Of a stretch of 35,571 nt of DNA, positions 1-35,571 are shown one piece after another. The stretch comes from Oscillospiraceae bacterium (lineage in GTDB: Bacteria > Bacillota > Clostridia > Oscillospirales > Ruminococcaceae): NCBI GenBank assembly GCA_029006135.1, contig JAQXGE010000061.1:1-35571 (forward strand). Direction: 5' to 3'. The notes beneath the pieces are model-generated. The model ran no database searches. It was not told the DNA's origin and saw only the letters and a list, made by a program, of their open reading frames with translations. Each line of letters begins with the position of its first letter. Position 1 is the stretch's first letter. A program made the translations under genes and the position numbers.

Positions 1-32
1 TCAAGGGGAGGCAGTCTCTATTTCCTCAAAAC
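1..32 (-). repeat. Edge of a fourth copy of the dispersed hairpin repeat (inverted)
   Basis: Read on the minus strand, this stretch gives GGAAATAGAGA followed shortly by CTCCCCTTGA. That is the left end of the dispersed element found in full at 1543, 9719 and 29859. The rest of this copy lies beyond the window. It is in the opposite orientation to the other three. Confidence 0.7.
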
Positions 33-39
33 AAAACGA

Positions 40-68
40 TTGTTCTTTTGTGCATTTTGTGGTATTCT
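40..68 (+). promoter_or_regulatory. Weak candidate promoter for mnmE
   Basis: TTGTTC at 40-45 and TATTCT at 63-68 are 17 bases apart and lie upstream of mnmE. Both hexamers are poor matches to the sigma-A consensus, so mnmE may instead be read from a gene before the window. Confidence 0.3.
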
Positions 69-103
69 TATGCTGAAATATTATGTGAAAGGACGGGACC
101 ATC

Positions 104-1495
104 ATGCCGCAGACCATCTGTGCACTTGCGACTCCGCCCGGGGAGGGCGGAATCGCCGTGGTGCGCGTCTCGGGGCCGGACACTTACCCCATCGTGGGCA
201 AGGTCTTTTTCCCTGACCGCACCGGGAAAAGCATCGAAGCGGCAAAGGGGTATACCGCTTTGCTGGGCCATTATTATCTGCGGGGCGTCAAAATGGACGA
301 GACGATCGCGCTTTTCTTCCGTGCGCCCCACAGCTATACCGGGGAGGATGTCATTGAATTATCGGTCCACGGCGGCACCGCAATGGCGGACGGACTGCTC
401 GAAGCGCTTTATCTGGCGGGCGCACACCCCGCCGGCCCCGGTGAGTTCACCCGCCGCGCGCTGGAAAATGGCCGGATGAGTCTGACGCAGGCCGAGGCCG
501 TGATGGAAGTCATCTCGGCGGACGGGCGGCAGGGCGCGGCGCTGGCCCGCTCCGCGCTGGATGGGTCGCTGGCGAAAACCATCAGCGGCATCCAGGCGGC
601 ACTGCGCACCCTCAGCGCCCACATAACGGCCTGGGTGGATTATCCCGAGGAGGATGTGCCGGAACTTTCCGAGGGGGAGCTGACGCTGACTCTCACCGAA
701 CAGCTGAACGCGCTGGACAAGCTGATTGACTCCTACGGCGCGGGCGCGGTCCTGCGCCACGGGGTGGACTGCGTGCTTTTAGGACGTCCTAACGTTGGAA
801 AAAGCACTTTGCTCAACCTGTTGGCCGGCTTTGACCGCTCCATTGTAACCCCCATTGCCGGAACGACCCGCGATGTGGTGGAGCAGGCCGTCATGCTGGG
901 CGACACGGGAATCCGGCTCAATCTCTTTGACACGGCCGGCGTGCGCGAGTCCGGCGCCGATGCGGCGGAGGATGAGGGAATCCGCCGCAGCTGGGCAAAG
1001 CTGGAGGAGGCCGGGCTTGTTCTTGCGGTCTTTGACCTCGGTGAAGAGCTCAACGGGGAGGATATGGAGATTGCACGCCGCTGTCAGGGACGGCCGGCGC
1101 TGGCGATTTTGAACAAAGAAGACTTAGCAGGGGAGGGGGAGAAAATCCAGGAGGCTTCCGCCGCCCTGGCCCCCTATTTCAAGGCAGTGCTTGCGCTGTC
1201 CGCGAAGGACCCCGCAAGTCTTATGCCGCTGTGCAATGCCGTGGCCGAGCTGCTTGGCACGGCGAAGCTCGACCCCAATGCGGCGGCGCTGTGCAATGCG
1301 CGGCAGCTTGCGGCGGCGCGTGATGCGCGGGATGCAATCCGTCAGGCGCTGGACAGTCAGCGTGACGGGTTCGGCCTTGATGCCGCCGCGGTCTGTCTGG
1401 ACGATGCCCAACGTGCGCTCGCCCGTCTCACCGGCGAGGACATCACCGAGTCTACGCTTGACGAGGTGTTTTCCACCTTCTGTGTGGGAAAATGA
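104..1495 (+). CDS. mnmE: tRNA modification GTPase MnmE (TrmE)
   Basis: MnmE works with MnmG to build the 5-(carboxymethyl)aminomethyl group on the wobble uridine of certain tRNAs, using GTP, a folate one-carbon unit and FAD (family knowledge). The protein has 463 residues, the usual length. The N-terminal folate-binding domain occupies about residues 1-118 and a helical domain follows. The G domain shows GRPNVGKS at 227-234, DTAG at 276-279 and NKED at 337-340. The chain ends CVGK with the conserved cysteine at 460, where most homologues have CIGK. The start follows a GAAAGGAC ribosome site. mnmG is often the next gene, but here the next gene is convergent and separated by a repeat element. 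Confidence 0.97.
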   Translation: MPQTICALATPPGEGGIAVVRVSGPDTYPIVGKVFFPDRTGKSIEAAKGYTALLGHYYLRGVKMDETIALFFRAPHSYTGEDVIELSVHGGTAMADGLLEALYLAGAHPAGPGEFTRRALENGRMSLTQAEAVMEVISADGRQGAALARSALDGSLAKTISGIQAALRTLSAHITAWVDYPEEDVPELSEGELTLTLTEQLNALDKLIDSYGAGAVLRHGVDCVLLGRPNVGKSTLLNLLAGFDRSIVTPIAGTTRDVVEQAVMLGDTGIRLNLFDTAGVRESGADAAEDEGIRRSWAKLEEAGLVLAVFDLGEELNGEDMEIARRCQGRPALAILNKEDLAGEGEKIQEASAALAPYFKAVLALSAKDPASLMPLCNAVAELLGTAKLDPNAAALCNARQLAAARDARDAIRQALDSQRDGFGLDAAAVCLDDAQRALARLTGEDITESTLDEVFSTFCVGK

Positions 1496-1542
1496 TTTTG
1501 TGAGAAGTCCTTGAACACAGCGGCTGAGTTACTGGAACTTTA

Positions 1543-1866
1543 ATGGGAAATTGAGACAAGGCTCCCCTTGAAGCAAGGGGAGCTGTCAGCGATAGCTGAC
1601 TGAGGGGATTTAAGCCTTGCCGTCAACTGCCATGTATCTTTTATAGCATCCGCTGCCGCAGGCGGTACTCTTTTGTGACCAAACGAGTACCCAGAAAAGT
1701 CTCGCTGTTCCGATGCAGCGAACCCCGGCTCGGGGGACCTGTCCCCCGAGACCCCCAAAGAGGTATGAAAATTTGAAAATTCACCCCAAAGTCCACAACC
1801 GGACGGACTTTGGGACGAATTTTCAAATTTTCGATTAAAAAACCGCCCCGCCTTAGCGGGACGGTT
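1543..1866. repeat. Dispersed multi-hairpin element, copy 1
   Basis: This ~320 bp element fills the gap between the convergent mnmE and DUF624 genes. In order it holds these hairpins: CTCCCCTTG/CAAGGGGAG (1562-1582); GTCAGC/GCTGAC; GTACTCTTTTG paired with a mutated partner (1665-1690); TCGCTG/CAGCGA; CTCGGGGGA/TCCCCCGAG (1729-1750); a long two-part helix (about 1768-1830) with 14 outer and 10 inner pairs around a 2x2 internal loop; and a GC hairpin at 1841-1866. No coding capacity is seen. Full copies with the same order are at 9719 and 29859. Confidence 0.9.
1835..1866 (-). terminator. Terminator for the DUF624 gene, formed by the repeat's last hairpin
   Basis: On the minus strand the RNA reads CCGTCCCGC, a short loop, then GCGGGGCGG followed by six T. 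The stem pairs fully if one G-U pair is allowed, whereas on the plus strand that position is a C-A mismatch. It therefore suits the minus-strand gene ending at 1887. Confidence 0.75.
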
Positions 1867-1886
1867 GATTGAGAAATTAACAGGTG

Positions 1887-2726
1887 TCAGTTTTCTTCGG
1901 TTTCCTCGGGTGCTTCAGAGGATTCCTGCGCATCGCGGGCGAGGGCGTCCTGAAGGTTATCCTCGCGCATTTTGGCGATGTTCTTTTCAATTTCAAAGCT
2001 CTTATCCAGTGCGGGATAGATGCAGAGGAGTGCGGGAGCCAGCGGCACCCAGGCGCTGGTGAAGGGAAGAATGAGCATCGTCAGCGGATAATACAGCACA
2101 ATCAGCGCCCAGTAGACCAGCTGGATGACCAGTGCGCCGGCGCTGCGGGGCAGGTAGCCGAGGAACAGCAGCGCGCTGTTTTTGAGGATCCCCCAAAACG
2201 GCAGGTCGAGCAGGGCAATCTGGGGCAGAATATAACTGAACAGTCCCACCGTCAATACGATGCTGACCAGCAGCATGACCAAAGTGGAGGTGGAGGCGCC
2301 AATCTCGGGCAGCATAAAGAAGGTGAACAGCTGAACGGCAAAAACCGTTCCGCAGACAGCGCCGGGGAGCAAAGACTCTTTCAGGTTGCGCTTCCAGACG
2401 CGGCGGTAGGTCTGCCACCAGTAGCCCGGCTCGTCCCGCAGACTGCGCAGGATGGTGTCGGCCAGTGCGACCAGTTCGGGCATGGCAACCATGCCGCCCA
2501 CGATGCCTGCAAGCAGGACGAACACAAGAGCATGGGAATCAACGGCCAGAATCAGGAAAAAAATAAAGGGAATCATGCCGGCAAAGGCCAGCAGGCCGGC
2601 GCGGAAATAACTCCATGCGTCACGGCCCAAAACCTCCATCAGGCGGGCAATGCCTTTTTTGCGCGGCGTGTCGGGGCGCACACCCGGCCCGGGGCGGGTA
2701 TAGCGGTCAGAAGAAAAAAGTCCCAT
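1887..2726 (-). CDS. DUF624 (YesL-like) integral membrane protein
   Basis: This 279-residue protein starts MGLFSSDR after a basic, proline-rich cytoplasmic leader. About five or six hydrophobic segments follow. The loop after the second segment, with DTILRSLRDEPGYWWQTYRRVWKRN, matches the layout of DUF624/YesL proteins. The C-terminus is hydrophilic and acidic. DUF624 proteins often accompany carbohydrate transport genes, but their function is unknown and no transporter lies here. I chose the start at 2726 because AAAGGAGA sits just upstream; an in-frame ATG at 2813 lacks such a site and falls near the promoter. The gene is single, read leftwards toward mnmE. Confidence 0.75.
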   Translation of the reverse strand: MGLFSSDRYTRPGPGVRPDTPRKKGIARLMEVLGRDAWSYFRAGLLAFAGMIPFIFFLILAVDSHALVFVLLAGIVGGMVAMPELVALADTILRSLRDEPGYWWQTYRRVWKRNLKESLLPGAVCGTVFAVQLFTFFMLPEIGASTSTLVMLLVSIVLTVGLFSYILPQIALLDLPFWGILKNSALLFLGYLPRSAGALVIQLVYWALIVLYYPLTMLILPFTSAWVPLAPALLCIYPALDKSFEIEKNIAKMREDNLQDALARDAQESSEAPEETEEN

Positions 2727-2795
2727 AGCGGTTCTCCTTTGCAAGACGGCGGCCGGGCACAGCGGCCCCGGCCGAACCATGAAATATTTCTGTAT

Positions 2796-2824
2796 ATTAT
2801 AACATTTTTGCACTCAGGGGGCAA
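2796..2824 (-). promoter_or_regulatory. Promoter of the DUF624 gene
   Basis: On the minus strand, TTGCCC (2819-2824) and TATAAT (2796-2801) are 17 bases apart, with a perfect -10 hexamer. The promoter lies about 70 bases upstream of the chosen start. Confidence 0.65.
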
Positions 2825-2963
2825 TACAATAGCCGGATAAAACCGCGCTTCGCCGAAAGCTCAAAATTGTGCCTGCGCTTGGGAACTTGCGGCGAGCATA
2901 AAATAGGGAAAACACGGAAAAAAGCCGGATAAAATTCCATGTGTAAAATTCCGGCGGGAAACC

Positions 2964-2992
2964 TTTACAAATCGGCCCAAAACAAGTACAAT
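2964..2992 (+). promoter_or_regulatory. Promoter of the first DUF3048 lipoprotein gene
   Basis: TTTACA at 2964-2969 and TACAAT at 2987-2992 are separated by exactly 17 bases, each a 5/6 match. This supports a translation start at 3048 rather than at 2991, which would overlap the -10 element. Confidence 0.75.
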
Positions 2993-3047
2993 GAGAATTA
3001 AGAAAAAACGGTTGCCCTGCGGACACCAAACAGAAAGGAAAGCATTG

Positions 3048-4370
3048 ATGAAACGTTATTTTGTGTGCATCCTGGCAGTTCTTGCGGCTTGCGTTATGCT
3101 CGCGGCGTGCCAGAAGGAAACAGCATCTTCATCCGGCTCCCAGCCTGCCGCTGTCTCTACCCCCGAGCCAACGCCGGAACCGACCCCGACCCTGCCTCCC
3201 TATGAGGCCAACGTTCTGACCGGTGAACCCAAAGGGGAAAACTACCCCGAGGGTCAGCGCATCACCGCCGTCATGGTGAACAACCTTGTGGATGCCCGCC
3301 CGCAGCGCGGACTTTCCCGCGCGCAGATGCTCTTTGAAATCAAGGTTGAGGGCGGCATCACCCGCTTTATGCCGGTGTTCAATGACTACCATGACATTGA
3401 GGAAATCGGACCCGTCCGCTCGGGACGCGACCAGTTCTTCCGTCTGATTCTGCCCTGGCAGGCGCTCTATGTCCATGAAGGCGAGAGCGTTGTCATGAAG
3501 CAGTATGCGCTGGATTATGATTACGGCAACCTGAACAATAATAATGGCGCCAACGGCTACCGCGACTACAACCGTGTCAACTGGCGCGGCCAGAGTTACG
3601 GCAACGGTCTGGCCAAGGAACACACCATGTACACCAGCGGCGAGAACATCGCCAAGTATATCGAGGACATGGATGTGGATATGAACCGCACCTACAACTC
3701 CACCTTCTTCAACTTCGTGGATTACCGGCAGGAAAACCCGGTCCGTGACCTGACGGCCTCCCCGGATTCTGCGCTCACCACCAAGGACGGCCCGGTTGTG
3801 ACGGACGGCGAGTATGTGGAAATCAGCCACAGTGCTTCCTACAAGACCCGTTTCCTCTATGACAATGTCAACAATGTCTACCTCATGCAGCAGAACTTTG
3901 CGGGCGACTGGCGCGACACAGTGGATGAGGAGTACGATGACTACCAGCTCCAGTTCCCCAATGTGATTGTTCTGTTCACCGACATTCACACCTATCCCGG
4001 CCACGAGGCAAAAGATCTCCAGTACGCCGAGTACAGCTGGGGCGGCATCGGCTACTACTGCTACGGCGGCAAGGCCGAGAAAATCTACTGGCAGAAGGGC
4101 ACGCCGCTGGAGGCTCTGCGCCTGTACTATCTGGATGAAAACGGCCAGTGCAGCGATACCCCGTGCGAGATCAACATCGGCAAGAGCTATGTCTCTATCG
4201 TGGACGTGGATGAGGCTGTCAACTTTAAGACTGGCCTGCTGACCGACTATGACCTGGATGCGGCCACTGTTGCGGCGAGCAACACCTCCGTGGATGCCGA
4301 TGCGGGCGAGGGCGAGAGCCTGAACGTCTCCACCGATGATCTGACCAACGCGGCCCGCGGAGAAGGCTGA
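3048..4370 (+). CDS. DUF3048 (YerB-like) lipoprotein, paralogue 1
   Basis: This is a predicted secreted lipoprotein of 440 residues. A signal peptide ends in the lipobox LAAC, with the lipidated cysteine at residue 21. A short Ser/Pro/Thr linker with EPTP repeats follows, then the two-part DUF3048 region (family knowledge: YerB-like, role unknown, outer face of the membrane). Motifs typical of the family are RPQRGLSRA, EGGITRFMPVF and GPVRSGRDQF near the start. The start at 3048 follows AGAAAGGAAAG. Its neighbour at 4469 is a diverged paralogue in the same direction, with a terminator between them, so the two can be expressed unequally. Confidence 0.88.
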   Translation: MKRYFVCILAVLAACVMLAACQKETASSSGSQPAAVSTPEPTPEPTPTLPPYEANVLTGEPKGENYPEGQRITAVMVNNLVDARPQRGLSRAQMLFEIKVEGGITRFMPVFNDYHDIEEIGPVRSGRDQFFRLILPWQALYVHEGESVVMKQYALDYDYGNLNNNNGANGYRDYNRVNWRGQSYGNGLAKEHTMYTSGENIAKYIEDMDVDMNRTYNSTFFNFVDYRQENPVRDLTASPDSALTTKDGPVVTDGEYVEISHSASYKTRFLYDNVNNVYLMQQNFAGDWRDTVDEEYDDYQLQFPNVIVLFTDIHTYPGHEAKDLQYAEYSWGGIGYYCYGGKAEKIYWQKGTPLEALRLYYLDENGQCSDTPCEINIGKSYVSIVDVDEAVNFKTGLLTDYDLDAATVAASNTSVDADAGEGESLNVSTDDLTNAARGEG

Positions 4371-4402
4371 GCGATATCCAGCCGAGTTTTCCGCTTCCCC
4401 GC

Positions 4403-4431
4403 TGCCCGCCCTGTGCAGGGCGGGCATTTTT
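4403..4431 (+). terminator. Terminator between the two DUF3048 genes
   Basis: TGCCCGCCCT (4403-4412) pairs perfectly with AGGGCGGGCA (4417-4426) around a GTGC loop and is followed by five T. This is a standard intrinsic terminator. Some read-through to the paralogue at 4469 is likely, because no clear promoter is visible between them. Confidence 0.85.
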
Positions 4432-4468
4432 AGCCCTTGGGCCAACCTTTTAGGAAAGAGAGCAAGTT

Positions 4469-5815
4469 ATGAAACCTTTGCAGGCATTGACGGCTGCGGC
4501 CTTGGCGGCCCTGCTGCTGGTCGGCTGTGCGGGGGAGCCTTCCTCCTCCGCTGCGGCTGAGCCAACGCCCACACCCACGGTGGAACCGACCCCCGAACCC
4601 ACACCCGCATTAACCCTTGACCCGCTGACCGGCAAAGAGCGGGACGACTGCGGCGGTCAGCGCCCTGTGGCGGTGAGCATCCGCACCGGGGACGGCGCGG
4701 CACCCCAGTGGGGTATTTCCCGCGCGGGGCTGATCATTGAGGGCGTCACCGAGGGCAGAACGGCAGGCATGACCGCCGTGTTTTCCTGTGCTTCCGATGT
4801 GGAAAAAGCCGGTCCGGTCGGCCCCGGCCGTGACCTGCCCCTTCAGCTGACCCTTCCGCTCAATGCGATCCCGGTGCATATCAACAAAAACATCTACGCC
4901 TCCAATCTCCTCAATGCACTGACGTATCAGGATTTGGACGGCTACCACATCGGCAAAGCGGCCTTTGCCTTTGACGAGGAGCGCGCGGCGGCGGGATTCC
5001 GGGAGGAAAATTGCTGGTACACCACCGGTGACCTCATCGCGGCGGGCTTGTCCGCCTACGGGATGGACACAACGGGGAACAATATGACGCTGTTCAGCTT
5101 CGGCGAGCGCTCTGCCCCGGAAAGCTGCACCGCCAAGAATCTGCGCATCACCTTTTCGGATGAGGACGCGGAGGAACTGGTTTTTGACCCGGATACCCGG
5201 CTGTACTTCAAGTACCACGCCGATGGTTCCCCCGTGATGGACGCGGCAGCGGGGGAGCAGGTTGTGTTCTCCAACGTCTTTGTGCTGTATGCGTCCTCCG
5301 GAATCAAGGACGACGGCGTGACCCGCCAGTATGATTTGACGGGCGGCACCGGCATCTACCTGACGGACGGCGCATGGGAGACCATCGGCTGGACCAAGGA
5401 CGATGCCACGGCACCGCTCAGCCTGACCGATGCGGGCGGAAAGACGCTGACCGTCAGCCCCGGTCAGAGCCTAATTGTCATCTATGGCGGCTACTATGGC
5501 CAGAGCCTGCGCCTGACCGATGCGGACGGCAATGAGCAGACACTGCCCGAAAAGCCCGCACTGCTTGAGAGCGGCATCCCCGATGAGGTGGCGGCACAGG
5601 CAGAGATGGCGGAGAAAATTGAGGACGCCAAAGCCGCCTACGATGCGGCGGCTGCCGAACTGGCTGCTTTGCAGGAGCAGCAGCCGGACCCTGCGGATGC
5701 AGAAGCCGCCCAGAAACTGGCCGATGCCCAGGCGGCATTTGACAAAGCCGCCGCGGAGCTTGCAGCCCTGGCGGAACAGCAGGAGAATACAGCAGATGCC
5801 GCACCGGCCGAATGA
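4469..5815 (+). CDS. DUF3048 lipoprotein, paralogue 2, with an alanine-rich coiled-coil tail
   Basis: The protein has 448 residues. The signal peptide ends LVGC with the lipid cysteine at residue 20. A Pro/Thr linker with EPTP repeats is followed by a DUF3048 region (GISRAGLIIEGVTEGRTAGM and GPVGPGRDLPL match the paralogue upstream). Unlike that paralogue, it carries a tail of about 65 residues that is almost only Ala, Glu, Gln, Asp and Lys. The tail contains two copies of a segment reading A-Y/F-D-x-AAAELAAL-x-EQQ about 36 residues apart, suggesting a duplicated alpha-helical hairpin or coiled coil. The start follows GGAAAGAG. Function unknown; a role at the cell surface is inferred from the lipobox. 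Confidence 0.85.
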   Translation: MKPLQALTAAALAALLLVGCAGEPSSSAAAEPTPTPTVEPTPEPTPALTLDPLTGKERDDCGGQRPVAVSIRTGDGAAPQWGISRAGLIIEGVTEGRTAGMTAVFSCASDVEKAGPVGPGRDLPLQLTLPLNAIPVHINKNIYASNLLNALTYQDLDGYHIGKAAFAFDEERAAAGFREENCWYTTGDLIAAGLSAYGMDTTGNNMTLFSFGERSAPESCTAKNLRITFSDEDAEELVFDPDTRLYFKYHADGSPVMDAAAGEQVVFSNVFVLYASSGIKDDGVTRQYDLTGGTGIYLTDGAWETIGWTKDDATAPLSLTDAGGKTLTVSPGQSLIVIYGGYYGQSLRLTDADGNEQTLPEKPALLESGIPDEVAAQAEMAEKIEDAKAAYDAAAAELAALQEQQPDPADAEAAQKLADAQAAFDKAAAELAALAEQQENTADAAPAE

Positions 5816-5848
5816 GGCCGCAAAATCAGCCAAATACCAACCAAATGA

Positions 5849-5883
5849 AAGAGGACGCAGCCTGAAAGCTGCGTCCTCTTTTT
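5849..5883 (+). terminator. Terminator after the second DUF3048 gene
   Basis: AAGAGGACGCAGC (5849-5861) pairs perfectly with GCTGCGTCCTCTT (5868-5880), and T residues run on to 5883. The EF-G-like gene converges on it from the right. Confidence 0.9.
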
Positions 5884-5918
5884 ATGAAACAAGGAGGAAT
5901 GAACTGAAAATTTGACGG

Positions 5919-7997
5919 TTATGCGTCATCCTCAGCAAAGTTGCCCAGCGCCTTGGCCTGCTCAATGACCTTGGCTTCGAGCATCTGGGGCAGGGTTTCA
6001 TAGCGGACAAAGTCAAAGGTGAACCAGCCGCGGCCCTGCGTCAGCTGGCGCAGGAAGGTGGTGAAGTCCTGCATCTCGCTCATCGGGACCTCGGCCTCAA
6101 CGACCTGGTCGCCGTCCTCGTCAGGGCTCATGCCCAGAACGCGGCCGCGGCGCTTGGTGACTTCACCCATCACGTCACCGGTGTTGTCTGCCGGGACATG
6201 GGCTTTCAGTGTTCCAATCGGCTCAAGCAGGACGGGGCCGGCTTCGGGGATGGCGGCCTTGTAGCTCAGCTTGGCGGCCATGATGAACGCCATTTCACTG
6301 GAGTCCACCGGGTGATAGCTGCCGTCCAGCAGCGTGGCTTTCATGCCGACCATCGGGTAACCGGCCAGCACGCCGTGCTGTGCGGCCTGACGCACGCCCT
6401 TCTCAACAGCAGGGAAGAAGTTCTTGGGCACGCTGCCGCCAAAAACGTTCTCCTCAAAGACGATATCCTCACCGTCAATCGGCTCAAACTGAATCCAGAC
6501 ATCGCCGAACTGGCCATGACCGCCTGTCTGCTTCTTATGGCGGCCCTGCGCCTTGCAGCTCTTGCGGATGGACTCACGGTAGGGGACACGCGGTACTTCG
6601 AGCGTAATCTCCACGCCGAACTTGTTCTTGAGTTTGGCCACGGCCACTTCCAGATGCTGGGGGCCAAGGCCGCTGATGACCTGCTGCTTGGTCTCGGGGT
6701 CAACGGTGAACTGGATGGCGGGATCCTCCTCCATCAGGCGGGCCAAAGCGCCGGAGACTTTGCCCTCGTCACCCTTCTTGGCAACGCGGACGGCCATGCG
6801 GTAGCAGGCCACGGGATAGCTGGGCTGGGGCAGTGTGACAACGCGCGCAGGGTCGCAGAGTGTGTCGCCCGTCTTGGCGGTGGCCAGCTTGGCAACTGCA
6901 CCGATATCGCCTGCTGTGATGGCGGCGGTGTCGGTCTGCTTCTTGCCGCAGACGGTCAGCGTTTTGCCAAGGCGCTCGGGCTGCCCGGTACGGGCGTTGA
7001 TGACGCTGCTGGTCGCAGTTAGCTTGCCGGACAAAACCTTAATGAAGCTCAGTTTGCCCACAAAGGGGTCGGCTACGGTCTTAAAGACATAAGCACAGAG
7101 CGGGGCGGCGGGGTCGATGGCAATCTCCACCGGCATTCCATCGGCGTCCTCTGCGGCGGCGGGCGCGGCATCGGGCGCGGGCAGGAGTTCCTTCATGTTG
7201 TAGAGCAGCATATCCAGCGCCTGCTGGTTGACGGCGCTGCCGCAGAACACGGGCGTAATCTGACCGCTGCGCACACCGGCGGCCATGCCGGCCACGATTT
7301 CCTCGGTCGTGAACGGCTCGCCCTCAAAGAACTTTTCCATCAGGGCTTCGTCCGTCTCGGCAATGGCTTCGTTCATGGCCTGAATCAGGCCCTCAAAGCG
7401 GTGGCCGATGTCGGGCAGGTCAATTTGGACCTGTTTGCCGCTCTCATATTTGAAAGCCTTCTGGCTGAACAGATTGATGTAGGCGACTGTGCCGTCATCC
7501 AGACGGGCCGGGACGACACAGGGGCAGATCGATGGGCCGAACTTGATCTTGAGCTGTTCAAGAATCTTAAAGTAGTCGGAGTTTTCCAGGTCGGTCTTGG
7601 TGACGAACACCATGCGGGCCTTGTTATTGCGCAAGGCCAGCTTGTAGGCCTTTTCGGCACCGACAGTCACACCGGAGCGGCCCGAAACGCAGATCAGCAC
7701 GCTCTCAGCTGCCATAACTGCCTCGGCGGAGCCGGTCTCAAAGTCAAACAGACCGGGCACATCAATCAAATTGTATTTGACACCGTCCACTTCGACCGGT
7801 ACCACGCTGGAATTGAGACTTGCCTTGCGGCGGGCTTCCTCGGGGTCAAAATCACTGACGGTTGTGCCGTCCTCCACGCACCCCATTCGCTCGGTGGCGC
7901 CGCTGGAATAGAGCAGAGCCTCCACCAGCGTTGTTTTGCCGCAGCCTGCGTGACCGGCCACGAGAATATTGCGGATGTCTTTACTGGCGTATTCCAT
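5919..7997 (-). CDS. EF-G-like translation factor GTPase (FusA paralogue)
   Basis: This 692-residue protein has the full EF-G domain order. The P-loop reads GHAGCGKTT at residues 15-23. The G3 motif reads DVPGLFDF (79-86) where true EF-G has DTPGHVDF, so the catalytic histidine is replaced by Leu83. The G4 motif is TKTD (133-136) instead of NKxD. Domain IV contains the conserved GGHGQFGDVWI stretch. Clostridia commonly carry such an EF-G-like paralogue beside the true fusA; its step in translation is not settled. The ATG at 7997 follows AAGAGGT. The open frame runs upstream to 8213, but that part lacks GTPase homology and holds no better start. The gene stands alone, convergent with the lipoprotein gene. 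Confidence 0.85.
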   Translation of the reverse strand: MEYASKDIRNILVAGHAGCGKTTLVEALLYSSGATERMGCVEDGTTVSDFDPEEARRKASLNSSVVPVEVDGVKYNLIDVPGLFDFETGSAEAVMAAESVLICVSGRSGVTVGAEKAYKLALRNNKARMVFVTKTDLENSDYFKILEQLKIKFGPSICPCVVPARLDDGTVAYINLFSQKAFKYESGKQVQIDLPDIGHRFEGLIQAMNEAIAETDEALMEKFFEGEPFTTEEIVAGMAAGVRSGQITPVFCGSAVNQQALDMLLYNMKELLPAPDAAPAAAEDADGMPVEIAIDPAAPLCAYVFKTVADPFVGKLSFIKVLSGKLTATSSVINARTGQPERLGKTLTVCGKKQTDTAAITAGDIGAVAKLATAKTGDTLCDPARVVTLPQPSYPVACYRMAVRVAKKGDEGKVSGALARLMEEDPAIQFTVDPETKQQVISGLGPQHLEVAVAKLKNKFGVEITLEVPRVPYRESIRKSCKAQGRHKKQTGGHGQFGDVWIQFEPIDGEDIVFEENVFGGSVPKNFFPAVEKGVRQAAQHGVLAGYPMVGMKATLLDGSYHPVDSSEMAFIMAAKLSYKAAIPEAGPVLLEPIGTLKAHVPADNTGDVMGEVTKRRGRVLGMSPDEDGDQVVEAEVPMSEMQDFTTFLRQLTQGRGWFTFDFVRYETLPQMLEAKVIEQAKALGNFAEDDA

Positions 7998-8178
7998 TGT
8001 CTTACAAACCTCTTTTCGCGCCGGGACAGCTCTCCCCACCCGGCAAATATATTTTGTGCGGATTCCATCCGGCACTTGACATACCAATACTTTACCACAC
8101 AATTCGGATAAAATAAACAGTTTTTTGAGGAATTTGAAAAATAATTTGGTGAAAAACGGAACACTCCCCACGATACAC

Positions 8179-8226
8179 AAAAAAACGCCGCCATCTTTGT
8201 GCGGACTGCACAAAGATGGCGGCGTT
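8179..8226 (-). terminator. Strong terminator closing the micropeptide operon
   Basis: A perfect 19-bp stem (8184-8202 with 8208-8226) and a 5-base loop are followed, on the minus strand, by a T run (8179-8183). It lies 38 bases after the stop of the last micropeptide gene and separates that unit from the EF-G-like gene. Confidence 0.9.
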
Positions 8227-8264
8227 CATTCCGACTCGAAAGAGCCGGGGCATGGTGAAGAAGA

Positions 8265-8342
8265 TTACTGGTTCAGCATGGCGGCGGCCACGAGAACCTC
8301 ATCCTCGGTCATGGAATGGTTTTTGAAGTTAAAGATGAACAT
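8265..8342 (-). CDS. Micropeptide 3 of a tandem family (25 residues)
   Basis: ATG at 8342, TAA at 8265-8267. The peptide begins MFIFNFKNHS and continues MTEDEVLVAAAMLNQ. I do not recognise the family. Its structure matches the other two peptides: a hydrophobic MF-(I/F)-(F/I) start, Asn at position 8, then M-T-x-D and a short helix-forming, Val/Ala-rich end. The ribosome site is GAAAGGAGCGAT, nearly identical in all three genes. It is the last gene before the terminator, 43 bases after peptide 2. There is no signal peptide of ordinary length and no cysteine. The paralogy and shared ribosome sites argue that it is translated; function unknown. Confidence 0.75.
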   Translation of the reverse strand: MFIFNFKNHSMTEDEVLVAAAMLNQ

Positions 8343-8385
8343 AAAGTCATCGCTCCTTTCTTAAAATACAGGACTGAACGAAAAA

Positions 8386-8463
8386 TCAGAGATTGACAAT
8401 AGCGCTGGCAACAAGGGCCTGGTCCACGGTCATCGTGGTATTCTGGGATTTGAAGATGAACAT
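8386..8463 (-). CDS. Micropeptide 2 of a tandem family (25 residues)
   Basis: ATG at 8463, TGA at 8386-8388. The peptide begins MFIFKSQNTT and continues MTVDQALVASAIVNL. It shares with its neighbours the MF start, Asn8, the Met-Thr pair at 11-12, Asp14 and the Val-Ala pair at 18-19. It is the least acidic of the three, with one Lys and one Asp. The ribosome site GAAAGGAGCGAT precedes it. A second ATG inside that site is out of frame and is absent in peptide 1, so the start given here is the conserved one. No known family is recognised. Confidence 0.75.
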   Translation of the reverse strand: MFIFKSQNTTMTVDQALVASAIVNL

Positions 8464-8523
8464 AAGGTCATCGCTCCTTTCACAGGTAAGTTGTATAGGC
8501 GCGGCGGTGTGCCGTGCGGCAAG

Positions 8524-8541
8524 CGGCCCTTGTGCGGGCCG
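8524..8541 (-). other. GC-rich hairpin between micropeptide genes 1 and 2
   Basis: CGGCCC (8524-8529) pairs with GGGCCG (8536-8541) around a 6-base loop. It lies in the 93-base spacer between peptides 1 and 2, which is otherwise also GC-rich and can form more stems. No T run follows on the minus strand, so it is not a standard terminator. It could stabilise or process the transcript and set different peptide amounts. Confidence 0.5.
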
Positions 8542-8556
8542 GGCATTGACAGAAAA

Positions 8557-8637
8557 TCAAAGGTCGATCATCGAGGTGGCGACGATCATCTGATCCTCGG
8601 TCATGCCTGCGTTGTTCTTGAAGTGGATGAAGAACAT
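8557..8637 (-). CDS. Micropeptide 1 of a tandem family (26 residues)
   Basis: ATG at 8637, TGA at 8557-8559. The peptide begins MFFIHFKNNAG and continues MTEDQMIVATSMIDL. It is the promoter-proximal member and has one extra residue (Gly11) before the conserved Met-Thr. The ribosome site is GAAAGGAGCGAT and the start codon lies 33 bases from the -10 box. The sequence is amphipathic: an aromatic, hydrophobic first third, then an acidic turn and a Met/Ile/Val-rich helix. No modification enzyme, transporter or protease gene is next to it, so a bacteriocin-type role is not supported here. The divergent AraC-type gene is the only obvious partner. Confidence 0.77.
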   Translation of the reverse strand: MFFIHFKNNAGMTEDQMIVATSMIDL

Positions 8638-8669
8638 AATCTATCGCTCCTTTCGCTTGGTATGCCCCT

Positions 8670-8698
8670 ATTATACGCCGGAAAAGAGAAAATGCCAT
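8670..8698 (-). promoter_or_regulatory. Promoter of the micropeptide operon
   Basis: On the minus strand, ATGGCA (8693-8698) and a perfect TATAAT (8670-8675) are 17 bases apart. The weak -35 sits inside the left arm of an inverted repeat, as expected for an activated or repressed promoter. Confidence 0.7.
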
Positions 8699-8730
8699 TG
8701 CATTTTGCACCACACTGTTGGCAAATGGCA
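8693..8730. promoter_or_regulatory. Inverted repeat between divergent promoters (candidate operator)
   Basis: TGCCATT (8693-8699) and AATGGCA (8724-8730) form a 7-base inverted repeat with a 24-base centre. The left arm overlaps the micropeptide -35 box and the right arm lies in the spacer of the AraC-type promoter. A dimeric regulator bound here could control both transcripts. The AraC-type protein next door is the natural candidate, but that is an inference. Confidence 0.5.
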
Positions 8731-8746
8731 CCGACTGTGCTACAAT
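8718..8746 (+). promoter_or_regulatory. Promoter of the AraC-family regulator
   Basis: TTGGCA (8718-8723) and TACAAT (8741-8746) are 17 bases apart, both 5/6 matches to consensus. The start codon follows about 33 bases later. Confidence 0.75.
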
Positions 8747-8779
8747 GAAACAAAGGATGAAATGCAAGGAGGGTGCGGA

Positions 8780-9631
8780 ATGGAAAATACGCGCGGATTT
8801 GAAACATCCCAGCTGACACTCCAGATGCGCCGCACGGACAACCCGGAAACGGTCTTTGCGCCGCATTGTCATGAGTGGTATGAGATTTATTGCTTCCTCG
8901 GCGGGCAGGCGGATTTCCGCGTGGAGGGCGTGTGCTATCCGCTGCGGCCGGGCGATGCGCTGCTGCTGGAGCGCTCCCGGTTCCATAGCGTTCAGGCGAC
9001 CGCCGCGGAGGGGGATTACTGCCGGGCAACCATACAGTTTGCCCACGAAATTCTGCGGGATGACGAGCAATGTCTGCTTGAACCGTTCACAGGCACGGCA
9101 ATTTTGTATCCCGGTGCATGGGAGAAGATTGACCGGCGGGTGGAGGCGCTGGAAAAGGCATCCGAGATGCCGGAAGTGGTGCGCAATCTTGCAATTCGCA
9201 CCGAATTGGTCGGTATTCTGCTGGAACTATTTGCAATGTCTGGCACGGCTACGGGCGCGACGGAGACCCATGCCCGTATTCAGGAGGTCCTTACCTACAT
9301 CAACGCCAACCTGACCGCGCCGCTCACCCTTGAGGGGCTGGCCGAAAAGTTTTACATGGGCCGCAACACGCTGGCCCGTGCGTTCAAGCGGGCCACGGGC
9401 AGCACGGTGGCGGACTACATCCTGTACAAAAGAATGGCGCTTGCGCGGATTTTCCTTCATTCGGGGCATCCGGCGGGGGTAGTGGCGCGGGAATGTGGAT
9501 TCTCGGATTATTCCACCTTTTACCGCAGCTACAAAAAGATTTACGGGCAAAGCCCCTCAGCACCGCAGGCGGCGGACGAAAATGACGAGCCGCTGACCAC
9601 GGCACTGGCTCCGACCCCGGATGCACTATGA
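8780..9631 (+). CDS. AraC-family transcriptional regulator with a cupin sensor domain
   Basis: The protein has 283 residues. The N-terminal half is a cupin-type fold with the pattern PHCHEWYEIYCFLGG (His29, His31, Glu35), as in AraC proteins that sense small ligands. The C-terminal third is the double helix-turn-helix: LEGLAEKFYMGRNTLARAFKRATG, then VARECGFSDYSTFYRSYKKIYGQSP, the second being the AraC signature. A 20-residue disordered tail follows. The start at 8780 has GGAGGGT upstream; the open frame extends further left only across the promoter. It is divergent from the micropeptide operon, so it probably controls it. No sugar or other substrate genes flank it that would name a ligand. 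Confidence 0.9.
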   Translation: MENTRGFETSQLTLQMRRTDNPETVFAPHCHEWYEIYCFLGGQADFRVEGVCYPLRPGDALLLERSRFHSVQATAAEGDYCRATIQFAHEILRDDEQCLLEPFTGTAILYPGAWEKIDRRVEALEKASEMPEVVRNLAIRTELVGILLELFAMSGTATGATETHARIQEVLTYINANLTAPLTLEGLAEKFYMGRNTLARAFKRATGSTVADYILYKRMALARIFLHSGHPAGVVARECGFSDYSTFYRSYKKIYGQSPSAPQAADENDEPLTTALAPTPDAL

Positions 9632-9647
9632 GTGCGGGCGGAGAAAA

Positions 9648-9716
9648 GCCTCCCCTTGAAGCAAGAGCTGCCGCCGCGAGCGGCTCAGTGGAGCGCAACC
9701 GCTTAGTTGTTTGAGC
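9648..9716. repeat. Partial copy of the dispersed repeat's first hairpin region
   Basis: CCTCCCCTTGAAGCAAG repeats the first hairpin of the element but is broken off. It continues with AGCTGCCGC and a GC-rich stretch unlike the other copies. It directly precedes full copy 2, as though one element inserted next to, or into, an older one. Confidence 0.6.
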
Positions 9717-9718
9717 GT

Positions 9719-10046
9719 TAATTGGAGTAGAGATAAGCCTCCCCTTGAAGCAAGGGGAGGTGGCTCGCGCAGCGAGACGGAAGGGATTTAAGCCCTGCCG
9801 TAGCCTGCCGTTCATCTATAATAACTTCAGCTGCCGCAGACGGTACTCTTTTGTGACCAAAAGAGTACCCAGAAAAGTCTCGCTGTTCCGACGCAGCGAA
9901 TCCGCGGCCAGGGAGCTACGCCCCCTGGACCCCACGAAAAAGGATAAAAATTTGAAAATTCACCCCAAAGACTACTCTCCGGACAGTCTTTGGGACGAAT
10001 TTTTAAATTTTCGATTAAATAACCGCCCCGCTCTGGCGGGACGGTT
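9719..10046. repeat. Dispersed multi-hairpin element, copy 2
   Basis: Same order of hairpins as copies 1 and 3, between the convergent AraC-type and thioesterase genes. The first stem is CCTCCCCTTG/CAAGGGGAGG. GTACTCTTTTG pairs perfectly with CAAAAGAGTAC. The fifth hairpin has a different sequence, CCAGGG/CCCTGG, but still pairs. The inner long stem is CCCAAAGACT with AGTCTTTGGG, differing from copy 1 on both sides so that pairing is kept. The terminal GC hairpin is at 10021-10046. Confidence 0.9.
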
Positions 10047-10105
10047 CCGCCGTAAGATGAACACGCTTCTTTTGTTTTTTGCCAGCGCGTCATAGGCGCG
10101 CTGGC

Positions 10106-10147
10106 AAAAAATCCCCGGACACCGCAAGAGTCTGCGGCGTCCGGGGA
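10106..10147 (-). terminator. Terminator of the thioesterase gene
   Basis: A 15-bp stem (10112-10126 with 10133-10147) contains one position that pairs as G-U only in minus-strand RNA. It is followed on that strand by six T (10106-10111). It lies directly after the stop of the minus-strand gene. Confidence 0.85.
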
Positions 10148-10160
10148 CGTGTGCTTTATC

Positions 10161-10553
10161 TCAGTCGGCGCTCTTTTTGGCATCGGCTTTTTGCTGGAAA
10201 CGGTCATTCTGGATGATGAACCGCTCGTGGACGGCGTGGCCGACCGGGCCGCGGTCATCCGACATGGTGGCCTCAAAGGTGAGCTTGCGGCCCTCCACGG
10301 CGGTGAGGGTGCAGTCGCACCGCACAGTCAGACCCACGGGAGTGGGAGCGGTGTGGTCCAGCTCCAGCCGGCTGCCCACCGTTCCGCATCCGGGGTCAAG
10401 CTCCGGCGCAACGCTCTGCCAGCAGGCTTTTTCGACCAGCGCGGCAAGGGCCGGGGTGGCAAAGACCTGCAGTTCGCCGCTGCCCATGGCGGCGGCTGTG
10501 TTGGCTTCTGTGACGATGACGGACGAACTTCCTTTGATTCCGGTTGTCAGCAT
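10161..10553 (-). CDS. Hotdog-fold thioesterase, FlK (fluoroacetyl-CoA thioesterase)-like
   Basis: This small 130-residue protein begins MLTTGIKG and carries the pattern VFATPALAALVEKACW, typical of the FlK-like hotdog family. Thr33, Glu41 and His67 have the same spacing (8 and 26) as the catalytic Thr42, Glu50 and His76 of Streptomyces FlK. The fold and active site are therefore well supported, while the substrate is not: most homologues in gut Firmicutes are not thought to act on fluoroacetyl-CoA, and a general acyl-CoA thioesterase is more likely. The start at 10553 is preceded by AGGGAGGA. The gene is single, with its own promoter and terminator, and is divergent from the DegV gene. Confidence 0.83.
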   Translation of the reverse strand: MLTTGIKGSSSVIVTEANTAAAMGSGELQVFATPALAALVEKACWQSVAPELDPGCGTVGSRLELDHTAPTPVGLTVRCDCTLTAVEGRKLTFEATMSDDRGPVGHAVHERFIIQNDRFQQKADAKKSAD

Positions 10554-10611
10554 AATGTAAATCCTCCCTGAAAAGATTCCGCAGATGGCGGAACGAAAAA
10601 ATGTTACATTT

Positions 10612-10640
10612 ATTATACGCCTTTCGGGCACTCGTGTACA
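10612..10640 (-). promoter_or_regulatory. Promoter of the thioesterase gene
   Basis: On the minus strand, TGTACA (10635-10640) and a perfect TATAAT (10612-10617) are 17 bases apart. It lies back to back with the DegV promoter, whose -35 begins 10 bases further on. Confidence 0.65.
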
Positions 10641-10650
10641 GCCCTTTTGG

Positions 10651-10679
10651 TTGACGGGGCAGGGGAGAGGGAATATAAT
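10651..10679 (+). promoter_or_regulatory. Promoter of the DegV gene
   Basis: TTGACG (10651-10656) and TATAAT (10674-10679) are 17 bases apart. This is one of the best sigma-A matches in the window. Confidence 0.85.
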
Positions 10680-10730
10680 ATGAAGTATACAAAATTGCGC
10701 TCATGCGCCGCGTTCAGGAGAATATAAAAG

Positions 10731-11606
10731 ATGGAAAAAACCGGGAAAATTGCCGTTATCACCGATTCCTGCTGCGACCTGCCTCAGGAATATTTTAAGG
10801 ATTACCCCATCTTCTGTGTGCCGCTGGTGGTGGCCAGCGGAACGACCAGCTACCGTGACAATGTTGACATCACGGTGGAAGAAGTCTACCGCCGCCAGAA
10901 AAACGAGAATTTCAAGACGAGCCTTCCCTTTGCACAGGACGTGAATGATACGCTGGACGCGGTTGCGCGTGAGGGCTACACCCAGGTCATTGTTCTGGTC
11001 ATTGCGGAGTGCCTGTCCGGCGAGGCCAACGTTTTCCGTCTGGCCGCCGAGGAACGCAAGGACCTTGAAATCGCTGTGTTTGACACCAAAAACGCCAGCT
11101 TGGGCGAGGGCATCGTTGCGATGCAGGTGGCGGAATACGCCAAAAACGGGATGAGCTTTGAAAAGCTCAAGCGCATTATTCCCCGCCTGGTCAACGAGAC
11201 GACCGCGCTGTTCTCTCTGGACACGCTGGAATACCTGCGCCGCGGCGGCCGCATTGGCCGTGTGACGGCGATGGCCGGCACCCTTTTGCAGATTAAGCCC
11301 ATCCTGACGTTTGACCACAAGGACGGCATTATCTCGACTGTGGCCAAGGTCCGCGGCCGCCGTGCGGTGCAGACAGAACTCATCCGCATTGTGACAAATC
11401 TGGCCGAGGAACACAAGGGCCAGCCCTACAACCTGATTTTCTGTGACGGCGGCGTGCCCGAGGAGGAAGCGGCGCTGGAAAAAACCATCACGGGGATGCT
11501 GCCGGACGCCCGCCATATTATCCGCGGCAAGATTGACGCGACGCTGGCGGTTCACCTCGGCCCCAATCTGCTGGGCGCGGGCATCCAGTTCCTTGAAGAG
11601 TTTTGA
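10731..11606 (+). CDS. DegV family fatty-acid-binding protein
   Basis: DegV/FakB proteins hold a fatty acid in a buried tunnel and, in known systems, present it to the kinase FakA for phosphorylation (family knowledge). The 291-residue protein has the expected landmarks: VITDSCCDLP at residues 9-18, the TSLPFAQD loop with the conserved Thr-Ser, SLDTLEYLRRGGRIGR in the middle and KPILTF after it. The start follows AGGAGAATATAAAAG. It is a single gene with its own promoter and terminator. No fakA-type kinase lies in this window, so the partner must be elsewhere. Confidence 0.93.
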   Translation: MEKTGKIAVITDSCCDLPQEYFKDYPIFCVPLVVASGTTSYRDNVDITVEEVYRRQKNENFKTSLPFAQDVNDTLDAVAREGYTQVIVLVIAECLSGEANVFRLAAEERKDLEIAVFDTKNASLGEGIVAMQVAEYAKNGMSFEKLKRIIPRLVNETTALFSLDTLEYLRRGGRIGRVTAMAGTLLQIKPILTFDHKDGIISTVAKVRGRRAVQTELIRIVTNLAEEHKGQPYNLIFCDGGVPEEEAALEKTITGMLPDARHIIRGKIDATLAVHLGPNLLGAGIQFLEEF

Positions 11607-11655
11607 GGGAAAATGACGCTCTGCGGATAAATCTATTGGACTTTTGAGCAAAGAA

Positions 11656-11691
11656 AGGCTCCCTCTGCCGGGCAGAGGGAGCCTGTTTTTT
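11656..11691 (+). terminator. Terminator of the DegV gene
   Basis: AGGCTCCCTCTGC (11656-11668) pairs perfectly with GCAGAGGGAGCCT (11672-11684), followed by G and six T. It may also stop the convergent hydrolase transcript, which meets TTTCTTT on its side. Confidence 0.9.
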
Positions 11692-11701
11692 GCGGGAAGG
11701 G

Positions 11702-12625
11702 TTACAGCGTGGACTCGGCAAAGGCAATAAGGCCGTCCTCCACTTCGTCCCGGATGGCCAGTTCGTTGTGAATCTCATGGCGGTAGCCGGTGTAGGCGCG
11801 GGTGGTGGTCTTGTGGCCGGAGCGTGCCAAAAGGTTGGCAACGTGATACAGCCCCTCACCGTAATTGCCGCAGGGGTCCTGGTCACCGGAAATCAGATAG
11901 ACGGGAATGTTTTTGGGAACCATGGGCGCCCACTCGTCACTCTCGATAAAATGATACAGCTGCACGAAATCCCAGGGGAGTTCCAGCGTTGTGTCAAAGG
12001 TGTTGAACATATCACCGGCATGGTCGGCAACCACGCGGGGATCGTTGGCAATCCAGTCCGAGGGGCCGTTGGGGTTCTCAATCCGGTCGGTCATGCCGCT
12101 GAAAATCCGCCCGAACCATTCTCCTGCGGGCTGGTAGGGGTCGGCGGCCACGGCGGCTTTGAGCTCCTCACTCTCATAGGCGTCCTCACAGCCTTTCCAC
12201 TGGGAGCACAGGCCGCAGAGCATCAGCGCGCGGATGTCACTGCCGTAGTGGGCGGCGTAGCCGCGCGCGAGCATGGAGCCCCAGCTGTGACCGAACATCA
12301 TGTAGGGAATGTCCGGGTATTCAGCCACGGCAATGTCATGAAGGGACTTTTCATCTTTCAGGTAGGTCATGTAGCCGCCGGAATGGGGGTCGCCCAGCGT
12401 GCCGCTGTCATAGCCGGTTTTGCCGTGACCCAGATGGTCATCGGCAAAGACGACAAAGCCGGCCTGATTGAACTTGTTAATCATGTGCAGGTACCGGCGG
12501 GAGTGTTCACCGTAGCCGTGAACCAGCTGGATGATGGCCCGCGGCTCGCCCAAGGGGGAATAACGCCAGGCCTTGATGGTGTCCCGTCCATTGGCGGAGG
12601 GAAACGAAATTTCACGAATGGACAT
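11702..12625 (-). CDS. Alpha/beta hydrolase, monoacylglycerol lipase-like
   Basis: The protein has 307 residues with the alpha/beta hydrolase core. HGYGEHSRRY at 36-45 is the oxyanion-side motif of the monoglyceride lipase (serine aminopeptidase S33) group. FGHSWGSM gives the nucleophile Ser114. An acid is likely at Asp248 or Asp250 (SGDQDP), and His283 in GYRHEIHNE is the catalytic histidine. There is no signal peptide, so it is cytoplasmic. It probably cleaves a small acyl ester such as a monoglyceride or lysophospholipid; the substrate is inferred only from the family. The start follows GGGAGGTAATTTTT. It has its own promoter and converges on the DegV gene. Confidence 0.88.
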   Translation of the reverse strand: MSIREISFPSANGRDTIKAWRYSPLGEPRAIIQLVHGYGEHSRRYLHMINKFNQAGFVVFADDHLGHGKTGYDSGTLGDPHSGGYMTYLKDEKSLHDIAVAEYPDIPYMMFGHSWGSMLARGYAAHYGSDIRALMLCGLCSQWKGCEDAYESEELKAAVAADPYQPAGEWFGRIFSGMTDRIENPNGPSDWIANDPRVVADHAGDMFNTFDTTLELPWDFVQLYHFIESDEWAPMVPKNIPVYLISGDQDPCGNYGEGLYHVANLLARSGHKTTTRAYTGYRHEIHNELAIRDEVEDGLIAFAESTL

Positions 12626-12660
12626 AAAAATTACCTCCCGAAGCAGTTTTGTATACCTTC

Positions 12661-12689
12661 ATTATAGAGTTCGGGAGGACCCTTGTAAA
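12661..12689 (-). promoter_or_regulatory. Promoter of the alpha/beta hydrolase gene
   Basis: On the minus strand, TTTACA (12684-12689) and a perfect TATAAT (12661-12666) are 17 bases apart, about 35 bases before the start codon. Confidence 0.8.
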
Positions 12690-12762
12690 TTCACGGAATG
12701 GGCAAATGTCACCGGCAAAATTCGTTCAAAATGCCATGGGTTCCTTTGCCCTGGTACGGCAA

Positions 12763-12792
12763 AGCGCCCGGACGCTTTCGCGTCCGGGCGCT
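12763..12792 (-). terminator. Hairpin after the first Hsp20 gene, probable terminator
   Basis: A perfect 13-bp GC-rich stem (12763-12775 with 12780-12792) has a 4-base loop. Only three T follow on the minus strand, so termination may be partial. Confidence 0.6.
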
Positions 12793-12823
12793 GCCTGCTT
12801 ACTTATGAGAACCTAAGAAAAGA

Positions 12824-13237
12824 TCATTCAATGGAGATGGCCTTTGTCTCGGGCTGGGGCTTGACGTACTTGGGGAGCGTGACGCGCAGCACGCCGTCCG
12901 TGTAGGATGCGTGGATGTGTGCGGTATCCACACCGGTCACATCAAAACTGCGGGTAAAGCTGCCGTAACTGCGCTCACAGCGCAGATAACCGGACTTCTG
13001 CTCCTGGTTCTCAAAATCACTGTGGCGTTCAGCTTTGATGGTGAGAGTATTGCCGCTGAGACTCAGCGAAACATCCTCCTTCTTGAAGCCGGGCAGGTCG
13101 CACTCCATCAGGTAGGAGTCACCATTGTCGCGGATATCGGTCTTAAACTCGGCCAGGCCGTTGTCACCAAAGAATGTATTGTTGATGTCCTCAAAATCAC
13201 GGAACGGATTGTAACGACGATCAATCAGCATAGCCAT
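12824..13237 (-). CDS. hsp20: Hsp20 family small heat shock protein, paralogue 1
   Basis: A 137-residue alpha-crystallin chaperone that holds unfolding proteins in an ATP-independent way. The N-terminus (RRYNPFRDFED) is short. The alpha-crystallin domain runs from about residue 33 to 127 and includes ECDLPGFKKEDV and DGVLRVTLPK. The C-terminus ends with an ISI motif, the IxI/V element that docks into neighbouring subunits. It is about three quarters identical to the gene at 15278. The start follows AAAAGGAGATATGACTT, shared word for word with the paralogue. The upstream region holds a CIRCE-like site and three phased hexamers, so heat and possibly another signal control it. Confidence 0.95.
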   Translation of the reverse strand: MAMLIDRRYNPFRDFEDINNTFFGDNGLAEFKTDIRDNGDSYLMECDLPGFKKEDVSLSLSGNTLTIKAERHSDFENQEQKSGYLRCERSYGSFTRSFDVTGVDTAHIHASYTDGVLRVTLPKYVKPQPETKAISIE

Positions 13238-13335
13238 AAGTCATATCTCCTTTTTACCGCATGAATGCGGGCTTGCTGTTTGTTGGGTCAAAGGGGGAAC
13301 ACTCTTGGGGGGCGGTGTTCTATTTCCTTTTGACA

Positions 13336-13384
13336 ATTATAAGGATACACCTTGGTTGTGAACAATGTGTGAAGCAAATGTGAA
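13336..13384 (-). promoter_or_regulatory. Hsp20-1 promoter with three phased TTCACA hexamers
   Basis: On the minus strand, TTCACA occurs at 13379-13384, 13368-13373 and 13357-13362, exactly 11 bases apart. It is followed after 15 bases by TATAAT (13336-13341). The last hexamer occupies the -35 position. Direct repeats of about one helical turn are typical of OmpR/PhoB-class response regulators; the Bacillus PhoP box is built of TT(A/T/C)ACA units with similar spacing. The paralogous gene has the same layout. Confidence 0.7.
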
Positions 13385-13387
13385 TTT

Positions 13388-13414
13388 TTAGCACTCTTTT
13401 GGTTAGACTGCTAA
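13388..13414. promoter_or_regulatory. CIRCE-like element (HrcA operator) upstream of Hsp20-1
   Basis: TTAGCACTC, nine bases, then GACTGCTAA. The consensus is TTAGCACTC-N9-GAGTGCTAA, so only one base of the right arm differs. It sits upstream of the phased hexamers, further from the -10 than is usual for CIRCE. Because it is symmetric, it could also act on the cardiolipin synthase gene on the other side. Confidence 0.8.
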
Positions 13415-13585
13415 AACGCGAAAAGAGGACGAAACTCCCCGCCGAGCGCACAAACCCACGCAAATCCGACAATTTGTGGGTTGAAATTCCCGGCGGTGCA
13501 TGATAAAGTTAATCTGAATCAAAGTCCCGCAGATGGGACGCCTTCGATGAATGCGGGGCAGATGGACGGATACGGGAGGAAGTTT

Positions 13586-15148
13586 ATGCAACGGTTGCAG
13601 GAGATCGGGCGCAAAGTGCGCAAGCTGCTGAGCAAGGTGCTCAACCGCCTGACCATAACGGCGGCGCTGCTTGTTTTGCAGGCGCTTTTTCTGTGGGCAA
13701 TATCATACAGGCTGAGCGACTATGCCCGGTGGATCAATCCGGTGCTGCTTGCCCTGAGCGTGTTCATGTGTGCGGCAATGATCCGGCAGGACTCAACGGC
13801 GCCGGAGTTTAAGATCAGCTGGATGGTGCTGTTTATCCTGATGCCGATTCAGGGCGGACTGCTGTACCTTTTGTGGGGCGATAAACGCCCGGCGTTCCGG
13901 CTGCGCCGGCAGCTTGAGAAAGCGGCCGGGGAGGTCGAGCCGCTGCGCCGGCCGGACCCCGCGGCACAGAAAGCGCTGGAGCGGCTCAGCCCGCGCACGG
14001 CACGGACATCGGCCTATCTGCGGGATTACGCGGCTTACCCGGTCTGCGCCGGGACGGAGGTCAAATATTACCCGAGCGGTGAGGCCGTCTACGCCGATTT
14101 GCTCCCCGCGCTGGAAAAGGCGGAACGGTTCATTTTTATTGAGTTTTTTATCATCACGTCCGGCGAGATGTGGGACAGTGTTCATGAGATTTTGCGCCGC
14201 AAAGCGGCACAGGGCGTGGACGTGCGTGTGATCTATGACGATGTCGGCTGCGCCACGGGACTGCCGGTTGCCTATTGGCGGACGCTGGAACAGGAGGGCA
14301 TCCATGCGGTGCCGTTCAACCCGTTCCTGCCGGTGCTCAATATGGTCATGAACAGCCGTGACCACCGCAAAATCGTGGCGGTAGACGGCAGTGTGGCGTT
14401 CACCGGCGGGTTCAATCTGGCGGATGAATACATCAACCGCAAGGAACGATTCGGGCATTGGCGGGACACGGCGGTTCGGCTGGAAGGCCCCGGTGCGTGG
14501 AATTTTGCAGCGATGTTCATGGAGCTCTGGTCGAGCCAGCACGCCCAAGACCCTGGCCTTTCCATCCTGACCGAGACACCCCGTCCGGCACCCCGGCGCA
14601 CGGTTGGCCTGGTTCAGCCCTACGCGGACAGCCCGGTGGACGGTGAGACAGTGGCCAAAAATGTCTACCTTGAACTCATCAATCAGGCACAGAAAACGCT
14701 CTGGATTACAACGCCCTACCTGATTCTTGACAATGCGATGCTCACAGCGCTGCGCCTTGCGGCCAAACGCGGGGTGGATGTGCGCATCTATGTGCCGGGA
14801 ACGCCCGACAAAAAGATGGTCTATGAGCTGACCAAGAGCTTTTTTGCACCGCTGCTCCGGGGCGGCGTGAAAATCTTCACCTACACGCCGGGGTTCCTGC
14901 ACGCCAAGACCTGGCTTGTGGATGGGGAAATCGCGGCGGTCGGCTCCATCAATCTCGATTACCGCAGCCTGTACCTGCATTTTGAGTGCAGCGTTCTGCT
15001 CTACCACTGCCCGGCCCTGGCGGATGTGGCGGAGGATATGGTGGACATTGAACGCCTCAGCCATCCCGTTGCACTCGCGGAGTGCCACACCGGCCCAATC
15101 GGCACGATGATTTCCGCCGTTCTGCGGCTGCTCGCGCCCCTTTGCTGA
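13586..15148 (+). CDS. cls: Cardiolipin synthase (phospholipase D family)
   Basis: Joins two phosphatidylglycerol molecules into cardiolipin and glycerol at the membrane. The 520-residue chain has two N-terminal membrane segments (about 22-41 and 51-65, with a further hydrophobic stretch at 78-97). Two phospholipase D HKD motifs follow: His260, Lys262 and Asp267 (SRDHRKIVAVDG) and His439, Lys441 and Asp446 (FLHAKTWLVDG). Both catalytic sites are intact. The start at 13586 follows GGGAGGAAGTTT; upstream in-frame ATGs lack such a site. It lies between the two Hsp20 genes, divergent from the first and convergent with the second. The shared intergenic region links it physically to the CIRCE-like site. 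Confidence 0.93.
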   Translation: MQRLQEIGRKVRKLLSKVLNRLTITAALLVLQALFLWAISYRLSDYARWINPVLLALSVFMCAAMIRQDSTAPEFKISWMVLFILMPIQGGLLYLLWGDKRPAFRLRRQLEKAAGEVEPLRRPDPAAQKALERLSPRTARTSAYLRDYAAYPVCAGTEVKYYPSGEAVYADLLPALEKAERFIFIEFFIITSGEMWDSVHEILRRKAAQGVDVRVIYDDVGCATGLPVAYWRTLEQEGIHAVPFNPFLPVLNMVMNSRDHRKIVAVDGSVAFTGGFNLADEYINRKERFGHWRDTAVRLEGPGAWNFAAMFMELWSSQHAQDPGLSILTETPRPAPRRTVGLVQPYADSPVDGETVAKNVYLELINQAQKTLWITTPYLILDNAMLTALRLAAKRGVDVRIYVPGTPDKKMVYELTKSFFAPLLRGGVKIFTYTPGFLHAKTWLVDGEIAAVGSINLDYRSLYLHFECSVLLYHCPALADVAEDMVDIERLSHPVALAECHTGPIGTMISAVLRLLAPLC

Positions 15149-15160
15149 ACAATTCCATAC

Positions 15161-15214
15161 AAAAAACAACGGCCCGCCCGCACAGAGGTTGCTTCTCTGT
15201 GCGGGCGGGCTGTT
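15161..15214. terminator. Bidirectional terminator between cls and Hsp20-2
   Basis: A 20-bp stem (15168-15187 with 15195-15214) contains one G-U pair. The minus-strand side is followed by a run of six T (15161-15166), so it best serves the Hsp20 gene. The plus side has a weaker T stretch. Confidence 0.8.
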
Positions 15215-15277
15215 ATGCTATGTCAGCAAAGGAAAAAGGGGGAATAGGAAAATGGACGGCAAAACGGGAGGCGCAGA

Positions 15278-15691
15278 TCAGTCGATTGCGATGGAACGGC
15301 CATCGTTCTGCGGCTTAACGTACTTGGGCAGCGTGATGCGCAGCACGCCGTCCGTGTAGGAAGCGCGGATGCGGGAAGTATCCACGCCGTTGATATTGAA
15401 GCTGCGGCTGTAAGTGCCGTAGTTGCGCTCGCAGCGCAGGTAGCCGGCTTTCTTGTCCTGATTCTCAAAGTCGCTGTGACGCTCCGCCTTGATGGTGAGC
15501 ATATCGTCCTCGAGATTCAGCGAGATATCTTCCTTGCGGAAGCCGGGCAGGTCACATTCGATGAGATAGTTGTCACCGATATCGCGGATATCGGTCTTGA
15601 ACTCGGCCAGACCATTGTCACCAAAGAAAGAACGATTCAAGTCCTCAAAATCACGGAACGGATTGTAGCGGCGCTCAAACATCATAGCCAT
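15278..15691 (-). CDS. hsp20: Hsp20 family small heat shock protein, paralogue 2
   Basis: A 137-residue close duplicate of the Hsp20 at 12824, equal in length. It keeps the RRYNPFRDFED start, GDNGLAEFKTDIRD, ECDLPGFRKEDI and DGVLRITLPKYVKP. The C-terminus ends with IAI in place of ISI. Differences cluster in the strand around residues 57-65 and in the tail, as expected for two chaperones with partly different clients or for mixed oligomers. The ribosome site, upstream hexamers and CIRCE-like site are all duplicated too, so the whole gene with its control region was copied. cls now lies between the copies. Confidence 0.95.
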   Translation of the reverse strand: MAMMFERRYNPFRDFEDLNRSFFGDNGLAEFKTDIRDIGDNYLIECDLPGFRKEDISLNLEDDMLTIKAERHSDFENQDKKAGYLRCERNYGTYSRSFNINGVDTSRIRASYTDGVLRITLPKYVKPQNDGRSIAID

Positions 15692-15789
15692 AAGTCATAT
15701 CTCCTTTTATTGTCAATGAATTGTGTCAAATTGATTTGTCATGAAGGGGGAGCACCCTTGGGGGCGGTGCTTTCTGTTTCCCTTTGACA

Positions 15790-15838
15790 ATTATGAGAAT
15801 ACACCCACTTTATGAACTGTGTGTGAACAAACCGTGAA
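15790..15838 (-). promoter_or_regulatory. Hsp20-2 promoter with three phased hexamers
   Basis: On the minus strand, TTCACG (15833-15838), TTCACA (15822-15827) and TTCATA (15811-15816) are exactly 11 bases apart. CATAAT (15790-15795) follows after 15 bases. The spacing is identical to that of the Hsp20-1 promoter although the linking bases have diverged, which argues that the hexamers are under selection. Confidence 0.7.
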
Positions 15839-15841
15839 TTT

Positions 15842-15868
15842 TTAGCAGTCTTTTTAATAGAGTGCTAA
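15842..15868. promoter_or_regulatory. CIRCE-like element (HrcA operator) upstream of Hsp20-2
   Basis: TTAGCAGTC, nine bases, then GAGTGCTAA. One base of the left arm differs from the CIRCE consensus; in the other copy the single mismatch is in the opposite arm. The site lies four bases upstream of the phased hexamers, as in Hsp20-1. Confidence 0.8.
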
Positions 15869-16193
15869 AAATATTGAAAATGAACGAATTGACGAAGAAA
15901 AAATTTTAGCGCGGCGAAAGAAAAAATTTAAGCACAGTTTGCGCCCTAAGCGTCGAAGAGGGGATAAGCATCGCCAAACGGAAGGGACTTTTGCCTGCAA
16001 ACTCAACAAAATCCAAAAATTCTGGAAAACATGGCGGGGACAGGAAAGGAAGCCGCGGGGCAAGCAAAATAAAACGAGATATCGTAAAAATAAAGACGCC
16101 TGCGGGAGCGTATCATCCGCAGAATCCGACGGGATTTTGGGCAGGGAAACCCGCCGACGTTGCGTCATAACCCGCAATATTACAGAAAACCGA
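15869..16193. other. Non-coding, A-rich stretch with no recognised feature
   Basis: No convincing gene, RNA or repeat was found. Two open frames of about 90 and 115 codons (plus 15939-16214, minus 15854-16204) have poor start signals, biased residues and overlap regulatory sites. Two similar A-rich words (about 15898-15910 and 15920-15931) lie close together. The base composition is lower in GC than the flanks, so this may be the scarred left border of the phage-derived module. Confidence 0.5.
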
Positions 16194-16222
16194 TTGACAA
16201 CCAAAGGTTGTTAAACTATAAT
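16194..16222 (+). promoter_or_regulatory. Consensus sigma-A promoter of the phage-derived module
   Basis: TTGACA (16194-16199), a 17-base spacer and TATAAT (16217-16222): a perfect match in both hexamers and the spacing. It lies about 50 bases upstream of the first gene of the module. Confidence 0.9.
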
Positions 16223-16242
16223 GAAGATGTTCCGAACGGAAC
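16197..16242. promoter_or_regulatory. Two palindromes at the phage-module promoter (candidate operators)
   Basis: ACAACC-AAA-GGTTGT (16197-16211) overlaps the end of the -35 and fills the spacer. GTTCCG-AA-CGGAAC (16229-16242) starts at the expected transcription start. A repressor on either site would block this very strong promoter. No repressor gene is next to it, and neither site matches an operator I know. Confidence 0.6.
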
Positions 16243-16273
16243 AGCGGCGCAAAGCCTGAAAGGAGGACGGCGG

Positions 16274-16729
16274 ATGGCAAAGGAAACAAAATCAAAAGAG
16301 GAGAGCGAGCGCAGACTGCGATGGCTGGGGCGCTACCGTGCCGCAGCGGACAGGGAACAGGCACTGACGGAGGAGATTGCCTGGCTTCGCGGGCAGGCCG
16401 AACAAATTCGAACGGCGCTCACCCCGGGCGGGGAGAGGCAGGAACCCGAGGAGGTGCGGGTGCCGCGGGCGGCGCAGCAGCTTGAGGCAGTGTGCGAAGA
16501 GCTGGACATCCAGGTGGAAAACTGCCTTGCACTGCGGGCACAGATTGCGCACAGCATTGCGGCGCTCCCCGATGCGCGCTGGCGGGAAACGCTGCATCGG
16601 CGCTTTCTGCTCGGACAAAGTCAGGCTGAGGCCGCAAAGGCCATGCACGTTTCGCTGCGCAGTTTACAGCGGTTCCAGACCGAGGCGGTGCGGGCGCTGG
16701 AACTGCCGCAGACTGAAAAATCCGCCTGA
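16274..16729 (+). CDS. Phage-type regulator with a sigma-70 region 4-like helix-turn-helix
   Basis: This 151-residue protein has a long charged helical N-terminal part (about 1-100). The C-terminal segment RRFLLGQSQAEAAKAMHVSLRSLQRFQTEAVRAL reads like the DNA-binding helices of sigma region 4 and of DUF1492/ArpU-type phage late regulators. Such genes commonly stand just before terminase genes and turn on structural genes, or act as the DNA-binding part of the terminase. The start follows AAAGGAGGACGGCGG. It is the first gene of the module, 24 bases before the small terminase gene. Confidence 0.7.
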   Translation: MAKETKSKEESERRLRWLGRYRAAADREQALTEEIAWLRGQAEQIRTALTPGGERQEPEEVRVPRAAQQLEAVCEELDIQVENCLALRAQIAHSIAALPDARWRETLHRRFLLGQSQAEAAKAMHVSLRSLQRFQTEAVRALELPQTEKSA

Positions 16730-16753
16730 ACCTGCGGAAAGGAGGGAACGCCC

Positions 16754-16966
16754 ATGCAGCAGCTGACACCGGAACGGGTGCTTGACGAGCTGGCGTGCAT
16801 TGCTTTTGCGGACCTTGAGGTGCAGCCGGCCCCGCCTATCAAGGTGGCAGACAAACTCCGCGCGCTGGAACTGCTCTATAAGTATCTGGGCCTTGGGGAC
16901 GGTTCCGGTGCGGAGGAGGGGGTCGTCATCGTGGATGAAGCGCCCGCAAAGGGGGAACTGCCATGA
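16754..16966 (+). CDS. Short terminase small subunit (C-terminal part only)
   Basis: A 70-residue protein. The stretch RVLDELACIAFAD followed by PPIKVADKLRALELLYKYLGL resembles the C-terminal half of phage terminase small subunits, the part that contacts the large subunit. The usual N-terminal DNA-binding domain is absent. The preceding gene encodes a helix-turn-helix protein and might supply that function. The start follows GAAAGGAGGGAACGCCC and its end overlaps the start of the large subunit gene by four bases, so the frame is a true gene and not debris. Confidence 0.65.
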   Translation: MQQLTPERVLDELACIAFADLEVQPAPPIKVADKLRALELLYKYLGLGDGSGAEEGVVIVDEAPAKGELP

Positions 16967-18195
16967 AGGTGCGGCTGAAAAATCTGATTGCGCCGGTGTT
17001 TTGGGAGGCGCACCGGGCCATCCGGCGCGGGGATGTGCAGGAACTTGTGGCAAAAGGCGGACGGGGAAGCGGCAAATCCAGCTACATCAGCATTGAACTC
17101 ATCGTGCAGCTGCTCCGCCACCCGGACTGCCACGCCATTGTCCTGCGCAAGGTGGGCGGCACGATGCGCACGAGCGTCTATGCGCAGATACGCTGGGCCA
17201 TCGGCGCGCTCGGGCTTAGCCGCAAATTCCGCTGCACGGTCAGCCCGATGGAGTGTACCTACCTGCCCACCGGGCAAAAGATTCTCTTTTTCGGCGCGGA
17301 TGATCCCGGCAAGCTCAAGAGCGTCAAGGTGCCGTTCGGAAGCATCGGTATTGCGTGGTTTGAGGAACTTGACCAGTTTGACTCCCCGGAGGAGGTGCGA
17401 AGCGTTGAACAGAGTGTCTTTCGCGGCGGGGATTTTTCGCTCTCCTTCAAGAGCTTCAACCCGCCCGCCATGGGGCGCAGCTGGGTCAACCGCTATGTGC
17501 TGGAAGCCCGCCCCGGGCGCCTTGTCCACCACTCCACCTACCGAGACCTGCCGCCCGACTGGCTGGGCAGCCGCTTCCTTGCGGACGCCGAGCACCTTGC
17601 CAAGACCAATCCCATCGCCTACCGCCATGAATATCTGGGCGAGGTCGTGGGCAATGGCGCGGCGGTGTTTGCCAATCTGCGGATTGAGGCCATCCCGGAC
17701 GAGCAGGTGTCCGGCTTTGACCGCGTGCGGCACGGCGTGGACTGGGGCTGGTACCCGGATCCCTGGGCCTACAATGCCGTGCAGTATGATGCGGCGCGGC
17801 GCACGCTGTACATCTTTGATGAGCTGACCTGCCGCCGCACACCCAACCGCGACACGGCCCGCCTGCTGCTTGAGCGCGGAATCTCCGGCCCGCTCACGGC
17901 GGATTCCGCCGAGCCGAAATCCTGCGCGGACTACCGCGCGGCGGGGCTGCCCTGCCGCGCCGCCGTCAAAGGCCCGGGCAGCGTGGAGGCCGGGATGAAA
18001 TGGCTGCAAAGTTTGCAGGCCATCGTCATTGACCCGGAGCGCTGCCCCGATACGGCGGCGGAATTTACCGGGTACGAGTACGCGCGGGATCCCCGCACCG
18101 GCGCGGTGCAGCCCGGCTACCCCGATGTGGACAACCACCACATTGACGCGGTGCGCTATGCGATGGAGGGCATCTGGCGGCGGCGCGGGGAGTGA
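16963..18195 (+). CDS. Phage terminase large subunit (PBSX XtmB type)
   Basis: The DNA-packaging motor: an ATPase that drives DNA into the capsid and a nuclease that cuts it. The 410-residue protein has a Walker A motif GGRGSGKSS at 32-40 and a Walker B IAWFEE at 130-135. The nuclease acids are plausible at Asp260 (GVDWGWYPDP), Asp314 (TADSAEPKS) and Asp395 (HHIDAVRYA). Length and motifs are normal for the family and no frame damage is seen, so both activities may still work. The start overlaps the previous stop, and its stop overlaps the portal start, as in active phage operons. Confidence 0.93.
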   Translation: MKVRLKNLIAPVFWEAHRAIRRGDVQELVAKGGRGSGKSSYISIELIVQLLRHPDCHAIVLRKVGGTMRTSVYAQIRWAIGALGLSRKFRCTVSPMECTYLPTGQKILFFGADDPGKLKSVKVPFGSIGIAWFEELDQFDSPEEVRSVEQSVFRGGDFSLSFKSFNPPAMGRSWVNRYVLEARPGRLVHHSTYRDLPPDWLGSRFLADAEHLAKTNPIAYRHEYLGEVVGNGAAVFANLRIEAIPDEQVSGFDRVRHGVDWGWYPDPWAYNAVQYDAARRTLYIFDELTCRRTPNRDTARLLLERGISGPLTADSAEPKSCADYRAAGLPCRAAVKGPGSVEAGMKWLQSLQAIVIDPERCPDTAAEFTGYEYARDPRTGAVQPGYPDVDNHHIDAVRYAMEGIWRRRGE

Positions 18196-19562
18196 AACCA
18201 ACTGTGACCAACGAGGTGATGTGGAGAGTGAAAAATTATCTGGAACAGGCATTCGGCAAAGCGGACGTGACATCACCCCGGATGCAGGCGGCTATCCGGG
18301 AATGGATGAGCCTGTATTTCGGGGAGCCGCGCCGGGAGGAGGACCCCGCCGACCGTCTGGCGGTGCTGATTGTGAGCAAGCTCTGCCGCACGGTCTTTGC
18401 GGAGTATGAGGCCCGCATGACCGGCCCGCGGGAGAGTGAACTGAGCCCCTGCCTTGCCAACCTTGACGCGGTGCGCACCCGCGCCGTGCAGTATGCGCTC
18501 GTGGGCGGTGAATGTCTGCTCAAGCCGGTGCCGGCGGGGCGGGAATTTGACTTTGTGCCCATTCGGCGGGACTGCTATGTGCCGCTCGGGCGGGACGCGG
18601 CGGGGCATCTGACCGCCGTAGGCACGATGGAACTGATGCGTGAGGGGCGCAGCGGCTACGCGCTGCTTGAACGCCGCACGGCGGGGGAGAGAGGCGTCGA
18701 GATAGAAACTCGGCTGTTTGAACTCAGCGGGGACGTTTTGGGGCACGAACTCCCGCTGGCCGCGCTGCCCCGCACGGCACAGCTCAGTCCCCGGCTTCTG
18801 CTGCCCGGCGTGCCGGGCGTGGGCCTGGCCGAACTGCGCTGCCCGCTGCTCAACTGCGTGGACGGCGGACCGGATGGCGTTGCGGTGTATGCGCCCGCCG
18901 CAGGGCTGATTCACCGCGTTGCCCGGCTCGAACACCAGCTTGGGCGTGAACTCGAGAACGGCGCATCGCGGGTGTTTGCCTCGGAGGACCTTCTGCGGCA
19001 GGATGAGGCGGGGCGGCGCAGCTTTGAGGATGACCTCTTTGTGGGCCTGCCCGATGACCCCGCCAATGTGGGCGTGACGGTGTACAGCCCGACTTTGCGA
19101 GTCGAGCAGTATCTCGCCCGCAAACAGGATTTGCTGCGCAGCTGTGAGAGCCTGATTGGTCTCAAGCGCGGAATCCTCAGCGAGGTGGAGGATACCGAGC
19201 GCACGGCCACCGAGGTCAGTTCCAGTTCGGGGGATTTCAGCCTGACTGTGCAGGACTTCCAGCGGATGTGGGCGGACGGCGCGCGCCGTGCCATGACGCT
19301 GTGCGATGCGCTCGGGCGCGCCTACGGCCAGTGGCGGGGACGGGAGTTTTCGCCAAACGATTTGATGATTGACTGGGGCGATGGGGTGCTGTTTGACCGC
19401 ACCCGAACATGGAATGAGTATTCCCAGATGGTGAACGATGGCCTGCTGCGCCCCGAACTGGCGCTGGCCTGGTATTTTGACCTGCCCCATGAGAGTGAGG
19501 CGGACCTGACTGCCATCCGCAGCCGCTATATGCCCAGTGAGAAACGAGGTGAAACACTGTGA
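18192..19562 (+). CDS. Phage portal protein
   Basis: The 456-residue protein follows the large terminase gene with a four-base overlap, the normal place for a portal. The middle and C-terminal parts fit the SPP1/PBSX-type portal family: LEHQLGRELENGASRVFASEDLL, then LARKQDLLRSCESLIGLKRGILSEVEDTERTATEVSSSSGDFSLTVQ, a helical stem and tunnel-loop region with the typical TATE motif. Portals form the dodecameric ring through which DNA enters. No separate head-morphogenesis (gp7/Mu F) or protease gene follows it. Confidence 0.85.
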   Translation: MKPTVTNEVMWRVKNYLEQAFGKADVTSPRMQAAIREWMSLYFGEPRREEDPADRLAVLIVSKLCRTVFAEYEARMTGPRESELSPCLANLDAVRTRAVQYALVGGECLLKPVPAGREFDFVPIRRDCYVPLGRDAAGHLTAVGTMELMREGRSGYALLERRTAGERGVEIETRLFELSGDVLGHELPLAALPRTAQLSPRLLLPGVPGVGLAELRCPLLNCVDGGPDGVAVYAPAAGLIHRVARLEHQLGRELENGASRVFASEDLLRQDEAGRRSFEDDLFVGLPDDPANVGVTVYSPTLRVEQYLARKQDLLRSCESLIGLKRGILSEVEDTERTATEVSSSSGDFSLTVQDFQRMWADGARRAMTLCDALGRAYGQWRGREFSPNDLMIDWGDGVLFDRTRTWNEYSQMVNDGLLRPELALAWYFDLPHESEADLTAIRSRYMPSEKRGETL

Positions 19563-19762
19563 GCGAACCCATTGAAATGCAAAATCCTATTCCTGCCGCA
19601 CAGCCTGAACCGACTGCGGCACCGGCACCCTATGCGGCCGGCACCGGATCCAGCCCGGTCCTGCCGGGGCGCGAGGCGCTTGAGCAGATGACCTACCGCG
19701 AGCGTTTGGCCCTCAAGCGCAGTGACCCCGAAACCTACCGCCGTATGCGCGAAAACGGCTGA
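19559..19762 (+). CDS. Small hypothetical protein between portal and capsid genes
   Basis: A 67-residue protein starting with GTG inside the stop of the portal gene. The first 35 residues are rich in Pro and Ala; the rest is a charged helix, EALEQMTYRERLALKRSDPETYRRMRENG. It stands where scaffold proteins are encoded. It could be a miniature scaffold or the remnant of one, but it has no clear family match by eye. Confidence 0.6.
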   Translation: MSEPIEMQNPIPAAQPEPTAAPAPYAAGTGSSPVLPGREALEQMTYRERLALKRSDPETYRRMRENG

Positions 19763-19800
19763 GCGGCGAAACGTTCATTGAAGAGAGAGGAGAAAATTTT

Positions 19801-20769
19801 ATGGCAGATACCTATACCAAACTGTCCGACCTCATTGACCCTGAAGTGATGGGGGACGTTGTCTCGGCCCGCATCCCCAAAAAGCTGCGTGTGGCGCCGT
19901 TTGCCAAGGTGGATGACACACTGGCCGGCGTTCCCGGCGACACCATCACGGTGCCGGTCTATGCCTATATTGGCGATGCCGCCGATGTGGGCGAGGGCGA
20001 GGCCGTCACCATCGAGAAGATGACCGCCTCGGTGCGCAAGGCCACCGTCAAGAAGGCCATGAAGGGCATCGGCCTCACCGATGAGGCGGTTCTTTCCGGC
20101 TACGGCAACCCCGTGGGTGAGGCCAACACCCAGCTGGCGCTCGCCATTGCGGCCAAAATCGACAACGACTGCATGGAGGTCCTGCAGACCGCAAGCCTGA
20201 ATTACGATGGCACCGATGCGGCAATCAGCTATGCGGCCGTGGTCGATGCACTCGACCTCTTTGAGGAGGAGCAGAGCAGCGACAAAGTGATTTTTGTCCA
20301 CCCCAAGCAGGTCACCCAGCTGCGCAAGAACAGTGACTTTTTGAGCGCTGACCAGTATCAGGCGGGCGTCATGCTCAGCGGCGAGGTGGGCATGATCGCC
20401 GGCTGCCGCGTGGTGCCGTCCCGAAAGGTGCCCGTGCTGGACGAGTGGTACAAAAATGATGAGGACGGAACCGTGACCGTCACAACGGACAACGTGGATG
20501 CCGTGCACAAGACGCTGCCCGATGCTAAGCTCGGCGATAAGATCACCAAAGTCAGCACCCCCATCTACTCCTGCCCCATCGTGCGGCTCGAATCCGGTGA
20601 AGCCAACGAGGACGAGGTGCCGGCGCTGACCATCTACCGCAAACGCGGCGTGAACGTTGAGACCGAGCGCAAGCCCAAGATCCGCACCACAGAGATCACG
20701 GCCGATGAGTTCTACACTGCGGTGCTTTCCAACGAAGCCAAGGTCGTGCTGGCCCGCTTCGGCGTCTGA
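19801..20769 (+). CDS. Major capsid protein, N4-gp56 family
   Basis: The 322-residue protein begins with the family's typical pattern TKLSDLIDPEVMGDVVSARIPKKLRVAPFAKVD. It continues with GDTITVPVYAYIGDAADVGEGEAV and an alanine/lysine-rich helix AKIDNDCMEVLQ, as in HK97-fold capsid proteins of the N4-gp56 type found in many Clostridia prophages. No N-terminal propeptide or protease gene is evident. The start follows GAGAGGAGAAAATTTT. The frame is full length, so a capsid shell could in principle still be built. Confidence 0.9.
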   Translation: MADTYTKLSDLIDPEVMGDVVSARIPKKLRVAPFAKVDDTLAGVPGDTITVPVYAYIGDAADVGEGEAVTIEKMTASVRKATVKKAMKGIGLTDEAVLSGYGNPVGEANTQLALAIAAKIDNDCMEVLQTASLNYDGTDAAISYAAVVDALDLFEEEQSSDKVIFVHPKQVTQLRKNSDFLSADQYQAGVMLSGEVGMIAGCRVVPSRKVPVLDEWYKNDEDGTVTVTTDNVDAVHKTLPDAKLGDKITKVSTPIYSCPIVRLESGEANEDEVPALTIYRKRGVNVETERKPKIRTTEITADEFYTAVLSNEAKVVLARFGV

Positions 20770-20783
20770 GGAGGGGGAGCTGA

Positions 20784-21164
20784 TTGCCGGATTACGAGTT
20801 CTATGTGAAGGACTTTCTGGGCGAGGACATCCCGGAACAGGCGTTTGACCGTCTGGCACGCCGCGCTGCCGATTTGCTTGAGCGCTATCGCCGGATGTTC
20901 GCCGTGACCCCGCGTGAGGGGTTTGTCTGCGCCGAGGAGTGCGCAGTCTGCGCCATTGCCGAGGCCATGTATGCCTTTGAACAGGAGGATTCCCGGCGCG
21001 GACTCTCCTCGGTCAGCGTCGGCAGTGTGAGCGAAAGCTACACCGCGCCGCCCGAACTTTGCCCGCAGACTCTCCACAGCCGGGAAACCTATTACCGGGA
21101 TTTAGCGCGGGATTACCTGCGCATCAGCCGCCGCCTGCCCCGCGGCTCCGGCTATGAGAGCTGA
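20784..21164 (+). CDS. Phage head-tail connector (adaptor) protein
   Basis: A 126-residue protein directly after the capsid gene. The pattern FVKDFLGEDIPEQAFDRLARRAADLLERY followed by two helices with AEAMYAFEQED and the SVSVGSVSESY element matches gp6/gp15-type adaptors that dock on the portal. The start is TTG after GAGGAGGGGGAGCTGA; no ATG lies nearby in frame. It overlaps the following gene by eleven bases. Confidence 0.75.
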   Translation: MPDYEFYVKDFLGEDIPEQAFDRLARRAADLLERYRRMFAVTPREGFVCAEECAVCAIAEAMYAFEQEDSRRGLSSVSVGSVSESYTAPPELCPQTLHSRETYYRDLARDYLRISRRLPRGSGYES

Positions 21165-21567
21165 ACTGCGCTGGCCGCTGTGCTGCCAGACCGTCACGCT
21201 CTATCACGCTGACCCGGCGGCGCAGAGCGTGACGCGCACGGTGGTAACGGGCGCATACCTTGACCATCGCCGCCGCGAGGTGATGGACACGGCCGCACAG
21301 GCGGGCACGGCGTTCCTGCTCATCATCCCCGAGGCATCAGCGCGGTGGGGCAAGGATTATACGCTGTCCCCGCATGACCGGGTCTATGACGGCGAAGGCC
21401 CGGCAGTCAGCTATGAGCAGTGGCCGGATTTCCTGCCTGCCCGGGTAGCGGGACTGGCGGCGGTGCAGTATGTGGACCCAAAACGGCTGCACGGCGCGGC
21501 GAGCCATGTCGAAGCGGGCGGATGGTGGACCCATGCGGGCAGCGGCGCTCACAGCCTGACCAATTAA
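21154..21567 (+). CDS. Phage minor head-tail protein (probable stopper/closure)
   Basis: A 137-residue beta-rich protein in the place of the head-closure or minor capsid protein, between the adaptor and the tail terminator. WPLCCQTVTLYHADPA and VVTGAYLDHRRREV resemble the opening of such proteins in PBSX-like Clostridia phages. Assignment rests mainly on position and size. Confidence 0.6.
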   Translation: MRAELRWPLCCQTVTLYHADPAAQSVTRTVVTGAYLDHRRREVMDTAAQAGTAFLLIIPEASARWGKDYTLSPHDRVYDGEGPAVSYEQWPDFLPARVAGLAAVQYVDPKRLHGAASHVEAGGWWTHAGSGAHSLTN

Positions 21568-21580
21568 AAAGGAGAACGCT

Positions 21581-22039
21581 ATGGAACAATCCACCCTGGA
21601 AACATTGCTTGATTGGGTGCGCGGCTGCCCGGCACTCACGGGCTGCACCTGGAGCGTGGACGAACTGGCACCGGACGGCGGCGCGGCAGGGGCCTACCCG
21701 CAGGGCGTGCGGGTGCTTGCCCGGCGCACCGATTTGCTCGGCACGGTGACTGACCGCTGCCGGCTCACCCTCGTGCTGCGCCTCACACTGCCGTTCGTGC
21801 CGGGGGATGCGGCACTTGCGGCACACAATGCGGGCAGACTGCTGGATTTCCAGCAGTGGGCGGCACAGGAGAGCGCTGCCCACCGCGCGCCCACGCTCGG
21901 GAATGCCGATGCCGCAGACGAAGTGATTACCGCCGCGGCAGGCTGCTGCGAACAGCTCCACGATGAGGGAACCGCGCGCTACCGTGTGACCCTGACGGCC
22001 GAATATACGATGAAATGGAGAGATACGGATGAAAATTGA
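21581..22039 (+). CDS. Phage minor capsid/tail terminator-like protein
   Basis: A 152-residue protein placed between the closure protein and the probable tail tube protein. It opens LETLLDWVRGCPALTG and has alternating beta strands such as RCRLTLVLRLTLPF and a closing YRVTLTAEYTMKW, as in tail terminator and minor capsid proteins of this group. The start follows AAAAGGAGAACGCT. Its last residues overlap the next gene's start. Confidence 0.6.
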   Translation: MEQSTLETLLDWVRGCPALTGCTWSVDELAPDGGAAGAYPQGVRVLARRTDLLGTVTDRCRLTLVLRLTLPFVPGDAALAAHNAGRLLDFQQWAAQESAAHRAPTLGNADAADEVITAAAGCCEQLHDEGTARYRVTLTAEYTMKWRDTDEN

Positions 22040-22508
22040 ACGCAAATACATGGCCCATTATCTGAATGCCGCCTTCGGCTCGGGCACCGACAGCTATGTG
22101 CGGCTCGGGCAGGACCTTGAGGAGTACGCTCCCGAACTGTCCGCCAACGTGGAAAAGAAGAACAACATCCTCGGTCAGACTTCGGTGGTCATTGACAGCT
22201 ACCAGAAGCAGGGCGAGGTGGCTCCCTACTACGCCGAAAAGGATGACCCGCTCTTTGAGCGCCTTCAGGCCATCCTGGACGGTGATCTGACGCTGGATGA
22301 GCTCAAGACCGACATTGTGGAGGTCAAACTCTGGGGTGATACGGCCGCAAACGCCTACCCGGCCATCCGGGAGGAATGCTACATCGAGATTGTGAGCTAC
22401 GGCGGAGACACCACCGGCTACCAGATCCCGTTCAACATCCACTATACGGGCGTCAAGACGGCAGGAACCTTTGACGTCAAGACAAAGACCTTCACCGCCG
22501 CATCTTAA
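22029..22508 (+). CDS. Probable phage major tail (tube) protein
   Basis: A 159-residue protein. ERKYMAHYLNAAF, RLGQDLEEYAPELSANVEKKNNILGQTSV, and a long middle with EKDDPLFERLQAI match Clostridia-phage major tail tube proteins. If functional it would polymerise into the tail tube. A tube would need a tape measure protein and an initiator complex, and none is encoded next: the following gene is an endolysin. Confidence 0.78.
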   Translation: MKIERKYMAHYLNAAFGSGTDSYVRLGQDLEEYAPELSANVEKKNNILGQTSVVIDSYQKQGEVAPYYAEKDDPLFERLQAILDGDLTLDELKTDIVEVKLWGDTAANAYPAIREECYIEIVSYGGDTTGYQIPFNIHYTGVKTAGTFDVKTKTFTAAS

Positions 22509-22537
22509 GCGGCGGGGGAAAGGACGGAGGTGAAGAT

Positions 22538-23176
22538 ATGAGACTCCAAAACGGGGAAGTGCTTCTTTCCTGGCCGCTGCCGCGGCATATTATTACGGCG
22601 GGCTGGACCTATAACGGCGGGCAGGAACACAACGCCATCGACCTGCGCGCCGGCATGAACCAGCCGGTTTACGCCGCCGAGGACGGCACGGTTGAGCAGA
22701 CGCAGCTGTGGGACGGCGTGACTAAGACCGGCATGCAGAGCTACGGCGTGATGTGCCGCATCCGCCATGCGGACTATAAAGGCGGGGAACTCTGCACCCG
22801 CTATGCGCATCTGACAAGCCTCTGCGTGCGCAGGGGCGATACGGTTAAGGCGGGTCAGCTGATCGGCTACTCCGGCGCGACCGGCAACTGCTACGGTTCG
22901 CACCTGCACTTTGAGGTGATTTACAAGGGCAGGCGCGTGCACCCGCTCAACTGGCTGGATGACGATTTTACCGTCAAGGACGCCGCGACCGGTGCGCATC
23001 TCGGCAGCTATACGAGCGTAAAACGCCCGGAACAGCAGGAAACTCCGGCACAGCCGCTTCAGAATCTGACCATCGGCCCGGTGAGCAGCGGGGACGCAAT
23101 GGCGTTTTACCGCCTTGCTGAACAGCGGGGTCTTGTGAGCGCCGGGCTGTACAAGAGCGAATATGCGGCGGGGTGA
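22538..23176 (+). CDS. M23 family peptidase, phage endolysin
   Basis: The 212-residue protein carries a lysostaphin-like zinc endopeptidase domain (about 20-135). The zinc site is HNAID (His31, Asp35) and HLHFE (His122, His124), with His91 between. Such enzymes cut peptide cross-bridges of the cell wall. The C-terminal 60 residues form a separate small domain, perhaps for binding or peptidoglycan targeting. It has no signal peptide, in keeping with release through the holin encoded two genes downstream. It lies 30 bases after the tail tube gene, skipping all the usual tail genes. Confidence 0.88.
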   Translation: MRLQNGEVLLSWPLPRHIITAGWTYNGGQEHNAIDLRAGMNQPVYAAEDGTVEQTQLWDGVTKTGMQSYGVMCRIRHADYKGGELCTRYAHLTSLCVRRGDTVKAGQLIGYSGATGNCYGSHLHFEVIYKGRRVHPLNWLDDDFTVKDAATGAHLGSYTSVKRPEQQETPAQPLQNLTIGPVSSGDAMAFYRLAEQRGLVSAGLYKSEYAAG

Positions 23177-23451
23177 GTGCGGTGGAGTCCATTATTGTGG
23201 CGCTCATCAGCGGCGGACTTTCGCTCCTCGGCGTGATTTTGAGCAATGCGGCCTCGGCCCGCCGCACCGAGCAGAAAATCGAGACTTCTCAGGCCGTGAC
23301 AGATACCAAACTCGATGAACTGACCCGCGAAGTGCGTGCGCACAACAATTTTGCGCAGCGCGTTCCTGTGCTCGAAGAACAGATTCGCGTGGCCAACCAC
23401 CGCCTGAGTGATTTGGAAAAGGGCTGTGCCTCCCGGATTCCGCCGGCATAA
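23173..23451 (+). CDS. Small phage protein with one membrane segment and a coiled coil
   Basis: A 92-residue protein starting with GTG in the stop of the endolysin gene. A membrane segment spans about residues 6-22 (IIVALISGGLSLLGVILSN), and a charged helical region with heptad spacing follows to residue 82. This is the layout of XhlA-like lysis accessory proteins, so a role with the holin is likely. A GTG three codons later (23182) is an alternative start. Confidence 0.65.
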   Translation: MSAVESIIVALISGGLSLLGVILSNAASARRTEQKIETSQAVTDTKLDELTREVRAHNNFAQRVPVLEEQIRVANHRLSDLEKGCASRIPPA

Positions 23452-23494
23452 GTCGGGCGGCGGGCACATAGCTTAGCGGAAAAGAGGTGATGGC

Positions 23495-23764
23495 ATGAGC
23501 ATTGACTCCCTCGGTGTGGCAAGTGTTGCCTGCATCACGGTCATCTGTTACCTGGCGGCGCTGGTCATCAAGCAGACCCCGCTCAATAACCGCTGGATTC
23601 CCACGGTCTGCGGATGCCTGGGTGCGGCGCTGGGACTGGCTGCCTATTACGGCGGCATGGTGGATTTCCCGGCCTGTGACGCCATGACGGCGCTTGCTGT
23701 CGGCATCGTCAGCGGCCTCGCTGCCACCGGCGCGGACCAGCTGGTAAAACAGCTCAAACAGTGA
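23495..23764 (+). CDS. Phage holin
   Basis: An 89-residue protein with three hydrophobic segments (about 5-23, 35-55 and 64-80) joined by short loops, and a C-terminus rich in Lys and Gln (QLVKQLKQ). It is the last gene of the module, two genes after the endolysin. It fits holins of small Clostridia phages, which make holes for endolysin exit. The start follows AAAAGAGGTGATGGC. Confidence 0.8.
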   Translation: MSIDSLGVASVACITVICYLAALVIKQTPLNNRWIPTVCGCLGAALGLAAYYGGMVDFPACDAMTALAVGIVSGLAATGADQLVKQLKQ

Positions 23765-23783
23765 CGGAAAATTCTTCCTGATG

Positions 23784-23822
23784 CAAATCCCCCTGCGGAC
23801 AGTTTGCCCGCAGGGGGATTTG
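23784..23822 (+). terminator. Hairpin closing the phage-derived module
   Basis: A perfect 15-bp stem (23784-23798 with 23808-23822) lies 20 bases after the holin stop. The T tract is short, but the stem itself ends in ATTT, so termination is likely but perhaps not complete. Confidence 0.75.
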
Positions 23823-23868
23823 TCATGGCGGCAGAAGGGAAAAAGGACGGCAATCCCTCCCGGAAACC

Positions 23869-23897
23869 TTGCATATTTTGGGCGGCTGTTTTATAAT
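23869..23897 (+). promoter_or_regulatory. Promoter of the racemase gene (and probably metG)
   Basis: TTGCAT (23869-23874) and a perfect TATAAT (23892-23897) are 17 bases apart. Confidence 0.75.
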
Positions 23898-23991
23898 AAT
23901 GTCGATAATGTCAAAACGGCGCTGTGCCGTCTGCCTTTGCGGCGGGCGGCGTGCAGGAATTTTGGGCGTTTTGCGGAAAGGGGGCGTGCGC

Positions 23992-24738
23992 ATGGAACAG
24001 GAGAAACATCCGGTTCTCGGGATTTTGGGCGGGCTTGGCCCGGCGGCAAGCTGCTATCTTTACCAGATGCTCATCGACCATACCCCGGCACAGCGGGATC
24101 AGGATCACATTGATCTGGTGCTTTCCTCCCGCGCTTCCACGCCGGACCGCACCGCGTTTATCACGGGGCAGAGCAGCGAGGACCCCTTTACCATCATGGA
24201 GCAGGACGGGCGGAGCCTTGTGCGCTACGGTGCGACTGTGCTGGCAATTCCCTGCAACACAGCGCACTATTTCTATGACCGCCTTGCGGCGGCGCTGCCG
24301 GTTCCGGTATTGAATATGCCCCGCCTGACCGTGAAGGATGCGGCGGCGGCAGGCTGCCGGCGTCTTGGCATCCTTGCCACGGACGGGACCATACAGGCAC
24401 AGACCTACCAGATTGCCTGTCAGGAAGCCGGCATGGACTGGGCGGTTCCTGCGCCGAAAAACCAGCAGGGCATTATGTCCATCATTTATGACCAGATTAA
24501 AAAAGGACACCGTGCGGATATGACTGTGTTCAATGCCGCCGCGCAGGACCTTGCCGAGCAGGGATGCGATTTTGCCGTGCTGGGCTGCACCGAATTGAGC
24601 CTCGTCAAGCGGGACGAGCATCTTGGTCCCTTTTTCATTGACAGCACCGAGGTGCTGTGCCGCTATGCGCTGCTTGCCTGCGGCGTCACGCCCATCGGGC
24701 TGGACCCGCCGCAAAAAATAACCCCTGCAAGTTTTTGA
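23992..24738 (+). CDS. Aspartate/glutamate racemase family protein
   Basis: A 248-residue cofactor-independent racemase of the Asp/Glu (YgeA-like) group. GILGGLGPAAS at 10-20 is the phosphate-like loop of the family. Two catalytic cysteines are present: Cys88 in PCNTAHYF and Cys199 in GCTEL, so it is likely active. The amino acid substrate is not decided by sequence alone. Aspartate is more likely than glutamate because glutamate racemase MurI has different flanking motifs. The start at 23992 follows AAAGGGGG; longer frames to the left cross the promoter. metG follows 25 bases later and probably shares its transcript. Confidence 0.87.
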   Translation: MEQEKHPVLGILGGLGPAASCYLYQMLIDHTPAQRDQDHIDLVLSSRASTPDRTAFITGQSSEDPFTIMEQDGRSLVRYGATVLAIPCNTAHYFYDRLAAALPVPVLNMPRLTVKDAAAAGCRRLGILATDGTIQAQTYQIACQEAGMDWAVPAPKNQQGIMSIIYDQIKKGHRADMTVFNAAAQDLAEQGCDFAVLGCTELSLVKRDEHLGPFFIDSTEVLCRYALLACGVTPIGLDPPQKITPASF

Positions 24739-24763
24739 TTTTCTGGGAAGGAGTCTGCAACCT

Positions 24764-26755
24764 ATGGAAAATAAAAAGTTCTACATTACCACCCCCATCT
24801 ATTACCCCAGCGACAAACTTCACATCGGCCACAGCTACACCACCGTGGCCTGTGATGCACTCGCGCGCTATAAGCGCAAGCAGGGCTATGATGTGATGTT
24901 CCTCACCGGCACCGATGAGCACGGCCAGAAGATTCAGGACAAGGCCGCCGCCAAAGGCGTGACGCCCAAGCAGTACGTTGACGAGATTGTGGCAACCGTC
25001 AAGGATTTGTGGAAAACCATGGATGTCAGCTATGACCGCTTCATCCGCACCACCGATGACTACCACGTTAAGAGCGTTCAGAAGATTTTCACCGATTTGT
25101 ATAATAAGGGCGATATTTACAAATCTGTATACAAAGGAATGTACTGCAAGCCCTGCGAGAGTTTCTGGACCGAAGCCCAGCTCAAGGACGGCAAGTGCCC
25201 TGACTGCGGCGGCGATGTCTATGAAGCCGAGGAGGAAGCCTACTTCTTCCGTACCTCCAAATATGCGGACCGGCTGCTGCAGTACTATGAGGACCACCCC
25301 GACTTTATTCAGCCGGCGACCCGCAAGAACGAGATGATTTCCTTCATCAAGCAGGGCCTGCAGGATACCTGTGTGTCCCGCACGAGTGTCTCCTGGGGCA
25401 TTCAGGTGCCGTTTGACCCCAAGCACACCATCTATGTCTGGATTGATGCGCTCTCCAACTATATCACGGCGCTTGGCTACGGCAATGACACCTACCATGA
25501 CTATGACAAGTACTGGCCTGCCGATGTTCATGTGGTGGGCAAGGAAATCCTGCGCTTCCACACCATCATCTGGCCTGCCATGCTGATGGCACTGGATCTG
25601 CCCCTGCCCAAAAAGGTGTTCGGCCATGGCTGGCTGCTGCTGGGCGGCGGCAAGATGAGCAAGTCCAAGGGCAATGTGGTGGACCCTGTCAAGCTCTGCG
25701 ACCGCTACGGCGTGGACGCGGTGCGGTACTTCCTGCTGCGCGAGGTCCCGTTCGGCAATGACGGCGCCTTCACCAATGAGGCGCTCATCAACCGCATCAA
25801 CACCGACCTGGCCAACGATTTGGGCAACCTGCTGTCCCGCACTGTGGCCATGTGCGAGAAATACTTCGGCGGCACCGTGACCAATGCGGCAGTCTCCGGC
25901 CCCGAGGACGAGAGCCTGCTGGCGCTCATGCAGGCGCTGCCCGGCAAGGTGGACGCCGCCATGGAAGCACTGGACGTGCCCACCGCCCTCATCGCAATTT
26001 TTGAGGTTGTGCAGCGCGCCAACAAGTATATTGACGAGACGGCACCCTGGGTGCTGGCCAAGAGCGAGGAAACCCTGCCCCGCCTGAACACGGTTCTTTA
26101 TAACCTCTGCTGCGCTCTGCACGAGGTCGCTTCCTTCCTGCAGTCCTACCTGCCCAACACCAGCCCCAAGATGGCAGAGCAGCTTGGCCTGACCGCGGAG
26201 GAAACCGATGCCATCGTCCGTGCCGGCACCGTGGAAGGTGCGTTCAAGACGCAGTATACCGTCCACAAGGGCGAAGCACTTTTCCCGCGCATTGACGTCA
26301 AGAAGGAGATTGCCTACCTCGAGGAGGACGCCCGCCAGAAGGCCGCCGCGCAGGCTGCCGCCGCTCCCGCACCTGTGCAGGAGAAAAAGGAGGAGGCGCC
26401 CGCCGATGTGGCCGACCACGAGGAAGAAATCAGCTACGATGATTTCTGCAAGGTGGAACTGCGCGTGGCTGAAGTCCGCGCCTGTGAGACCCTCAAGGAG
26501 AGCAAGAAGCTGCTCCATCTGACGGTCTTTGACGGTGAGCGTGAGCGCTGCATTCTCTCCGGCATTGCCAAATGGTACAAGCCCGAGGACCTGATCGGCA
26601 AGCGCATTGCCATCGTGGCGAACCTTGCCCCGCGTCCCATGATGAAGGGCAAGTATGTCAGCGAGGGCATGATCGTTGCGCCCGACACTGCGGACGGCGG
26701 CTGTGAGATTGCCTTCTACAGCGATAACATCCCCGTCGGCACCCGCATCCACTGA
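24764..26755 (+). CDS. metG: Methionine-tRNA ligase (with C-terminal tRNA-binding domain)
   Basis: Charges tRNA-Met with methionine. The 663-residue protein is the long bacterial form. HIGH is at 20-23 and KMSKS near 297-301. A zinc knuckle in the connective peptide has C-x2-C (CKPC) and C-x2-C (CPDC). An EMAP-like tRNA-binding domain fills about the last 110 residues, joined by an Ala/Glu/Lys-rich linker. The ATG follows GGAAGGAGTCTGCAACC. No T-box-like leader can be seen between the racemase and metG. It heads a metG-EamA-tatD-small protein cluster; tatD next to metG is a common arrangement in Firmicutes. Confidence 0.97.
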   Translation: MENKKFYITTPIYYPSDKLHIGHSYTTVACDALARYKRKQGYDVMFLTGTDEHGQKIQDKAAAKGVTPKQYVDEIVATVKDLWKTMDVSYDRFIRTTDDYHVKSVQKIFTDLYNKGDIYKSVYKGMYCKPCESFWTEAQLKDGKCPDCGGDVYEAEEEAYFFRTSKYADRLLQYYEDHPDFIQPATRKNEMISFIKQGLQDTCVSRTSVSWGIQVPFDPKHTIYVWIDALSNYITALGYGNDTYHDYDKYWPADVHVVGKEILRFHTIIWPAMLMALDLPLPKKVFGHGWLLLGGGKMSKSKGNVVDPVKLCDRYGVDAVRYFLLREVPFGNDGAFTNEALINRINTDLANDLGNLLSRTVAMCEKYFGGTVTNAAVSGPEDESLLALMQALPGKVDAAMEALDVPTALIAIFEVVQRANKYIDETAPWVLAKSEETLPRLNTVLYNLCCALHEVASFLQSYLPNTSPKMAEQLGLTAEETDAIVRAGTVEGAFKTQYTVHKGEALFPRIDVKKEIAYLEEDARQKAAAQAAAAPAPVQEKKEEAPADVADHEEEISYDDFCKVELRVAEVRACETLKESKKLLHLTVFDGERERCILSGIAKWYKPEDLIGKRIAIVANLAPRPMMKGKYVSEGMIVAPDTADGGCEIAFYSDNIPVGTRIH

Positions 26756-26802
26756 GTTCCCTGCCGCATAAAGCGGCAAAAAAGACAAAAAGGATGTTTT
26801 TC

Positions 26803-27747
26803 ATGGAAACCGGACAGAAGTCTAAGCTCGATACACTGTTTTCCAACCCCACAGCGGCGGTGCTGCTGGCCATTCTCTGCAATGTCTTGTGGGGTTCGGC
26901 GTTCCCCTTCATCAAGATGGGGTACCGCCTGTTTGCCATTGATGCCTCCGATACAGCCTCCATCTTCTGCTTTGCGGGGAGCCGGTTCCTGCTTTCCGCC
27001 GTGCTGGTGTGGGTTTGCGGCTCGCTGCTGCGCCGCGCACCGCTTCCCATGCCGCGCGGCAAGGTGCTGGGCGAGTGCTGTGCGCTGGGACTTTGGCAGT
27101 CCACGCTCCAGTATGCGTTTTACTACACCGCTGTGGCTCATCTGACCGGCGCCATGGGCGGCATCATCAACAGCACCCAGAGCTTTATGGGCGTCATTCT
27201 GGCTCACTTCCTCTATGGGAAATCCGACCGCATGACCACCCGCAAGGCACTGGGCTGCGCACTCGGCTTCGGCGGTGTTCTGGTGGCTACTTTCGGCAAC
27301 CACGGCAGCGGCAGTGCGCTCGGCGTTGTGTGTATGCTTGCAGCATCGGCGGTCTTTGCGCTGGCCGGTCCGTGGAACAAATCCGTCACCCGTAAGGCAG
27401 ACCCCTTTGCGGTCTCCTGCCTGAATCTTGGCGTGGGCGGCGCGGCCCTGCTCGTGATTGGGTTTGCCATGGGCGGCAGCCTGCATCCGCAGAGTGTGGG
27501 CACCATCCCCGTGCTTGGCTTCCTGGCCTTCATCTCGGGTGCAGGGTATGTGCTGTGGGCGCTGCTCATGAAGAATAACCCCGTTTCCCGCATTGCGGTA
27601 TTCGGATTGGTTATCCCCATCATGAACGTGCTGCTGTCTGCTGTGCTGAACGGCGAACCGCTGTTTGAGTGGCAGTATCTGGCCGCGCTGGCACTCGTCT
27701 GCGTTGGCATCTACCTCGTCAACAAGCCCAAGAAGGAAAAGGCCTGA
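26803..27747 (+). CDS. DMT superfamily transporter, EamA domains
   Basis: A 314-residue protein with ten hydrophobic segments in two EamA repeats. LWGSAFPFIKMG follows the first membrane segment, and the second half begins near residue 160. EamA proteins export amino acids, nucleosides or other metabolites; substrate unknown here. The ATG at 26803 lies 8-10 bases after AAAAAGGA; the ATG at 26794 touches that site directly and is less likely. The stop codon overlaps the tatD start (TGATGA), so the two are co-translated. Confidence 0.88.
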   Translation: METGQKSKLDTLFSNPTAAVLLAILCNVLWGSAFPFIKMGYRLFAIDASDTASIFCFAGSRFLLSAVLVWVCGSLLRRAPLPMPRGKVLGECCALGLWQSTLQYAFYYTAVAHLTGAMGGIINSTQSFMGVILAHFLYGKSDRMTTRKALGCALGFGGVLVATFGNHGSGSALGVVCMLAASAVFALAGPWNKSVTRKADPFAVSCLNLGVGGAALLVIGFAMGGSLHPQSVGTIPVLGFLAFISGAGYVLWALLMKNNPVSRIAVFGLVIPIMNVLLSAVLNGEPLFEWQYLAALALVCVGIYLVNKPKKEKA

Positions 27748-28547
27748 TGAACCAAATCATTGACACCCATGCGCACTACTGCTCGCACCAGTTTGATGCG
27801 GACCGCGATGCGCTCCTGACTGCGCTGCCCGCTGCCGGCGTTGCCGGCGTGCTGGAATGTGCTACCCATTCGGGGGATGCCCCGGCGGCGGTGGAATTGG
27901 CGCACCGTTACCCGTTTGTGAAAGCGGCGGTGGGCATCCACCCCGAAAGCCTCGGCGATCCCGATGCGCCCACCGTGGCAAAGTACGGCGGCGATTGGCG
28001 TGCCGAGCTCACCGCGCTGCGCCCGCTTTTTGAGGACCCGGCCGTTGTGGCGGTGGGGGAGATTGGCCTTGACCATCACTGGCCGCTGCCCGCAAAGGAA
28101 CAGTACGATTTGTTTGAAGCACAGCTTCAGCTGGCGGCGGAACTGGATTTGCCGGTCTCGGTCCATGACCGCGAGGCGCACGGCGAAATGTACGAGCTTC
28201 TTCGCCAGTACAAACCGCGCGGTGTGCTCCACTGTTACAGCGGCAGCCCTGAGGATGCCCTCTGGCTGACCGGGCAGGGAATGGCACTGGGCTTTGGCGG
28301 CGCAGCAACCTACAAGGGCGCCAAACGGGCCGCCCGGGTGCTGGCGGTGGTCCCGCATGACGCTGTTGTGCTGGAAACCGACTGCCCGTATATGGCACCC
28401 GAGCCGGTGCGCGGGCGCCGAAATGACAGCCGGAACATTGCTTATGTGGCGCAGTTTATCGGAACTCTGTGGGAGATGGACCCGCAGGAAGTCCTCAATC
28501 TTACCGCCCAAAACGCCCGCCGCATCTTTGGCGCGTGGGAGGAATAA
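27747..28547 (+). CDS. tatD: TatD family metal-dependent hydrolase (DNase)
   Basis: A 266-residue TIM-barrel hydrolase. Metal ligands are visible in order: DTHAH (His8, His10), GEIGLDHH, SVHDREAHGE, LHCYSG and ETDCPY. TatD proteins are 3'-5' exonucleases on DNA and may act in D-Tyr-tRNA editing in some lineages. The start overlaps the stop of the EamA gene by one base. Confidence 0.93.
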   Translation: MNQIIDTHAHYCSHQFDADRDALLTALPAAGVAGVLECATHSGDAPAAVELAHRYPFVKAAVGIHPESLGDPDAPTVAKYGGDWRAELTALRPLFEDPAVVAVGEIGLDHHWPLPAKEQYDLFEAQLQLAAELDLPVSVHDREAHGEMYELLRQYKPRGVLHCYSGSPEDALWLTGQGMALGFGGAATYKGAKRAARVLAVVPHDAVVLETDCPYMAPEPVRGRRNDSRNIAYVAQFIGTLWEMDPQEVLNLTAQNARRIFGAWEE

Positions 28548-28578
28548 CAAACTCAATTTATTTACGGAGGAATCAATT

Positions 28579-28812
28579 ATGAAAGCACGCATCCCCAAAC
28601 ACCGCGAATTTATCATCGACTTCCCGAAGGACGTCCCCGCCGAGAAGGCAAACGAGGGCTGGGACAAGCTGATGGCCCTGATGGAGGACTACAAGAAGTC
28701 CCACAACGGTCAGACCGTCTACTCCCCGACCTTCATTGAGGACCTTGAACCCGCCGTCAAAGAACTCCAGGCGGAGTATGGCTTCACCTACACCATCGAG
28801 ACCAGCAAATAA
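28579..28812 (+). CDS. Small conserved hypothetical protein (77 residues)
   Basis: Starts MKARIPKHREFIIDFP and ends YTIETSK. It is soluble and mixed alpha/beta, with no membrane segment or cysteine. CGGAGGAATCAATT is a strong ribosome site, and a terminator follows 7 bases after the stop. It is the last gene of the metG cluster. I do not recognise its family and give no function. Confidence 0.75.
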   Translation: MKARIPKHREFIIDFPKDVPAEKANEGWDKLMALMEDYKKSHNGQTVYSPTFIEDLEPAVKELQAEYGFTYTIETSK

Positions 28813-28818
28813 AAACCT

Positions 28819-28848
28819 GTCCCTCCTGCAGTGCGGGAGGGACCTTTT
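28819..28848 (+). terminator. Terminator of the metG cluster
   Basis: GTCCCTCCTGC (28819-28829) pairs with GCGGGAGGGAC (28833-28843), with one T-G pair, and is followed by CTTTTATT. Confidence 0.85.
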
Positions 28849-28884
28849 ATTGCCCGGCCAAACGGCGGGCAGGGGAGGAAAACC

Positions 28885-29721
28885 ATGTTAAATTCCCGGC
28901 GGGCCGGTGTGTCCGGCACGACCCTTAAATGGATGGCGCTCGCACTCATGCTGCTTGACCACATCCATTATATGTTTGAGTTCACCGGCGCGGTGCCGGT
29001 CTGGTTCACAATGGCGGGGCGCCTTTCCGCACCGCTGTTTCTATTCTGCACGGCGGAGGGCTTTGCCCACACCCATGACCGGCGCCGGTATTTTTTGCGC
29101 ATCTGGGGCATTGCGTCCGCAATGGGCTTAATCGAAGTGCTGTTCATGCTGGGGTATTTTCACCGTGCGGACGGATTCTGGCCGCAGAACGGAATTTTTG
29201 CGGATTTTGTGCTGCTTTGCCTTGTTTGGCAGGGCATTGACTGGCTGCGGGAACGCCGGTTTGTCCGGGGCGCGGGAGTTATTTTGGCGGTGGTGCTCTG
29301 GCCTTTTGCGGCTTCGCTGCTCTGCCAAATTCCGGGGCTGGCCACGCCGGTGGCGGTGCTGTGTCAGTCACTGCTCCCTGCGTGGAGCAACCTGACGGAC
29401 GGTGGGGTATACTACCTCATCGGGGGCGTAATCCTGTATCTTCTGCGCGGGCACCGCACGGCCCAGCTCAGCTGCTGGGCGTTCTGGGTCTTTGCAACGG
29501 AGTTCTGCCTGACCGCCTGGCTGCTTTCCGGCACCGAAGGCTTCACTCTTTCCCAGATGTTTACTGAGTATTTCCAGTGGTTCAGCGTCTTTGCGGTGCT
29601 GCCGATGTCCTTCTACAACGGCGAGCGCGGCGCAGGGCACAAGCAGGTCTTTTACTGGTTCTACCCGGCGCACGTTTACCTGCTCTATGCGCTGTCCTGC
29701 CTTCTGTGTCGCGCGGGGTGA
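28885..29721 (+). CDS. TraX family membrane protein (acyltransferase-like)
   Basis: A 278-residue protein with about eight membrane segments. LKWMALALMLLDHIHY at its start and the closing pattern VFYWFYPAHVYLLYALS are the marks of the TraX family, named after the F-plasmid pilin acetylase. In chromosomes of Firmicutes it is likely to acylate a surface molecule rather than pilin, and no conjugation genes lie nearby. The start follows GGGGAGGAAAACC. It converges on the repeat element and putP. Confidence 0.85.
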   Translation: MLNSRRAGVSGTTLKWMALALMLLDHIHYMFEFTGAVPVWFTMAGRLSAPLFLFCTAEGFAHTHDRRRYFLRIWGIASAMGLIEVLFMLGYFHRADGFWPQNGIFADFVLLCLVWQGIDWLRERRFVRGAGVILAVVLWPFAASLLCQIPGLATPVAVLCQSLLPAWSNLTDGGVYYLIGGVILYLLRGHRTAQLSCWAFWVFATEFCLTAWLLSGTEGFTLSQMFTEYFQWFSVFAVLPMSFYNGERGAGHKQVFYWFYPAHVYLLYALSCLLCRAG

Positions 29722-29775
29722 TTTATTTTGTGAGGTAAGCGCTCTTGTGTTGTTATTGCTCTGTCTGTGGGATTA

Positions 29776-29850
29776 GAGACTCGGCTCCCCTGTGTAAGGG
29801 GTGAGCAAAGCGAAGGAGCGGGAGTGAATGACAGTCCAGTGGACTGTCAG
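29776..29850. repeat. Partial repeat-related sequence with a perfect hairpin
   Basis: GGCTCCCCTGTGTAAGGGGTGAGC resembles the first hairpin of the dispersed element but differs in sequence. It is followed by TGACAGTCC/GGACTGTCA (about 29829-29849), a 9-bp perfect stem. It directly precedes repeat copy 3, much as a partial copy precedes copy 2. Confidence 0.6.
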
Positions 29851-29858
29851 AGCCTTGT

Positions 29859-30178
29859 GGGAAATAGAGAAAAGGCTCCCCTTGAAGCAAGGGGAGCTGT
29901 CAGCGAGAGCTGACTGAGGGGATTTAAGCCTTGCAACTAACTGCCGTTTATCTTTATAACTATCGCTGCCGCGGGCGGTACTCTTTTGTGACCAAAAGAG
30001 TACCCAGAAAAGTCTCGCTGTTCCGACGCAGCGAACCCCGGCCCAGGGGACCAGCCCCCCGAGACCCCCAAAGAGGTATGAGATTTTGAAAATTCACCCC
30101 AAAGTCTACGACCGGACAGACTTTGGGACGAATTTTCAAAATTTCGATTTAACACCGCCCCGCTGTCTGCGGGACGGG
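29859..30178. repeat. Dispersed multi-hairpin element, copy 3
   Basis: Same hairpin order as copies 1 and 2, between the convergent TraX and putP genes. GTACTCTTTTG/CAAAAGAGTAC is intact. The inner long stem is CCCAAAGTCT with AGACTTTGGG; compared with copy 1 the last pair changed from C-G to T-A on both sides. The outer stem also shows an A-T to T-A exchange. The fifth hairpin is partly broken. The last GC hairpin lies near 30153-30178. Confidence 0.9.
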
Positions 30179-30189
30179 TCCTGTCATGC

Positions 30190-30220
30190 AAAAAGCCTCC
30201 TCAGTCCTGAGGAGGCTTTT
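30190..30220 (-). terminator. Terminator of putP
   Basis: AAAAGCCTCCTCA (30191-30203) pairs perfectly with TGAGGAGGCTTTT (30208-30220). On the minus strand a T run follows the stem, 20 bases after the putP stop. Confidence 0.9.
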
Positions 30221-30242
30221 GCCATTTCAAATTATCGCCCAA

Positions 30243-31772
30243 TCACCCGGCCTTGACCGCGTCAAATTCCGACTGAATCTCCGCATCCGGGGCGGGGGTG
30301 AGCAGGCTCACGATGACGCACAGCGCCAGCGAAACGAGGAAGGCGGGGAGCAGTTCATAGATGTTCCATGCACCGCCCAAAGGCCGGACAAGGTACTTCC
30401 AGACAAAGACCGTGATGCCGCCGCCCGCCATGCCGGCAAGAGCGCCCTGGAAGTTGAACCGCTTCCAGAACAGCGAGCAGAGCATGACCGCGCCGAACGC
30501 GCCGCCAAAGCCTGCCCACGCAAAACTCACGATGCCAAACACGCTGGAGTTGGGGTCGCGGGCCATGAAAATGCCCAGCACGCAGACGGCCAGAATCGTC
30601 AGCCGTGCGGCACGCAGGCTCTGCTTGCCATCCATCTTGATGTGCAGGAAATCCTGCAGCAGGTTCTGCGAAACGCTCGACGCCGCCGCAAGCATCTGAC
30701 TGTCCGCCGTGGACATCGTGGCGGCCAGGATACCGGCCAGAATCACGCCGGCCACAATGGCCGCAAACGGCCCAATCTGACTGATCAGGCCCGCAATGCG
30801 CACAAGGATGGTTTCCGAGGCGGAACCTTCCAGGAATTCCAGCGCGCCGGCCTTGGTCATGGCGCGCCCGACAATGCCGATGAAGATGGCCACGGCCGTT
30901 GTGATGACCACCCACACCGAGGCAATGCGGCGGGAAAGAACCAGCTTTTTCTCGTCCTCAACGGCCATGAAGCGAAGCAGGATGTGCGGCATACCAAAGT
31001 AGCCAAGCCCCCATGCGACACTGGAAAGAATCGTGAGGGGACTGTACGCGGCCGAAGTGCCGGACGCCGCATCATGCACAGCGTTCATGCTCAGGTATCC
31101 GGGCAGGGAAGCCGCATTGGCCATCACGGCATCCAGGCCGCCCGCCGTGGAGACGCCGAACCCCACAACCACAAAGAGCGCGAGCGTCATGACACAGGAC
31201 TGAATGAGGTCGGTCGTGCAGACTGCCTTGAACCCGCCCATGATGGTGTAGCCCACGATAATCAGGGCGGAAATGACCATCGCCCACATATAATCCACCC
31301 CGAACAGGCTGTTGAACAGCTTGCCGCAGGCCGCAAAACCCGAGGCCGTGTACGGTACAAAGAACACCACAATCGCCAGTGCGGCAATCGCATTGAGGAT
31401 GTTGCGCTTATCGTGGAAGCGCCGGGAGAAGAAATCCGGCACCGTGATGGCACCCAATGTGCTTGAGTACCGGCGCAGACGCCGCGCCACAAAAAGCCAG
31501 TTGAGCCAGGTGCCCAGCACAACGCCGATGGCGGTCCATGCCGCATCGCAGACGCCGCTCAGGTAGGCAACGCCCGGCAGACCCATGAGCAGCCAGCTTG
31601 ACATATCACTGGCTTCGGCACTCATGGCCGTGACGATGGGGCCCATCTTGCGCCCGCCCAGATAAAAATCCGTTGAGTCGCTGTTCGTCTTGCTGAAAAT
31701 GAATCCTATCGCCAGCATGATGAGCAGATACCCGACAATTGCCGCAATAATGCAAAAGTTGATCGTTGACAT
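30243..31772 (-). CDS. putP: Sodium/proline symporter (PutP, SSS family)
   Basis: Takes up proline with sodium across the cytoplasmic membrane. The 509-residue protein has about thirteen membrane segments. Family marks are DFYLGGRKMGPIVTAMSAEASDMSSWLLMGLPG near the N-terminus, GGFKAVCTTDLIQ in the middle, WGLGYFGMPHILLRFMA, and AATMSTADSQMLAASS at the sodium site. ATG follows GAGGAGGTATATC. It is a single gene, divergent from the large membrane protein. An inverted repeat lies directly upstream of the start. Proline is the most likely substrate, though the SSS family also moves other solutes. Confidence 0.93.
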   Translation of the reverse strand: MSTINFCIIAAIVGYLLIMLAIGFIFSKTNSDSTDFYLGGRKMGPIVTAMSAEASDMSSWLLMGLPGVAYLSGVCDAAWTAIGVVLGTWLNWLFVARRLRRYSSTLGAITVPDFFSRRFHDKRNILNAIAALAIVVFFVPYTASGFAACGKLFNSLFGVDYMWAMVISALIIVGYTIMGGFKAVCTTDLIQSCVMTLALFVVVGFGVSTAGGLDAVMANAASLPGYLSMNAVHDAASGTSAAYSPLTILSSVAWGLGYFGMPHILLRFMAVEDEKKLVLSRRIASVWVVITTAVAIFIGIVGRAMTKAGALEFLEGSASETILVRIAGLISQIGPFAAIVAGVILAGILAATMSTADSQMLAAASSVSQNLLQDFLHIKMDGKQSLRAARLTILAVCVLGIFMARDPNSSVFGIVSFAWAGFGGAFGAVMLCSLFWKRFNFQGALAGMAGGGITVFVWKYLVRPLGGAWNIYELLPAFLVSLALCVIVSLLTPAPDAEIQSEFDAVKAG

Positions 31773-31798
31773 GATATACCTCCTCTATAAAAGATAGT

Positions 31799-31821
31799 TT
31801 GATTTTAGCACGTTAAATCAA
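31799..31821. promoter_or_regulatory. Inverted repeat upstream of putP (candidate operator)
   Basis: TTGATTT and AAATCAA arms are separated by nine bases, 27 bases upstream of the putP start. On the minus strand TAAAAT inside it is a possible -10 box, so a bound protein would block putP. The regulator is unknown. Confidence 0.5.
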
Positions 31822-31905
31822 TAAAGTACAGAAAAAATGAAAAAATATTCAAAAAAATCTAAAATTTTTCGCCGAAAGCTGCGGTATGACATTTTTGCAA
31901 TTCCC

Positions 31906-31934
31906 TTGCGCCGCGCACGGCATCCGCGTATAAT
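31906..31934 (+). promoter_or_regulatory. Candidate promoter of the large membrane protein gene
   Basis: A perfect TATAAT (31929-31934) has a poor -35 (TTGCGC, 31906-31911) 17 bases upstream. Confidence 0.5.
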
Positions 31935-31972
31935 AAAAGAAACATGATTCCAATTCCGTAAGGAGAAGCAAG

Positions 31973-34294
31973 ATGCAGAAAATCAAAAATCTGTTTACGC
32001 GCCGAAACCTGCCGATGCTGGCGGTTTTGCTGCTCGAACTTGTGCTTTTGGCCGCCCGTTTTGCGGGGGATTTCCGCACAGGGCCGGTCATTGATATTCC
32101 GCCCGAGCGGATTATCCCTTATGCCGAGGAATGCACCAACGATGCGCGCGGCGCCCGAGTGGAGAACTTCACCGGGCTTTTTGCCGTAACCCGCTGGGTG
32201 GACATCCCCCGGGGCAGTTATCAGGTGAGTGTCACCTACGCCAACAACGGCGAGGACGGCGAAGTTCGCTTCCTGGATGAGATTATGCCCACTGCGCGGT
32301 ATGATGCGGCCCGGCTGCCTGCCGAGCGCACCCGCACTGTGTTCAGCCTCTGGCTGCCGCATGGATGTGAGGCGGCACAGCTTCAGTTCTATGCGGACTG
32401 CGGCGAGCAGCGGGTCATCTTTATCACAGGCGCGCAGTTGGTGCCCACCCATTCCTGGGCTTATGTGCGGCTGCTAACGGGACTGCTGTTCTTTGCTGTG
32501 CTGGATCTCTTTGTGCTCTTTGCCACCCACCGTCTGCCGCTGCCGATTCGGAGCGTCAAGGCACGGTACAGCTGTGTGGCCATCGCGTGCATCGTGATTT
32601 TTGCCTGTATGCCGCTTGGGCTGGGGTACCTGACCTACGGGCACGATCTGTCCATTCATCTCTCCCGCATTGAGGGGCTGAAGGCGGGACTGCTCTCCGG
32701 GCAGTTCCCCGTGCGGATGGACCCTGCGCTCATCAATGATAAAGGCTATCCGTTCAGCCTGATGTACTCGGACCTGTTCCTCTATCCGGCGGCCTTCCTG
32801 CGGATCCTGGGATTCAGCCTGGACAGCTGCTATAAGTTCTATGTGGTGTGCATCACACTGGCAACGGCGCTGATTACCCGCTGGGTGCTGCGGCGGATGC
32901 TTGGCAGCGAGCAGGCGGCGCTGCTGGGTTCGGCGCTCTATACGCTGAGTTTCTACCGTCTGACCAACGTCTATGTGCGGGCCGCCGTGGGCGAGTATAC
33001 GGCCATGGTGTTCCTGCCGCTGGTTGTCTACGGCCTGTGGCGCATCTACACGCAGGAAAAGAAATCCGACCGCCGCGGTGAGCCGTGGTGCTGGATGACG
33101 CTGGCGATCGGATTTACCGGCCTGCTGCAGAGCCATCTGCTTACCACCGAGCTGGCGGGGCTGTTCACACTTCTGTTCTGCCTGATTCGGTTCCGTCAGA
33201 CCTTCACCCGCCCCGTACTGCCAGCGCTGTGCAAGGCCGTGGGTGCGGCGGTGCTGTGGAACCTGTGGTTCCTTGTGCCGCTTGCACAGTACATGGTGAC
33301 GGGCGTCTGCCGCATCAGCGGGAAATACGATGCCTCCAACCTCTATGACACAGCGGTTTACCTTGGGCAGATGTTCACGATGTTTGGCCAGGGCGGCGGC
33401 GTGGCAGAGAGCATCCAAAACGGTATGTGTGAGGAGATGAGCCAGTCTCTCGGCCTTGTTCTGGCACTCGGGGCCGTCTTCCTTGTGCTGGCTCTGCTCG
33501 ACACCGAGGTTCGCCGCTCGGGGCGGGGAATCGCCCGGGTCGGCACGGTGACACTTGGCTTTGGCGCACTGGCGGTGTTCTGTGCAAGCGACCTGTTCCC
33601 CTGGTATGACCTGTTTGCGGCAAAGAACGGTGCGGCACAGGCGCTCTCCAAGCTGCTGGGCAAACTCCAGTTCGCCTGGCGGTTCCTGACCCCTGCCACG
33701 GTGCTGCTGGTGTTTGCCGCCTGCTGCGGTGTGGCGCTTTTCCTGCGCACCCGCCCCGAAATGGCCCGCCGTATGACCGCTGCGCTGCTTGTGCTGACGG
33801 TTATCCCCGCCGGCTACCTGATGTATGATAAATGCTACCGCAGCCAAAAAACGGTCTACCAGAGCTTGGCCGCGGTGGATGATTTGTCCGGCCAGGTGGG
33901 CGGCGGTGAGTACCTGCCGGCGGCGGATCCCACCACCGATGACAGCGCCTGGGGCTGCCTTGACCCGCTCTGCTCGGATGGCACTGAACTGACTGGCTAT
34001 GAGAAAAACGGCCTGCGCGTTACGCTGAGCCTGACAAACCCCACCGCAGAGAACGGCTCGGTCCGTCTGCCGCTGTTCAGCTACCCCGGCTACACGATGG
34101 AGGGCGGCGATTCCGGCGTGACCCTTGACGAGAAGGACGGCTATCTTTATGTCGTGGCGGAACCCGGCTGGCAGGGAACCGTGACGGTGCGCTGGAAGGG
34201 TGAATGGTTCTGGCGCATCTCGGACTGCGTGAGTCTTGCGGCCATTGCGGTGACAATCCTTCTGCGGCGCCGCCGGAAAACGGCTGCGGCCTGA
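31973..34294 (+). CDS. Large multi-pass membrane protein, YfhO/GT-C glycosyltransferase-like
   Basis: A 773-residue protein. After an N-terminal membrane segment comes an extracellular beta-rich domain (about 35-160), then roughly ten to twelve membrane segments. GHDLSIHLSRIEGLKAGL, in the first large loop, gives an Asp and His in the DxxxH style of GT-C transferases; YPFSLMYSDLFLYPAA follows as in YfhO-like proteins. A second soluble domain (about 620-740) precedes a final membrane helix. Such proteins may add sugars from lipid carriers to surface polymers, such as teichoic acids, but the substrate is unknown. The start follows AAGGAGAAGCAAG. No cell-wall genes flank it. Confidence 0.75.
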   Translation: MQKIKNLFTRRNLPMLAVLLLELVLLAARFAGDFRTGPVIDIPPERIIPYAEECTNDARGARVENFTGLFAVTRWVDIPRGSYQVSVTYANNGEDGEVRFLDEIMPTARYDAARLPAERTRTVFSLWLPHGCEAAQLQFYADCGEQRVIFITGAQLVPTHSWAYVRLLTGLLFFAVLDLFVLFATHRLPLPIRSVKARYSCVAIACIVIFACMPLGLGYLTYGHDLSIHLSRIEGLKAGLLSGQFPVRMDPALINDKGYPFSLMYSDLFLYPAAFLRILGFSLDSCYKFYVVCITLATALITRWVLRRMLGSEQAALLGSALYTLSFYRLTNVYVRAAVGEYTAMVFLPLVVYGLWRIYTQEKKSDRRGEPWCWMTLAIGFTGLLQSHLLTTELAGLFTLLFCLIRFRQTFTRPVLPALCKAVGAAVLWNLWFLVPLAQYMVTGVCRISGKYDASNLYDTAVYLGQMFTMFGQGGGVAESIQNGMCEEMSQSLGLVLALGAVFLVLALLDTEVRRSGRGIARVGTVTLGFGALAVFCASDLFPWYDLFAAKNGAAQALSKLLGKLQFAWRFLTPATVLLVFAACCGVALFLRTRPEMARRMTAALLVLTVIPAGYLMYDKCYRSQKTVYQSLAAVDDLSGQVGGGEYLPAADPTTDDSAWGCLDPLCSDGTELTGYEKNGLRVTLSLTNPTAENGSVRLPLFSYPGYTMEGGDSGVTLDEKDGYLYVVAEPGWQGTVTVRWKGEWFWRISDCVSLAAIAVTILLRRRRKTAAA

Positions 34295-34417
34295 AGCAGA
34301 AAGGAACTCACACGCCACCGGGCGTATCAGAAATAACAGGGCGCAGCGGACACGGCTTCACCGCAATTTGCCGGGAATTTGCGGAAGAGGCAGGATGGAA
34401 TTTGTCAAAACTGCCAG

Positions 34418-34446
34418 TTGCAATTTAGCGTTTTGGCCCGTATAAT
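34418..34446 (+). promoter_or_regulatory. Promoter upstream of glnN
   Basis: TTGCAA (34418-34423) and a perfect TATAAT (34441-34446) are 17 bases apart. Transcription would begin near 34453, only about ten bases before a terminator hairpin. Confidence 0.7.
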
Positions 34447-34463
34447 AAACACATAACAGCAAG

Positions 34464-34501
34464 GGCGCTGCGAACACCGGTTCGCAGTGCCTTTTGTTTT
34501 T
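34464..34501 (+). terminator. Intrinsic terminator in the glnN leader (candidate attenuator)
   Basis: GGCGCTGCGAAC (34464-34475) pairs with GTTCGCAGTGCC (34480-34491), with one G-U pair, around ACCG. TTTTGTTTTT follows. It lies between the promoter and the glnN ribosome site, so every transcript from that promoter must pass it. Confidence 0.85.
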
Positions 34502-34535
34502 AAAAATCATCATAGAGGAAAAGGAGACGGTACGA

Positions 34536-35571
34536 ATGGCAGCAACCGTTATGGAACTGTACGGCAGCAAAGTTTTCAACGAGCATGAGATGCGCGAGCG
34601 TCTGCCCAGCTCGACCTACAAGAGCCTCAAGGCGACCATCGAGAAGGGCCAGCCCCTCGATTTGGAGGTTGCGAATGTTGTGGCAAGCGTTATGAAGCGC
34701 TGGGCCATTGAGCAGGGTGCCACCCATTACACGCACTGGTTCCAGCCGCTGACCGGCATCACCAGTGAGAAGCATGACGGCTTTGTCAGCCCTCAGCCGG
34801 ACGGTACCGCCATCATGGAGTTCTCCGGTAAGGAGCTCATCAAGGGCGAGCCGGATGCTTCCTCCTTCCCCTCCGGCGGCCTGCGCGCCACCTGTGAGGC
34901 CCGCGGCTACACGGCCTGGGACCCCACCAGCTATGCGTTCGTGAAGGATGACGTTCTGTGCATCCCCACCGCGTTCTGCTCCTACACCGGCGAGGCACTG
35001 GATAAAAAGACCCCGCTGCTGCGCTCGATGCAGGCAATCTCCGATCAGGCCTGCAAGGTCCTCAAGCTGTTCGGCAAGGAGGTTGACCGCGTGGCCACCA
35101 CCGTTGGCCCCGAGCAGGAATACTTCCTCATCCGCAAGGAGGACTATGACAAGCGCCTTGACCTGGTTCTGACCGGCCGCACGCTGTTCGGCTCTGCGCC
35201 TTCCAAAGGTCAGGAACTCGAGGAGCATTACTTTGGTGTCATCCGTCCGGTTGTTTCGGATTTCATGAAGGAACTGGACGAGGAGCTGTGGAAGCTGGGC
35301 ATCCCCGCCAAGACCAAACACAACGAGGTCGCTCCCGCGCAGCACGAGCTGGCACCCATCTATGATACCACCAACGTTGCCATTGACCACAACCTGCTGA
35401 CGATGGAGATTATGAAGAAAATCGCCACCAAGCACGGTCTGGTCTGCCTGCAGCACGAGAAGCCCTTTGAGGGTATCAACGGCTCGGGCAAGCATAACAA
35501 CTGGTCGCTGGGTACCGAGTCCGAGAACCTGCTCGATCCGGGTGAGACCCCGCTCGACAACCTGCAGTTCA
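34536..35571 (+). CDS. glnN: Glutamine synthetase type III (5' half; runs off the window)
   Basis: Makes glutamine from glutamate, ammonia and ATP. The 345 residues present are the N-terminal half of a protein that is usually about 700 residues long. Type III marks are [28 protein letters not shown] and [18 protein letters not shown], the last with the metal- and glutamate-binding residues. The frame is open to the last base of the window. The start follows AAAAGGAGACGGTACG; an ATG five codons later is a weaker alternative. A promoter and a terminator hairpin stand directly upstream, suggesting control by attenuation. Confidence 0.95.

What the first reader, a model, noticed from the sequence alone, without database searches (positions are those of the whole stretch)
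8265..8637. Three tandem paralogous genes for 25-26 residue peptides with an AraC-type partner
On the minus strand three short frames follow each other, each with the ribosome site GAAAGGAGCGAT at the same distance from its ATG. They align end to end: MF start, Asn8, Met-Thr, Asp, and Val-Ala in the final helix are shared by all three, while other positions vary conservatively (I/L/V, D/E/N, S/A/T). A TATAAT promoter precedes the set and a 19-bp perfect terminator closes it. A cupin-AraC regulator is divergent. This is what a real, duplicated micropeptide operon looks like, and I know no named family for it. Possible roles: membrane-active or signalling peptides, subunits of a small complex, or ligands of the regulator.
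Basis: partly seen in the sequence, partly recalled or inferred. Interest (0 to 1): 0.9.

Follow-up and report, generated by a model that had tools for sequence, protein, structure and literature searches.

The report
Micropeptide operon with dedicated AraC regulator
A gut bacterium carries three neighbouring genes for 25-26 residue peptides of an unnamed family, and the relatives found in three other species each sit back to back with the same kind of regulator gene, which makes this a testable regulator-plus-micropeptide switch whose target is still unknown.

Summary
Three paralogous 25-26 aa frames lie on the minus strand (8265-8342, 8386-8463, 8557-8637), each with GAAAGGAG before its ATG, closed by a 20-pair terminator and divergent from an AraC-type gene (8780-9631).

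New here: of 35 genomes searched in the genus (Gemmiger/Subdoligranulum by record titles), the window's own and three others hold this AraC (54-60% identical). All 4 have short peptide frames on the opposite strand; 0 of 32 other AraC loci do. The 4 share a TTGCA repeat of 21-bp period between the promoters; 1 of the 32 others, a sister regulator, has it too. The repeat pair occurs once in the window's genome. Start-anchored comparison relates all six peptides (15 of 15 pairs, p <= 0.0224), although a profile of the window's three alone finds at most one of the other three. The 4 regulators end in an LAPxP tail that 32 of 32 relatives lack.

Pfam, NCBIfam and my paper searches name no such family. 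Most likely an AraC switch whose output is the micropeptides; their target is unknown. Peptide-as-ligand of the regulator is the most novel reading not excluded.

The parts
8557..8637 (-). micropeptide gene 1 of the operon (26 aa, MFFIHFKNNAGMTEDQMIVATSMIDL); Shine-Dalgarno GAAAGGAG 8647-8654
8386..8463 (-). micropeptide gene 2 (25 aa, MFIFKSQNTTMTVDQALVASAIVNL); Shine-Dalgarno GAAAGGAG 8474-8481
8265..8342 (-). micropeptide gene 3 (25 aa, MFIFNFKNHSMTEDEVLVAAAMLNQ); Shine-Dalgarno GAAAGGAG 8353-8360
8670..8698 (-). promoter-like site of the peptide operon: -35 ATGGCA (4 of 6), 17 nt, -10 TATAAT; the other three loci have TATAAT or TATACT, and the gap to the first repeat is 22, 22, 23 and 23 nt in the four
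8698..8729 (+). putative AraC operator: two direct repeats TTGCATTTTGCAC / TGGCAAATGGCAC, 21-bp period, one half at the peptide -35, the other over the AraC -35
   Evidence: binding not shown
8718..8746 (+). promoter-like site of the AraC gene: TTGGCA, 17 nt, TACAAT with TG before it
8780..9631 (+). AraC-type regulator, 283 aa: cupin AraC_binding domain, linker helices, HTH_18
   Evidence: model with mean pLDDT 65.6
9602..9628 (+). codons of the C-terminal tail ALAPTPDAL, shared as LAPxP by 4 of 4 peptide-linked regulators and by 0 of 32 other relatives; modelled as disordered (264-283 pLDDT < 50)
8183..8227 (-). intrinsic terminator of the peptide operon, 20-pair stem, 5-nt loop, T run

Best explanation
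A stand-alone switch. Shown by sequence: a peptide-only transcription unit encoding three members of an unnamed micropeptide family, back to back with an AraC-family regulator; the pair is found in four species in at least three different gene neighbourhoods. Inferred: the regulator binds the two repeats of 21-bp period, activates the peptide promoter (full -10, weak -35, a repeat at the -35, as in activator-dependent AraC promoters) and represses its own. Inferred, weaker: its metal-type cupin pocket (His29-x-His31-x3-Glu35, His69; motif recalled, residues invariant) senses a small molecule, perhaps a sugar or sugar acid, since several relatives face uronate or sugar isomerase genes. The peptides are then the switch's output: unprocessed, neutral to acidic micropeptides with an aromatic/hydrophobic N-terminus and a polar middle, which bind a cellular target in trans, much as known small regulatory peptides bind an enzyme, a transporter or a regulator. 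Triplication in this genome would raise dose or diversify targets.
For: Coding reality: three paralogues; protein similarity beyond random substitution; Shine-Dalgarno on all six members, and 0 such frames at 24 other congener AraC loci and 8 distant ones; all 15 pairs related when anchored at the start codon. Linkage to the regulator; the four regulators form one clade, support 0.998. Peptide-only units: hairpins after the peptide in the window, L014, L015 and L016 (the pattern scan had not listed it). Dedicated regulation: the repeat pair is at the four loci and occurs once in the window's genome, none for the reversed pattern. Ligand class: 4 of 8 distant relatives (L046, L048, L049, L069) face UxaC, UxuA or xylose-isomerase-like genes.
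Against: No expression, translation or binding data. A profile lacking both L015 and L016 scores both at background (1114 and 369 of 3000 shuffles reach them), so their membership rests on position, Shine-Dalgarno, start-anchored comparison and their likeness to each other. The scan rule was set after I had seen the peptides. In G027, G029 and G030 the operator pattern also hits 1, 3 and 2 places away from the peptide locus, and L069, which has no peptide, carries the repeat as well, so the repeat marks the regulator clade rather than the peptides. The ligand inference rests on distant regulators (L044-L049 32-39% identical); L047's partner had no Pfam hit and L044 and L050 have other neighbours; uxaC in the four genomes does not carry the repeat pair. 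The operator search allows 3 mismatches in an 84%-complete genome, so other targets may be missed.
Confidence: 0.55

Rival explanations
1. The peptides are ligands of their own regulator: an intracellular feedback peptide, or a leaderless signal that is exported and re-imported, with an AraC protein as receptor in place of an Rgg/RRNPPA protein. The LAPxP tail or the cupin pocket would be the docking site.
For: Pairing with the regulator and with no other gene in 4 of 4 loci; LAPxP tail only in the peptide-linked regulators (4 of 4 against 0 of 32), more alike than the linker before it in 5 of 6 pairs and modelled as disordered; a divergent, Shine-Dalgarno-led short frame beside the receptor is the layout of leaderless communication peptides (PMC10518010, passages).
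Against: The tail may simply be inherited by one clade. Leaderless signals in that paper are mostly 8-10 aa, these are 25-30. If the regulator controls only itself and the peptides, a pure loop has no output. No AraC receptor of this kind appeared in the listings of my paper searches, which cover only open-licence papers.
Confidence: 0.25
2. Secreted membrane-active peptides (bacteriocin or amphipathic toxin-like) made as a set.
For: Several similar short peptides in one operon, each with its own ribosome site and no leader, is a layout known from multi-peptide leaderless bacteriocins (recalled).
Against: Net charge 0 to -2 in 6 of 6; the helical moment of the C-terminal 13 residues is reached by 67-95% of shuffles; the units hold no transporter or immunity gene (hairpins right after the peptide in the four loci); no Pfam or NCBIfam family above its cut-off.
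Confidence: 0.1
3. The unit is mainly a regulatory RNA or a leader; the frames are incidental or serve only ribosome stalling.
For: Short transcript with a strong hairpin; a new RNA would not be in Rfam (no match).
Against: Three frames with separate Shine-Dalgarno sites, conservative substitutions, protein-level likeness between species, and a terminator right behind the last frame, so nothing in the unit for a leader to attenuate.
Confidence: 0.06
4. Chance open frames beside a regulator.
For: Short frames are common; two of the three relatives score at background with a profile that lacks them both.
Against: Similarity of all 15 pairs and 4 of 4 against 0 of 32 loci.
Confidence: 0.03

Closest known systems
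Leaderless communication peptides with RopB-type receptors (PMC10518010, passages read)
   Same: Short Shine-Dalgarno-led frame divergent from a regulator gene, no secretion leader, aromatic/aliphatic residues
   Different: Receptor there is RRNPPA family, here AraC; peptides mostly 8-10 aa there, 25-30 here; signalling not tested here
ANR / Aar, small protein regulators of AraC proteins (PMC4038620, passages; PMC5570504 and PMC10148876, search listing with start of abstract)
   Same: A small protein tied to an AraC-family activator
   Different: 39-80 aa and from Gram-negative pathogens there; 25-30 aa, Firmicutes (lineage by record titles) and encoded divergently here. Similarity to Aar itself was not tested
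AraC regulators facing uronate or sugar isomerase genes (L046 UxaC, L049 UxuA, L048 and L069 xylose-isomerase-like)
   Same: Related AraC proteins (tree) with a divergent partner; L069 also has the TTGCA repeat of 21-bp period
   Different: Partner is a metabolic enzyme, no peptide frame by the same rule, no LAPxP tail

Membership tests
Leaderless communication peptide / Rgg-SHP systems | Receptor of the RRNPPA family | tested here: not met
   Regulator is AraC_binding + HTH_18
Leaderless communication peptide / Rgg-SHP systems | Short frame with ribosome site next to, preferably divergent from, the receptor gene | tested here: met
Leaderless communication peptide / Rgg-SHP systems | Peptide binds the receptor and changes transcription | not testable with these tools
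   needs bench work
ANR (AraC negative regulator) family | Size 39-80 aa as described in PMC4038620 | tested here: not met
   25-30 aa
ANR (AraC negative regulator) family | Sequence similarity to Aar/Orf60 | not tested
   only Pfam and NCBIfam were scanned
ANR (AraC negative regulator) family | Binds and inhibits an AraC activator | not testable with these tools
   needs bench work
AraC/XylS regulators | C-terminal double helix-turn-helix DNA-binding domain | tested here: met
   HTH_18 E 3.7e-19; helices of the right number in a low-confidence model
Any named micropeptide family | Hit above a curated cut-off in Pfam or NCBIfam | tested here: not met
   one Pfam hit, E 0.23, below its cut-off. 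PHROGs and PADLOC were not scanned

The most novel reading that the evidence does not exclude
An AraC-family transcription factor that is the receptor of its own divergently encoded, unprocessed 25-30 aa micropeptides, docked by a dedicated LAPxP tail: a peptide-signalling or feedback circuit built on a protein family not known to me to read peptides of this kind.
Probability: 0.2. Interest if true: 0.85.

Novelty: new variant of a known kind. Interest (0 to 1): 0.6.

Why it matters
Peptides this short are rarely annotated, and few in gut Firmicutes have a genetic handle (recalled). Here regulator, putative operator, promoter, peptides and terminator fit in 1.5 kb, the pair occurs as a unit in different neighbourhoods, and only one operator pair was found in the window's genome, so input, peptide production and target can each be tested. 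If the peptides act on the regulator, AraC proteins join the peptide-reading regulators.

Tried and rejected
Peptide searches. Profile of the window's three peptides against 35 congeners: 9 of 35 had a match at E <= 1; apart from the three window peptides all were E >= 0.31, in frames of 90-620 aa, at chance level, and the true relatives in G027, G029 and G030 were missed. In one search the same profile scored L014's region 7.1 bits (4 of 1500 shuffles reach it) but L015's and L016's at background; 7 of 290 control segments scored higher than L014, and that control set holds loci fetched because they matched the profile, so it is not a clean null. A six-peptide profile over 396 family genomes gave 4 weak hits outside the window (E 0.008-0.04): three inside long frames, the fourth (L067) a stretch with a stop inside; all judged chance. 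G027, G029 and G030 do not appear as hits, so that sample evidently left them out.

AraC searches. The search for related loci with the single protein gave none, with the alignment 9 loci, 3 of them the same contigs as in G027, G030 and G029, judged by equal length. No hit for the DNA of 8100-9631 in phages, for the protein in viral contigs, or for the protein in plasmids at 1e-30. A family sample (396 genomes, E <= 1e-60) and an order sample (394, E <= 1e-55) each gave one further regulator, L050 and L069; by the rule neither has a peptide frame, nor have L044-L049 (0 of 8).

Operator. Hits of the pattern at 1-3 mismatches away from the peptide locus: 1 in G027, 3 in G029, 2 in G030. A G029 and a G030 site lie beside small helix-turn-helix frames of a mobile-element look; none of the six was beside anything I could link to the peptides (by eye). 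uxaC loci of the four genomes: single half-sites with 2 mismatches in 2 of 4, no pair.

Membrane-active reading lowered on charge and moment. Neighbour test: no thioesterase-like, DegV or AraC gene of the window's kind within 1.5 kb of the EF-G-like gene in 29 congener loci, so the window's flanks are not conserved and no clean empty site was found. The AraC model is weak (mean pLDDT 65.6, 4 sequences) and I ran no fold search on it. PDB by profile: no match at 1e-10.

Papers. Searches for an AraC-micropeptide pair showed none in the rows listed (0, 6, 15 of 70, 5 of 6, 2, 8 of 22, 4). Small-protein catalogues (listing only) were not opened, so the family may sit unnamed in one of them.

Full report
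What is there. The minus strand of 8265-8637 holds three frames of 25, 25 and 26 codons. They share M1, F2, N8, M11, T12, D14, V18 and A19. Each follows GAAAGGAG at 9-10 nt. A 20-pair hairpin with a T run closes the unit at 8227-8183. TATAAT at 8675-8670 precedes it with a weak -35. The divergent gene at 8780-9631 is an AraC protein with a cupin sensor. No Rfam family matches the window; Pfam and NCBIfam name none of the peptides.

Is it coding. Shuffling one peptide of each pair never reached the observed similarity for the three window pairs (0 of 5000 each). Random nucleotide substitution at the observed number of differences gives a protein as similar with p 0.0015 (0.001 in the other direction), 0.0085 and 0.038 for the three pairs. 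For the three cross-species pairs that I tried, of twelve possible, the same test gives 0.04-0.07, borderline. This simulation is simple and has no tree.

Relatives. In the genus sample (35 genomes, the window's included) 27 have an AraC match at 1e-20, but outside the window only G027, G030 and G029 have one at 56-60% over the matched part, the rest listed being at 31-34% (54-60% over full length). Two of these three contigs are titled uncultured Gemmiger, one uncultured Subdoligranulum. On the strand opposite each regulator lies a short frame: 25 aa in L014, 30 aa in L015 (GTG start) and in L016. A rule (Shine-Dalgarno of 5 nt or more at 4-12 nt, 18-36 codons, divergent, within 600 bp) finds exactly these and the window's three, and none at the 24 other congener AraC loci or at 8 more distant ones (432 bp only for L047). 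I set the rule after seeing the peptides; the 32 loci are the control. Start-anchored ungapped scores relate all 15 pairs (p from 0 of 5000 to 0.0224). A profile of the three relatives finds the window's peptides (0, 5 and 27 of 3000 shuffles reach them), and profiles that hold one of L015/L016 find the other (0 of 3000 each). Against this, a profile lacking both scores both at background (1114 and 369 of 3000), so they are distant members that resemble mainly each other. The six-peptide profile finds the six again by construction and nothing else convincing in 35 congeners or 396 family genomes.

Regulation. Between the two promoters the four loci have TTGCA-type direct repeats with a 21-bp period, 22-23 nt from the peptide -10. 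None of the 24 other congener loci has the exact form, 1 of 8 distant ones (L069) does. The pair, at up to 3 mismatches, occurs once in the window's genome, at 8698-8729, with none for the reversed pattern; G027, G029 and G030 have 2, 4 and 3 hits, one of each at the peptide locus. In the window alone a looser form is expected 0.02 times by chance and found once; the pattern was drawn from these same sites. One half lies at the -35 of the peptide promoter, the other over the -35 of the AraC promoter. From established knowledge of AraC proteins this suggests activation of the peptides and self-repression; it is inference.

A stand-alone pair. Hairpins follow the peptide in the four loci (in L016 seen by folding, not by the scan), so the unit is peptide-only. 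Neighbours differ: an EF-G-like gene in the window, an integrase-like frame and a PEPCK-like gene in G027, a hisH-like gene in G030; G029 shares one neighbour with G030 (identities by eye). The four regulators form one clade, 0.998, in a tree of 21 proteins, with L050 and L069 as sisters (9 of the 24 other congener loci and the 8 distant relatives were used).

A shared tail. After the last helix-turn-helix the four regulators have a linker and end in ALAPTPDAL, ALAPDPQAL, VLAPAPEDL and ALAPDPLA. None of 32 other relatives ends so. Identity in the tail exceeds that in the linker in 5 of 6 pairs (L015/L016: 4 of 9 against 9 of 18). The model leaves 264-283 at pLDDT below 50. It could be a docking site, or just clade inheritance.

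Input. Of 8 distant relatives, L046 faces UxaC, L049 UxuA, L048 and L069 xylose-isomerase-like genes; L045 and L047 face a similar frame by eye, without a Pfam hit for L047 and not scanned for L045; L044 and L050 have other neighbours. So the sensor may read a sugar acid or sugar. The four genomes do have uxaC (4 of 4) but without the repeat pair.

Function. The peptides are neutral to acidic and not amphipathic as helices, which argues against pore formers. An S/T-x-x-[E/D/Q] pattern four residues long begins at the conserved T/S in all six and resembles a helix cap (by reading; motif recalled). I favour an AraC switch whose output is the peptides (0.55 for the whole statement; about 0.9 for the gene family and pairing alone). 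Peptide as ligand of its own regulator is next (0.25).

What is known. The layout is that of leaderless communication peptides (PMC10518010, passages), but those have RRNPPA receptors and are mostly 8-10 aa. Small proteins that act on AraC activators are known as ANR (PMC4038620, passages), 39-80 aa and Gram-negative. Neither definition is met as far as tested. The rows listed by my paper searches describe no AraC-micropeptide pair in Firmicutes.

Noticed in passing
window 1544-1866, 9730-10046, 29858-30177: A roughly 320-bp dispersed intergenic repeat; one copy lies directly downstream of the AraC gene. 60 matching pieces in the window's genome at E <= 1e-10, possibly a listing limit.
   Followed up: partly
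window 16963-23764: A compact run of phage-type genes: terminase large subunit, capsid and an M23 peptidase by Pfam, with a portal-like frame (no Pfam hit) and a holin-like frame by eye; no long tape-measure frame seen in the ORF list.
   Followed up: partly
window 12824-13237 and 15278-15691: Two similar HSP20-like genes (78% identical DNA over 300 nt) on either side of a cardiolipin-synthase-like gene (names by eye).
   Followed up: no
window 2991-4370 and 4469-5815: Two adjacent lipoprotein-like genes of similar layout (PTPEPTP-type linkers), apparently tandem paralogues (by eye).
   Followed up: no
L075, L080, L088, L101, 5' of the EF-G-like gene: In these congeners a different long frame (SpoIIE-like by eye) lies where the window has the peptide operon and AraC.
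   Followed up: partly
window 8464-8556: The 93-nt gap between the first two peptide genes holds a G+C-rich stretch with possible hairpins; could be an RNA processing site (by eye).
   Followed up: no
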